Under the pieces are notes generated by a model. The model saw nothing but the letters and a program-made list of their open reading frames with translations. It was not told the origin of the DNA and ran no database searches. From Calycina herbarum (taxonomy: Eukaryota > Ascomycota > Leotiomycetes > Helotiales > Pezizellaceae), in the NCBI GenBank assembly GCA_001414485.1, contig LLEY01000076.1:124001-188000 (forward strand): a stretch of 64,000 nt of DNA, written 5' to 3'. How positions within the stretch are numbered: the stretch's first letter is position 1; every line of letters begins with the position of its first letter. Below are positions 1-64,000 of the stretch, piece by piece. The position numbers were made by a program, and so were the translations under genes.

Positions 1-20
1 AAGCCAAAGCCGCCGCCGTA

Positions 21-1574
21 ATGGCGAATTTCAAATTCCCTCCACCACCGGAATTTCAGCTCGGTCCCATTCCGGATAGTAATCCTGTGCTGGAAGGCAC
101 GAGATGGAAGATGTGGCATAAGGCCCTTGGAGGATCGCTGGAGAATGTGCCGGAGGAGAGTTGGAAGAGGGTGCTTGAGGAGAAACATGAGGATTTTTTG
201 CATCTTTTGGAGTTTCCTTATAATGGGGAGCCGCCTAAGGTATCTTTCCCCTAACTTATCTGAAGAATATGAAATGAATGGAAGCTGATGTGCGAGAAGA
301 GTCTTACTACTTTGGAACCCATCACACCCAATCCACTGCATTTTGTCCGAAATCATGGTGGGATTCCGGATATCGATGCTGATAAATTAACTCTTGAAAT
401 CGATGGGCTTGTCAAAAACCCGAAGACTCTGACATTTACCGATCTTCAGAATGAAGAATTGTTTCCTCGACAATCGAATCTGGTTACTATTCAATGCAGT
501 GGTACGAGAAGAATCGAGCAGATTGCCGAGTACGCAGGAGAGGGAGATGAAATGATCAATGCGCCATGGGCTGAAGGCGCAATCGGAACGGCTTTGTGGA
601 CAGGAGTCAGTTTGAAGAAGGTAATCAAGTATTGCGGTGGTTTAATCGACGGAGGTAAACACCTCGAACTTTACGGAGCAGATACATATTTCAAACACGT
701 AAGATATTCTCCGTCCATCCCCTCTCTTCACTTATGCACATCTCACTATAACTCTAACACATTTTAGGAACAACTACAAAACTATCTCGTCTCAGTTCCC
801 TGGTCCAAAGTAAAAGCCAACGAAGTTCTCCTAGCCTGGGAAATGAACGGCAAACCCCTCCCAAAGATCCACGGCTTTCCCCTCCGCGTCGTAGTCCTCG
901 GTTACATCGGCGCACGCTCAGTAAAATGGCTCTACCGCATAAAAGCCATCCCACACCCCTCTCGCGCCCCGGTACAAAGCAAAGAATATCTCTATTTCAA
1001 CAGCCAAGTAGGGAAGCACAATCAATCTCTAACCCAAGGGATCCAAATCCAAGAAATGCCCGTTTCATCCGCAATCATGTCTCCCTGGAACAAAGACGTC
1101 GTCATCCACCCCGGAAGCATGAAAGTCAAAGGATGGGCGTACTCAGGTGGAGGTCGATGGCCTGAACGTGTGGAAGTAAGTCCTGATGGGGGATTTGTGT
1201 GGTATGTTGTTCCCGTCGAGAATTTGTCAAAGAAACATAAGTTTGCGTGGAGAACTTGGTTTCTTGATTTGCCTGTTGATGCCGAGGGCTGGCTTGATCT
1301 GGTTGTTAGGTGTTGGGATAATTCGCTTAATACGCAACCGACATTTGTGAGGAGTGCGTGGAATTGGGGCTTGCATGTTACGAGTAGTTGCCATCGGATC
1401 AAGGTTTATAGTGTTAATACTTCGAAGCCGGCGACGAAGAGGAGGTTGGCTGAGTTTGAGGAGAGGGGTGTGCCGTTTGAACCGTTGACGAGACCTACGG
1501 AGTTTGCGACGCAATCTGAGGAAGACTATGAGGCCTATTGGGCGAAGCATGATCCTCGGGACGTTGATGATTAG
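21..1574 (+). CDS. sulfite oxidase-like molybdopterin oxidoreductase (5' end may lie outside window)
   Basis: Three exons, 21-239, 285-698 and 768-1574, join in frame to about 479 residues; the first intron has a CTAAC branch site and both acceptors end in AG. The protein matches the sulfite oxidase / eukaryotic molybdopterin-oxidoreductase family: an N-terminal molybdopterin domain with the FVRNHGG and TIQCSGTRR segments, the Cys of the latter being the expected molybdenum ligand, followed by a C-terminal dimerisation domain (MSPWNKDVV, VKGWAYSGGGRWPERVEVS, RCWDNS). The family oxidises sulfite to sulfate. No cytochrome b5 domain is visible in the window. The reading frame stays open upstream of the ATG at 21 to the window edge, so the true start could lie further upstream. 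It converges on the sulfite reductase gene, the other main sulfite-consuming enzyme. Confidence 0.85.
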
Positions 1575-2920
1575 GTTTGGGTGATAATTCCGTAGCGCTT
1601 GCTGAATTTGCCGGTTTCGATCTTTATGATTAATAGGTTGGAGCCTAACTCACCATCCTCCCTAAACCCTTGATTTAATTTACAATTTATCTCAATTTTT
1701 CCAGCTTAGTGAGAAGATTCTAAAGTTCCCTAAACACATCGTTGAATTTCCAGTCATCATCACTTGACTTGTACACCATCGTCTAATTTGTATCCACTAA
1801 CAAATATCACATTAGACCGTCTCGTGTATTCAAGATAAGCAGACAAAATAGAGAGTATTCGTATAATCAATCAATTCATTCAATTGTCTAAATCCAATCC
1901 ACTGGAAACCCATTATCAAACTTCTGGTCGCCACTCACCCCATACTATTTCCTTCCTCTAGACTAAATTCGCCTCCCACCCTTCTTCTAAACCTGCTCAC
2001 ACAACCAAAACAGCCAACGAAAGTTACGAAACATGTAAATTATATCATTCACTCTCATTTTAGCCATCGACTTGTTTCAAATGCTTTAGTATAACCTCTT
2101 CAAAAAAAATCCCCCCCCCCCCCATAATCACGTCGCAATATGCTTCCTATATGTATGTTACCCAGGAATAGCACCTTCGTAGAATCCGTTCCTATTTCCA
2201 GGTAACCCACGAACAGCAACTCCAAACTACATTACTATAGCCGGGTAATCCAGAAAGAAGCTTGTTGTAAAATGTAGCAACCAGAACCCATCATAAACAC
2301 TCTCGGACCTTTCTATTACTCCTACTAGATAGCCTACTAATAGTCCGTCTCTTCATGACTCATTCTAATACGAGGATACGTGGGTGGGTAATCTACGAAT
2401 AACAACTTTGAACTCCGCCTTTCTATTTACAGGTAACCCAGATAATAGTACTTCGCGATAAACGTTGCTATTGGTAGGTAACCTACCAACAGTTCCTCGC
2501 GGAATTTTCTGCCCCGACTATCGGTAGGTGACCTACAAACTGCAACTTGAAATTTCCCCTACTAGAACCAACGTATTACCAGATAACCCACGAGTAGCCA
2601 TCTCCCAAGATCCCAACAAGACAAGTTTTCATAACACATAATCAAATTAATTCATCTACCTCTGCCTCACAACCCCCACCAATGCTCAATCACCCATTTT
2701 CTCTATTTACAACTTTTGGCTCCCCTTCCACCACCAGCACCCCTCACCACCCCAGCAAAAATAGAAAGAGACTCATCAGGTGAAAAGGCAATTTTTTAAG
2801 TTCCTCGAATATAAAAGGGAGTCCTCGCATCCATCCGCTAAACGCCACGCATGCACGCAGAAACGATGGTCAAGAAAAAGAAAGAAAGAATGCAAAATGC
2901 CAAAATTCCCACTCACTCAC
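1575..2920. other. convergent intergenic spacer with C13 tract
   Basis: About 1.3 kb between the converging sulfite oxidase-like and MET5 genes. I see no convincing coding sequence. It contains a 13-base cytosine run at 2111-2123 and a set of degenerate repeats, listed separately. The rest is A/T-moderate sequence consistent with two 3' UTRs. Confidence 0.6.
2155..2600. repeat. degenerate tandem/dispersed repeat, about 8 units
   Basis: A motif resembling AGGTAACCCACGAATAGCAA recurs with substitutions near 2155, 2197, 2243, 2387, 2431, 2474, 2524 and 2577, often preceded by CTATT or CTAT and followed by CTTCG or CTCGCGG. Spacing is mostly 40-60 bases but irregular. The copies are too diverged for a young minisatellite. 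Function unknown. Confidence 0.6.
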
Positions 2921-5900
2921 TCACTCCTCATCACTCTCCTCTTCAGCAACCTATATCAAAAAATTAGCAAGCCCATCCCCCTATTTAAAAGGGTAAGATC
3001 AAAAACTTACATCATCATGGAAAGTCTTCCCCTCAGTCGTTTCTTTAATCATCCCAATCCTAATACAAAAGTCTCCAAAGTGCTCCCCCTCCTCGCGCTC
3101 AAGCGAGTATCGCTTGAGCAGAGGCTTCATAATATCAAGAATCTCATCTTCCTTGATACTACTCCTGTACAACTTATTAAGACGTTGACCATGGTACCCA
3201 CCACCAAGGTACATATTATAAGCCCCAAAAGCCTTCCCCACAAACGCAACCTCAGCAAGCCAAGGCCGCGCGCATCCATTAGGACACCCCGTCATCCTCA
3301 TAACAATAGAATCCTGTCGCATCCCATTCTCCTCGATGACACCTTCAAGTTTGGAGATGAGAACAGGGAGGTAACGTTCACTCTCCGCCATAGCCAGTCC
3401 ACAAGTAGGGAAAGCAACACAAGCAGAGGAAGAAAGTCTCAGGCCCGAGAATTGATAATTATCAAGCTTGTACTTGGCCATCATCTTCTTCATCGCTGGG
3501 AGGTCGGCGTCATCGACATTGCTAAGAATCAAATGTTGATTACCAGTCAATCTGAATTCTCCCTTGTGGACCTTGGCAATCTCTCTCAGCCCAGTCTTCA
3601 TCGGGAAATCAGCCGTATCTTCTATACGACCATTCTCAATGAAGAAGGTAAAATGGTTGAGACCAACTTCATCTTTCTGCCACCCAAAAGTATCAATATT
3701 ACTCTGGAAATGGAAAGGTCGTGCCTTCTCGAATTTCTGGCCCCATAAATCTTCAACCTTGCTTCGGAAAACGTCAACTCCCATATCATCAATGGTATAC
3801 TTTAGTCTCGCATGCTTTCGATTCTTGCGATCTCCGTGATCACGCTGGACAAGCATAACCTTTTCACAGGCGATGTGAACTTGATCAGTAGTGACGAATC
3901 CAAGCGTGCTTCCAGTTCTTGGGTAAGTCTTCTTGTTGTTGTGCGTAACACCCATACCACCACCGGCGAGAAGGTTGAAACCAGCAAGGTGGCCATCCTT
4001 TCCCTTGATGGCGATGAGACCAACATCATGTGCGTAGACATCGGTGTCGTTGTGTGGAGGAATAGCAATTGTGATCTTGAACTTTCTGGGGAGGTAAGTA
4101 GGACCGTAGAGGGGCTCGAAATCTTGAACGGCATCACCAGCAACCTGAGTCTTCTTGTCGTTTTCGTCCTTGAGCCAAATCTCGTGATAGGCAGTTGTAG
4201 ATGGTAACAAGTGATCCGAAATCTTTGCTGAGCTAGCATAGACCTCATGATGGTATTTGGAAGCGGTTGGCAAACTACTGCACATGACGTTTCGGTTAAC
4301 ATCACCACATGCGGCAATCGTTGTCATCAAAGACTGGTTGATACTTCTCATGGCAGACTTGAGCTTTGTCTTGACAACTCCGTGGAATTGGAAAGTTTGA
4401 CGAGTGGTCAACTTCATAGTCTCGTTTCCGAAGTTGTTGCTGACATCGTCCATCTGGATCCATTGCAATGGGGTTGCAACACCACCGGGTAATCTGCATC
4501 GTATCATGAAAGAATATGCTGGCTCAAGGCCTTGTGCCTTACGCTCGTCCCGGAGATCTCGATCGTCTTGCATGTAGGTTCCGTGGAACTTGGTCAGTTG
4601 CTGATCTGCTGCTGAAATAGCAGCTGTGGTGGTGTCCTGTAGACCCTCCTCGATAGTACCTCGCAAGAAATTAGAGGCCAATTTGATATCCTCGTTGGTG
4701 ATTGGAGGTGGCTCGTCTGGAAGACCCTCAACCTTATCAACACCAAGAGCAGCCCAAATAAGAGGTTCCCAAGCCTGATAGCCAGTTTGGTAGCTATCAG
4801 GATCCTGGTCATCACCTAGACCAATCTCTGCAAGTCTCTTTCCTCCAAGATTTGCCATAACGCGATCGAGATCCTTTCCTGGCTTGTTGTAGTAGTGCTT
4901 GTCTTCCTTGCGAGGCCAGTAATGGCTGTCACCAAGGGCAAATATGGAGTAGTTGACATTTGCAAGATCCAACTCGGTATTATCCTTGATGGCATCCCAA
5001 AAAGCACGCCCATTTTGTGGAAACTCACCCTGACCTGCAGTACTTGAAAGGATGACGATATTTTGCTCAGTAGGTAGATCTTCAAGTGGGTAGTCCTCCA
5101 TAGCCATCACAATCGTCTTGAGACCACGAGCTTTGCCTCTGTTTCCAAGTCTCTTAGCCAAGGACTCAGCATTTCCGTTGTCAGAAGCAAAGAGAACGGT
5201 CAAAGGTGCCCCGAAAAGCCCCTCGAGGAGTTGAGCATAAGCGTCCTTTGCGTTACGCTTTTGAAGTGCTCGGACCTCAGTTCCATAATCCTGAGCCAAA
5301 TTGAAGGAAAATTCGGGATGTCTCTTCATCAATTGTGTGAGATGATTGTCACGAGCCAAGAAAGCCTTGAGCTCATTCTTTATCCGCTCGGAATCCAATG
5401 AAAAGTTTGGTTCTCCACGGGTCTCATTCTGAGGGTTCCATCTGTACAATGGCCAGTAACCCAAATCCACGGCTTTCTTGGTCTCCTGGAGAACGGTCAA
5501 AGGCGAGTCGTTCTCTTTGAAGTATGGAAGGTAGGCTACGACAACCGATGGACCATCAAATTGATCAGCCTCAATCATTGCCTGCAAAACCTGGGTATAT
5601 GAGCTGTAAACAGCGACAGATGCAACGTATGAATTGCCGTAGTTCATAGCGTATAGGCCAATATCCTTCTTTCGTCTTGAAGAATCTGCAGCTGATCGCT
5701 CCGAGTATGGAGTTGAGTCGATGATGAGCATGTTAACATTCTCGCCAGAAGCGATGACATGGTGAACACCAGAGTTGCCAAGATCATATGCCCAAGCATC
5801 TGACCCGACGAGCCAAGGGGACTCCTTTCGGAATAATCCCTTATTAGCAAGTAGTTCTTTCGATTTAGTAGATCCCTCTTTCTCGAGTAAAGCAATAATT

Positions 5901-7777
5901 TCTTCAGCAACCTCAGTTACCTCCTTTTCGTCCCCAGCACTTGAAGCCCACTTTGTAAATACAGCCTGTGCTTCCTTGTCAAAAGATTTCGAGTTCGCAG
6001 CAGCTTGAATCTCGCCAATCAAACGTTGACGGTGCTCCCTTCTAGCGACCAATGAACCAAATCCAAATTCGGGATTTGATGCAATTGAAGCAGATATTCC
6101 AGTGTTCTGCGATTCAAGGGCGTTGGCCAAATGTAATCGTTGCCCAAAAACTTGGTCCAATATTTTCATGTATGCTGATTCAACTTGGGGCTGGGATAAA
6201 TCATACGCCTTCTCCGATTCTAAAGGGCCCTCGGAATTTCCAACTTCGAGATTTTGAATTGGTTTTTCCGATTTGAGATTTTGGAAGACACCCCGCAAAG
6301 CCTGTGGAATGGCGTCTGGTGCGATATAACCTAATTGGTGTCCAACAATAGTCTCCACCCCGCCTCCAGGTCCAGATTTGAGTGTGGTGAGAAGATCCAA
6401 AAGTAAAGGTCCCCATTTTGTTGTCTTTCTTCGGATTTGTTCAAGAACCGCCAATCGTTTGATAGATTTTGGAATCGCGGCAGCTAATTTTGTTCCCAAC
6501 CATGGTCTGTATAATCGAGCAGTGATGACACCAGCTTTGGCGTAAATATCGCCCGTCTTTGCGGCATCAATTGCCTGAGCAAAAGCCCCTACATCAGAGC
6601 CAAAGACGAAAAGCGCATCTTCGGCATTTGAAGGTCCAGAATATTGAAATGGGGTGTATTCTCGTCCAACACGTTGCTTGAGCAGGACCCAAATACTCGA
6701 GACAAAGTTGTAAATATCATCCGAGTTGACCGGACGGGTTGTGGTCTGCTCGACAGTTGTCGCTGAAGAAGCCGAAGTCTTGCTCTCAACACTGCTCTCT
6801 CGCTCCGATTTCGAAGAACCGACAGAAGATGCTTTCGATGGGACCTCGGAGATAATTCGCTGAATTGACGGAGTTGTGGCCTCCACTCCCTCCATCGCTC
6901 CCGGAACAACATGGTCAGCGCTCTGAGTCTCGGTAATGGTCGCCACTCTTCCTTCATCCGCATATATACTCGTTCCACCAATTTTGCTAGCTTGGAATGC
7001 TCTGACCGCATCTAAGTTAAGAACTTCCTCAACAACCTGCGCATCTTCAGATGAAATATAGTTATCCTGAGCCGAGGTTCCAGCGCTGAAGAAATGTATA
7101 ACACCCTTTCCTGATTTGATAGCCAAAGCGTGTGCCGTCAAGGCAATATCTTGTGCCTCCTGCAAAGTTTCGGATTGGAGAAATGTAAATCCAGAATTGC
7201 GAATTGAGGTAATGGACGAGTAATCGGGGTACTGGGCGGGTTGCAGAGAGACGTGGATTACCACTGGTAGATTTGCGAGTCTATATAAGTGAGGCACGGA
7301 GGAGACGAGGATGGAAGAGGTTGTGGTGACCGCAACAAGTTTGCCATTTCGAATTGGCGTGAATACCGAAAGTAGTGGATCGGCATTATGTCTAACAGTT
7401 TGGATCTGCGAATGTATTAGTTTGTAACCCTCCACATGTTTTGTATCTCTCACGAACCTCAGGTACACCACTTTCGGTAGCCGCCACCAGACTTTTGTCA
7501 CCTCGCCCAGCGTATCTTTGTAAATGGGAGGAGAATTGCGAGTCAATTGACTGAGCAGCCTGGACCGAGACAATGACGTCGCTGGACAAATATGCAATTC
7601 GTGCCACTACACGCACCATCAACTTGTTAGCAAAAATGTCACCCAGTACGAATGTCAGTGGCACGCGGGGTTATGCGGATGCCCATGAACCCAGAAGGGC
7701 GGGGGGAAAGCACAAGCAAGTGTAGATCAATACATACCAGCTTCGCCAGGCGTACGGATCTCCAAGGGAGTAGCCAT
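2921..7777 (-). CDS. MET5: assimilatory sulfite reductase (NADPH) beta subunit
   Basis: Four exons on the minus strand, 7777-7738, 7606-7458, 7405-3011 and 2950-2921, give 1537 residues, close to the usual 1400-1550 of fungal Met5. The start is MATPLEIRTPGEA, split from the body by a 131-nt intron with a GCTAAC branch. Domains in order: an N-terminal pyruvate:ferredoxin oxidoreductase-like region, a flavodoxin-like domain from about residue 800 (FASDNGNAESLAKR, STAGQGEFPQNG), then the sulfite reductase hemoprotein core with the siroheme/4Fe-4S ligands in SACVAFPTCGLA (about residue 1395) and MTGCPNGCARP (about 1435). It reduces sulfite to sulfide for cysteine and methionine synthesis. The last exon encodes only an acidic tail, VAEEESDEE, after a short intron with a GCTAAT branch. 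Ending translation at the stop near 2999 would replace that tail with VSF. Confidence 0.93.
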
Positions 7778-9121
7778 AGTGGTAATATTCAATGGCAAAC
7801 CCTCCGACGACTGTTTCCCTCTCAAGTGAAGAGAAAGCTGTAGATGTAGATTCTGGGCAAGAAGGCGAGAGCTGACCGCGACAATAAAATTTCTAGATCT
7901 GCTCTCTAGCGGTGCACCTATCAACAGGGGACTCCGAGCTCGGCAAGTAGACAAGGAAGGATAACGACTCTCAGCCAACGACAGGCCGTTCAATTACCCT
8001 TTGAGAAGGATCGAGTGGTGCAATATTTAAAAATTGTATTTAAGGATATCCAGATGCTGAGTCGTTTTATCGATATAGTGGGGTATGCGGAGGCGAACGG
8101 CCATCGGGGCGAATGGGAAAGATGGAATAAATGCTTACTCATTCGATTGAGCACGCAATTCTCTAGGAAAACACCACAATTCAATATACTACACTCATTT
8201 CTTTGTCTAGGTAAGAGGCAAGACTGAGTCTCCTGGAAGACAATAAAAGCGGCAGTAGATATCCTGGCTGTCTCTACCTTTTAGGAAAATTAAAATTTCA
8301 ATTAGAAAAATCAGCTTTCACTATTCCAAATTATTCGGGGTAATGTTGAAATTGTTCCAAGTATTTAGAGCAATTACCTTGAACTACTCTAAATAGTTGG
8401 AACAATGAGAGGGATGGCAGGTACGAACCTGTTGTACGATTTACTGCCGCTTTTATTGTCCCCCAGGAGTTAGTCCAAGCAGGCGAGTCAGGTGATTATG
8501 GGATATTCTCTGAAGTGCTAAAGCATTATATTAACCACTGCTGATTCTGTTGAAATGGATATATTGTCGTCTGAATAGCCTCTTCTCTTTCCCTGCACAC
8601 CCCGCGGGATTCCAAAAACATCCAATATAAAATATGCATCTACACATTCGGGATTTGGAATATAACGTGGTGTCATGCCAACTCCTCCGAGTGGACCGGT
8701 CTGGTCTGCGAAAGAGAAGAAAGGATTTGTAAATCTACTTAAGTATTGTATCCATGAAGTCTCTAGTGACTAACTGCTTTCTTGAGATGTAGAAGAGTAG
8801 TTATGTAGAGAGATAGCAAACCAGGATATTTATCACTCTAAAACTCCCATTCAAGAAAATCTCTCTGTATTAGTCTAGTCTCATTATGTGGTATGTACGC
8901 CCAACCGACTCCAGTATCGTATCAACCCAGCACCTACTTGGCTCCAGGATAACACCCAAAAATGTCGCCTCCCTCTTATCCTACCCAAAAACGCCCTATC
9001 ACAGGCCCAATATGATTGACCATATGGCTTGAATCCACCTCATACTTTACAGTTCCGGGGATAATCAGCATCCAACCTCGGACTTTTCACTCCAAACTTT
9101 AGACATCCATCCATCCATCTT
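7778..9121. other. intergenic region upstream of MET5 and downstream of KEI1
   Basis: Apart from the inverted-repeat element at 8230-8469 I see no gene or RNA here. The first 400 bases are the presumed MET5 promoter; the last few hundred are the presumed KEI1 3' UTR. Confidence 0.5.
8230..8469. mobile_element. MITE-like element with 28-bp terminal inverted repeats (copy 1)
   Basis: The arm at 8230-8257 begins CTCCTGG and ends ACAATAAAAGCGGCAGTA. The reverse complement of 8442-8469 matches it at all but two positions. Inside lies a second imperfect inverted repeat around 8351-8406 built on ATTGTTCCAA / TTGGAACAAT with flanking TATTTAGAG / CTCTAAATA. There is no ORF. Length, terminal repeats and internal palindrome fit a non-autonomous DNA transposon. 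I cannot see an unambiguous target-site duplication; the flanks GACTGAGT and TTAGTCC suggest the arms may extend slightly. A related element lies at 33064-33176. Confidence 0.8.
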
Positions 9122-10193
9122 TCAGACCTTTCCGAAATTCTTGCCCAGTTTGGGTACGGGTGGTCCTGTTCCACTTCTAGCCCTTCTTTCCCTTTCCAAA
9201 GTCCCTGGTGGTCCTGTCTTTGCGGTCTTGAATCTTCCATCGACACCTTTCACCCATGCATCATCTGCCTGACCCCCAAGCCAATAGCTCTCTCCAACCT
9301 TGACCATGATTCTCCCAAGCTTTCCCTTCCATCCCTCACCCTCGTGTGATCCAACAGCGAATGGATTATCGGCTGGCGAATCGTTGGCGCCATCGGTATG
9401 GAGATGTAATTTGATCGACGAGGTAGAGTACATGTGTTGTCGGAGAACCTGTCTTGCGTACGCCATCACAATCAGGATAAAGTAAACCCGGATCAAGGTG
9501 AAAATCAACACCAGCATGAGACTTGGAATGCTTTCTTCGACTCCAACTCCATGTACCACCGTTGGGTTTCCTCCACTCGCGGCTGCTGCGACTAATGTGT
9601 ACGCAACAGCCTCTTGTCCAGTGCCGACTCCCTTTGCAGCGGTAGCAACAACCTCCACCCCGGAGGTGTTATATTTCGGGCTCGTGAATCCAGCGGTATC
9701 GTCGATGGTACTGCCACCTGGTGCATTGCTAGGTATCGAAGATCCCGATTTGTTGGCGCTTACAGCGAGGAACCAGGTAATTCCAAAGGCAGCAGTAAAA
9801 GCTGCGTTGATAACCATGTCGAATATATATAACCACGCAAGCGCAAGACATTGGAAAGGACTTTGTTTGCGAATATGTGGTGCGAGGAAGGCGAGGAGAA
9901 CGAGCGCCGCGACCGAGTAGAGGTACATCGACAGTTGTAGCGGTGATATATGGAAGCCGGTGACGATGGCAAGGAGCCCGAAGAATCCGGTGAGTTTGTT
10001 GAACAGCATCGAGAGGGATATCAGCTCTACTCCAGTCCGCAGACTCATGAAGTAGACGAACGTCTGCAGAATTCATTAGTATTCATTTCCCAAGCAGAGT
10101 CTGCGATTCCTCAGGGGCGCGAGGGGCGATCGGGAAACAACGTACTCTAGGGCGCGGGACCCCCAATCGTAACCATCGTGGTAGAAAAGCCAT
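9122..10193 (-). CDS. KEI1: Kei1-type regulatory subunit of inositol phosphorylceramide synthase
   Basis: Two exons, 10193-10146 and 10063-9122, give 329 residues. The first exon encodes MAFLPRWLRLGVPRPR and is joined across an 82-nt intron with an ACTAAT branch to TFVYFMSLRTGVELIS. The N-terminal half has four hydrophobic segments (around LFNKLTGFFGLLAIVTGF, YLYSVAALVLLAFLAP, LALAWLYIFDMVINAAF, and a later one before AYARQVLRQH), with the family-typical APHIRKQSPFQCLALAW between them. The C-terminal tail is basic and soluble (GPPGTLERERRARSG). Kei1 works in the Golgi with the Aur1 catalytic subunit to make inositol phosphorylceramide. Assignment is from recognition of the family pattern, not a search. 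Confidence 0.8.
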
Positions 10194-11129
10194 CTTGCGA
10201 TCAGAATATAGTTGCGCTGTGGGAAACAACAGCGAAATTTCCTACGAAAGGGTTGTTGTGAAAGAAAGAAGTCGCTGTCGGGTTCTTCGGAGAGAGGTCA
10301 TCGTGAATCTCCCTTCCATTTCTTGGCGGGCGCAATCACATTTTCAGTCTAAAATAACATCATCCCTGCACAACATTTCTACATGCATGATAGAACTACT
10401 CGTAGAATGTGTGAATAACACTTTGCCATCAGGAGGGATTCTAAGAACGAATGGGTAGAAGCGCCCTGAAGTATTCCAAGCTGTTTCTCCTCTCTTTGAG
10501 TGCTCAAGTACTCGAGTACAGAGACATTTCGCCTGATAGAAAAAGAGCCACTACGCGCGCTGTCACTGTTTCACTGTACCTTACCTTAGACAATATACCG
10601 GTTGCACAGTTTGGACGGTTTGCTAATTCGTGGAGTCGTGTGCTCGTGGTCCTTGAATGGTCCAGAGTTGATAATCTACTCGAAGAATAGTACTTATTCT
10701 CCGCTTGAGATACAAATTGATAGGACCCAGCAAATGTAGCAGCATAAAACGGAAAAGTTGCGGATAGGGCACACGAGAAATCTTTACGGTAGCCGTATAT
10801 ATGAAGGAATACTGGGATATAAGACAAAGTCAAGAAACATTGTGCTCCTAAAACAACCTGAGCCCGACACCCCAGTATGTGAATTGAACTAACCGAGAGG
10901 ATCGCAGTGTAAAATGGATAGACTAGAAATCATGTCTATTATGCTCTATAAACCAACGTGGGTAGCAAAGCGGATATTACAATAATTACCACATGTAAAC
11001 GTGCACGCCAATAAAAGTGCCGGTATCATACAATGCTATCAATCCGTTGAACGCTATGCTCGATATCCATGAACATTTCCTATAAAACAAAGACGAAGAA
11101 TAGAATATTATTATCTCATTTTCCCGAAT
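10194..11129. other. intergenic region, no gene seen
   Basis: About 0.9 kb between the KEI1 start and the end of the Rab6-like gene. Short ORFs occur on both strands, but none has recognisable motifs, splice context or biased codon use. Confidence 0.5.
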
Positions 11130-12024
<895 letters not shown>

Positions 12025-12424
12025 GGTGTCGGATGAAGATGCTCGAAAGTTGCTCGAGGAATTAAGGGATGCGAATTAGAGGAGTCGTTTGGATATTAAA
12101 TGGTGGGCGTATGTACAGAAATTCGTGGTCTCGTCAGATAGCTTTGGAAAAGTCTTTGCTGGGTATTGAACAGAAATCACTGGCTGTGAATAATAAAGAA
12201 AAGGAGAGCCCCCAGGTCGCTCGCTATTCAGACGTTTGTCTTGGCCAACTCTTTACTCATGATTGGTTGTCTGTCAAAAACTATACATCACGTGATACAG
12301 GCAAGGATTAATTTCCCCGCTGCCCGATAACTTAGCGCCATGGATAATTTTCAAAATATCTCGAACTTCCTCAAGACTCTGGCATCACCCCTAACCCAGC
12401 GCATTCCACCCAAAATCCGACAAC
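12025..12424. promoter_or_regulatory. divergent promoter shared by YPT6-like and NOP53-like genes
   Basis: A 400-bp spacer separates the two divergent start codons. It holds an inverted CCAAT box (ATTGG, 12262-12266) and a palindromic E-box CACGTG (12289-12294). These are sequence matches only; no factor binding is shown. Confidence 0.45.
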
Positions 12425-13813
12425 ATGCCGATTATTATGCCCAAAGGAGCGGCTCTTGCTTCCAAAGCACCCGCACAACACAAGCAACCATCCCGAAAAG
12501 GAAAGAAAGCGTGGCGAAAGAATGTCGATGTCACCGATGTACAGGAAGGTTTAGAAGAAGTGCGCGAACAAATAGTTAAAGGGTAAGAATCTAATTGCAA
12601 ACAAATCAATTGCGATTGAAGACTAATTGTACTTTTCAGAGGTGTTATAGTTGAGAAGGCTTCCGAGGATCTTTTCATGGTCGATGTCGCCGGAGACGAA
12701 GCCATCCCAAAGAAATATCTCAAAGCCCCAAAAACTCTCAAGGCCGACGAAATTATCGCCCAACGATCCTTAGTCCCCGCTGTATATATGCGAAAACGCC
12801 CTCAAGATAAAACCACCGATGGAATAATTGAACCCAAACGACAAAGAACAAGCTACGTCTCACACAAGGAGCTCGCTCGACTACGAAAGATTGCAGATGG
12901 ACAGAGGGAGGAGGCTTTTCTTGTAGTCAAGGAGGCATCATTCGACCCATGGGATGTCGCAAGGGATGAAGCAGAAGCCAAGATTGACCCCCGATTTACC
13001 TTCCTCGAAAAGTCCAAGAAGAAAGTCGCACCAAAAACCTTGAAGGAGAAACCAATTTCATTAGCAGCAAGTGGAAAGAACATCCCCGCCGTCAAGAAGC
13101 CGGAAGGTGGATATAGTTACAACCCTATCTATACCGATTACGAACAACGATTGATGACCGAGGGCGAGAAGGAAATAGCAGCCGAGAATAAACGACGCGA
13201 GATAGCAGCAGTGGAGAAAGTCAGACTTGAGGCGTCTACGAAATCAGCAGCCGAGGCCAATGCGGCAGAAGCAAGAGCCGATTTATCTGAGTGGGAAGAG
13301 GATTCTGCATGGGAGGGATTCGAGAGCGGTACCGAAGATGTTCGATTAAATGCCAAGAGGCCAGAAAGAAAAACACAGGTGCAGAGAAACAAGATAAAGC
13401 GAAGAAAGGAGGCAGAACGACAAGCAAAGATGGCAGCAAACATCAAGAAGAAGAACGAGGAAGCGGCAAATATCAAGAAAATCACCAAGGCATTGAATGA
13501 AAAGGAGAAAGCACGCGCCCTGGCAATGCTTGAAATCCACGACTCGGACAGCAGTGATGGAGACGATCTCGAGCTTCGAAGACGGAAACTTGGAAAGATT
13601 GCTTTGCCTGAGAGAGAGTTGGAATTGGTTCTACCAGACGAATTACAGGAGTCTTTGCGGTTATTGAAGCCCGAAGGTAATCTTTTGAAGGATAGATATC
13701 GAAATCTTCTCGTCAGGGGTAAACTTGAGAGTAGAAGACCTATCAGTTTCCACAAGCAACCAAAGGTCAAGGCCACGGAGAAATGGACGCACAAGGATTT
13801 CATGTTGCATTAG
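12425..13813 (+). CDS. NOP53: ribosome biogenesis protein Nop53 (Gltscr2 family)
   Basis: Two exons, 12425-12582 and 12640-13813, give 443 residues. Exon 1 encodes MPIIMPKGAALASK followed by the conserved basic HKQPSRKGKKAWRKNVD; the second Met, four codons later, could also be the start. The body is highly charged, with ESVSHKELARLR-like, FDPWD, GGYSYNP and long Glu/Lys/Arg-rich coiled-coil stretches (about residues 190-330). It ends with a conserved RRPISFHKQPKVKATEKW-type region before FMLH. Nop53 is a nucleolar 60S assembly factor that recruits the exosome helicase Mtr4 for 5.8S processing. It is divergently transcribed from the Rab6-like gene. Confidence 0.88.
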
Positions 13814-14709
13814 ATTGGTTTTTGCGGTGGGAGTTGGGCGATACATGCATGAACTGGGCGGCGTTTTTCTATAGAAGCAAAATGGAATTGTGGTTGTAGA
13901 ATAGTGTTGTTAATCCATACACTGTTTATCGAATTTCTCGGTTTCTGCTGTCCTGTTTATTTTGCATTGGTCAAGTGGCTTAATCCTTGAAGCCTCCAGG
14001 TTGCTCGAGTTACTTGCTTGTTATGTTTTTTTGGTCCTTACTTTACCTCGTAAATCCATAAGTTGCTCTCCTACTACGGTATCCTAAAGACACGAAACTT
14101 CAAGAACGACTAAAGCCCTGTCCGGATTTGAGGTTTTGACTGGATATTTTAGTGGTTGTTTCAAGGAATTTATTATTACTGAATTTTTCGTAGATTATAA
14201 TCTACTCTCTGGAGTGCGGACCGTACTTTGGAGGGAGGACTTCGGAGAGTGAATTGTTATATATATATTAACAGCTTTTAATCATACTATATAATACCCT
14301 TTTTACTATCTACTTATAATACACTCTATCGTTGAATGTAGCTGTGTGAAAGACTGAGAAATTATCATATAAGTAGTAAATTATAAACAAGAATAAGACT
14401 ATGTAGTAGTGTATTATGATATAGAGCATTAGGCAGTAAGAGTGATTCTACTCTACTCATTGCTCACACTGTCTATAGATTTAAATCTTGAAATATCTAA
14501 TAGTGTGTTACTAATTATATTTCCGGGTATTTAAATATCTAGGTAAAATCTCCAATCTAAACTGGCTCTAAATCACAAAGCAATAGACAACTTTTTCAGG
14601 CCGGAAATAAAGTAATATCTTATAGTATTTCTCTTGTACCTGATGTAGGTTCATTACTCTTGTCGAGATACCGTCGTATTTTAACTGTCTCGCTCTCAAC
14701 CCCTTACTA
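13814..14709. other. AT-rich intergenic region
   Basis: About 0.9 kb between two 3' ends. From roughly 14150 to 14650 it is strikingly A/T-rich, with many TATA/TAAT strings and no ORF, resembling a small RIP-degraded island. I identify no element. Confidence 0.5.
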
Positions 14710-16330
14710 TCATAATTCCCTTCTTGCATTCCTACGCTCGCAGTCTCGACCGATGTCTCCTAAATGGTCCCAGCTAGGGAGATAACCGATGGGCCGAGGC
14801 GTGTTAGGGGAAACGCCTGTTATACGAGGCTTGGTCCACCATATAAATGTCTCCAAATAAAAAGCGTCGATCTGGGCCATCCTTAGACTAGCCAATTGCC
14901 AATACAGGTCGGAAGATGGCTCAATCCAATCTGCTAATCTCAAAATAGCCTCCGCGTTCTTCTTTAGATCACTACCCCTGGCAGGCAGATGTTTTAAGGC
15001 GTTCATTGGTTGATGGTATTTCTCGACGCCATAGAGTTCATAGTTTTCATAGAGTTCAAAATATGCACTTATCTTCTTAAGGTCTGGAATCGCTGCGCGG
15101 AAAATGTCACGGTTCGTTTTCGCTTCTTTGCAAGTATCTTTTGCCCTCCAGGCTGATTCCCAGCAATTATCCCACTCTAGTCGACGTGCCTCCTCATCCT
15201 CGAGCTCACCGAATTTCCGGATCTGGGTGGCCTTGCTTGCGAGTCTATTTCCACGCTCCATACTTTCAGAGATAAGAGCTGGGAACTTCTCGAATCCACT
15301 GAGCGCTTCTGATATTCGCAGCATATTTTGCGCTGCCGCGATGGGGGGAAACTTGACATTAACATGATACCGGTGTTCTAGCCAATGTTTTCCATAGCGG
15401 CTATATGCTGTGTTTGCAGGTTTATATAGTTCCTGCATGTTCGCAATCAGAGGCTAGAAAGAATCGTAGAACTCCAAAGCTAAGGGCTTCGCGATGTCTA
15501 TGTATCACTGTATCTCGTGGCCTAGCTCCTTGTGGTATTCGCGTAGTTTTTCTCTCGTCTCGAAAAAATGACTCTCGCTTCGCTTCTCTGGAAATTCCCA
15601 CGAGTTCAATTGCAAGTTTGCAACACCAAAGTCGCTGAATCCAATAACAGCGTCAGAGGCATCGTGGTATGCGACCTTCAGCTCCCATTTTGCAGCATCT
15701 ATTGCCAGGCTGAGGGTCTCCGTTATCAACCAAGCGTACAGCTCGTACAACACCACGGGCAAAGCCAGGAGAAAGATCAGAATCTTCACGCATCGGGAGA
15801 TAGATGGACACCGGAGCCTAAATCCATAACGCTTAAGCCTCCTCGGAACATCTCGTATATAATTCCAAAAAGTTCGTAAACCCTCAGCAACCCTCCCGGG
15901 GACCCTGTTCAAAACCCCAGGGTGTTCAACGTTTTCATCAAAAAGAAAGCTCTCCCAAATCTCCAAATACCCCTCATCCACATCCTTAACTTTATCAACA
16001 ATCTTTTGCAAAACATCCGCATCGCCCTCCCTCTCCCTATACCTCAACTCCACAAGTCTCGCCAGACAAAACTCAGGAATTAAACCCATCTCCTTCGCAA
16101 TTCTTGAGACAATTGGCTTTTTCTCATAGTGCGATCCAAGTTCTTCGTTTAATTCCCGACGGACGGTCTTGTATTCTGCGATTCGAAGATCGGGTTGCGA
16201 ATCGTAGCTTAGGTAAAGGGAAGTGAGTGTTGGGTGTTCTTTTAGGGCGAGTTGGTAGGCTGTGAAACAATCTTGCAGACGGGATTTTGGGAATCGCGTC
16301 GACGACTCATACTTCGAGAGTTCGGAGAGA
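14710..16330 (-). pseudogene. unknown membrane protein gene with two in-frame stop codons
   Basis: One continuous minus-strand reading frame runs from about 16330 to 14710 and codes throughout, but is broken by a TGA (near 15505) and a TAG (near 15463) 14 codons apart. Coding character continues without a frame change before, between (YIDIAKPLALEFYDSF) and after them. I could not find an intron that removes both stops and keeps frame. The 5' part reads ...SRLQDCFTAYQLALKEHP... and lacks a clear ATG, so a first exon is probably missing or lost. There is one strong hydrophobic segment (VKILIFLLALPVVLYELYAW). I do not recognise the family. Both stops could come from C-to-T or G-to-A transitions, as RIP would give. 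Confidence 0.65.
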
Positions 16331-17309
16331 GGGACTTAGTTATGTTTGTTCCATGGTTTCTTGGGGGTGGTACAAATCTCTTGATTGTACTGTGTAGTAG
16401 GGTTCGTACGAAACATTTCCATGTTAGAAATGAAATGAATCCACCCGTGGTTGAAACCCTCGAACAAAGAAAATGAATAGAGCTACCCTTGCAATGTACC
16501 GCGACTTGACAAAAGCGGCTGGCTGCTCTTTGAAAGAAAAAATGGACACGAAAAGAAATCGACACTCTGAAAGAACACTACAATTTACATTGTTACATTG
16601 CTATCTGATAAATACGCGGAAAGTCTACGATACCTAATAGGTATTTGAAAACAACATGAATCAAAAGAAGGGAATTTCAAAAATACTCATGTTCTAATAA
16701 AGCTAGGTAATTCGAAGTAATTGTGCGAATTTAAATAGTCGCTCTATGTAAGTCTACTAAGAGATATTGCACGAAGAGCTTTGAAGAATGAGATAGAATG
16801 ACAAGACTCACCAGAATGCTTCAAACAGTGAATGTTTATTATGCTCAATGATCCCATAATACTCTGGTGAAGTAATCCAATTGTTCCATACCTTGCAGAA
16901 TATTATTTTTCGACAAATAATATTCAGATATGCGAGGAACAATCGCAGGGTACTATTTGAACTGCTTAGATATACTGGGAAAGAAAGCAAAATTAGGGAA
17001 ATGCTTGCTCGCTAAGAACCGCAATAGCCCTTGGTCGGTAAAAAAAACATAGTATCAACCTGTCTACCTTTGGATGGCTTTCCAAAGCCACTGACAGTGT
17101 TTAGAATCATGAATTCCAAAACTGAAAGGATGGCACCCCTCAACAGACTAGCTGCAACCTTGGCAGTCAGACGACCACTCGGCCAAACATCCAAAATCCG
17201 AGGTTTCTGAATATCCCACCAACGCTAATCTCCTTGCTCAAGAAGCACCCCGAGTTCTATAAAACGGACTCGGGAATGGCTAGATAGTCTTCCTTCGTTG
17301 AACTGTCAC
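16331..17309. other. intergenic region, no gene seen
   Basis: About 1 kb of mixed composition between two pseudogenes. It contains only short random ORFs; it may hold decayed 5' parts of either neighbour. Confidence 0.4.
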
Positions 17310-18011
17310 TAACAGACAACTTGAAAGCTATGCAAGTAGTCCTCCAAATACTCGGTATTCCAAAATTCCGCTCTCTGGACTTTATGAACAACATTCGAGA
17401 TTGTACGCTTTGGGACGAAGCGCTCGATGCCAAATATGTATCCAGCCCTTCGCAGCCCTTTACCCGTTCGCAGTGGGATAGTGTAATCGGACACTATGAG
17501 GCAGTTTGTGATGTTCCCGCCGTTGCATTTTCCGAAGACCTGACTGCCATATATCCCGAAGCCAGAGTCGTACTCGTGGGACGCGATATCGAAAGCTGGT
17601 ATAAGAGTTTCGACGAGGCAGTCATTGAGAATACTTAGAGCCCATTGCTATGGCTCTGCGGGCGTGTTGATCCCTTCTTTGTGCGGCCCATGGAGCAAAC
17701 ACATCAGGGGTCAAGGGGTGGGTTGGTTCAAATCGAATAGCGCTGCTGAGATGAGGAAAAATGCGTGAACGATGCTTCGAGAGCATTATGCGCTTGTGAA
17801 GAGGATTACTCCTGTCGAGCGACTGCTAGTATTTAGTTTGAGTGATGGATGGGGTCCTCTGTGTGCATTTTTGGGGAAAGGGGTCCCAAACGTCCCATTT
17901 CCCCGGGTTAACGATACCGATGCGATGACGGAGAAGATGAAATTGGTTGCGTGGAGAAAATTTTCAACTCTTCGGAAATCACGAGAGGTTCCTCGCTTAG
18001 TTCAGGGGTGA
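17310..18011 (+). pseudogene. broken sulfotransferase-family (P-loop NTPase-like) gene
   Basis: From 17315 a frame reads NLKAMQVVLQILGIPKF, DCTLWDEALDAKY, GHYEAVCDVPAVAFSEDL, YPEARVVLVGRDIESWYKSF, a pattern typical of the fungal 'sulfotransferase family' proteins with the PEAKVVL...R..ESWYKS signature. It then hits TAG at 17636, further stops near 17740, and continues in another frame from 17772 as REHYALVKRITPVERLL, LSDGWGPLCAFLG, VPFPRVND. The N-terminal P-loop segment that should precede LKA is absent. So there is a 5' truncation, at least three stops and a frameshift. Confidence 0.8.
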
Positions 18012-18105
18012 ACCACACCTTCACTAGTCTAGTCTAAGTGAACCAATAGGGAGTTAAGTCCGTCTCATGATTATTCGGCTTCGGGGTTCCAACCAGGCCC
18101 ACGAT

Positions 18106-20358
18106 TCAGTCAGGACCAGATGTCTCTAGCGGGATTGAATGGATGCCATGTTCCATATCGCTGCGGTCTGAAGCTTGCATCGAGGATCTGGGCTGTAATC
18201 TATCGGACTCCAGTCTTCTGGGGAGAAATGCTCGACAGACAAACCCCCATAGCCAAAATCTCGAACGCCAATTGACCCAATGCCATAGTTGTCCATGAGT
18301 GCAAAGATGGAAAATAACTATTAGAAAGTTGGTCGGTCGGAAGAGTCGCTTGCTAAGTGTGTTTATCGCTCGCAGAAGCCATTCAATTCTGTAGCTTGCA
18401 ATGCAGATAGGAACAAGCAAGGAGATCGTCAACCAAAACTCCACCAGGAAAATGTTCGTGTAATCAGTATCATTGAAAAGGATTAGATCACAAGGCGAGT
18501 AGTCCTTAGCCTTTGCCATGAATCCATTGTATGAGGAAATACCGGTATCAAGGTACTGGAAGTAGAATCCAGACCTCCAGCGTCCTGCATATTGTATTCG
18601 CAAAATGGAGTCCAATATTCCCTTTCTAAACCACGTTTCCACCTCTGTGATCCACTGGTCTTTTCTGTTAAACGTTTTCTCGCGTCTGTAATCAGGATTC
18701 CAAGGACTCGTTCTCGTCAATGGGGTCATACTTTGAGAGATTTCAGTGTTCTCTCTTTTGAACAAGACTTGATGAACTGATGAGTAATTGAAGGCAGTCT
18801 CAATTGCCCACATTTGCGAGACCAGAAATGGTTCCCATTCCATTTCAAGGTGATTTTTTGTCTCCCAAAGCTGCTCGTGTTTATAGCCCCATGGTGTACA
18901 GAAGTCAGATTTTGGGAGACAAAATTGATACTGCTCCAGACAACCTAGTGCTGTAGCTTCATGATCTGGACAGTACACAGGAAAGGCCGTTTTATCTCCT
19001 TCGTAAAAGCATGGCGTATGTGAAGAAAAGAACGGATCATCCACGGGGTCTAAATGCTTTGATTTACCCGCTCTGTGAATAACCATAAAAGGTAAGCCAT
19101 CATCTCCTCGTATCTCCTTGCGCAGCCTTCCTTCTGAGTGTAGAGACTCGGGAAAGTACAATGAAGGCAATACCTTAATCTGATAGGGACCTTGTTGGGT
19201 AAGATACCCGGAACTAGAATTGTCGAAACGATTGGGCCCATTTCATGTTTCCAAAGGCATGTCACACTCCGCCAATGAACGTTTTGTCATCTCTCCTGGT
19301 TGGAAGGGGTTCTTGTAGTTCTTTCGGACACAAACCGATATGTTGGCTCGATGTTGAGGGAACTGTGAGCTACTGGAGATCAAAAGTGAATCCAGCTGTA
19401 TGGGCGAACAAGTAAGCCGATGGCCCATTGTGACGAGTGACTTTGTATTTACCCCAAGTTCAGTAGCTGTGATATCCGTGTGCGTAATCTCAAAAGATTT
19501 CGTGCCGTTAACGCATATATTCCCTGGAAATATACATTTCTCGAAATGCCTTCTTCCAAGGCGGGGCTGCTTGATGCGGTATTGACTGGCACAATCTTTG
19601 TCCAAACTATCCTGACAAAGCCGGAAAATGGAATCCGTTTTGGCTTGTATATTCAAGTTTCCAGTGTAATCTTTCAAACATCCATCTGTCATCTTGGTCT
19701 TAACGAGAGCTTGCCCTAGAGTTCCTTCTGAAACAAGCAACGGTATTGCAACCCCCATAGCGATAAACATCACTACATTGAAACAAGCAACAATCCCAAA
19801 GACGGGCGATATAACTGGAGAATCTTGGTGCATTTTTGATTGTCGTGGGAAACTACCAAGTCTCGATACGTGGTATTCGATTGACGGTAAGATATCTTCA
19901 ATAGCGTTTCCCTGCGAAATATGTCGAATCGGTTCAGCATTGGTATCGCCTTCGAGTCTCACGGACTTCTTGCGGTGTAAGATGATCTCTCGCAATATCA
20001 GCCAAGCTCGTGACTGAGAAAAGGTGAGAAGCAATCCAAGTCCACCGAGAAGAAAAATTGCATTTATGTTCGTGAGTGTCCATACCCATCGCCATGAAAG
20101 TGGCTGGTCGTTCCTCCACCATGCCCCCTTGTACACATATTCGTGGAGCAAATTTGATTCAAACCCAGAATCGGGTCGTTCCATGGCGAGATTTTGGCCT
20201 AGTATCTTGAATAGAATGAAAAGGACTAGAATGAATGGCAATAGCTGACGCTCATCTTTTGGAATAAGGAACTGCCTCAGAGATAAATAATATCGAAGGA
20301 TTTTGGAGTCCGCAGTTGCTTCGCCCAGCTTGTGTTCACTCTGTAGGAACAAGCTTGC
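18106..20358 (-). CDS. large multi-pass membrane protein, function unknown (possible single nonsense codon)
   Basis: Two ORFs, about 20358-19243 and 19242-18106, are in the same frame and separated only by a TGA at 19245-19243 (context MPLET*NGPN). Together they give about 750 residues. Hydrophobic segments lie near FILVLFILFKILGQNLAM, WTLTNINAIFLLGGLGLLL, GIVACFNVVMFIAMGVAIPLLV and, late, FLVEFWLTISLLVPICIASY. A Cys-rich, probably extracytoplasmic loop lies between the last two. A 54-nt segment with GT..AG ends that contains the TGA could be an intron (GA|T junction, frame kept), but its donor GTGTGA is weak and no good branch site is seen. The 5' end is unresolved: the frame is open to an acceptor-like CAG near 20353 or 20372, with no ATG. 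A first exon starting MDQSSFLEVSEY near 20487 is possible, but its phase does not fit simply. Confidence 0.5.
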
Positions 20359-20772
20359 TGCCTGAGGTGGAATAAGCAGCTAGCTATACACCAACTCTCC
20401 GAAATGAAGGGGGAAACAAGACTAAAACCCACCGTGTTTCGTTTGTTTTGTATTCGGAGACTTCTAAAAACGAAGACTGGTCCATTATGGATACAAATTC
20501 TAGGAAGTTTCGTTTCTATGCAAGCGGCGGTACTTCGGGGGAACTAGTAGGGCGGATATATCGTAAACTCCGACCTATCTTGAACAACCGTCTCTTCGTG
20601 CTGTGTACCTTTGATCCAAGCATCACAGCCCCCTTTTGTTTTTTGCTCGTATATTCACGCCCAGTCTCCCTCTGTAGCAGGGGCTGATAGAGCTGTCTGC
20701 CCTTTCTCTCCCCCAGATTGATGAGTACCAACCACCGAGTTAGGCATACACTGAGTACAGGTAAACGAAATT
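20359..20772. other. divergent spacer
   Basis: Between the membrane-protein gene and the regulator-like gene. It may contain the missing first exon of the former. Nothing else recognised. Confidence 0.35.
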
Positions 20773-22320
20773 ATGGCCAGACTCTCAGCACCCAGAAAAC
20801 GTAAGTCTTGTGGCTTAGTGATTTTGAAACAACTGCTGATTCTTGGGCAGAACAACCTCGGCTAGCATTCGTCAGTACCAATTCCGCCGGAAAGACAGAT
20901 CCCAACGAAAGACTATTGATCAGAAAACATGTCATGCTTGGCAAGAACCGAAATAAAAAACGCGAAGACATAAAAATCTTGAAATCTTGGATCAATCAAG
21001 GGAATAGCCAGTCGCCTCAGCCGTCGCCCATTAACGCGCCAACTTACTTTCCTCTTCCCAAGCAACTTGGGTCCGATCTTTTAGTAACCCAGTTTGCTTA
21101 CGATATGCCATCCTACGCCTCAGTCCTAGTATTCAAATGTCAGTACTTGATAAAATAGATGATTTAATAAACTGACGAATTCCAACTAGACTTCACTGCT
21201 ATAGGTCAAGCGGCATATCCCATAGATTTCTGTCACAAGTTTGACGTCAGAAGTTCTGTATATGTCCAATATCTTGCCATAGATGTATTATTCTGCCACT
21301 CGGTTCTGTGGACAAGCTCGGCTTACTTCGACTGGCTGCAAGGCTCGGCTCATTCAATTACTCAAATTCAGCATGCGAATCAAACTTTGTCTATACTACA
21401 GCAACGTTTATATGATTCTCAAATGGCAACTTCAGATTCCACTATTTGCGTAGTTGTATGTCTGGTTACAACTAGTGCACTTGTGGGCGATTACGAGGCG
21501 GCAAAAAAGCACATGGTCGGTCTCTCCAAAATGGTAGAATTGCGAGGTGGTCTTGGGGCGTTCAAGGAGAATGGCCAAGTTCAGCTCAAGTTGTGCAGGT
21601 ACGTATTAAAAACCAAAACTTTCCTCTCATCAGATCTCGAGAGTTTTATTGCTGACTAGACTCAGAGCCGATCTTACCGTCGCTTTACTTGCTGAAAGTA
21701 AGCCCTTGTTCATGTCAATTAACCTTTCTTGGGAGCCATATATCAACAACAGACAAAAAAACTCTTGTACCTCAATTCCTAAAGGTATTTTAATCACCGA
21801 CGAAAAGATTCGTCACATTTGGTCAGATCTTCAGGAATTCAATAGGTCTGCAAACCTAGCTTTTCAAACTGGGCAAAAGATGGACTATATCCTTTTCACT
21901 GAGATCTTGATATCAGTTCAGTATCGGTTGATGCTTCTTGACATACACTCTGAATTAGCAGAGAAGACCATCTGTGCCGGAATGCTGGCCTTCTCGACAA
22001 ATGTTTTCTTACAAATAAAAGGTCTTGCGATACCACTACATGATGTTTTCGCCCAACTTCGAGGCTCAATCATGGGGCTAGGGTTCAAAGACAATGAAAC
22101 CCTGGAATTCAAATTATGGCTTTTGTTTATTGCAAGAGTTTGCGTTGTCGCTGAAACCGAATCTGTCTGGCTTCAAAATGAGATCAAGGTAACGCTTGAG
22201 GCTTTACATTTAGCATCGTGGAAAGATGTAAGGAAACGACTGAAGCTGTATCTATGGATTGACACGATACATGATGAATGTGGCAGGAAAGCATTTGAAG
22301 AGGTCACTCAGAATCAATAA
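20773..22320 (+). CDS. fungal-specific transcription factor domain protein lacking a zinc cluster
   Basis: Four exons, 20773-20800, 20851-21138, 21190-21598 and 21666-22320, give 459 residues with frame intact. The N-terminus (MARLSAPRKQQPRLAFVST) is followed by a basic RKHVMLGKNRNKKRE stretch. The middle (DVLFCHSVLWTSSAYFD, AAKKHMVGLSKMVELRGGL) matches the middle homology of DUF3468 / Fungal_trans_2 proteins, which are often Zn2Cys6 activators or relatives without the finger. No Cys6 motif is present here. It may be a DNA-binding-deficient regulator or an orphan regulator-like protein. The neighbouring short-chain dehydrogenase converges from the other side, with only 160 bp between their ends. 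Confidence 0.75.
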
Positions 22321-22480
22321 AATCAATAACAATTTTCGACGCCACAAAGAAAAAGTGGAATGTTCAAATGCTATACAATATATACCAAAACCATACCATC
22401 ACTATCTTCCAACTTTACACATGGGCCATCCCACAACAAAATTTACATACAGAAATTCAACGCCTTCGTTCAAAGTCAAC

Positions 22481-23570
22481 TCATTGTTTCAACCCCTTGA
22501 GTATCATCAAAGGTCTCGCGAATTCCAACTCCTTCATCGTCTCATCCCAAAGCCTGTCGCCAACTTTCTTGCTATCAGAAGCATGTACAAGAGTCGGGAA
22601 CCTATTAGGTCAAGTCAGCGATTCAGTCTAGCAACCGTCCACTTTTCAAAAACACTTACGAAGTAATCTTCCAATCAAACACAAACGAACAATGCGACTC
22701 TTCCCCAACCACTGCAGCAGCATAAAGATATGTCGAAGACGCCACCTCCTGACTCCTCCCCAAAGCCGCCTTCGCAACGCTATAAACAACCGACACCACC
22801 CCTGTGAGCTCCCTCATAAATTCGGACCCATTGGTCAGCCCCGGATCAACAAGATTGACAATTACATCTTCCGAATCGACATAATCCGCCAACTTGACCA
22901 TGTAGTAATGACTCAACAATTTCGAACAAGGATATTGCTCAGAAGGGTTCCACCCGTCCCTAATATCGAAAGATTTCAGTAACGGAACGCGATCCCGATT
23001 AGAGAACTTGGCAGCAAATGCCGTGCCCGAATTGACGATACTGAGACGTCCAGGTTTTGATGGGGGAGACTTCTTCTTAAGTAGCGGCAGGAGGAGAATA
23101 CTTAGCAAAACCGTGGAGAGATAATTGACCTGCACCACCTGTTCATGTCCTGTGCTCTCCACAATCACAAAGCTGGGTGATGTGATTCCCGCGTTTAAAA
23201 CCACAATGTCGAGTCTAGCGAGGTCTCGGTCGACTTGGTGTGCAAAGCTCTGGATGGATTCGTAGGATGTCATCTCAAGGGGCCACACCTCGATTTTGGC
23301 AGATGGGAATTGGAGACGAAGCTTTGAGGCTGCGGCTTCGCCTCTAGTGATGGATCGTACTGCTAAAATAAGGTGTGACAGCTTATGGGCGAGAAAATGA
23401 ACGCAGCTGTGATAGCCGATTCCAGTGCTGCCGCCAGTGATAATGGCGGTTTGACCTGAGAGATCGATATGAGACATATTGGGAGGCTTGCCAAACAGTT
23501 GTGATTTGAGGAGAATGCGTGGTGGTGCGCTCTGTGAAGGAGCCATCGAAAGAGATTTTGGAGGAACCAT
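22481..23570 (-). CDS. short-chain dehydrogenase/reductase
   Basis: Two exons, 23570-22660 and 22601-22481, give 343 residues. The Rossmann cofactor motif is TGGSTGIGYH (classical SDR TGxxxGIG), followed by VLNAGI (the NAG motif) and the catalytic Ser/Tyr/Lys set in IVNSGT and QYPCSKLL, where Tyr and Lys are spaced YxxxK. The C-terminal exon (SFPTLVHASDSKKVGDRLWDE) is missed if translation is ended at the TAA inside the intron donor. Such fungal SDRs of 320-350 residues with a long N-terminus reduce ketones or aldehydes in secondary metabolism or detoxification. The substrate cannot be inferred. In-frame Met codons at residues 1, 9 and 32 all precede the domain. Confidence 0.85.
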
Positions 23571-26012
23571 GGTGGCGGATTGATGAAGTGATGGAGGTAT
23601 TATTGTTTGGGTATTAAGTGAAGTGTTAGTGATGAAATAAAAATATCCCCCACCATGACCAAGTCTTTATACAAATAAAACAAACACGGACTCGGGACAA
23701 CCTTCTGGCCCAGCTTTGAAAGCAAATATACAAAACACGAAAATATCCAAAGTGAGGAAAGTTCGCTCCACCTCACGTCCCAATTGGGAAATCAATCGAG
23801 TCTTGGCATCTATTTCAAGGGTTGCGACCCCTGGACTTTCACGTACTACACCCAACGACGGGTTTAAGCTTCAAAAAAGAGAAGAAGTCAAGCACGATCT
23901 AAATCTCCGCCTATCTTAAATCCTAATGAGGAAATCAATCGAGTCTGGGAAGCTATTTTGGGGCATGGGCTTGCGTCAGCTCTGGTTAGGCGTAGGCAAC
24001 TTTTCAAAATTGAACGATAAGATTGTGCTTTGTCATGTAAACACTTGGTAGATCTTCTTTATTTATGTGCCTAGAAAAATTAAAAGTCAAGAGGAAATGG
24101 GTTTGAAGAAGCGTTGTCTCGTCTTCACTTCTCGCTACTTCCGTTGTGGCTTCGAGCTTTGAGAGAAACCCAGTGACCATTCTACATATATCCCCGAGTA
24201 ACATTTATTTAATTAGATTATACTGAAATATCTGTTAGAATTAAGTTATTAACGTGCACAAGGATGAAACAATTAAGAAACATGATTTTCCACAAACCTC
24301 GTTCACTCAATTAAATTAACTCTCATTTTTAAGTACAATTTTCCATCGTAAACGTTATCCAAGTATACAGTAAGCCCAAACTGGAAATAATTAATTCTGT
24401 TATCTTCATTATCCCCACTGCGTTCGAAAAATTCAATTACCTCACACCTTTCAGTACAACTTTTATTCGCAAAGTGACTTGGTGACCCAAAATCTCAACA
24501 GTATAAGATAAAACAGGAGAAGTCCATAAATCAAAAACTCCTCTCTTAAGCAGAACAATCCGATAAGTTTGTAGTGATAAAGTATATCTCAAAACCCCAC
24601 AGCACTACACGACCTACTTTCCCTTCTCCGACATTCCCATTTTCCCTGTTCTCAATACCATCGACCATGTTGATTTACAAACGTACTCCCCGCTACACTA
24701 AGAAAACCCAAGATCTCGCATTCCAAAAAGCTTAAAGACAGTTTACCCCTCAAACTCCAAGCAGAAAATCACATAGACAATCACGATAACTACTTTCTTC
24801 CCTGGGAGATAACTTGTACTCTCTTTCTCAATCCTTGTTATCTGAATCAACTACCTACTACCACCCACCTCAAAGAACATCCCATCACAAGAGACTCTCC
24901 TTAATACACAACGGCCACAATGATAAAAAAGAACTTAAACTCTCTCAACCTGGAAGTGAACCCGATTACGCACCATTCCTAACAATCCCCCAGAAAAGTC
25001 ATAGATTCGCGCTCAAATACCACTCCTTGACTAATCCCATCCCACCCATTCCATTACTTCTATACAACAAATTACAACATACTATCATAAAAATACATAG
25101 TACTCTGTAAGTCAGCTCGAATCTCAATATAAAATAGCGCACACCTAAACACTCCCACCCCACCTTCTACTTCGTCCTAACAAACTTCCCCCCCAAGAAA
25201 AGAAACAAGAACAAAGAACATCAACCATAAAACCTCTCATCTCGCACCACTCAGCTCAGCTCGTCACGTCAGACAAAACCTAGAACCCACTTACCACAAG
25301 TCAGTCTACTAAAAAACCAGGCTCCTACCTTCCCTCGGCAACCCAGAGTGTTTCCCGCCACGGCGTCGACTAAGGGAAGGAGCGACCTTGAGTGTCGTGT
25401 CAAGGATCGAGGTCATTTCAAGGGTTGAGGTATAGGAGTGCGAGGGGAAAAGAGCGACCTCACATCCTTTCCAGATCGTAGGTCTACAGGAACTAGGCCT
25501 CTCTTCTTCAAGCCAGGGAAGGCAACGACTCTCAACCTCAACACCCCCAAGCGCCCGTCGATCGTTCCCACCTCAGTCAAAATACCCAAGAAAAGTTTGA
25601 TCCAGACACGGGACCTCACAATTGAATTTGCATAGCAGCAAATTCAAGATCACTTAAATCACAAGAATCACGCCAAAGAAAGAGAAATGGATATATATAA
25701 AAAAATGAATGTCTGTATTGTAACCCCCCTTTAAAAACCAAAGAGGCAAGGCCTATTATGCACGCAACCCCCTTCCTACCATATTATTTAAAGGAAAAAA
25801 CTCAATTCCCATGCAACAGACGTAATAAAAAGAACACCTCGAACCAAACGCCCCCAAATTCAACCATCATCATCAAAAAGGCCACAAAGACAAAAAGGAG
25901 AAAACACTAAACATGCGGCTAATTTAATATACACTACACATAAAAAGAATGCTTTTTTACCGCCTCCCTCCATTTCTTTATGCAATCATCCCTTCCCTTC
26001 CCCTTTCCATTC
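23571..26012. other. intergenic region, 2.4 kb, no gene seen
   Basis: Upstream of the dehydrogenase and downstream of the class VII chitin synthase. Sequence is AT-moderate with C/A-rich stretches around 24800-25300. A near-repeat is visible: GGGAAATCAATCGAGTCTTG (23788) and GAGGAAATCAATCGAGTCTG (23930) occur about 140 bases apart. No convincing ORF. Confidence 0.45.
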
Positions 26013-29000
26013 CTACATATTCGCCAACTCAGCATCAATCATGCGATCCAAGTACACCTTTCGGTCCCCCACCAACTCAGTCTGCAACCTCTGCTCAACA
26101 AGAGCGCGGACTTGCTTCTTAGTAACAGTATCCAAGTCCACCTCTCTCAAGCAAGCCTGGATGGCGTCCACGATCGCCATATCGTCTGGGCCGGCATTTC
26201 CACGTTGGAAGTCAAATTGACTAGGCGTTCTCGCGCCCGAGAAGCCCAGGGCACTTCTTGAACGACCTCCCATTCCAGGCGAGCCAACTTGCTCAGGGGA
26301 CATCATAGCCATGCTAGGACGTTGCGAGTGTCCTTGTGGGTAATCCTGATAAGGAGATGCCGATCGATCTTGAAGATTTCCACCAAGAGACATCATGGAT
26401 TGTTGGCGGGTGGCTGGGTTATCCGTATACGGCGCGACGGAGTATACCGATTGGCGAAGTCCAGCGTAACCCGGTGAGACAGGTGGTGCGTAGTGGCTAC
26501 GACCCGGGAATCCAGTGAGGATAGTGGAAGCTGGTTTGACGGATGAGTACATGGATTTCATGTCATCCATCTCGTATTGATCCTCGTAGTTGTCATATGC
26601 CTTCTCGGCAGCAACGCCGCGACGACCAGGGAGGTTGTTGGTGAGGGCATAGTCGTCCCATCGTTGGAGAGGAATGCTTCGAGGGTCGAAACCCTCATCG
26701 TCGACAGCCACGATTTGTTTTCCGCCCTTCTCTCCAACGACAATACGGGTGTTACCCCACGAGAAGTTGTCTTGGTTCCAGAAAGAGTACATTGGAAGGA
26801 CGAACGAATAGATGGGGAAGGCGAGGATGTAGATGATCATCCATCCGATATGTTGCCATTGACGTTTGAGGATGAAGATAAGTGCCTGAAGACCATACAC
26901 GGCTGCTATCATAATGATGGAGATCAATGGGAATGGACCGGTATGACTGGCAACCAAGTAGATGAGGTACCCCAAGTATACAGTGGTCGCTGGCAAGATG
27001 ATTGTACCGAGAAGATCAATAAACACGACGAATCTCATACTGAAACAGCAGAAACCGCACATTTCCTTGATCCAGACCAATTCAGCCAAATTGTGGATGG
27101 TAGAGTTGATCCATCTACGTCTTTGAGATAACAGGACGCTCCAAGTTTCTGGTGCTGCGGTACTTGCGAAAGCATCGGGAATAAATTTGTAAGACATGTA
27201 TGGGAAGTGTTTGGTCATCAGGGTGGTAAGGAAACGATCTTCACCAAGAGATAACAAATTCTTCTTGTGTAAGGTATCAACAGAGCAATCGGAGTAGGCG
27301 TGAACGATGGCATCAGAAATGATGAGAGGTTTTCCTTTATCAGCGGTTCGAAGACGATACATGGAGAAACTATGAAAGTTAGCATTGGGGATTCTGGTGT
27401 TCAAGCATTAGGAGGGTATCCTTACCATCCAGGCAAACAGGTGACACTGCCAAAGAGGGATTCGAAGGCTTTGGCGAGATGATGAGAAATGTAGTACTCG
27501 TAAACTTGAATCATAGTCCACCAAGAGCGCTCTTCATTTTCAAGACTGGTCTCTCCACAAATACCCGCGATTTTAGCGTTGTTTGCACAAGCAGCGACGA
27601 GACGATTGAGAGAGTCCTCGCGAACACTTGTATCAGCATCAACCATGAGAAGATACTCGTAGAGTTCAGGATCGACACCGATGATATTGTTTATTTGATG
27701 GAACATCTCGAGTTCAAGTGGCGACATGGGGGATCGATGATGGACACGGTTTAAGAAGCTCATGAGGACGATTTGGGAGTCTCGTTTACCACGATTACCG
27801 GGCTTGGACTTGGACTGTTCGGATTCTTTGCCGACCTTTACCACGACGATGTAGGGAACGACATTTCCTTCGTACTCGTAGAGACCAGAGTAGACTTTTC
27901 CGTAATTGAGTTGTTCGCTGCTGTCTCCAATAGATTTGAAAGGAAGAGCGGGTGGGTCGATCTTGGGGTCGACACCGAGAATATCCAGAACAATTTTGGG
28001 TGTAGGCCTGTCATTACCCCCACCAACAATCATACCGTCACAAATGACGCAGATAAGTTTTCTTTTATTGTCATATTGTAAAGCGGTCAATGAGTCGAGA
28101 GCTTTTCGTAGCGAGTCTTCTCCTTCGGTATAGGCAGGGACTTGACAAATAACGAACTTGTCCTGTGGTTGTGGACGACGCTTGGAGCCGAACTGCAAAG
28201 CAGCCAAAAACTTGACCAAAATAACAGCGCAGAGAATGATGGTAAAGGCGAGGAGAATGTAGTTGTTGATTTGACATCGGACTGAATCACGGAAATCTGG
28301 AATTCCGGCAAAAAAGACATTGTTGAAACAATTCAAGTTGTTCGAAATGATGGTCTGTTCGGTAGAGTTGGCGGCGTCGTACATCTTATCCCATTGTGTT
28401 GAGATATCCATACCAGGATTGGCCTTGATCAAAGTCGATACTTTGTCATCGAGGAAAACATAGGAAGCCAAGTTGCCTTTGAGATCAGCGGTATAATAAT
28501 AGTTGGTCAGATCGTAGATTTTGCCCTTCAAAATGAACCACATGTGTTGATTGTCTTGTCCATCAGACTCGACCTTGCTCTTTTTGACCACCAAATCTCC
28601 CTTGTAGTATTCCTTGATCTTTGGCAAGAATTTTGAACCATACCAGTTGATGTCGTATAATGCACTATCCTGGAATGGTTGACGCTTTGGACCAGAGATA
28701 TGTTCAGCAGCACTGTTTGCAACAGTAGTATTGGGTAATAGGTAGATAGTGTCATCGGTAACAACACCTGGGCAGCCAACAGTGAGCGGGGGAACAAAGT
28801 AGTCGTCCAAGGCAAGACCAGCAAATTCTATCATGGTAGTTGAGGTAGTTTTGGTGGTGGTGTCACTGTGTTGAGTCTTGTAGAATTTGGTAAAATCGTA
28901 AACTTTGCCGTGAATGCTGGCATAATAGTCATTGGTAGCAGTGTGTTGGGCAACCTCAGCAGTATTCCATGCCTTGTCCTTAAGAGGGCAAAGAAGTTTA

Positions 29001-31438
29001 CCGAAAGCGACAATCCAGAAAATCATAAGAGCATTCGAGAAGAGAATTCCGAAAAACAGAACAAGCTTCTCTCGCCATGCAAGTCGGACATCTGGTCGCT
29101 TCATTCGACCGATGTACCGAAGAAGGAATGACGGAATCCAGAATGTCATGGCCCAGACAATACCAACCCAAATACGTCGACTCATGGTGGTTTCCGTGGT
29201 CGTGATACTCTTGGGTTCTGCCATTTCAGGGTCCATGCCACTGACCAACTCGCCGTGCTCATTAGTGTAGTATACTTGACCTTTCACGTCATCTCCTTTC
29301 AATCCAAGACCATAGTCACCAGCGCTGATGTTTCTTGAAGGGGCAATGGAACGGGCACCGAGAGCACTGCGAGGCATGGTTGCTGAGCTTTGTTGCCTTT
29401 GAACCAACATATCCCGACTCCCGTTGGGCGTTAATTCGTTCATAGGTTGGAAGAAACCACTTCCGTTGTTAGGACCAGACGAGTATCCCGTATCCAGTGG
29501 TTGAGCAGCCATTCCGAAAGGACCATCATCGGCGGGTTTAAGATCAAGCATGCCCTCTGCCTCCCACCAAGCGCTTTCTCTCATCCAAATACGTTCTGTA
29601 CCAACAACGACTTCTCCGTTGCTCCAACCACGTTCCATAATCCAGCTCTCGATGCCATCCCGGCCGTCCTTGCAGCCCAAAAGAGCATATCTCTGGCAAA
29701 ACTCATCGTGGTCAAAATCTGCTGTGAAGTCGAGATTCTTGTTCCTGCGGTTGGCCCATTCAGGAAGTCTCCATGCACGTAATTGCCTTGAAACTGTTCC
29801 AGCTGACCATGCTGAAGTGACGGATGGGAGTGAGGCAAGACTGGCGGGAGATTCATCGGTGGGGTGTAAGGATAAATGATGCCACACTCGACTTGTTCCA
29901 AGAACGGCTGCGAGATCAAGACGACCTTGACGACCGAGATTCACACCTTGACCCTCCACAGGGAAAAGAATCTTCTTGAGAAAACTATCCTCTTCGCCCT
30001 CTCTACCAACCTTCTCGAGGACGACTTCACGTCTCTCGAGCTCATGTTCACGCTCACGTCCGGCAGGTCCAGTCATAATACCCAGGTCCGGTCCCACTTC
30101 CGACAAGGCATTTTGCATCTCCCGCAAGACTGATGAGCCGGCAGCTACCACATCGACACCATCCTCCTTCATTTCGGCGTTGATTCCCTGGGTGTCATCA
30201 AAGACACCTCGCATAGCTGCTGCTTTTCCAAGTGTAGCATCCGGGATTTCCAAAACAGTGATGCAAACGGTATCCCCGTTATCCTCTTCTGTGTTGGGGG
30301 TTCTAGCACCTGGTCCACCATCACTTGAGGAATCGCCGTCCCGGATTCGCTGCATATGGCTGCTGATTGCCTCATTGGCTTTCAGAATGACCCAGTCGAC
30401 GAGAGCCTCGTATAAACCACCGATCAAAGTCTCGCGTTCCTGCATGCTGCATTGTTTGATGAGGACTTCTGGCTCGAGTCCCAGAAGCCCACCCACATCC
30501 TCGCATACTTCCTCCAAAGCTTCCTCGTCCAGATTGTAAGTTAGAGTATCACCAAGCTTCAGTAAACCGGCCAAAATCGATATCAGGTTTCGGTGGGCGG
30601 CTCCTTTGATTCCAATTTCCTTCAGGGCCGCTCTAAAGTCATCTGCGGAAGCAGCATCGTCTGCTGTAGGAAGATATGAAGGCGGATCGTAAGTTCCGGA
30701 TCTGGCAAGAAGAGTATAGTTCGAGGCATGTTTCAGACCCAAAAATTCGCGTTCAGCCGGTGTCGAGGCAGATGTTAAAAGATAGTAAAACACATCGAAT
30801 GCTCGGTATCCTGCCTCAGAAGGGATGCTGATCAATCCCTTCGAGGTGTCAATTCCGCCTTCGGATAAAGCTATGGAAGCTGCTGTAAGATTTCCTGCCA
30901 AAGTAAGAGTCAAGGTGATACCGAGGGCGGATTGTCGGGGCGTAGAAGGATTCTGTGGAGAAGCTGTATGTATGAAAGGTCGGAGGGCATTCAGGGCTGT
31001 ATACAATGTAGAAGGAATCGAAAGTGGAAGCGTTCCGAGGAAGGGTTCGAGCACTGAAGGAGTTGATGGATGTAGTGATCTTGTGAAGGGTTAGAAATGT
31101 ATTGTTTTGTTTCGAATGGGATTGACGACTTACGCTAATACGACACAACCGTCCTCGGCACGCCGTCTTGCATGTTCCCAAGCTCGAGCAGCTAATGCTG
31201 GATCGACGGTACCTCCTGTACGCCCTTCATTGTCAACTTGGGTAGCAGAAAGCCATGTGTTGACCACTAGACTGGTGCTTGCATCAAGCCTGTAAGGCTG
31301 CCCGGATGTGTAGATTGTATGTGTAGAATTCAGCAGAGTCGTGGTTGAGACCTGTGTGGATTGCTGAGCGGCGGGATTGATATTACGAGAGCCTGGGGCG
31401 GAGGAGGTAGTGGAATATGTTGAAAAGCGGTTCGCCAT
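26013..31438 (-). CDS. chsVII: class VII chitin synthase with myosin-like N-terminal domain
   Basis: Three exons, 31438-31134, 31079-27426 and 27369-26013, give 1771 residues, the usual size for class VII. The N-terminal 600 or so residues resemble the class V myosin motor but have no GESGSGKS P-loop. Then come transmembrane segments, a cytochrome b5-like lipid/haem fold region, and the glycosyltransferase-2 chitin synthase core: LMVDADTSV (catalytic Asp), LGEDRFLTT and [10 protein letters not shown] near residue 1400. Several C-terminal membrane helices follow, and a DEK_C-type domain ([29 protein letters not shown] split over its length) ends the protein. The second intron interrupts the conserved LPGCFSMYR segment and has a GCTAAC branch. 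It polymerises chitin from UDP-GlcNAc at the plasma membrane and is head-to-head with the class V gene. Confidence 0.93.
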
Positions 31439-34096
31439 GGCGATGATTGAGGACTTGTGGTCCTCCTTTCCCCCCTAATTGTTGTTCTCCAACTGACGCC
31501 AAATGTATATCCAATGTTTTGATGATATTCGAAATCCAAAATTATGGTTCGACTGGGCGATGAGACCGACAGTCGAGGTAGGGGATATTCTCGAGTTCGA
31601 GTGGCGGTTCGACGTGGAAAGTATTTGGGTTTGGGTTGTGAGGGATGAGGTGGGTAGTAACTGACTGCCAACTCTCGAGGTCGGTCGCTGAGCAACACTT
31701 GCCGCTGGAAAATATGAGCACAGCAACGGCGGGTTTAACGAAAGGATGTATTACAACGGATTAAGAAAGAACAGAAACAGAGCAACCAGAACGAGTGAGG
31801 TGAATGTTGACGGAGAGGAAATGGAAGGCGTGTAGAACAACTGGACGACACTCCCAAAAAGATTGAATAGGTAGCGAGATGATGGAGGATTGAGGTCGGA
31901 ATGAAGCGTGCTGCTCGACTTGACGTGGTGGAATGTCCCAGGCTTGGAATTCTCAGCCCCCGGTCCTGTCAGGTTCAGTTGCGTTGACTTGACTGCGCTG
32001 TTTATTCACGGCCGCCGTAGTTAGCCGGAGCCCCTGAATTGACCTCTCTCTTTCGCCCATTCATCATTCAATCTGAGTGTCATTGCCATCAATACGAACT
32101 CACCACGGCTGCTTTAAATGGCTGTATTTGACTTCGCCACTCTTCTGCCACTGTCCTCTCTCTGCCACTTTCTTTTCTTACTCTTCCACCACTGCCACTG
32201 GCTAGCTTCCGCAAAGCCCACTTCAGTCATCAAAGCGGCAGGCGGTAGCTGATCTCGATTTATTTTTGGATCAATGCATATGTCAACTTCTCCACCACTG
32301 TCAAGGAACCAATGGCAAAACAGCTGCAACTTTTCAAAAAAGAAGAAAAAGTTGGATGAACTTATGTGTCGAAAGTACATTCATCTGAGAGGTGAAGAAT
32401 TATCGTATGTGATTGCTCATGGAAGACCAGAACAGGATCGACAAACAGATTCAGATAAAATGAGCATGTCCCTACATTTCTTTTTGCAAAGTCAAAACCG
32501 AGGTCACCGTAGATTTTAGGGGGTTCCGTTTGCCCGCTACTATACCCCATATTGAGAAGCGTCATGATCTCTCTGGAAGGTTTGGAAAGACTTCTCCACT
32601 TGAATGTTGGAGACTCGTTTAGCTTACAATATCATCCGGGATCTTGGTTTGAGGACTCCACAGGCCAAGTGAAGTGCATGATTAACATATGCTAGCAGAT
32701 CAAATCCAGATTTCTTGGATATAAAGTTCTTCCGTTTGATGTGAAGCAAATCACTTCTTTTTATTCCATTCTTTGTACGCTGTACACCACATGTGAGATT
32801 TACATTGTGGCGGACTGACGAAAATCCCACTCGGCCGCCAGATCCAAGCAGCTTGCATGGCCTGTTTAACGGCATTGGTGGTTTTGCATGAGAACCAATC
32901 CCAACTTCCCAACACGAAGTGAGGAGGCCCCTCTGTGTTGTGCAGCGGAACCGTCCGGATAAATTTCATCGTGCGGTTGAAATATTTCCCTGGTTGGTTC
33001 ATACAATACGGTGGTGCTAGTACTACTTGGTACCTACCTACCTGTAAAGGGGAGGCTGTGTATCTCGCGATGGCCATTAAAAGCGGCAGGAAAGAAAATG
33101 TTGGGGTTAGTACTTTCAATTGAAAGCTGGAAGAACAAGAGCTTGTATTTACTGCCGCTTTAATATCCATCGCGAGCTGACCTGGGGATGGAGCTCTTTT
33201 CCTCGTGTTGAAAATCCGGCGAAAGGTGGGCGGCGGATACGAAGGAGACAGCAGGCTTCGGCACGCCGGAGGAGGCTCTGCAGGTGTTGTTGCATTCTAG
33301 AGTGGAGCTACATAGAGAACTGGGTGAATAATTTTATCATTTGAAGGCACCAATACAAGCCTAAAAGAGACCGTTTGAGAGTACCCATACGCGAGTGAAT
33401 AGGTTCGGAGGCTTAGTTTGAAGTAAACAAAAAGGGGCTGATGAGGCTTATAACCAACAGAATAAACAGTAAAAACAATAGAAGCTTCTTGAGTGTTTTT
33501 TCTAACCCACCCTGACAGCGGATTGGATATGAATTAATAATTTTCACGTCAAAAACTTCCATTGTCCTTCCAGAAAGTATGCTCCCCCTTTAGTGGTGTA
33601 GGGGAAAATCCCGAAATAGAACAGAGTACGGCGACCTACAACCTACTTAGCCATAATTGCCCAAATCTCGCGACCGGTGACCCTTGCAACAACACACCCA
33701 CCCGGCTTTCTGCTTCTGCCCAGCGAGAAGTTGACGGCATCTGGATCTTCTCCTTCATCTCACTCACTTCGAAGCTTCTTTCTTCGACATTTGCATCTTC
33801 ATCTTTTTTGGATGCTGTGCTGACAGCTTCGCTTCTTTCCCCGACACTCGCTCTTGCTTCACCTACAGGCTACACCTTCGTTCGCTTCCTGCACCTTTCT
33901 TTTCCCGCCAGCATTGGGCCATTTCGTTACCCAGGAGACTCCTGAGTGCTAATCACGACACACGAGAACCTCGACTCGCTCCAACACCAACACCTGCCTC
34001 AACAACACTAGCAAGCGCAATCTTGGGCAATTGAATAAACACACCATACAGAGAGTTAAACATCCTGACCACGGGTTTCGACCCAGACATCCAAAC
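31439..34096. promoter_or_regulatory. bidirectional promoter region between chitin synthases VII and V
   Basis: A 2.66-kb spacer separates the two divergent chitin synthase start codons. Apart from the inverted-repeat element at 33064-33176 I see no gene. CT-rich tracts near 33750-33930 precede the class V start, as is common for fungal promoters. Confidence 0.55.
33064..33176. mobile_element. MITE-like element (copy 2) inside the chitin synthase promoter
   Basis: The left arm at 33064-33090 reads CTCGCGATGG...ATTAAAAGCGGCAG. The reverse complement of 33150-33176 reads CTCGCGATGG...ATTAAAGCGGCAGTA. The centre carries a perfect 14-base palindrome, CTTTCAATTGAAAG (33113-33126). The inner ends (ATTAAAAGCGGCAGTA) are shared with the 8230-8469 element, while the outer ends differ. 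No ORF, 113 bp. Confidence 0.75.
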
Positions 34097-37000
34097 ATGG
34101 CCTCGAACAATCAAGGTGGAGGGGCTCACTCGCAACCATCCCTTCCTGCCCTTCCTGCTCATCTTCAGTCCGATACGCATCTCACAGCACACCTTGCCAG
34201 CCGATTCCACGTTTCCTTACCTACTGCACAACTCTCGTCCCACGCGTTAATATCACTTAATACATATGCTTCTTCGAGCAAAGGTCCGGATGGAGGAAAG
34301 GAGGGATCCGCCATGGGCGGAGCGGAAGAGCTGGCAGAGAGAGCTTTCACCAGACTTGGTTCACGTTCGGAGAACCAGGCCGTCGTCTTCCTGTGAGTTG
34401 CAAGCCGTTGATAAGACGAAATAAACAAAACTAACTTTTTTTTCCAGCGGAGAATCTGGTTCAGGTAAATCAACGATTCGATCTCATCTCCTCGCGGCCC
34501 TCCTCCACAAGCCAAAAACACCGCTCTCCACCAAATTAGAATACGCCGCATATGTTTTTGACACATTGACAACCACCAAGACTGCTACAACACCTACGGC
34601 GTCAAAGGCCGGTCTGTTCTTTGAACTTCAGTATGATACGACATCCAGCGTTCACCCAACCCTGATTGGAGGAAAACTTTTGGATCACAGACTGGAACGA
34701 AGCAGAGTTGCGTCCGTACCAACAGGAGAACGTAGTTTCCACGTTCTTTATTATCTTTTGGCAGGAACTAGCCCAGCAGAAAAGAGCCATCTCGGCCTTG
34801 AAAATACAGCTTCTTTTGTAGCCACCCCTGGGCAGAATATCAGACAATCTGGATCCGCTCATCAGAAAAGATGGCGATACCTTGGCCACCCCACACAGAT
34901 GAAAGTGGGTATAAACGACGCCGAGGGTTTCCAAAAGTTCAAGACTGCTTTAAGAAAATTGGAATTCCCTAGGAGCGAGATTGCCGAGATTTGCCAGGTA
35001 TTGGCCAGTATTCTTCACATTGGTCAACTTGAATTTGAGACCACATCAGATACCACCACGACAGGGGATGATAGTGGTGGCTTTTCTCACGAGGGTGCTC
35101 AGATGGTCACCGCCGTCAGCAACAAAGATGTCTTGGGTATGATTGCTGCATTTTTGGGAGTAGGAGCCGCAGATTTGCAAACGACTCTGGGTTACAAGAC
35201 TAAGATTCTTCAACGTGAGCGTGTCACGGTCATGCTCGACCCCCGAGGTGCCAGAAGCAATGCAGACGAGCTTGCCCGGACTTTGTATTCTCTGCTTGTA
35301 GCATATGTTGTTGAAAGTATCAACCAAAGAGTTTGTGCAGTGGAAGAGAGTGTTGCAAACACAATTTCGATCATCGATTTTCCCGGATTCTCGCAGCAAC
35401 GCTCCACGGATTCTACACTAGATCAGCTTCTGAACAATGCGGCCACGGAATCCCTCTACAACTTCACCTTGCAGAGTTTCTTTGAGGCCAAGGCGGAAAT
35501 GCTTGAGAGCGAAGAAGTCAATGTAGCAGCCACTAGTTACTTTGACAATTCAGACGCTGTCAAGGGACTTCTCAAGCACGGCAATGGACTGCTCAGCATC
35601 CTCGATGACCAAACCAAACGAAGTCGAACTGATGCCCAACTTCTTGAGAGTCTTCGAAAGCGATTTGAGGGAAAGAACCCCGCGATCGCTGTAGGCAGCT
35701 CAACGGCCAGACTTCCTGGTAGCAATTTTGCAACCCACAACGCATCCGCTTCTTTTGCTGTCAAACATTTTGCCGGAGAGGTGGATTATCTCGTCGCTGG
35801 ACTCGTAGAAGAAAACGGTGAAGTGATTTCAGGTGATCTCATGAATCTCATTGCTTCTACCAAGAGTAACTTCGTTGGCCAACTTTTCGGCCAGGAAGCT
35901 CTACAAACTATGGTACACCCCCAAGAAAAAACTACCATTATGCAAGCTCAAGTCAGCTCCAAACCCCTACGAAAGCCTAGTGTCATGCGCAGGAAGGGCG
36001 ACCGCCCAAACAGATTTGGGACCCAAAAAAAGAGCAACCAGCAACTTTTCGGGGATTCAAACGAAGATGTCACAGAAATTATCGAACCCGACAATGGACG
36101 AAGAGGCCGCAATCTTGACCAAGGAGCTGCAGCACAGTTTCTCTCATCACTAGACAATGTCACCAAATCTCTTACTGCGCCAAATACCAACCCCTATTTT
36201 GTATTCTGTCTCAAGCCTAATGATCGAAGAATCGCCAATCAATTCGACAGCAAATGTGTGCGGACTCAAATACAAACCTTTGGTATCGCTGAAATCAGTC
36301 AACGATTACGCAACGCGGATTTCAGTCTCTTTCTTCCGTTTGGGGAGTTCCTAGGCCTTGCAGATGTCGATATCGCCTTGATTGGTAGCGAGCAACAAAA
36401 AGTTCAGATGGCAGTGGAAGAGAAAAGATGGCCTCAGAATGAAGCTAGAGTCGGTGCCACCGGGGTCTTTTTGAGTGAAAGATGCTGGTCAGAGATTGCC
36501 AAGTTGGGTGAAAGAGGCTTCATCGCAGGCCGATACCCTACCACTTCGGAATACGGAGGCGATGGAATGCTTACTCCCGATCCGAATGGCACTTATGGAA
36601 CTTCCAAAGATCGCCTTCTTTCCTCGCCATCGGGTCTCACCCCTTCTCCTGGTGCTTACATTTATGGGTCCGACAAGAAGTCTGGTTACTTCGGTAGCCC
36701 AGATGTCGACACACGATCTGAAGCCGGAGTGTCTGCTCTCGGTCAGGGTGACATGTTCCGAAATCTTGATACCAGAGAGCAAATGGCCGAAAAGGGCAAC
36801 GAGAAAACCATGGTTGAAGTCGAAGAAGTCAAAATAAGTGGAAGCCGAAAGAGATGGGTTGCCATGACTTGGGTGATGACCTGGCTCATACCTGACTTCC
36901 TCATCAAACATATCGGTAAAATGCCACGGAAGGATGTACGACAAGCCTGGCGAGAGAAGTTGGCCATCAACATGATGATTTGGCTGTCTTGTCTATTCGC

Positions 37001-39876
37001 TGCCTTCTTCATTGTAGTCTTTCCTATGCTTATCTGTCCAACACAGCATGTTTACAGTGCAGCTGAATTGACATCACAAAACGGCAAAGACGGAAACTCG
37101 GCCTATGTCAGTGTCCGAGGTACCGTCTTCGATCTAGGTGCCTTCCAACCCGTACATTACCCATCAATTGTTCCTTCGAAATCCATTTTGGCTTATGCTG
37201 GTTTGGATGCAACATCACTGTTCCCTGTGCAGGTCTCTGCTCTTTGCAATGGTGTAGACGGCACCGTCAACCCTCAGGTCTCCCTCGATTATTCAAGCAC
37301 CAATACATCTGGGTCCGCTGATGTGGTCAACACTGCCACTGATCTCAACTGGAAATATCATGACTTCAGAGCCTGGAAAACAGACGCCCGAAAAGATTGG
37401 TGGTTTGAGCAGTTCACGATGTTAAAGGCAAACTATAAAAAGGGCAACATTGGTTACACACCTGAATACGTCAAGACTTTGAGCAAGAAACAAAACTACA
37501 TTGCCATCTTGAACAGCAGAGTCTATGATTTTACCAAATATCTCGCTGGTGGTCGACGAGTCAATCCTATGGAGGGCGGAGATGGCACAGTCCCTACGGG
37601 AGTCAACACCGATTTCATGGACACCCAAGTCGTTCAGTTGTTCCAAATCAGAGCCGGTCAAGACGTGACCAAGTACTGGTTGGCTTTGGATATTAGCGAA
37701 GACCTTCGCTCTCGTATGTTGGTCTGTCTCGAGAACTTGTTTTACGTTGGTGATGTCGACACCAGAAACTCCATCAAGTGCAAGTTCTCAGAGTACCTTC
37801 TACTTGCCATCTCTATTCTTCTTTGCAGCATCATCGGGTTCAAGTTTTTGGCAGCCCTTCAATTTGGCGGTAAAAATGTGCCAGAAAATCTCGACAAGTT
37901 CGTCATCTGCCAAGTTCCTGTTTACACAGAAGACGAGGATTCCGTTCGACGTGCCTTGGATTCCGCTGCACGTATGAAGTACGATGACAAGCGCAAACTC
38001 ATCGTTGTTATATGTGATGGTATGATTATTGGTCAAGGAAACGATAAGCCAACACCTCGTATCGTGCTCGACATTCTAGGCGTCTCTGAAACCGTTGATC
38101 CTGAACCGTTGAGCTTTGAGTCGTTGGGCGAAGGTATGAAGCAACACAATATGGGCAAGGTTTATTCTGGTCTTTATGAGGTGCAGGGTCACATTGTGCC
38201 CTTCATGGTTGTCGTCAAAGTCGGAAAGCCTTCTGAAGTCTCACGTCCTGGTAACAGAGGAAAACGTGATTCCCAAATGGTCTTGATGAGATTCCTCAAC
38301 CGAGTTCACTACAACGCAGCTATGAGCCCTATGGAATTGGAAATGTACCACCAGATCCGCAACATTATCGGCGTTAACCCAACCTTTTACGAATTCATGA
38401 TTTGTATCGATGCCGACACTGTTGTTGCGCCAGATTCAGCCGCTCGAATGGTGTCTGCCTTCTTGGACGATACCAGACTCATTGGTGTGTGCGGTGAAAC
38501 TGCTCTTTCGAATTCCAAGTCATCTTATGTTACTATGATCCAAGTCTACGAATACTATATCTCTCACAATCTCGCCAAAGCTTTCGAAAGTTTGTTCGGC
38601 AGTGTTACTTGTCTTCCAGGTTGTTTTACCATGTACCGTATCCGAGCTGCTGAATCCGGAAAGCCACTCTTCGTCAGCCGAGAAGTGGTAGAGGCCTACG
38701 CAACCATCCGTGTCGACACCCTCCACATGAAGAATTTACTCCACTTGGGTGAGGATCGATACCTCACTACTTTACTCCTGAAGAATCACTCCAAGTACAA
38801 GACAAAGTATCTCTTCAACGCTCATGCCTGGACTATTGCTCCTGATACCTGGGCTATTTTCTTGTCCCAACGTCGTCGTTGGATCAACTCGACTGTTCAC
38901 AATCTCATGGAACTCATCCCGTTGCAACAACTTTGTGGATTCTGTTGTTTCAGTATGCGCTTCATCGTCTTTGTCGACTTGCTCTCTACACTCGTTCAAC
39001 CCGTTACTGTTGTCTACATCGGCTATTTGATTTACCAGGTCATCGCTCATCCTGCCGCTATTCCTATTCTTGCCTTTGTCATGCTCGGTGTCATTTATGG
39101 ATTGCAAGCCATCATTTTCATCATCCGCCGAAAGTGGGAGATGATTGGTTGGATGATTCTGTATATCCTTGCTATCCCAGTCTTCTCTTTCGCTCTCCCA
39201 CTCTACAGTTTCTGGCACATGGACGATTTCTCCTGGGGTAACACTCGTGTCGTCACTGGTGAAAAGGGTAAGAAGATTGTCATCACCGATGAGGGCAAAT
39301 TCGACCCATCTTCCATCCCAACCAAGAAGTGGGAAGAATACCAAGCAGAGTTATGGGAGGCACAAACTGCACGCGATGATCGATCTGAAGTCTCCGGCTA
39401 CTCGTATGGTACCAAGCACCCTGCTGCCATGTCGGAATATGGCTTCAACCCTGCTGCGCCCATGTCCCAAATGGGAGGCTATTATCCAAACGACAACAAG
39501 AGCGCACACCTTTACAACTCGCAATCTCGCATGTCATTGGCACATTCTGATGCTGCGGGCGATCACCGAAGCTTGTATGGCGGTAGCCAGTACGCTGGAG
39601 CTCAGGACCTCGAGCTCTCGAATCTTGCTGGTCTCCCCAGTGATGATTCGATCTTGGCTGAGATTCGAGAGATTCTTAAGACTGCGGATTTGATGACGGT
39701 TACGAAGAAGAGTATCAAGGTTGAGTTGGAGAAGCGGTTTGGTGTTGCTCTTGATGCTAGGAGGGCTTATATCAATTCTGGTATGTTTATTTCACCCTCG
39801 TTCCTTTTTCAAATTGTATTCATTGCTAACATGTTGATTTCTAGCTACCGAGGCTCTCCTTTCTGGTGCGTTGTAA
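34097..39876 (+). CDS. chsV: class V chitin synthase with myosin motor domain
   Basis: Three exons, 34097-34392, 34448-39780 and 39845-39876, give 1886 residues. The myosin motor keeps an intact P-loop, GESGSGKST (about residue 100, just after the first intron), and a DIPGFE-like IIDFPGFS. Then come two hydrophobic segments ([35 protein letters not shown]), cytochrome b5-like folds, a further membrane segment, and the chitin synthase core with [33 protein letters not shown] and [14 protein letters not shown] (about residue 1570). C-terminal membrane helices and a DEK_C domain follow. The terminal exon encodes only TEALLSGAL. The start chosen is [13 protein letters not shown]; an in-frame ATG at 34031 would add 22 residues. 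It is an actin-guided hyphal-tip chitin synthase in studied moulds. Confidence 0.94.
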
Positions 39877-40587
39877 GGATCTTCTTGGATTGTTTCGGGG
39901 GGATTTTTTGGAGGGGAGGGCAAAAATGCATTTATGGAGTTCCTTATTGAAATCTGTTTTATTGAGGGTTGGATTGTAGCAATAGTGAACGCAGGCGGGG
40001 AAAGGAAACTTTTTTTTCATGACTTTTTTTTGGGCGTATTGGAATTGAATCAAGAAGGGTGAGGGCATGCGCGGAGAGAGACAGAAGATAATAATACTAC
40101 TACTATTTATGTTTGTATATTGTTCGTGGAAAGACAGCCTCGTGTCTTGCTTGAAGAGTTTGTGAGCTTTGAATGAAGGTCTCGAACACTGCTAATGGAT
40201 TGAGGTTTGTTTCGGGGAAACCCCCTGAATCTCCCCCACAATTGGCGGGCCGCGAAACGCAACCTCGGACGATCTCCCCGATGCTTTTTTCATCAATCCC
40301 AAACCGTGGTGACGGGAAGAAGCTTGGGGATCGATGGATTTTCTCCGCAATAAATTTGATTTCTGGGGACGACGAAATAAGGAGTACGAAGCTGTCTGGG
40401 GTGGTGGGATGTTAGATAGATTGGGCTGTAATCTTAGGGGATTGATACATATAAGGAGGGAGTTTGGCCCGGTCCGAAAACTCGGTCATTATCAAGCTTT
40501 TTCCTCTATTTATTTTTTCGAGTACTGCATTTTTGAGAAGACCGACTTGAGATTAAGCAGAAAGAAACGAAAATACAAAACGAAAAG
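39877..40587. other. intergenic region, no gene seen
   Basis: The 3' flank of the class V chitin synthase and promoter of the small secreted protein gene. Short ORFs only. Confidence 0.45.
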
Positions 40588-41299
40588 ATGATCTGTACTT
40601 CTTGGGTTATGATGGTGCTTGCCACCTCGGCGACCATGGTGGGAGCTACGTTGAACCCGGCGAGTTCGAATACCAAGGGGAAATGTCCTAGTACTTATAA
40701 TTGCTCTGGTTAGTCTTTCCATTTCCTCCATTTCAGTATACCCATTCTCTTCGTCTGGTCAGCCCTCTCCCCTCTTCCTTACCCTCTTCCCCCCTATCCT
40801 CTCTCTCCGCTCAACTAACACCCCCCAACAGCATCCAAAACCTCAAAAGCCATCCAAGCCGCAGAATGCTCCCACAACACACGTACCTCCACCACCCAGA
40901 CCTTTGCCGTTTTCGTGCAAGATCACCAGTATGATGGCAATAACGGGTATCCGTATGGCAATTGTACGGCGTATACTTGTACTAGTCCTACGAGCTCGCA
41001 GATGGTTGCGAATAGTGATTGTTGGACTTTTTTTTGGAGGTGAGTTTTTTGTGGTTTTCTTTGAGGTAGAAAAAGAGGGGTGGAGAGGGGATGGGGATGC
41101 GACTCTCGACTCCTCCGGAGCTTACAGAAGGAAGGATGGGAATGGCATGGGATGACAGGAATTGGCTAATAATTTGAATAGTGGAACTGGAGAAAGTACT
41201 GGCTATGGAACGACTTGTATTAAGAGCCCTGATGATGGGACTTGTGGGTGTGAGAATTCGGATGGGACGTTTGTGTATGGGGGGACTACCTGTGTTTGA
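40588..41299 (+). CDS. small secreted cysteine-rich protein
   Basis: Three exons, 40588-40708, 40832-41039 and 41182-41299, give 148 residues. None of the exons is a long ORF, so the gene is easily missed. The N-terminus MICTSWVMMVLATSATMVGA is a clear signal peptide. The mature part has ten cysteines (an even number, in CPSTYNC, AAEC, GNCTAYTC, SDCW, TTC, GTCGC and TTC contexts), several possible N-glycosylation sites (NCT, NCS) and no membrane segment or GPI signal. The last intron has a GCTAAT branch. I recognise no named family. Size, secretion and cysteine density fit an effector-like or cell-wall-interacting apoplastic protein, an inference only. Confidence 0.8.
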
Positions 41300-42685
41300 G
41301 GAGGGCTCTTGGAATAAAGGATGGGAATGGTGAAGGTGGCGGAGTAAAATTCTCTGTAGATATTTTGATTCCTTCGCGGCGGAGTTAACATTGTGTAATT
41401 TTTTGTACTTCACATGTTGTTGAGGCTGTGAGTTGGTCTTTACGTCTCTTTGCTTGCTGGGTTTTTCTTTTCTGTGAGAGAGGAAGTATATAGTTCTTGA
41501 ACTTATCCCTAGACATGACTTCACTTACTAGATGATGACAACTTACTCCCGAATATTTTACTCTTCAGGCGTTGCTTAGCTTACTGGATATCGTGGCTTA
41601 CTCGTAACAACAATTATAGAGCCCAAGCAAGAACTACGGCTTCGGACCGAACTCTATGAAGCTCGATGTCTTGGCGCCGATCCGTCCGCTTTACCCATTT
41701 TACGAGAGAAACATAACAGTATAGAGCAGCTAGATAAAATATATAAGAAGACTCAAATTTATTTTCTTACTTTGATTGATTAACTGGTTAAATTGAATTT
41801 TTACCTCAACTGAATAAGACAATCGAGATACTCGACATAACTTCCGAGAACATATAAAGTAAGTTGTATATTTCATGTAAACTATTGTCTTAGGTACTTG
41901 GATTAATTAGAAAAAATATCTTACTCAACTAGAACAATTTAGAGCTCTAAGTTAAGTTATGTTATTATCGTGAAGTGTTAGAGACGGTTCTCAGCTTTTT
42001 TGGTACTAAAGGCTTTCAGTTGAAATAATAATACGTTTTCGATGATACTTAGAGTGTTCCTTTTATATATAATATTTCCATAGTTCTTGTAAACAGGTAG
42101 AGCTTGTCAGAAGATTTGACTTGATTCTAGGTAAATAGTACTATGCAACGTGACTCAACAAAGTACTTGAGAAAATTCAAGTAACTGCATTATTACTAGC
42201 ATACTCACTTTTTACTACTTTCTTCGTATCAAGAAAGAGAGTAGAAGGTAAAATAAGAACTCTATACTTTATAAGAGGTTCGGAGTTTTACTAGCCACTT
42301 TAACGAGAAAAAGAGAGAATAAGAAAGTGAAGAGAGGTTTATAAGATATTTTAGATCTTCTATATCTTTAGAACTTGGGTTATTTATTTACTTTACTCTA
42401 GCTAAATAGAATCGTCATTTAAATTAACTAAAATAACTAGAATAATGATTAGATAAAAGATAAAGTTCTATTTTTGTATTTTCGGAAGTTAGGTCGAGTA
42501 TCTTGATTGTTACACTCAATTGGAGTAATTTTTAAAAATAACCGAAGTAGCTGGGTCAATTATTTTACTTGTTCGAAATACCTTGTTTTCTTTTATTATA
42601 TTATACTATTAATTCAAGACAATGAGATTTTATGATATAATCCAATTAAGAGTTTGAGAAAAAAAATATTTAATTCTGAATTCAA
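41300..42685. other. AT-rich, RIP-like degraded region with an ORF remnant
   Basis: About 1.4 kb of strongly AT-rich sequence full of TAA/TTA strings. Near its left edge, 41583-41785, is an open stretch of 60-odd codons with normal composition (TGYRGLLVTTIIEPKQ, LRTELYEARCLGADPS, IEQLDKIYKKTQ) ending in TAA. It has a coding look but no recognised family. The rest is consistent with a transposon remnant mutated by RIP. Confidence 0.5.
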
Positions 42686-44376
42686 CTAGTCATCCGCTGT
42701 GAGGTGTGGCTCGGATAGTGTGACATCCACGAACTCATCCATCTCCTCCAACCGCCAGTGATGCTGGAGGTATTTCGCAAGGCAAAGTGTGTGCGTATCC
42801 CACACAATCACACCATCTTCTCCCGTTGCAACCTTGTTCACCAATACGATGTAGTTTTTAATTCTCACCGGGAACCAAAATGGTGCCTCGACCAGTACTT
42901 TCCATACATCAGGCACCTCTATACATTTGCATTATTGTGCGGTGAAGGTGGCCGTCTGGATATCCATTAGCTTAGTCTGATCTTTACGGGCCTGCTGCTC
43001 AGCATGACCCTTGAGCTGTGCCATCCATTCTTTGAGTGAGTTGAACAACTCCTCGGCTATGAGGCCCGCCTCGTGAAAAGAGTCTTCGTCCAAGTCAGCA
43101 TCACCCATTGGCGCGATCACCCTTTGGGGATTAGATTTGACAAACAACAAATGCTTTTCTCGGAAAAATTCCTTGATGGGTTGCACCAGGGCATCCTTGA
43201 TATCCACCTCCTCAAGTTCGATACGCTCCTTCAAAATCAAAATATCCCCAGTCGTGTTTTCACCGGCTGTATCTTTCTTGCGTCTTTCCAGATCATTTTG
43301 AGTATACCCAAGGTGCTCGGATGCAGAAAATCGCAAAGTTGGAAGGGGGGGCGGGGGAATGGGTTGCCCAGTACTTGAAGCGCCTGTGACATCCATGGAG
43401 GCTTCTCCAATCTCGGTCACCAAAGTATTTGCAACCAAGGGGGGATGCAATTGGTCCATTCCAGGGGCCAGTTGAAGCTGCGACTGGTTACTTTCTGGAG
43501 GGGGGCAGGCAATGTGATCAAAAAGGTCGCGACCTTTTGATCTTTGAAGCCTCCAGCCTGGACGAACCCATACTCATTTGTACCACAGCCGTGCTTTCTC
43601 AATAGTTCCCCGTCAAGACATGCGACGGGTGCTTGGATGTCTTTTTTTCTTTTTTCATCCGCTGCCTTTGTGATGTCTTGGACTACGAGGGACTTATCGC
43701 CCCGAATAGTTTTCGATGGGTTTTCTCGCTTGTCCTCAAGTCCCTTGAGCATCTGGAGATTGAGAGCCCCAACAAAATTGACTGGTGCATAGGACTCTGC
43801 CAGCTGGGCAATTCTTCCAGTTGTTTTAGCTGCTCGGAAAGCTTGGGTATCGTCGAATAGGATTCGCAAAAGATCCGCCCCACGCTCACTGTCTTTCCAG
43901 TGGGCTGTGATTCTCTTTTTAGCCGCACTTAGCCGATCTCTGGTTTGCTCGTATCTCGTAGCAGAATCCTTAAATTCTGCAAATCTCTCGAAAAGGCTGT
44001 CCTGGGTCGATTGCAGGCAGGTCTTGATATAGGCGTTCACAGCAAGGGTAAAAGACTCTCCGCCGTCTTCAAACCCCTTCCACGACTGAAGACTTGCCGT
44101 CAAAATCTCCTGTCTCTGTTCCTCGTTGGCTGCTTGATCACAAAGCTTTATAATGTCTTCGGCGCCTGAGACCGTCTGGCCCTGAAATGAAATTTGGCCA
44201 ATGGCACCTGCGGGGTCGGGGGCTTGGGTGTTTTTGGTCGGGTTTGCCGTCTGTTTGGACTTGATCATCTTTTGCATTTGTCTGGGATTGGCGATGCTAT
44301 CATCATCATCCGCACCGACTTTCTGGTTCGACTTCGTAGGTCTCGGGGCTTTCCTGGGCTTTCCTGGTGGGGCCAT
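42686..44376 (-). pseudogene. unrecognised gene interrupted by a -1 frame change and an in-frame TAA
   Basis: Three minus-strand ORFs (44376-43417, 43459-42932, 42916-42686) make one collinear coding region. ORF 1 starts MAPPGKPRKAPRPTKSNQ, is basic then helical and charged, and passes from ITLPAP into the second frame (PPESNQSQLQLAPGMDQL) if one base is re-read in the six-cytosine run complementary to 43500-43505. ORF 2 ends ATFTAQ then TAA, and the same frame continues as CIEVPDVWKVLVEAPFWFPV...to a TAG at 42686. The combined product would be about 560 residues without membrane segments or known motifs. A one-base indel plus nonsense mutation is the simplest reading. Alternatives are two short genes or recoding. 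Flanking DNA is AT-rich and repeat-rich. Confidence 0.5.
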
Positions 44377-45351
44377 GTTGAAGGACTTGCTCCGAAAAGA
44401 AGAGGGTACATGGCGATATTCTTTGCGGGTCAGAAGACCAGATTTGGTGGGGAAAACTTCTTGCTCAACGGATGGAAAGGAAAGATGGAGGAGAAATGGA
44501 GAAGAACTCTACTTTTATACTCGTTAGCGCCAACCACCAATCCCAATTAGGAAACGGCAACGGTCTTTTGCTGCAGATCGCAGAAGCATTTCGATGTCAA
44601 CAAAAATTAATTGAATTTCCTTAATTGGGTAAATCAAAGTTTTGTTGCAGATCGCGCATGCTCAAGACCCTGTCAATGGAGTATGGTAGAAGGTGATAGA
44701 ATGCTTTACTAGAAATGAAAGAACTTGAAAACTTACTCAAATAGGCAGGAACGGCCCGGACTGTAGATTGATGGAGAAGATAGAGGAAAAAGGCAGAAAA
44801 AGTTACTTTTAAGCTACTAGCGCTAACCTTTCCACTAAACTAAACTTTGCAAGAATTGGCTCAGTGAATTGGCAGGAGCGAGTGTGTTTGGTTTCAAAAG
44901 TGAAGTCTACCGTCCCAGATCATTCTCGCTAAAAAGACTGGCGGATTGAGCAGACCCACCAGGAATTCGTGACTGTAGCCCCGTCGCGCTTTTCCTTTTA
45001 CAATTGTCCTAAAATTCTAGGAGAATAAAGTAATACAAACATAATTATTCTAGTTGTTTTGGACAATTAGATTCTTTTTCCCAGTCTTGGTTGAACAATC
45101 GGGCAGGCAGAGCACAGGGAGCCTACTCTTGGCCAGTCACGAATTCCTACACCCCCTGGTGAACCTGTAATATCTCAATAACCCCTCTCTAGTTTCTCGC
45201 AAGTCGTTCGAAAAGAAATCACTAGTCAGTCATGAACCATATTTCCCCAAAATAAAAATTGTATTTTTTGATACGCCTATATAATTCCATCCCAGTGGAT
45301 TCACCGGATCCCACAAATTGAAGTCCCATGGTTCCTTGATACATACTCGTT
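44377..45351. other. repeat-bearing intergenic region upstream of the unknown gene
   Basis: Contains two pairs of direct near-repeats. One is built on CTACTTTTATACTCGTTAGC (44509) versus a similar TACTTTTAAGCTACTAGCGC (44804). The other is TTGCTGCAGATCGC (44568) versus TTGTTGCAGATCGC (44643). The inverted-repeat element at 44957-45161 is also here. No gene seen. Confidence 0.5.
44957..45161. mobile_element. MITE-like inverted-repeat element, second type
   Basis: CACCAGGAATTCGTGACTG at 44957-44975 is repeated inverted at 45134-45161, where the right copy carries a small extra segment (CACCAGG...GGAATTCGTGACTG). An inner inverted repeat, ATTGTCCTAAAAT versus ATTGTCCAAAAC with CTAG, lies around 45002-45068. 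The element is about 205 bp with no ORF. The architecture (outer TIR plus inner palindrome) parallels the 8230-8469 element, but the termini differ. Confidence 0.65.
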
Positions 45352-48111
45352 TATGCAGCAGCTGCAACGGCAGCATTGCTAGCCTCGACAGCGGCTTGCT
45401 AGTGTGTATTAGTGCATGCCCAGAGGAGAGAAAGAGAGAGAGAGAGAGAGAGGAGGTAAGATTTGAGATTTTTAGGGGTGATGTGGGATAGTGGGAGGAT
45501 TTATTGCGTTATGCGGAGAATTCTAAGAGAAGAGGGATCGGGATGCCTGGTTTTGTCTCCGAGATCTCTTCGTATAAGGTATGCCATGTATGGCGGTGGT
45601 GGGGTGGAGTGATTTCCCTTTAGGTCTTGGAGAATTCCGGAGTCTTCAAAGTGATAATTCAAAACTCTGAAGTACTCATTCTATCCGTAAGAAGAAGAAA
45701 AGAGGATCAAGGCACTAGTGCCTTTCATTCCCCAAAACCTCTCCGTACAAACTAGAAAATAGCCTGGGAAGTTCATTTCCCAAATTATGACGGATCTCTT
45801 GTGTTTAAGATATAAGAAGAGAGATTGAGCACGTACAGCTTGTGCAAGTGGGTCGTTTGCGGCGGCACCTCCAGCGGCAGCGGCCTGAGAACGTGTTAGC
45901 TTGATATTCGTCGAGGTAAATCACGTGAGGGGTGGTCAAGAAACGTGTATGGGGCTGGATGGAGGGTTTTACGTACGGCAGGGGCGGCTGATGCTTTCGC
46001 GGCTTTGGCGCCTTTTCCTTTAGCGGCTGTGGCCCCGGTCGCTGCCTTTTGAAGAGTTAGCTTGTTGTTTCTAGTCTCAGTGTGTGGAAGGAATAGGTTA
46101 GGGAGGAAAGTGTATACTAACTGTTGCTGCTGCTGCCGTTGAGGCGGCACCGGCCTTCCTGCGTGTTAGTAATGCTTCTAGAGTGATGCTGGATATCAGA
46201 GTGTGCTTACTGCTCCTGCTGCGCTTGCCTGGAGATTTGTTAGCATTGTGATTGTGAAAAATTAAGAGGGAGGGTGTTGATTACCTTTGCTGCCTTAGCC
46301 GCTGCTTTTCCTGCCTTTCCGGTCGCCGCGGTCGCTGCCTAGAAGAACGTTAGACTGGTCTTTGAAACGTATTCCAAGCAAAGGAATCTGGGTACAAAGT
46401 ATCGAAGGGAAACAACTGTAACTAGAATTGGTGGCTCGGTTTCTTGTGCAACAGGATAAGTGGAACTTTGATAGAAATAATGAGCGCAAACAAGATTCCA
46501 CGATTCACTCGAATCACCAAGACGGTCTACAGTTGTATTCCTTGATATGTTGTCGATCTTCGTCCTCTCCATCGTCCTCGGCTATCGAGCGAATCACGTG
46601 ACTCCAAACACTTCCGTATTTTTCGCACCACAATCGGGATTGAGGGACAGAGGACGAATGTATGGGTATCAGATGGGTATGCAGGTCAAGGATAACTCAC
46701 TGTTGCATCAACAGCTGCACTGGCGGCTGCAGGGGCCGCCTAGATTGTGTTAGAATGCATCTTTTGACATTATCAAGGGGGGGGGAGAACGTACGGCCGC
46801 CGCACTAGCCTTAGCTGCCTTAGCCGCTGCTTTTCCTCCCGCTGCGCCTCCGGTCGCGGCGGTTGCCTAAATGAACGTTGTCAGTTGAGTTTCATGGAAA
46901 CGAGTGCTATTCGACCATCCAATTCCAATTCCGCGAGACCTCATCGAAAGTATAGTGCAAGAGATATTGGGACAATCATGATTCCTGCTTCACAACTTGG
47001 AAACTGATCATCCTCTATCTCTCCGCTCAGAAGATTTTATTTTCGTGGAGGCTCTTGAAGAATTGGAAATGAAGCGATGTAGACGGCGAAGTGGATCAAC
47101 ATCATTCAGATCTCGTATGGGAGTACTCACGGCAGTCGCCTAGTTATTTGTTAGTCTTAGGGCTCTTCAGAATCATTAGATGAAGGTGAGAAACTTACTG
47201 CACCAGCATTCGCAGCACCAGCATTGGCGGCCTTTTGGCTATTAGTATATAACAACATACTCATTGAATAAATCGACTTACAGCGGCCCCCTTGTTTGCC
47301 TTAGCCCCAGTTGCCTACAAGGAATATTGTCAGTTGTGTCCTCTCGATAGAGTACTTGACCATCCGTATCCAATTCTGCCAGGTCATTCTGAAAAGTTAA
47401 AAGCCTTCGAGTCGAGACGAAACGTTTAGAGAATCATAAATCTAGTTCCAAAAGAACAATGACTTGTAATCTTCTATCCATTCACACGAAAATTGACTCC
47501 ATTCTCGTCGGAGTCAAAATTCGGAACAGATCCAAGTGTAAATTCGAAAGGATCTTGTGGCAACTTTGAACATCTCGGGTAGAGAAGAGAGTGACCAGTC
47601 TGAAAGCTTGTATGTACGCTCGGGTCTGTTTAGAATATTGGCCCCGATGAGTATTCGTTGAAAGTCTGGCAGAATCAGGTATGGCGTGATGTGCACTAAA
47701 AGGTAGAATGTTGGGTAAATCTCACTGCTGTGGCCTAGTAATTTGTCAGTTTAGTTCTCCTCAATGACTCGATAGATGTAGAAAACATACTGCACCAGCA
47801 CCAGCTGCTGCACCTGCATTCGCGGCCTTTTTCAGTCGTTAGTTTGCAATCCTATGCCTCTAGAGTAACGTAAGACTCACTCCTGCAGCTTTTGCTGCCC
47901 CAGCCCCGGCGGCCCCAGCCCCAGCACCAGCTCCGGCAGCAGCTCCGGCACCAGGACCTTTACCGGCTCCTGCTTTCTTTTGTCTTCTCTCTAAGTCATA
48001 TGCGATGTTGGAAGAGATATCTCTTGAAACAGCCAGACCGTTGTTTGGTACTGGAGATGTGTTGACGGCAACGAATGCGGAAAGAACAAGGATAAGAGGA
48101 GTGAATTGCAT
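45352..48111 (-). CDS. secreted Ala/Gly/Lys-rich protein encoded by 14 phase-0 exons, mostly mini- and micro-exons
   Basis: Exons (minus strand): 48111-47881, 47826-47791, 47734-47726, 47314-47282, 47231-47199, 47139-47131, 46866-46795, 46739-46701, 46338-46285, 46228-46211, 46154-46122, 46045-45977, 45884-45837, 45399-45352. All lengths are multiples of three and all introns are phase 0; the total is 243 residues. Exon 1 encodes a signal peptide (MQFTPLILVLSAFVAVNTS), a short pro-region and a dibasic LERRQKK site, then Gly/Ala repeats. Exons 2-14 encode 166 residues, 97 of them Ala by my count, with Gly, Lys and Thr, no Cys and no aromatics. Two internal exons are 9 nt (Ala-Thr-Ala). Donors are GTAAGT/GTGAGT/GTATGT/GTACGT-like. 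In exon 11 the second of two nearby AGs is needed to keep frame. Function unknown. The splice pattern is inferred from sequence, so exact use of each exon needs RNA evidence. Confidence 0.8.
45427..45452. repeat. (AG)n microsatellite in the last intron of the multi-exon gene
   Basis: An AG dinucleotide run with a few interruptions lies in the 437-nt final intron; on the transcribed strand it is a CT-rich tract just upstream of the last acceptor region. Confidence 0.8.
46867..47725 (-). repeat. tandemly duplicated three-exon block (exons 2-4 and 5-7)
   Basis: Exon 2 (AANAGAAAGAGA) matches exon 5 (AANAGAANAGA), exon 3 and exon 6 both encode ATA, and exons 4 and 7 both begin A-T. The long introns before exons 4 and 7 also match at their 3' parts (GAATTGG..GGATGGTC and CAACTGACAA..TTC..TAG), which shows that introns were copied with the exons. 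Exons 7, 9 and 12 are a further related set (AAATG-, KAAAKAAK-type), each preceded by an Ala-Thr-ending exon in the case of 8/9 and 11/12. Confidence 0.7.
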
Positions 48112-50919
48112 GTTGGCGGTTGGCTCAAAAAAGGTATTGAAGAGTTAAAGAATTTAAAGATATGTATTATGAGATTTGGAATAGAATAATATCAGCACAG
48201 CTGGCGTGTCAAAAGAATTGAAGATGAGAATACAAAGGTAGTTTGAGGAAGACGTGCCGGACGATGGAGAACAAAGGTTTTTTTTGGGTGGGAGACAGAT
48301 CGTATTATATCTGTACAGAGGAACTTTCCCCTGAACCATAACCTTGGTCGATGAGCACATCATGTCTCCTACCAAAAACGTGACTACATGGTCAATGAAA
48401 CACGCAACATCCTGCAGAGAGCACATCAAAACTCCAAGCTCCAAACATTTCCCAACGTGCATCAATTTGGCTAGCGGGTATTGAGACCGGACGACATCCC
48501 AAGAACAGACAAAAGGTGTTTGGACAACAACCTGGTCGTTGAGCAAAGTTGCAAACGTGCCAGAAAGTACCGGGGAAGAGGAGGCGGGCCAAGCACAAAA
48601 TGGGGCTCAAAATAGCAAGAAAATACGGGGAATCCTTGCAGAGACTTTCCAACTGCCAAATGAAAAACGACATGGCACGCCAGGGGAAACAGCAAGAGTA
48701 TTGAAGATCGGCAAAGAGAGGTTGAAGCATCAAAATCACCCCACAAAATTGAACGGATGAGACCTCAAAGCAGGTTGACAGGCCGGGAAATAACTCTAAA
48801 CTTGGAATCCGCTCATCTGAAAATCAAACCGATGAGTGAGAAGATCAAACAACTTGCTCCAGAAGCTAGAATCGACGTTCAGACCATGACTGGGAGACCA
48901 ATCATCGTGATTTACAAAGAGGGGATCCAAGGCGCGAAAGGGGAACGACCAAGAGGAGGGCGGCTGAAACCTAAAGGTCAGGGAAATCAAACGTACTCGG
49001 CAGTCTCTCAAACAAGGATCATCCGGTACCGAAGATCCGGAGGCTGTGGTGTGGGAGACAGAAAGCAGAAGAATTTCCAGAAAAGGGGATGATCGGTAGC
49101 GATCGCATTGCTCTCCATCGTGAAAAATGGGGAAGTCCATTGAAACTTCAAGGAAATCAGTTGAAGAAATTCAAACCTGCAAGAGGAATGAAGTTCGCCT
49201 TTCTCGTTACAACCTATCCTTGGAAACCCATGGCATCGTGACTTTTTCTTTCGGATGCGAGTCAACCTTCTTTCTTACCCGTCTAAACTCTCCGAATCCA
49301 TCAGATGGCATTTCTCCTAAAGATAGGCGTTCCAACCTTCACTAAGCAAGCTCGAAACAGACGCTGTAAAGAAAAAGAAGGAACGAGGAAAACAAAGATC
49401 GGGAAACATCGTATCAAACCCTAGACGACGGAAAAGTCCCTGGTGACAGGCATCCTGACACTCCATATATCTTGGCAGGAAGAATAACAGCGATCACGGG
49501 CAATCCCAATCCCACCCTGCTCATCTGAACCCACCACCAACCTTGCTGGGGGAAGCGCACGTTCAGCGGTCTGTGAGCCTCATCTGAATGATTGAATGCA
49601 AGAGGTCGTGGTTGTTGTCACTTATTTTAGATGGCTGGGAGATTGGATGACCGTCGAGGGAAGGTATCGCGCAGACGGTAGAAAACCGGTACGAGGAAGT
49701 GCTGACCCGGCTCAACCAGCATTTGACGTTGACAAAATACTCCGTACGCTGACACAAATTCGTTTCTTTTTATGCAATTTAGAACGAGTAAACTTCATTA
49801 CTTAGTCTTGATGATGCTTCGGTGGCTCTCCGTGGGTCACTCGGTGGACTGGTCCTTGAATTCTGAGCACTGCGAAGGACCTGTTTTAGGGGTTTGTCTT
49901 CCAACAACTGAGGATGGACTTAAAATTTCTCAATTGGGGTTAATCATCGGAACTCAATCTATAACCTAATATTCCTCGATGCTTTTTCAACTCTGCTCTT
50001 CAGTGTTAGTTACTAGAACGTGACTAAAACGTGACCTTCAGTATATATTTTGCGCAGAGAAGCTTGTCAACTTCTCTTTTTCAGGCAACCTTATTATGCT
50101 TTTTATTTATAATATCGGAGATCTACGATAAATGTCATTATTATATAACTAAGACTCAAGTCTCTTATAGAAGAGAACTATATTACTCTACTAGCAAGCT
50201 ATTTGATAATTTTTAAAAAGTAAGCTTCGTAAATGTTAAAGTTAACTACGCCAAAAGAACATACTCATTCATAAGTCTCATAACCAAAAGAGAATATAAA
50301 TCTGCTGTCAAGTCTTGTATATTTTTCGTGTTGCAATTCTCAAACAGGTTATTCGTTCTCTCTCAAGGCTTTGTTTGGTACACCAGGTGTTAATACCCCT
50401 CACCCACGGATTGAGCTGCTCTCTACCGAATAAGCCACCAATAAGCCAGTAAACTGCTGGAAAGTATCAGCCACCCACGTGACAATCACCCTCTTTCTCC
50501 CCTTTCTTAGTTGCTCAACTCTGGAGTAGTTGGGAAGTAAATATTCAATAATTATCTGGCAGCTATATACAGAAACAAGACTATCTGTAAACCCAACTTG
50601 CAAAAGTCCGAATAATCCGCATCTCACTCGCGACATGCAACAAAAGAACAACTCACTCACGTGTAAGTCCCCCCATTGGTCGTCTTTCTATTTAGCCATT
50701 ACCCCTCTTTCTCCCCCCTCCAACCGAGCCCGGGTAAAAAGGAAAAATGCAATGGCTTTTCAGAATACGAACTAGGTCTTGAGTTACATTTATTTCGGTG
50801 GCCAGAGGAAGAACTATTGTGACTACGACCTTGTAATTAAGTACAAAGTATCCAGAAAACCACAGCTCAACCCTATCCCAAAAACCAACAAAGAAAAAAC
50901 CCCCCGATACCCAAATTCC
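48112..50919. other. intergenic region, 2.8 kb, no gene seen
   Basis: Holds the presumed promoter of the multi-exon secreted protein gene and the 3' flank of the phospholipase D gene. There are many short ORFs on both strands without motifs. The part around 49990-50300 is AT-rich. Confidence 0.45.
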
Positions 50920-53747
50920 CTAAAAATCCCCCGTCCCCCTCACACGATTAATAGCTCCAACAAACCCCCTCGCCCAACTAAACCTCCCGGGATCAACACC
51001 AATAACATCCTGAGCCTGCTCCCCCCCATCATCCCTCCAAACCCCATCCTCCTTACTCACCTCCCCAAAAAGATGCGTATTCTGATTCCGCCTCAACCCA
51101 TCAATCCAAGCCCCACAAACATCCCGACTCTCAAACATAACATTAATCTCCTGACTATGAAACCAACTCTGCGTATCCTGATTCCCATTCCCCTGAATGC
51201 CAATACACTCATCCACAATCATAACCTTAACATGACAGCATCTCTTCTTCTTACTCGCGACAATGGGGTGCGTCATGTCTTTGCCGGTGTAAAAGAAGTA
51301 ATGGAGTTTTTGCTTTGCTGTGGCGGAGAGGGAGGTGTAGAGTTTGTGGGCGATCATCTCGTTGGTTCCGCCTTGCATGGGGAGGAGTTCGCCCGTGTCG
51401 TTGTAGCCTAGGCATGTGTAGATGTAGATGTCAATCCCCCTCTCACACGCCTCGATAATAGCGGGTACAAGAGGTTCGGCATTGAGAGTTGGGGATTGGA
51501 TGAAGACGTTTTTCTTCGCATTTCGTAGTGCGGAAAGCCATGTTGCGTTTTGAGGGTTGGAGACAGAGTCGTGGTTTGGTGTTCCATATGGCTCTCGACA
51601 TACCATCGCGATGGGGAAGGGTTCATGAACCGGATGGGGGATGTAGGGTGTCATTTCTTCGTGGGGAGCACATTCTGGTCCGTCGCCTTTGAAATCGGGG
51701 TTCTTGGTGTGGTTGAGATGGCGGGTTACTGCTTGGACGCGAGTCTCTCCGTTCTTGGGAGAGACGGCATTTTGCACTCTTGCTACTTCGCCCGCGATGT
51801 CAATGTCGTAGTGAGGATCATCTGTCGTGTGCTCAGGTAGTTGGTCGCTCTGTGGTGTTGGCTTCTCGATTTGAGATTGTGGAAGCGATTGTTGACCAGA
51901 GGTAAAGAATTTCTGGGAAGCTAGATCCGGGCCATCAACTCCATGGTGAGCAGTTCCGTGGTTGTCGGAATTGCCGTTGGTTTGGATGGCGGGTTCGTCT
52001 TCTTGGCCATTGGATAGACCATTGGGTGCCAGAGCAGAGGCTCCATTGACAGCCTTGGAAACAATTCCGTTCCCAATTGTCTCCTTCTGGTGGGCGATGT
52101 GTTCAAAGTCTCCTGTCGTTGCTGCCGCCCTAATATTTTCTCCAACTCTTTCTGTTTCTCGTAAATCTTTGCTCTCGAACCCATGGTGAACATTTTCCAA
52201 AGGCATCTGGTTGGCGCCATTTGAAACACCATTTGTCGCTCCATTCGTTGATCCAACTGGATGAGTGACACTTTCCGAAGTACTCGGACCGGTGAGAATA
52301 GTGCGATCAGTATCAGGAATGTTCGAAGAGGCTTTCTCTGATTGGTTGATATCACGACGTGTGTAAGAATAGGCATTTCTCTCCTGCGTCTTGTTTGGGT
52401 GTACAATAGCCGAGTGGCCATTCAATGTACCACTCTCACTGAAAACTCGATTGTGATCAGTGCTGAATGAGCTGATTCCACCGTTGATAGCTGGTGAGTT
52501 GTGACTCGGTAATGATGGAAGCATTCTCTTGTCCCAAGAAATCAGTGCCATATCATAAAGGGAATCAACAATAGGACCTTCGAGGTGTGTCATCATTTCC
52601 ATATTGTCATTGTCTTGGATGTTGTTGCTTTGGAGCACAGCAACTTTTCGGTCAACAACCATGTATTTGCAATGAAATGTACCCAGCATTGGTCTGTGGT
52701 AGTTTGTGACTTGAAGATCGATGTTTGGAATTTCGTGCTTTGCTGGGAGGGCAACGGCTTTTCCCAAGTAATCCTTTTCAGGAACGTCCATATGATTGTC
52801 GAGTAATTGTTTCGGGCTACCGCGATCGTATTCTAATTTGAATACTATTCTGTCGCCTCTTTCACCAGCTCTTTTCGATAACTCCTTCATTGCATTGGTA
52901 ATGTACTTTGAAGCTACTGAGTTTTGCCCTGTAATTATGAGTGTCAGTAAAATGCTCTAAGAGAACTCTAACCGGAGAACGAGAATCGTTTATTTCATCC
53001 ATACCCGACATCGTAGCCCCTTGAGGTATAACTTACAATAATTTGTTGCCAAAATAACCTCTTTCTCAGCTCTCACTATGACATTTGACATATGACGCAT
53101 AATATCCGGAACACTACGAGTGAAGTCAATAAGCAATTGGCTAATTGACTAATTGAAGATTGAAGGATGTATACATACGTTGAGATTATAGTCAAAGGAA
53201 TGACACCACAACTTCCCATCAAGGGCAGACTAACCATGGAATTAGAAACATTTTCGTTCAGTGTGCACAAGGCATCGTGATATAACTTTTAGATCAAAAT
53301 TAGCATGATTTCCTTGAGAAAAATAAGACAGGTACGTACTTGTAAGAAAAGATCGCTTGGTCTAGTTGGTCCCCATCTCCCACACTCAAAAGCTCGCTGT
53401 AACTTCTCTTCCCGTGTAAGAGTTTGCCCTCTGTTCTCCTCCCCAACATACTCCCCCTCAAATAACTCCTTCCACGCATCTCCCGGTGCCATCGACGGAA
53501 CTTCCGCCAACATAGAAGAAACACTCTCCTCACTCCTACACAACTGATATACTTTATTCGAAATCATCGTATTAACCCTCCCCTTCGAATCGCGATTTTC
53601 CTCATTCGAAAGCCGTTTAATAGAATTGGTCCTCATATTCGGCAAAAGAATTCTCTGTCTACGAATCGTAAGAGCAGAATAAGGAAAGATGATAAAAAGT
53701 TGTAGGCAAAAGGTCAAAACGGCTTCGATTTTTTGGAAGATACCCAT
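50920..53747 (-). CDS. phospholipase D-family protein with two HKD motifs
   Basis: Four exons, 53747-53340, 53285-53179, 53113-53037 and 52928-50920, give 866 residues with frame intact. A hydrophobic N-terminal anchor (AVLTFCLQLFIIFPYSALTI) follows MGIFQKIE. The two catalytic HxKxxxxD motifs are HCKYMVVD (about residue 282) and HVKVMIVD (about 761), with the downstream Asn/Gly signatures SNNIQDND and GNGNQDTQSW. Between them lies a poorly ordered Ser/Thr/Asn/His-rich linker of about 330 residues, roughly 350-690. PLD enzymes hydrolyse or transphosphatidylate phosphodiester bonds of phospholipids. No PX, PH or C2 domain is seen, so this is not the Spo14-type enzyme; it belongs to the smaller fungal membrane-anchored PLD-like group. 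Confidence 0.87.
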
Positions 53748-54516
53748 GGTTAAAGAGTTGGAAAAGGGATTCTTTAGTATGAGGATTTTAAGACTATCCA
53801 CTAGGAAGGCTCTTGGAAGTCAAAATGCCGTGTATTTCTCACAGTACGCGTTCTCGGTCCCCCGGCACAAACTAGTGTATTGGAGGGGGCGATTTCACGC
53901 CATGACGTGGATTTTGTATAGAAAATCAAGCTTTTGCCAAGCCCATATAGTAGTCTTGGCATCATAGGACAGGGATGATGTTCTTGTGGGGAGCTTCTTA
54001 TTCGATTATACTTTTCTTGGGACCTGGAAGCTGTGATGGCCTAGGGTGGGGAGAAGTTGGAAAGCCATGAAAATAGGGGATTTGCCGGTTACTCGGCAAC
54101 GATGGGGCTTAGCACGACCCGTGTTTGCTTCTCCGGTTGATAATTCCCATTTTTGGATTTAATGGAGGGAATAATTGGATGCTCATAGGTGGAAGAACGG
54201 ATGTTGTGATAGTGAAGACTTGGTTTCGGGAATCGAAATGTTGCACAGAATTGAAGAGGCAGGGATTAAGACCAGCATGTGACGTCAGCAAATGCCAAGA
54301 ATTTAGACGAGACCCAGAAAATGAGGAAGATGAGGGGCCAACCTTGTGAGCGCATGGAGAGATGTTCAACGGCGAGGCTGACCTGAGTTGACCTCGACAT
54401 TTCTACCCCCACCAACATTCTCGGTACCTGCGGCATCACTTCAGGCTTGTCAAGAGCGATACCCCCGAATCTGCGAACTAACTGCAACGTCTCGTTGCAT
54501 TGCATACCCCTCAATC
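53748..54516. other. divergent promoter between PLD-like and GMF-like genes
   Basis: A spacer of 0.77 kb without recognisable genes. It contains a CCAAT-box inversion candidate and no clear repeats. Confidence 0.4.
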
Positions 54517-55142
54517 ATGGTAAGCTGTCTCTGGGTCTCCCCGCATTTCCAGAAACATGCTAATAGCCTTGTCTCTGTAGGCATCCGAATCTCGACTTTA
54601 CACCTTCTCCCAAGAGAGCAAAGACCATTTGCGCAAGTTCCGCCTCGGCACGTCTCGTTCCAATGATCCACAAGCTGTCATCTGTACGTCGAGTCCTTGG
54701 CCCTCTTCGAGCGCGATGGATATATGGTCTGACAAGCGGGGTGGTAGACATGATTGATAAGACCACCTTGGAGATCAAGCAGGATGAAGATAAAACAGTG
54801 TATAAGGACCTACAGGATATCGCAGAAGATCTGCCAGATCATTCACCGAGATTCGTGTTGTTGAGCTATCCTATGACCAATGTAGGTACTCCCTTAGTCT
54901 GCAAATGGGATGGGCATTTAAGGAAAGACACAGCTAACGTTGCAAACTCTTAGTCTTCAGGAAGAATGTCAGTCCCATACGTCCTCCTCTACTACCTCCC
55001 CGTAACCTGCAACGCAACCCTACGAATGCTATACTCGAGTTCCGTGGAATTGATGAGGAACACTGCCGAGGTGGGGAAGGTGATTGAGATAGAATCTGCA
55101 GAAGAGCTTGAGGATTTGCCCAAGAAACTGGGTGCTGCATAA
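54517..55142 (+). CDS. GMF1: glia maturation factor-like ADF-homology protein (Gmf1/Aim7)
   Basis: Four exons, 54517-54519, 54581-54683, 54748-54881 and 54954-55142, give 142 residues, the standard GMF length. Exon 1 contributes only the ATG, followed at once by GTAAGC. The rest reads ASESRLYTFSQESKDHLRKF, then VIYMIDKTTLEIKQDEDK, DLPDHSPRFVLLSYPMTN, SSGRMSVPYVLLYYLPV and ends in an acidic helix, EELEDLPKKLGAA. The ADF-H fold and the SPRFVL/YPM and SVPYVL/YYLP signatures fit GMF, which binds Arp2/3, debranches actin networks and inhibits nucleation. The start is decided by the fact that no other in-frame ATG precedes the conserved SRLYTFS segment. Confidence 0.9.
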
Positions 55143-55788
55143 AAGTGGCTTCTGAATTTAATAATATTCGATAGCTGGCTATGATATCAAATTTCGAACG
55201 GATCGTAAGTGGTGCTAGTGTGGCCAATCTAGAATGTCCCTAAGTGGACGTTGTTCCCTCAAACTCTTCTTTGGGTCGACCTGCCTTGACATGGAACTCA
55301 GTTGAGCGGGGTCGCTCTTTCTCTTTCAACCTAGACCTAGACGTCACGCAATCTCGGTAAGAGTAAACAAGACTGAGAAGGGAAGGCACGACCGAGAAGG
55401 GAAGGCACGACCGCGCGTGGAGAGTCTGGCGCCCGAATTATCGGGAGGTAAGGGCAAGTACCTTTTCTTGTTGCACGTCGCATTTGGGAGGCCACCCGGG
55501 TGATCAAGTGAAGTCTGTCGAGAGTGAAGTGTGTCGAAAGCCCTTTGACGTCTAGGATTTGTTGCATGCCGCACTTTAGGTAGTCCCCAGGGTCCTTGAG
55601 TGAAGATGTCGAATGAAGTGAGTATGTGAATAATCTTGGGTACTGTGCGTCACTCCCACTGTCCCCATCCAGAGTATAACAGAAAACGTGTTTGCAGGGG
55701 AACGAACGGTGGAGGGAAAAAACTAGGTTGTAATATCCTTCGTAAAACATTAAGTTTATATATATGTACATACATGTTAGAGGGCCGC
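55143..55788. other. convergent intergenic spacer
   Basis: About 650 bases between the 3' ends of the GMF-like and transporter genes. A short local direct repeat (GAGAAGGGAAGGCACGACCG) occurs twice in tandem around 55375-55415. No gene seen. Confidence 0.5.
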
Positions 55789-57384
55789 TCATGTCTTGAC
55801 AACATCCCGCTCATCCGCCGTACTACTCTCATCCACACGATCAGAACCCGCAACATCCTCTTCCTCGCTATCATATCCCTTATACCAATTCCTCCTTTCC
55901 GCAACCACCATAATCCCAACAAAAACAATCTCCAGCGCAAAAAACATACAAGTCAACTGGTACCCGTACTTGAAATGCGGTGCCTCCCCAGTATTATACG
56001 CCAGCAAAGGCACCCAAGCTTGAAAGGTATAAGCCATCGTCTCAACAATCGCAATGACGATAATACGATGTTCCTGCGAGAACCCACAAACCTCATTAAT
56101 CCAAGTGATAAAAAGCGCCCCCGCGCCCGTCTCACAAAACGTGAGGAGCCATCCCGTCATCATGGCGGGGATATTCTCAGATGGCCAGATAGAGAGGATG
56201 ATACACCCCACCAAAGCAACCACACACGCGAACGTAATAACCGGGGCGCGCATCCTCAACGCATCACTAATCCAAGCGTAAGGAATCGTGAAAAGGATTT
56301 GCATTCCATACCCAGCGGTGGGGATGATATTGATCTCCTCCACGGACCACCTCTTCGTGGATTTCAACCAGACGTTGAAATAGGAATAGATCTTTATCCC
56401 GAGGACATGAGATATAAAAGCACCGCTAAAAAGATAAACAGGCCACCCGAGGAAAACTTGTTTGAAAGTTTTCAGAGTTACTTTTCCTGCTGGTTTCCTT
56501 CCTACTTTCTCCATCCGTTCAATGGCTAATTCCTTCTCTTCAGCTTTCATCCATCGACTTTTACACGTCGTAGGGGAATCAGGGATGGCCCAAAATCCAT
56601 AAATTGCGATGGGGATCCCAAAAATTCCATCGAAGACGAATAACCACTTCCAAGCTGGCAGTCCCCCCTTTCCATTCATCCCGCTGTACAACGCGGCCTG
56701 GAGGTACCCAGAAAACATCTGGGCTGCGCTGCTGGAGGCTTGAAAAATACAAGCGCGTTTTCCGAGTTCCGCGGGTGTGTACCAGGATCCGAGGAGGGTC
56801 ATGATTCCGACGTAGGCAGAAGCTTCAAAGAGGCCAATGAAGAAACGGAAGGCGAAGAGGGTTTCTTTGTTTTTTGCGCCGGCGACGGCGATGGTGAAGA
56901 CGGACCAGATGATTTCACAGGAGGGGAGCCAGATTGAGGGGGGGATTTTGGTCATTATCATTTGGGAGGGGAATTGGCCTAGGATGTAGCCGATTGTCCA
57001 GTAGGTTGTGAGGAGATTGAGGTCGTTTCCTTTTAGGTCGAGATCTTCTTTCATTCCTGAGACGTAGGCGTTTGTGACCTGGTTCTGGTGTTAGTATTTA
57101 TGTGAAGTATAGGAAGGGGTACGAACGTTTGTTTGATCGAGATATTTCACGAAATATGCTACACAGACGTAACTGAGGATCCACCAATCGAGTTTCGCGA
57201 TTAGAGCTCGCTCTTTTGGTGTTTTGTCGAGGGAATCCCATATCACCCCCAAGATACGCTTGCTTAATGGCTGCTTCTCTCGTGGTTGGCCATCGTACTC
57301 GTTATATTGGGTTGGCGATGATTCAGACGAAGTTGCAACCGTGGTTGTCTGTCCCGTCGAACTTCCAATGATATCGGCACCCAT
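55789..57384 (-). CDS. MFS transporter, Dal5/allantoate permease-type anion:cation symporter
   Basis: Two exons, 57384-57127 and 57078-55789, give 515 residues. The cytosolic N-terminus precedes LDWWILSYVCVAYFVKYLDQTN, the family's first helix with the YLDRxN-like motif, which the intron follows. About 12 hydrophobic segments can be read. The A-type loop region shows GQFPSQMIMTKIPP, and LFAFRFFIGLFEASAYVG is the TM4 signature of the anion:cation symporter / Dal5 family. Members import vitamins (nicotinate, biotin, pantothenate), allantoate, ureidosuccinate or dipeptides. It lies beside a dipeptidase and flavin monooxygenase, so import of a nitrogenous substrate is plausible. Confidence 0.88.
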
Positions 57385-58177
57385 GATTAATGAGCCTTAA
57401 TCATGCAAGGAAGTATGAAAAGAGTCAATGGATGATGAATAGGCACGATAATGAAACTTTAAAACTCATGATTGCTGCCATATATGTGCATCGCTGCATG
57501 GTTTGTAGGGAGTCCACTCGGACCACTCTGTTGGTAATTTTTCTCCATATCAAAGCACGTTATCGGCGCTAAGGAGACATCCCTTGAGGTTGATATAAGG
57601 ATGTTGATTGAAAGATATCATGTCGGGGTTTTGGCGGTGTTGATAGCAAAAATTTGCTTCTTTCGTTCTGTGGGTCCCAAGCAGGGGCTCACCGGACATT
57701 AAAGGCGGCAGCAAACTAATAGGGCAAGTTGATCTGAAGATCTGGGACAATTCGGAATGTTAACCGAAATTTCATTAGTTGAATTTGAGTTGAAATTAAG
57801 AAAGTACTCAATAGTAAGAGTTATACACTGTTCTATTTTTAATGCGACTTTTATCAAGAGGAGGGCACAGCTCGTGGTAGTTGGCCGACGTTCCGACTTC
57901 ATCCCACCTTCACTTCACACGCGACTCACAAACCCACAGAGCAACGGAAGTTGTCTATCGCGCGATTTTGCATCCCTAAACGCGGAATAGAAGTCGGACA
58001 ATGCATGTTCGTCGCTCTTGTCGAAGCCACCCGCGTGGTGGGCCTGGAAGTAGTAATTACCCCTGACATGTTCTCTGTGTGACGGGATGTCTTGTATATT
58101 TCACCACTACTGATTTCGTCATTCTCTATTGAAACTATTCATTGGATTCTACGAAACAGGAAGCATCAAGCACTAAG
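57385..58177. other. divergent promoter between transporter and flavin monooxygenase, with MITE-end-like fragment
   Basis: A 0.8-kb spacer. At 57688-57715 it carries CTCACCGGACATTAAAGGCG followed by GCAG, resembling the CTC...GG...ATTAAAAGCGGCAG ends of the elements at 8230 and 33064. No inverted partner is visible nearby, so it may be a solo, decayed end. Confidence 0.45.
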
Positions 58178-59735
58178 ATGGCACAAATAGCCAATATACA
58201 GAAAGTCTGCGTGATTGGTGCTGGACCCGGAGGGCTAGCTGCGGCCAAGTCAGTTCTTTCCAACCATTATACAGACCCTTGTAGCTAACCTCAAATAGAT
58301 ATCTTGTTGCAGAGGATGCATTCGAAATTGAGATATTTGAACAGCAGGAAACCGTTGGGGGCGTATGGTGTGCTACGCCCAATCATACTGTCAGCGAGAA
58401 TTTTTCCTTTCCTCGCACCGAACCCAGTTTATTACCAAACAAGCCCGTCTGGGAAGGGGACAATTTCAAATTCATCTCGCCAGTTTATGATATTCTGGAT
58501 ACCAATATTCCGCACACTTTGATGAATTACTCGGATCAAGAATTTCCCAAAGGATCCTCGTTGTTTCCTCAGCATGCTGTTGTGAGGGAATATCTCGAAC
58601 GATACGCTGATGATATTCGGCATCTTCTCAGACTGGGAACTCAAGTTCTTGATGTGAAGCCTCTGGGTGAGACTGGCAAATGGACTGTCACTCGCCGAGA
58701 GATCAAATCCCAGAAAGAAACTACGTCAGTGTTTGATGCTGTGGTGGTTGCGAATGGACATTATGACGACCCTTTTATTCCTGATATCCTCGGACTGAAG
58801 GAGTTTAACAAGGTGCACAGTAATGTTGTCTCGCATTCCAAGTTCTACAGGAGACCAAATGATTATAAGGATAAGGTCGGTTTATTTTCAATCTTACAAG
58901 TCTCGTGACTAAAATACTAATTGTGACACAGAAAGTCATTGTGGTGGGCAACTCTGCATCGGGAATTGACCTTTCTGCTCAAATCTCCACTGTTTCTCAA
59001 CGTCCTCTCTTGATTTCAGAGAAAGAGGGCAAGTCAACATCAATAATCCCACCAATAGACGATAACCCTGCCACGGAGCTTGTTCCCGAGATTGAGGAAT
59101 TCATTATTGAAAGCAGATCTGTACGTTTCGCCAACGGAAGAGTCGAACACAACATTGACAACGTCGTTTTTTGTACCGGCTACATGTACTCTTTCCCATT
59201 TCTGGCCTCGCTAGAACCAAAGATTGTCAGTACTGGCGAGAGGACTCAGAACTTGTATCAGCAAATATTTTACCACCCAATACCCACGCTCTCTTTCATT
59301 GGCCTACCGCAAAGAATTGTTCCGCTACCAGTTTCCGAAGCTCAGGGCGCTGCAATTGCTCGTGTATTATCCGGTCGTCTTACCTTGCCATCACAAGCAA
59401 TTATGAAAGCATGGGAAGAGGATTTGATTACTGCGAAGGGAGCCGGAAAAGGATTTCATACTTTGGCATTTCCGCTGGATGCTAAGTATATCAATTACCT
59501 TCACGATTGGAGTTTGGAAGCGTTACCTAAGCCGGAACTGGCAAACGGTGGCAAGGGAAAGATCCCGCCTTATTGGGGAGAGGAGAAGCAATGGGTTCGA
59601 GAGAGTTTTCCACTGATCAAGGTTGCTTCGAGGAATCTCGGACCAGAGAGGCATAAGATAACGTCTCTTAAGGAGCTTGGGTTTGATTTTGAACAATCGA
59701 AAGCAGAGAAATCTGTGGATGCGGCAAGGCTCTAG
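58178..59735 (+). CDS. flavin-containing monooxygenase
   Basis: Three exons, 58178-58248, 58299-58875 and 58932-59735, give 483 residues. The FAD Rossmann motif is VIGAGPGGLAAA (residues about 12-23), split from YLVAED by the first intron, followed by IFEQQETVGGVWCATP. The FMO fingerprint region appears as KFYRRPNDYKDK just before the second intron. The NADPH Rossmann motif GNSASGIDLSAQ begins exon 3, and FCTGYMYSFPFL is the late FAD-binding FxTGY motif. Such class B monooxygenases oxygenate S or N atoms of small molecules, including N-hydroxylation and S-oxidation. It is divergent from the transporter and convergent with the dipeptidase, with only 74 bp between their ends. Confidence 0.92.
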
Positions 59736-59809
59736 TCTTTACTGGCAAAAGCAAAATGCAGAAAACAGAAGGGAGTTTAGGTGTAGGATATGTTCGTTTG
59801 TTTTCTAAT

Positions 59810-60814
59810 TTATGCTCCGAAAATCTTCTCCAAATAATTTAGCCAATTCTCTCCAAGGACCTTTCGCATCTTTGCTTTCGACCATCCTGCTCTCGCCATT
59901 GACTCTGCAAGCTTCTCTCTCTCAGCCAATGGTCCCAAAGGTTTCACAACCTTTTGACTCCCCCAAGGTGTTAATTTTCTCGCGTATCCTTTGTCCTTGT
60001 TACACCACGCCATGAAATCACTTGGTCTTCCGTGTCCTTCACTCGAATCCGAACCTATTCCCACCAATTCCTCACCAGCCAAACCAATAACATAATCCAA
60101 AGCACGAACATAGTCATCAATCGTTGAATCATTTCCCTTCTCCATATGTGGTCCAAATTGAGAGAGTCCAATGAAACCGCCCTTTGCTGCAATAGCCTTG
60201 ATCAACGCATCTGACTTGTTTCTTGGATGATCGAGCATTCCTCCAGGCAGGATATGTGAGAAACAAGGTGGCTTTCCCTCCGGTGCAAACTCGATAACAT
60301 CGGCACTAGTCTGAGGCCCAACGTGACTGAGATCACAAACAATTCCCAACTTTGCCATCTCTGTGACAACTTCTTGTCCGAATCCCGTCAACCCGGAATC
60401 TCTGATTTCCGTATATCCGGCTCCAGAGTAATTTTGCGTGTTATAAGTCAACTGCATTTTCCTCACTCCTAGGTCGCGAAATACACGGAGATAATCAAGT
60501 TGATCTTCGATACCGGCTGTATTTTGCCATGACAAAATCACGGCTGTTTTTCCATCCTTCTTTGCTTGTCGGACATCTGCGACGGTGGTCGCTTGTACGA
60601 TGAGATGTGAATATTCCTCAAACCACTTTTTCCATTGGACGACGTTGGATATGGCACCACGAAATCCCTCCCATATTCCGCAAGTGCATGAGACGCCTGT
60701 GATACCGCCAGCTTTCCAGGCTTCAAAGATTTCCTGGCCAAAGTTGGCGATATTGAGACCGTCGAAATGGATGGCGTCTTTGTAGATTTCTCGTGCTTCG
60801 GTTTCTGATACCAT
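59810..60814 (-). CDS. peptidase M19 membrane dipeptidase-like enzyme
   Basis: A single exon of 334 residues, the usual size for cytosolic bacterial/fungal M19 members. Recognisable family features are the early metal-site segment IHFDGLN, LGVRKMQLTYNTQNYSG, CDLSHVGPQTSADV (metal-ligand His) and the later SHILPGG and GIGSDSSEGHG regions, the latter with a metal/active-site Asp. The first motif is usually DGHND-like (HxD); here it reads HFD. There is no signal peptide or GPI signal. M19 enzymes hydrolyse dipeptides, and close fungal relatives process Cys-Gly conjugates in epipolythiodioxopiperazine pathways. It lies between the flavin monooxygenase and the zinc-cluster gene. Confidence 0.88.
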   Translation of the reverse strand: MVSETEAREIYKDAIHFDGLNIANFGQEIFEAWKAGGITGVSCTCGIWEGFRGAISNVVQWKKWFEEYSHLIVQATTVADVRQAKKDGKTAVILSWQNTAGIEDQLDYLRVFRDLGVRKMQLTYNTQNYSGAGYTEIRDSGLTGFGQEVVTEMAKLGIVCDLSHVGPQTSADVIEFAPEGKPPCFSHILPGGMLDHPRNKSDALIKAIAAKGGFIGLSQFGPHMEKGNDSTIDDYVRALDYVIGLAGEELVGIGSDSSEGHGRPSDFMAWCNKDKGYARKLTPWGSQKVVKPLGPLAEREKLAESMARAGWSKAKMRKVLGENWLNYLEKIFGA

Positions 60815-61284
60815 CGTGATGTGGTGTCAAGGGACTTTTGCTAGTTGGAGTCTAATTTTTTTATTATGAAATGTTTGATGGTTCGATGTTTGGGATGAGG
60901 TGTTTAAGTCGCAATAAGAGAATTTGAATGCGTGCTTGCTACCTATGGCTTTTAGACGCTGTTTAATTATATCAAGACTACCTGTCTTCCACTTCTTAGG
61001 ACAGCATCGCGAACATTGCGATTGGGGAATCCCTGTATTCATGGTTTGCTGTAACCCTTTTCGGAAATTTTCAAGCGGAAATCGCCCGTCAAAGTGGATA
61101 CAAACTCCCACCATCGGCCGACTGTGCCCGACGACGCCTGCCACTGATAGCACGCCATTGCATACGAGTCAATCGATTTAAAATCCCATTGTTGTTGTCG
61201 GGTTATATCACCTTTTCGTCCCACTTACGGAAATGCGAAAGTCTCCTCCGCTACAACACCGACAGTGAGTGGATTTTTGTTTGA
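60815..61284. promoter_or_regulatory. divergent promoter between dipeptidase and Zn2Cys6 regulator
   Basis: A 470-bp spacer between divergent start codons. Two inverted triplets CGG and CCG occur (for example TCGGCCGA near 61115), possible but unproven zinc-cluster sites. Confidence 0.35.
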
Positions 61285-63522
61285 ATGGACTCCTCACTCT
61301 ATCGCTTTCGCCTATCTCAGCAACCTTTGACCCCAGATCCACCCCCGCCGTCCCAAGGAAAAGGAGAGGAGTCTGCAGACAATCGAAATCCTATTCCGCA
61401 GAAGCGAACTATCTCGTGTCAACGATGTCGAAAATTAAAGAAGAAGTGTAGCAAGACATATCCCAGTTGTACTTTGTGTACTCATGCACAAGTAAAATGT
61501 TCCTTCTTAGAGGCTTCCAAGATCTCATCCGTCTCGATATCCGATGTGCAAGAGCTCCAGGCTAGGGTCGCGTGGCTCTCGAGAGTTGTTAATAATATTT
61601 TACCCTTGGATTCTCCCGTGGAATCGTTTGCGACTGGTTCGGATTTACCTGTAGCAACTTCCCCTTCCTACGATGGCCCATCTCCAGCGATCACAAATGA
61701 GGATCTCAATCCAGATGCGCCACACTCGCTAAGATTGGGTAACCAAATACTGAACATTCAAGGCCAGGGCGAGCATTCGCTTCAGACAACAGCTTTTAGT
61801 GGCGGTATACCAATTTCAAATCTACTCGATGAGTTGGGCTCAACCACTACGAACGCAGCGGCAAGTATTTCATACCCAGGATCGACAACATTAAATCTAC
61901 TTTCTGGGAGAAGAGGGAGTGTAACAATACCGGAGGAAGCAGCAGGTCGACAATTTGTGGATGCATATTTTCGCCACATCCATCGAGCGTACCCTTTCAT
62001 GGATCGGGCTCAAGTAATGAAAGATGTTAATATGATGGGCGACTTGTTGACGGATAGAGTGGATAATATGTCTACCAATCTATATATTGTTATGGCTATA
62101 GGCTGTAAGTATATTCTTGCGCTATCAAGAGTAGCGTTTGTTCTGTCCACGTACTGAGAATATTCAGGTACCACACTTCAACGAGTGGGGCAAGTTTCTG
62201 ATGAGGTATCTGCGAAATTCCAGATATCTTCTTGGAAAGTATTGGAAGAGTGTATGTCGAAAAGAGATATCGATTCTGTCGAAACGCTGCTTCTACTTGG
62301 TCTCCACTCACTCTTCGACCCCAATGGATTATCACCATGGGTAATCACGGGGATGTTAAGCCGCCAGATCATGTCACTTGGACTAAGTCGAGAGACATCA
62401 CCAAGCAGAGGCATCTCACTCGCTCAAAGTGAAAAACGAAATCGTCTTTTCTGGAGCGCGTATACCTTGGATAGAATGGTATCAAGTTCAATGGGCCTAC
62501 CATTCGGAATCAACGACGAGAACATGAGTGTTCCTCTCCCAGGAGTCACGTTAGAAGAATACGCTACATCCGAGAGACAATACTACACCGTAACTCTCCA
62601 AGTCAACCGCCACGTCATCGCCCTTCGACAACTCGAAGAACAAATCCTTCAAAAAATACACCTATCAAATTCCTACACAACAAGCTCACTCACACAAGCC
62701 GACCGTCGAATAATCACCCAACGCCTCCGAACACAGATCGAAAACTGGTACACGCAAGGTTGTCTGGTAACACCAATGGAACGGGATCAAATCCCTTTCC
62801 ACAATACCATCCCTTGGCTCAACTACCGCTATCAAAATCTTCTTCTGCTCCTTTATACACCTTCCCATTTCAACTCTTCCATTTCTCTCGATCATGGACA
62901 GGAATTGAGGAGGTGTGTGCAGAAGTATATTCAACTTAGCTCTATACTTTTTCAACAGAGGCATTTGCCGTTGAATTGGGTGACGCTTTGTCGGTTTGTT
63001 GCGTTGTGTCCGGTGCTGTTTTATTGTTATGTTGATGGGAATGGGACAGGAAATGGGAATGGGGGGTTGGGGAGTAAGGAGGAGGTGGGTATGTGTGCTG
63101 ATATTTTGGAAGCTTTTCCTGAACGTTGGGCGGAGGCGAAAAGAGCTGTGGGGGTGTTTAGGCGGCTTGCTGAAGCCTTTGGCTCGTCGAGTTCTTCTGA
63201 GGGGGGAGCTAATTGTCTTCTTCCGAATCGTGGGATTAGTGAGGGTGTGGGTATGGTTGGTGTGGGGGGCGTGGGTGGTCTGGGTGGAATGAATGGAATG
63301 AATGGGGTTAAAGAGGAAGTGGGGGAGCTGGTGAGGGATATGTTGGGGGAAAGTAGTATTTATCACCGGAGTATTGAGGCTGCGGGTTTTCTGGTAAGGG
63401 AGAGACATGAGAGGGGGATTTTTGAACAGTTGAGGAGTGAGCCTATGAGGGGGCTGGGTGGTTGGGGGGCCGGTGATGGGGAATGGAATGGAGGTGGGGA
63501 TTTGAGTATGGGGTTTATTTGA
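61285..63522 (+). CDS. Zn2Cys6 fungal transcription factor
   Basis: Two exons, 61285-62104 and 62168-63522, give 724 residues. The binuclear zinc cluster is at about residues 49-76: CQRCRKLKKKCSKTYPSC then TLCTHAQVKC, with the six cysteines in family spacing (CX2CX6CX6CX2CX6C). Then come a short coiled-coil-like ELQARVAWLSRVV and the fungal_trans middle homology domain (AYFRHIHRAYPFMDRAQ, CTTLQRVGQ, LLLGLHSLFD, GLSRETSPSRG, RLFWSAYTLDRMVSSSMGLPFGI). The tail is Gly/Met-rich (GVGGVGGLGGMNGMNG) and low complexity. It is the likely local regulator of the dipeptidase, monooxygenase and transporter genes, by proximity only. Confidence 0.92.
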
Positions 63523-64000
63523 TGAAGTTTTTGGTTTTTATTTGGATTCGATTCTGTGGTGTTGGAGTTGTGGCTTGGGGGTCAGGTAATATGTGGAATA
63601 AAGAGACTAGAGTGAATGAATTTGATGCTTGATTTAGTTAGGCTAGGGAAAGGAGTTCGGTAACTAGTATTAACTGTATCTCAAATTAAGGTCTTCAAAC
63701 ACCATGGGATAGCTTTGAATTCTGGAGTAGTCTGGTGGTTGGTTCTCTTGCCTGTCAAGACGATGATGTCTCGGAACAAAATTAATCTTTTTGGAATTGA
63801 AAAGCAGAGAAAACCAAGAAAGAGAGATGGGGAAATGGAAAAACAGATAAACTAAAAAATACTTAGAAGAAGTAGACAAGTGGATTTCTTTACAAAATCT
63901 AACCTAAAACTTAGAAGAGATTGTTTGATTTTATGAACTATAGTGAAGTAAACATACAAGGCATACCTATGTGAACATAATGGCTTCCTAGAAGGAACTG
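63523..64000. other. 3' flank, no gene seen
   Basis: Presumed 3' UTR of the Zn2Cys6 gene plus nearly 400 bases without a recognisable ORF or motif. Confidence 0.45.

Follow-up and report, generated by a model that had tools for sequence, protein, structure and literature searches.

A candidate gene of symmetric phase-0 micro-exons for an alanine-rich, predicted secreted protein in the ascomycete Calycina herbarum

Gene model and splice grammar of the locus

We analyzed a window of 64,000 nucleotides from the Calycina herbarum genome (contig LLEY01000076.1, positions 124,001 to 188,000), to which all positions given here refer. Its minus strand contains a gene model running from 48111 to 45351, where the stop codon ends. 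The original prediction had assigned the gene to the range 45352-48111, which describes the same locus but misses the end of the stop codon by one base. We set the exon boundaries by going through the sequence by eye and then checked them with a script, rather than calling them with a gene predictor. When joined, the 14 exons listed in Table 1 yield a predicted protein of 243 residues without any change of frame. All 14 exons are divisible by three in length and all 13 introns are in phase 0, as had been predicted, and the same is true for the claim that the internal exons start with an Ala codon: a GCN triplet is the first codon of each of the 12 internal exons (9-72 nt), and both 9-nt exons (3 and 6) code for Ala-Thr-Ala. 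Gln is the first residue of the last exon. Exon 1 ends with the phase-0 donor GTGAGT, and its signal peptide was assigned from a hydrophobic core by inspection.

Table 1. Exons of the gene model and internally duplicated blocks (positions in the window)
Feature	Length (nt)	Encoded sequence or content	Position	Strand	Basis and remarks
Exon 1	231	signal peptide, short pro-region, LERR/QKK dibasic site, first Ala/Gly run	47881..48111	-	model; common to relatives
Exon 2	36	AANAGAAAGAGA	47791..47826	-	model and strict grammar; AAG acceptor
Exon 3	9	ATA	47726..47734	-	model; donor GTGAGA outside strict grammar
Exon 4	33	ATGAKANKGAA	47282..47314	-	model and strict grammar
Exon 5	33	AANAGAANAGA	47199..47231	-	duplicate of exon 2; model, grammar, self-alignment; AAG acceptor
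Exon 6	9	ATA	47131..47139	-	duplicate of exon 3; model, grammar, self-alignment, codon comparison
Exon 7	72	ATAATGGAAGGKAAAKAAKASAAA	46795..46866	-	model and strict grammar
Exon 8	39	AAPAAASAAVDAT	46701..46739	-	model and strict grammar
Exon 9	54	AATAATGKAGKAAAKAAK	46285..46338	-	duplicate of exon 7; model, self-alignment; donor GTAATC outside strict grammar
Exon 10	18	ASAAGA	46211..46228	-	model and strict grammar
Exon 11	33	AGAASTAAAAT	46122..46154	-	model; AAG acceptor; donor GTTAGT outside strict grammar
Exon 12	69	AATGATAAKGKGAKAAKASAAPA	45977..46045	-	model and strict grammar; AAG acceptor
Exon 13	48	AAAAGGAAANDPLAQA	45837..45884	-	model and strict grammar
Exon 14	48 (incl. stop)	QAAVEASNAAVAAAA	45351..45398	-	model
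First duplicated block, copy 1		from the end of intron 1 through exons 2 and 3 to the start of intron 3	47721..47831	-	
First duplicated block, copy 2		from the end of intron 4 through exons 5 and 6 to the start of intron 6	47126..47236	-	
Second duplicated block, copy 1		end of intron 6 and the larger part of exon 7	46809..46879	-	
Second duplicated block, copy 2		intron 8 end and exon 9	46284..46351	-	

Nine of the 13 introns are 50-92 nt long, and the four long ones of 264-438 nt are located after exons 3, 6, 8 and 13. Every acceptor is preceded by a branch-like site, which reads CTAAC in eight introns, CTGAC in three and CTAAT in two. AAG acceptors are used in four of the 13 introns (before exons 2, 5, 11 and 12); the one of exon 11 was preferred because a CAG further upstream would break the frame. 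These acceptors and the weaker donors of exons 3, 9 and 11 render the boundaries of the respective exons less sure than the others. A relaxed scan for low-complexity cassettes detected no hidden exons within the four long introns.

For comparison with chance, we fixed a grammar consisting of a branch site CTRAY, followed at a short distance by the acceptor [ACT]AG, an exon of 9-75 nt and the donor GTRNGY. Nine of the 12 internal exons pass this strict grammar, for which the donors of exons 3, 9 and 11 are too weak. On the minus strand of the locus, it retrieved 14 cassettes of any kind, nine of which were open, divisible by three and started with Ala, while no cassette of any kind was found on the plus strand. 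In the rest of the window, 224 overlapping segments of the same length, taken from both strands, contained at most four cassettes of any kind, at most one open and none starting with Ala. First-order Markov shuffles of the locus (n = 300) reached at most ten, three and one cassettes of these classes, with means of 1.24, 0.21 and 0.01, respectively. Similarly, the maxima in a control from the same genome (240 segments, 200 kb from 13 contigs) were nine, three and one, with a single Ala-first cassette in seven of the 240 segments and more than one in none. The cassette grammar at the locus is therefore far above all controls.

These values also bear on the view that the locus is non-coding and represents either a non-coding RNA or a chance run of GC-rich islands that resemble Ala codons and lie between splice-like motifs. 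Such a view would agree with the lack of Pfam matches for the exon 1 product and of NCBIfam matches for the exon 1 frame, the latter collection being made for bacteria and archaea. We consider it very improbable because the controls from the window, the shuffles and the same genome speak against it, as does the fact that relatives conserve both exon 1 and the cassette grammar (see below). We consider it highly probable that the gene is real.

Internal duplications and the predicted protein

Self-alignment of the locus revealed two duplicated blocks, one connecting the region of exons 2-3 with that of exons 5-6 (116 columns, 74% identity) and the other connecting the end of intron 6 and exon 7 with the end of intron 8 and exon 9 (74 columns, 78% identity). 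Because the blocks extend over exons and introns alike, the cassettes multiply together with their own splice sites. In the three exon pairs belonging to these blocks, nine of the 11 differing codons carry silent changes. This includes exons 3 and 6, which differ in all three codons, all of them silently, and still code for Ala-Thr-Ala. Two further pairs were kept out of this count because no duplicated block ties them together, namely exons 7 and 12 (12 silent changes at 15 differing codons) and exons 9 and 12 (8 of 11). The mostly silent differences between duplicated exons suggest selection on the encoded residues, with the counts being small and the codon alignment favoring equal residues. 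The Ala codons of the gene are mixed (40 GCA, 33 GCC, 29 GCT and 15 GCG), and the same codon is used in 19 of 54 adjacent Ala pairs versus an expected value of 14.8. Since all four codons are used and identical neighbors occur at this frequency, triplet slippage does not seem to be the main source of the Ala-rich tail, and the codon mix is unlike that of a fresh triplet expansion.

We also searched the genome of the strain itself (68.8 Mb in 379 contigs) for further copies. The whole locus matched only itself in a search that skips simple repeats, and the idea that the long introns are dispersed repeats was rejected on the same grounds and within the same scope. No paralogues were detected using exon 1, P0006 or P0017 as queries (the latter two being relatives described below), all of which matched this locus alone. 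A pattern for the 9-nt Ala-Thr-Ala exon with strict splice sites likewise matched nowhere else in the genome. The locus is therefore apparently single-copy in this strain.

The predicted protein contains 117 Ala among its 243 residues and neither Cys nor Trp. Its N-terminus is hydrophobic and conserved in the relatives, as assessed by inspection rather than by a signal-peptide program. Dibasic pairs are present only at residues 42 (RR) and 45 (KK), and the chain starting from Gln44 shows a calculated pI of 10.5 with 17 Lys and three acidic residues. The usual Kex2 sites of fungi are KR and RR, and less often KK, as far as the cited excerpt describes them (PMC6339444). Because there are no dibasic pairs other than those at 42 and 45, a single chain of about 200 amino acids is expected after processing. 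This lends no support to a release of many small peptides from the locus, which the original prediction had regarded as a possible generator of secreted Ala-rich peptides.

Relatives of the gene and their exon cassettes

At least 20 related reading frames were identified, not counting the window's own frame, P0002. A first search with residues 1-50 led to P0001, which is the closest relative with 93% identity over 88% of the query stretch. Two profile searches added 19 more, eight in the first and 11 new ones in the second. Because these searches scored only the candidates sharing the most words with the query (7984 in the first and 7985 in the second), the family may be larger. Three relatives were weak in the first profile search (P0008, P0009 and P0010 with E-values of 0.0096, 0.054 and 0.33), and their strong E-values in the second one result from being included in its profile; the 11 new relatives of the second search showed E-values of 2.2e-25 to 7.3e-12. 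Nearly all relatives look like unspliced reading frames from metagenome or read-set assemblies (sources jgi, ena and lgn, the meaning of the last label being guessed). P0021 is a hypothetical protein (ONS96_004848; ncbi, nr) from the Helotiales ascomycete Cadophora gregata f. sp. sojae. Neither the four of the 20 relatives scanned against Pfam (P0006, P0012, P0017 and P0021) nor the one scanned against NCBIfam (P0021) gave any match. Searching viral and prokaryotic genome collections for the DNA of the relatives yielded 18 and 37 pattern matches, respectively, none of which was confirmed.

The dibasic site is present in all 20 relatives in the forms LERRQ, LEKRQ, LKRRQ, VERRQ, MEKRQ or LEKRR (variants listed by eye), which supports the earlier claim of a secreted-looking protein with a dibasic site, its signal peptide being assigned by inspection. 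The alignments of the relatives further show a hydrophobic start and an NTSPVP-like segment before the dibasic site, with a different start in P0007. By inspection, the Ala/Gly run following the dibasic site stops at a Val in 19 of the 20 relatives, P0007 being the exception. This Val may possibly represent the GT of a phase-0 donor that is read through in the unspliced frames. An automatic rule assigned a Val to 20 of 20, which falls inside the run in P0007, P0018 and P0021. Val constitutes 7% of the residues in the proteins of the relatives. The fuller donor GTRNGY fits at the end of the run in 13 of the 18 relatives examined, with misfits in P0004, P0007, P0014, P0017 and P0021; P0016 and P0020 are not among the 18 and were recorded as having no motif under a narrower motif. 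Since the sequences of the relatives are themselves mutually related, these counts do not represent independent trials.

While exon 1 is conserved up to the dibasic site, the length of the Ala/Gly run is highly variable among the relatives. This pattern would fit a low-complexity tail that grows and decays neutrally, in a protein for which the N-terminal part or the bulk Ala/Gly composition suffices, with the duplications representing unselected drift in a spacer. We regard this explanation as improbable because the mostly silent differences between the duplicated exons and the strict maintenance of composition and frame point to selection on the residues, albeit in a small sample.

Because the frames of the relatives read through the intron, their protein letters limit which DNA sequences are possible. 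We used this for a compatibility test on the region behind exon 1, which asks for a branch site, an acceptor before GCN, an in-phase low-complexity exon and a donor, all deduced from the protein letters. The first donor was set at the Val without requiring GTRNGY, and the settings for branch distance, an additional donor form and the low-complexity rule were chosen after a first look at the relatives. P0007, in which the run lacks a terminal Val, was left out for this reason, and 13 of the remaining 19 relatives were too short (up to 13 codons after the donor), which left six testable ones with at least 28 codons. The original prediction had proposed to look for the same exon structure in related genomes. 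Five of the six relatives are compatible with a further Ala-first, phase-0 low-complexity exon behind an intron of 51-55 nt, but P0021 is not. The plainest cases are P0012 (intron of 51 nt, exon of 57 nt, AGAGGAKAAAGGGAGGAGA; 16 of 300 residue shuffles pass) and P0017 (intron of 51 nt, exon of 36 nt, AGAKAAGTNAGA; 8 of 300 pass) because the reading frame is kept across the intron, which leaves the following Ala/Gly/Lys module directly readable, although P0017 deviates from the consensus in its first donor. In P0015 and P0019, introns of 55 nt precede exons of 24 and 27 nt, with only one and two of 300 shuffles passing, respectively. P0001 has an intron of 52 nt, behind which the exon could measure 9, 51 or 60 nt (5 of 300 shuffles pass). 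No cassette fits in P0021 (3 of 300 shuffles pass), which is perhaps due to its gene model. By inspection, exon 1 of P0014 seems to continue directly into the following module, with no intron in between. The exon 1 tail of P0001 is shorter than that of the window, and a 9-nt exon fits where the window contains a 36-nt exon followed by a 9-nt exon; if this length is the correct one, a cassette was gained or lost between close relatives.

A recurrent exon grammar characterizes the family to which this gene belongs, and the family is undescribed within the open-licence literature searched. The matches listed from this literature include no micro-exon secreted gene of this type from ascomycetes, which agrees with the earlier statement that no such gene is known to have been described, and is no proof of absence.

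Proposed evolution of the gene and comparison with known systems

Starting from the exon grammar, the block duplications and the family, which are present in the sequence itself, we infer splicing in vivo, secretion, a Kex2 cut, location and function as follows. The gene probably codes for a secreted, Kex2-processed basic protein rich in Ala and Gly that acts at the cell wall or surface, with symmetric cassettes being duplicated and lost as its tail evolves and the exons being mostly spliced constitutively; we favor this reading with some confidence. The signal peptide would direct secretion, and Kex2 would cut after RR and release one basic chain of about 200 residues starting at Gln, which would be rich in Ala, Gly, Lys and Thr and probably disordered. 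An action of this chain at the cell wall or surface, to which it might be bound in a disordered state, is a guess from its composition. The unit of evolution would be a cassette consisting of a short, symmetric phase-0 exon with Ala as the first codon and the flanking parts of the introns. Because the phase is equal at every boundary, duplication or loss of a cassette would alter the length of the chain but never the frame. The symmetry may thus serve evolution, allowing cassettes to be gained and lost without damage, and not necessarily the cell.

Fungal introns are usually short, and short introns with CTAAC branch sites favor constitutive splicing by intron definition. The exons of this gene would accordingly be joined mostly in a constitutive manner, with some of them perhaps optional, as most of the introns are short (50-92 nt) and most contain CTAAC. 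This speaks against a combinatorial gene of the type of the schistosome micro-exon genes (MEGs), in which the 12 symmetric exons would be skipped or included to generate many secreted variants, possibly tuned to stage or host. Any internal exon could indeed be omitted without a frame shift, the AAG acceptors (exons 2, 5, 11 and 12) and off-consensus donors (exons 3, 9 and 11) could make individual exons optional, and the architecture resembles that of the MEGs as far as the cited excerpt describes them (PMC10526429). However, symmetry is expected from cassette duplication alone and is already explained by the block duplications within the gene and the differing first cassettes of the relatives, so we consider a combinatorial gene rather unlikely. 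The off-consensus splice sites name the exons to be watched for skipping. It also appears unlikely to us that the locus represents an independently evolved fungal counterpart of the MEGs. In that case, combinatorial splicing of an apparently single-copy gene would yield many cationic, Ala-rich chains that are secreted and trimmed by Kex2, and the family, besides gaining and losing cassettes from species to species, would escape ordinary gene prediction or be predicted in truncated form.

A gene family consisting largely of symmetric small exons would provide a compact fungal system for studying the recognition of 9-nt exons among short introns. The same system would allow one to study how exon cassettes, as opposed to slippage, drive the evolution of low-complexity secreted proteins. 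A possible blind spot of annotation is indicated by the named relative P0021, which is recorded as a hypothetical protein of 118 amino acids compared to the 243 amino acids of our model.

The known systems are compared here as far as the excerpts of the cited sources describe them. Membership of the gene among the MEGs, the bicycle genes, the SP7-like effectors or the KEX2-processed repeat proteins (KEPs) was rejected because it fails at least one tested feature of each group. The schistosome MEGs code for secreted products, consist of 10-20 exons measuring 6-81 nt, most of them divisible by three, with introns of 0.1-5 kb, and are hard to annotate automatically (PMC10526429). They share with our gene the many very short exons divisible by three (12 internal ones of 9-72 nt), but differ by their introns of up to 5 kb (50-438 nt here), by a hydrophobic-aromatic Trp motif after the signal peptide, where the protein of the window contains no Trp, and by their number of 35 genes versus the one copy found in this fungal genome. 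The bicycle genes of aphids code for putative secreted effectors and contain many small internal exons, almost all in phase 2 (PMC9168663). They resemble our gene in that their numerous small internal exons share one phase, and differ from it in the phase used and in their CYC motifs, as our gene uses phase 0 and codes for no Cys.

Among fungal proteins, the SP7-like effectors of arbuscular mycorrhizal fungi contain a signal peptide and imperfect hydrophilic repeats with a signature island, as well as a conserved intron before the first repeat; several carry an NLS, and the group is described as specific for Glomeromycotina (PMC11333574). The protein of the window resembles them in being fungal and secreted-looking with a putative signal peptide, in its imperfect repeats and in an intron ahead of the first of these. 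However, the source mentions one conserved intron rather than one exon per module, the tail, as judged by inspection, is rich in Ala and Gly instead of being built from hydrophilic repeats, and the sole named relative belongs to a Helotiales ascomycete instead of the Glomeromycotina. The KEPs of fungi likewise combine a signal peptide with Kex2-type sites, but these are located between the repeats (PMC6339444), whereas our protein contains one dibasic cluster before the tail. Finally, Xlr2 of Trichoderma represents a transcription factor with one microexon acting as a switch (PMC11121469). It shares with our gene the occurrence of a microexon in a filamentous ascomycete and differs from it in that the gene described here contains an entire array of them in a secreted-looking protein.

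Long introns of the micro-exon gene and an apparently fused relative

Introns 3, 6, 8 and 13 of the micro-exon gene are 264–438 nt long and set its exons apart in the clusters 1–3, 4–6, 7–8, 9–13 and 14, and self-comparison revealed mutual similarity of introns 3 and 6 (z 6.3 vs. 60 shuffles). In P0014, one of the related reading frames found by profile search, no intron was apparent by inspection between exon 1 and the next module, which seem to form a run-on sequence; this apparent fusion possibly represents an intron loss.

A dispersed repeat beyond the stop codon

About 190 bp beyond the stop codon of the gene lies a dispersed repeat which looks like a MITE, judging from its perfect 15-nt terminal inverted repeats (44961–44975 and 45134–45148) and its at least 46 genome matches, counting itself (40 scored out of 84 candidates).

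Features of the window and the basis of their assignment
Feature	Position	Strand	Basis
Reading frame, 1535 aa	2999–7606	−	family match
Large reading frame, chitin synthase-like	27422–31090	−	by eye
Large reading frame, chitin synthase-like	34425–39950	+	domain matches
Dispersed repeat, ~205 bp	44960–45164		terminal inverted repeats, genome matches
Intron 13	45399–45836	−	gene model
Intron 8	46339–46700	−	gene model
Intron 6	46867–47130	−	gene model
Intron 3	47315–47725	−	gene model

Other reading frames

The 1535-aa frame matched the assimilatory sulfite reductase hemoprotein subunit. The plus-strand large frame looks like a chitin synthase, with myosin head, Cyt-b5, chitin synthase 2 and DEK_C domains in a domain scan, and its divergently oriented minus-strand partner resembles one on inspection by eye alone. 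A divergent pair of this kind is reminiscent of the class V/VII chitin synthase genes of filamentous ascomycetes.
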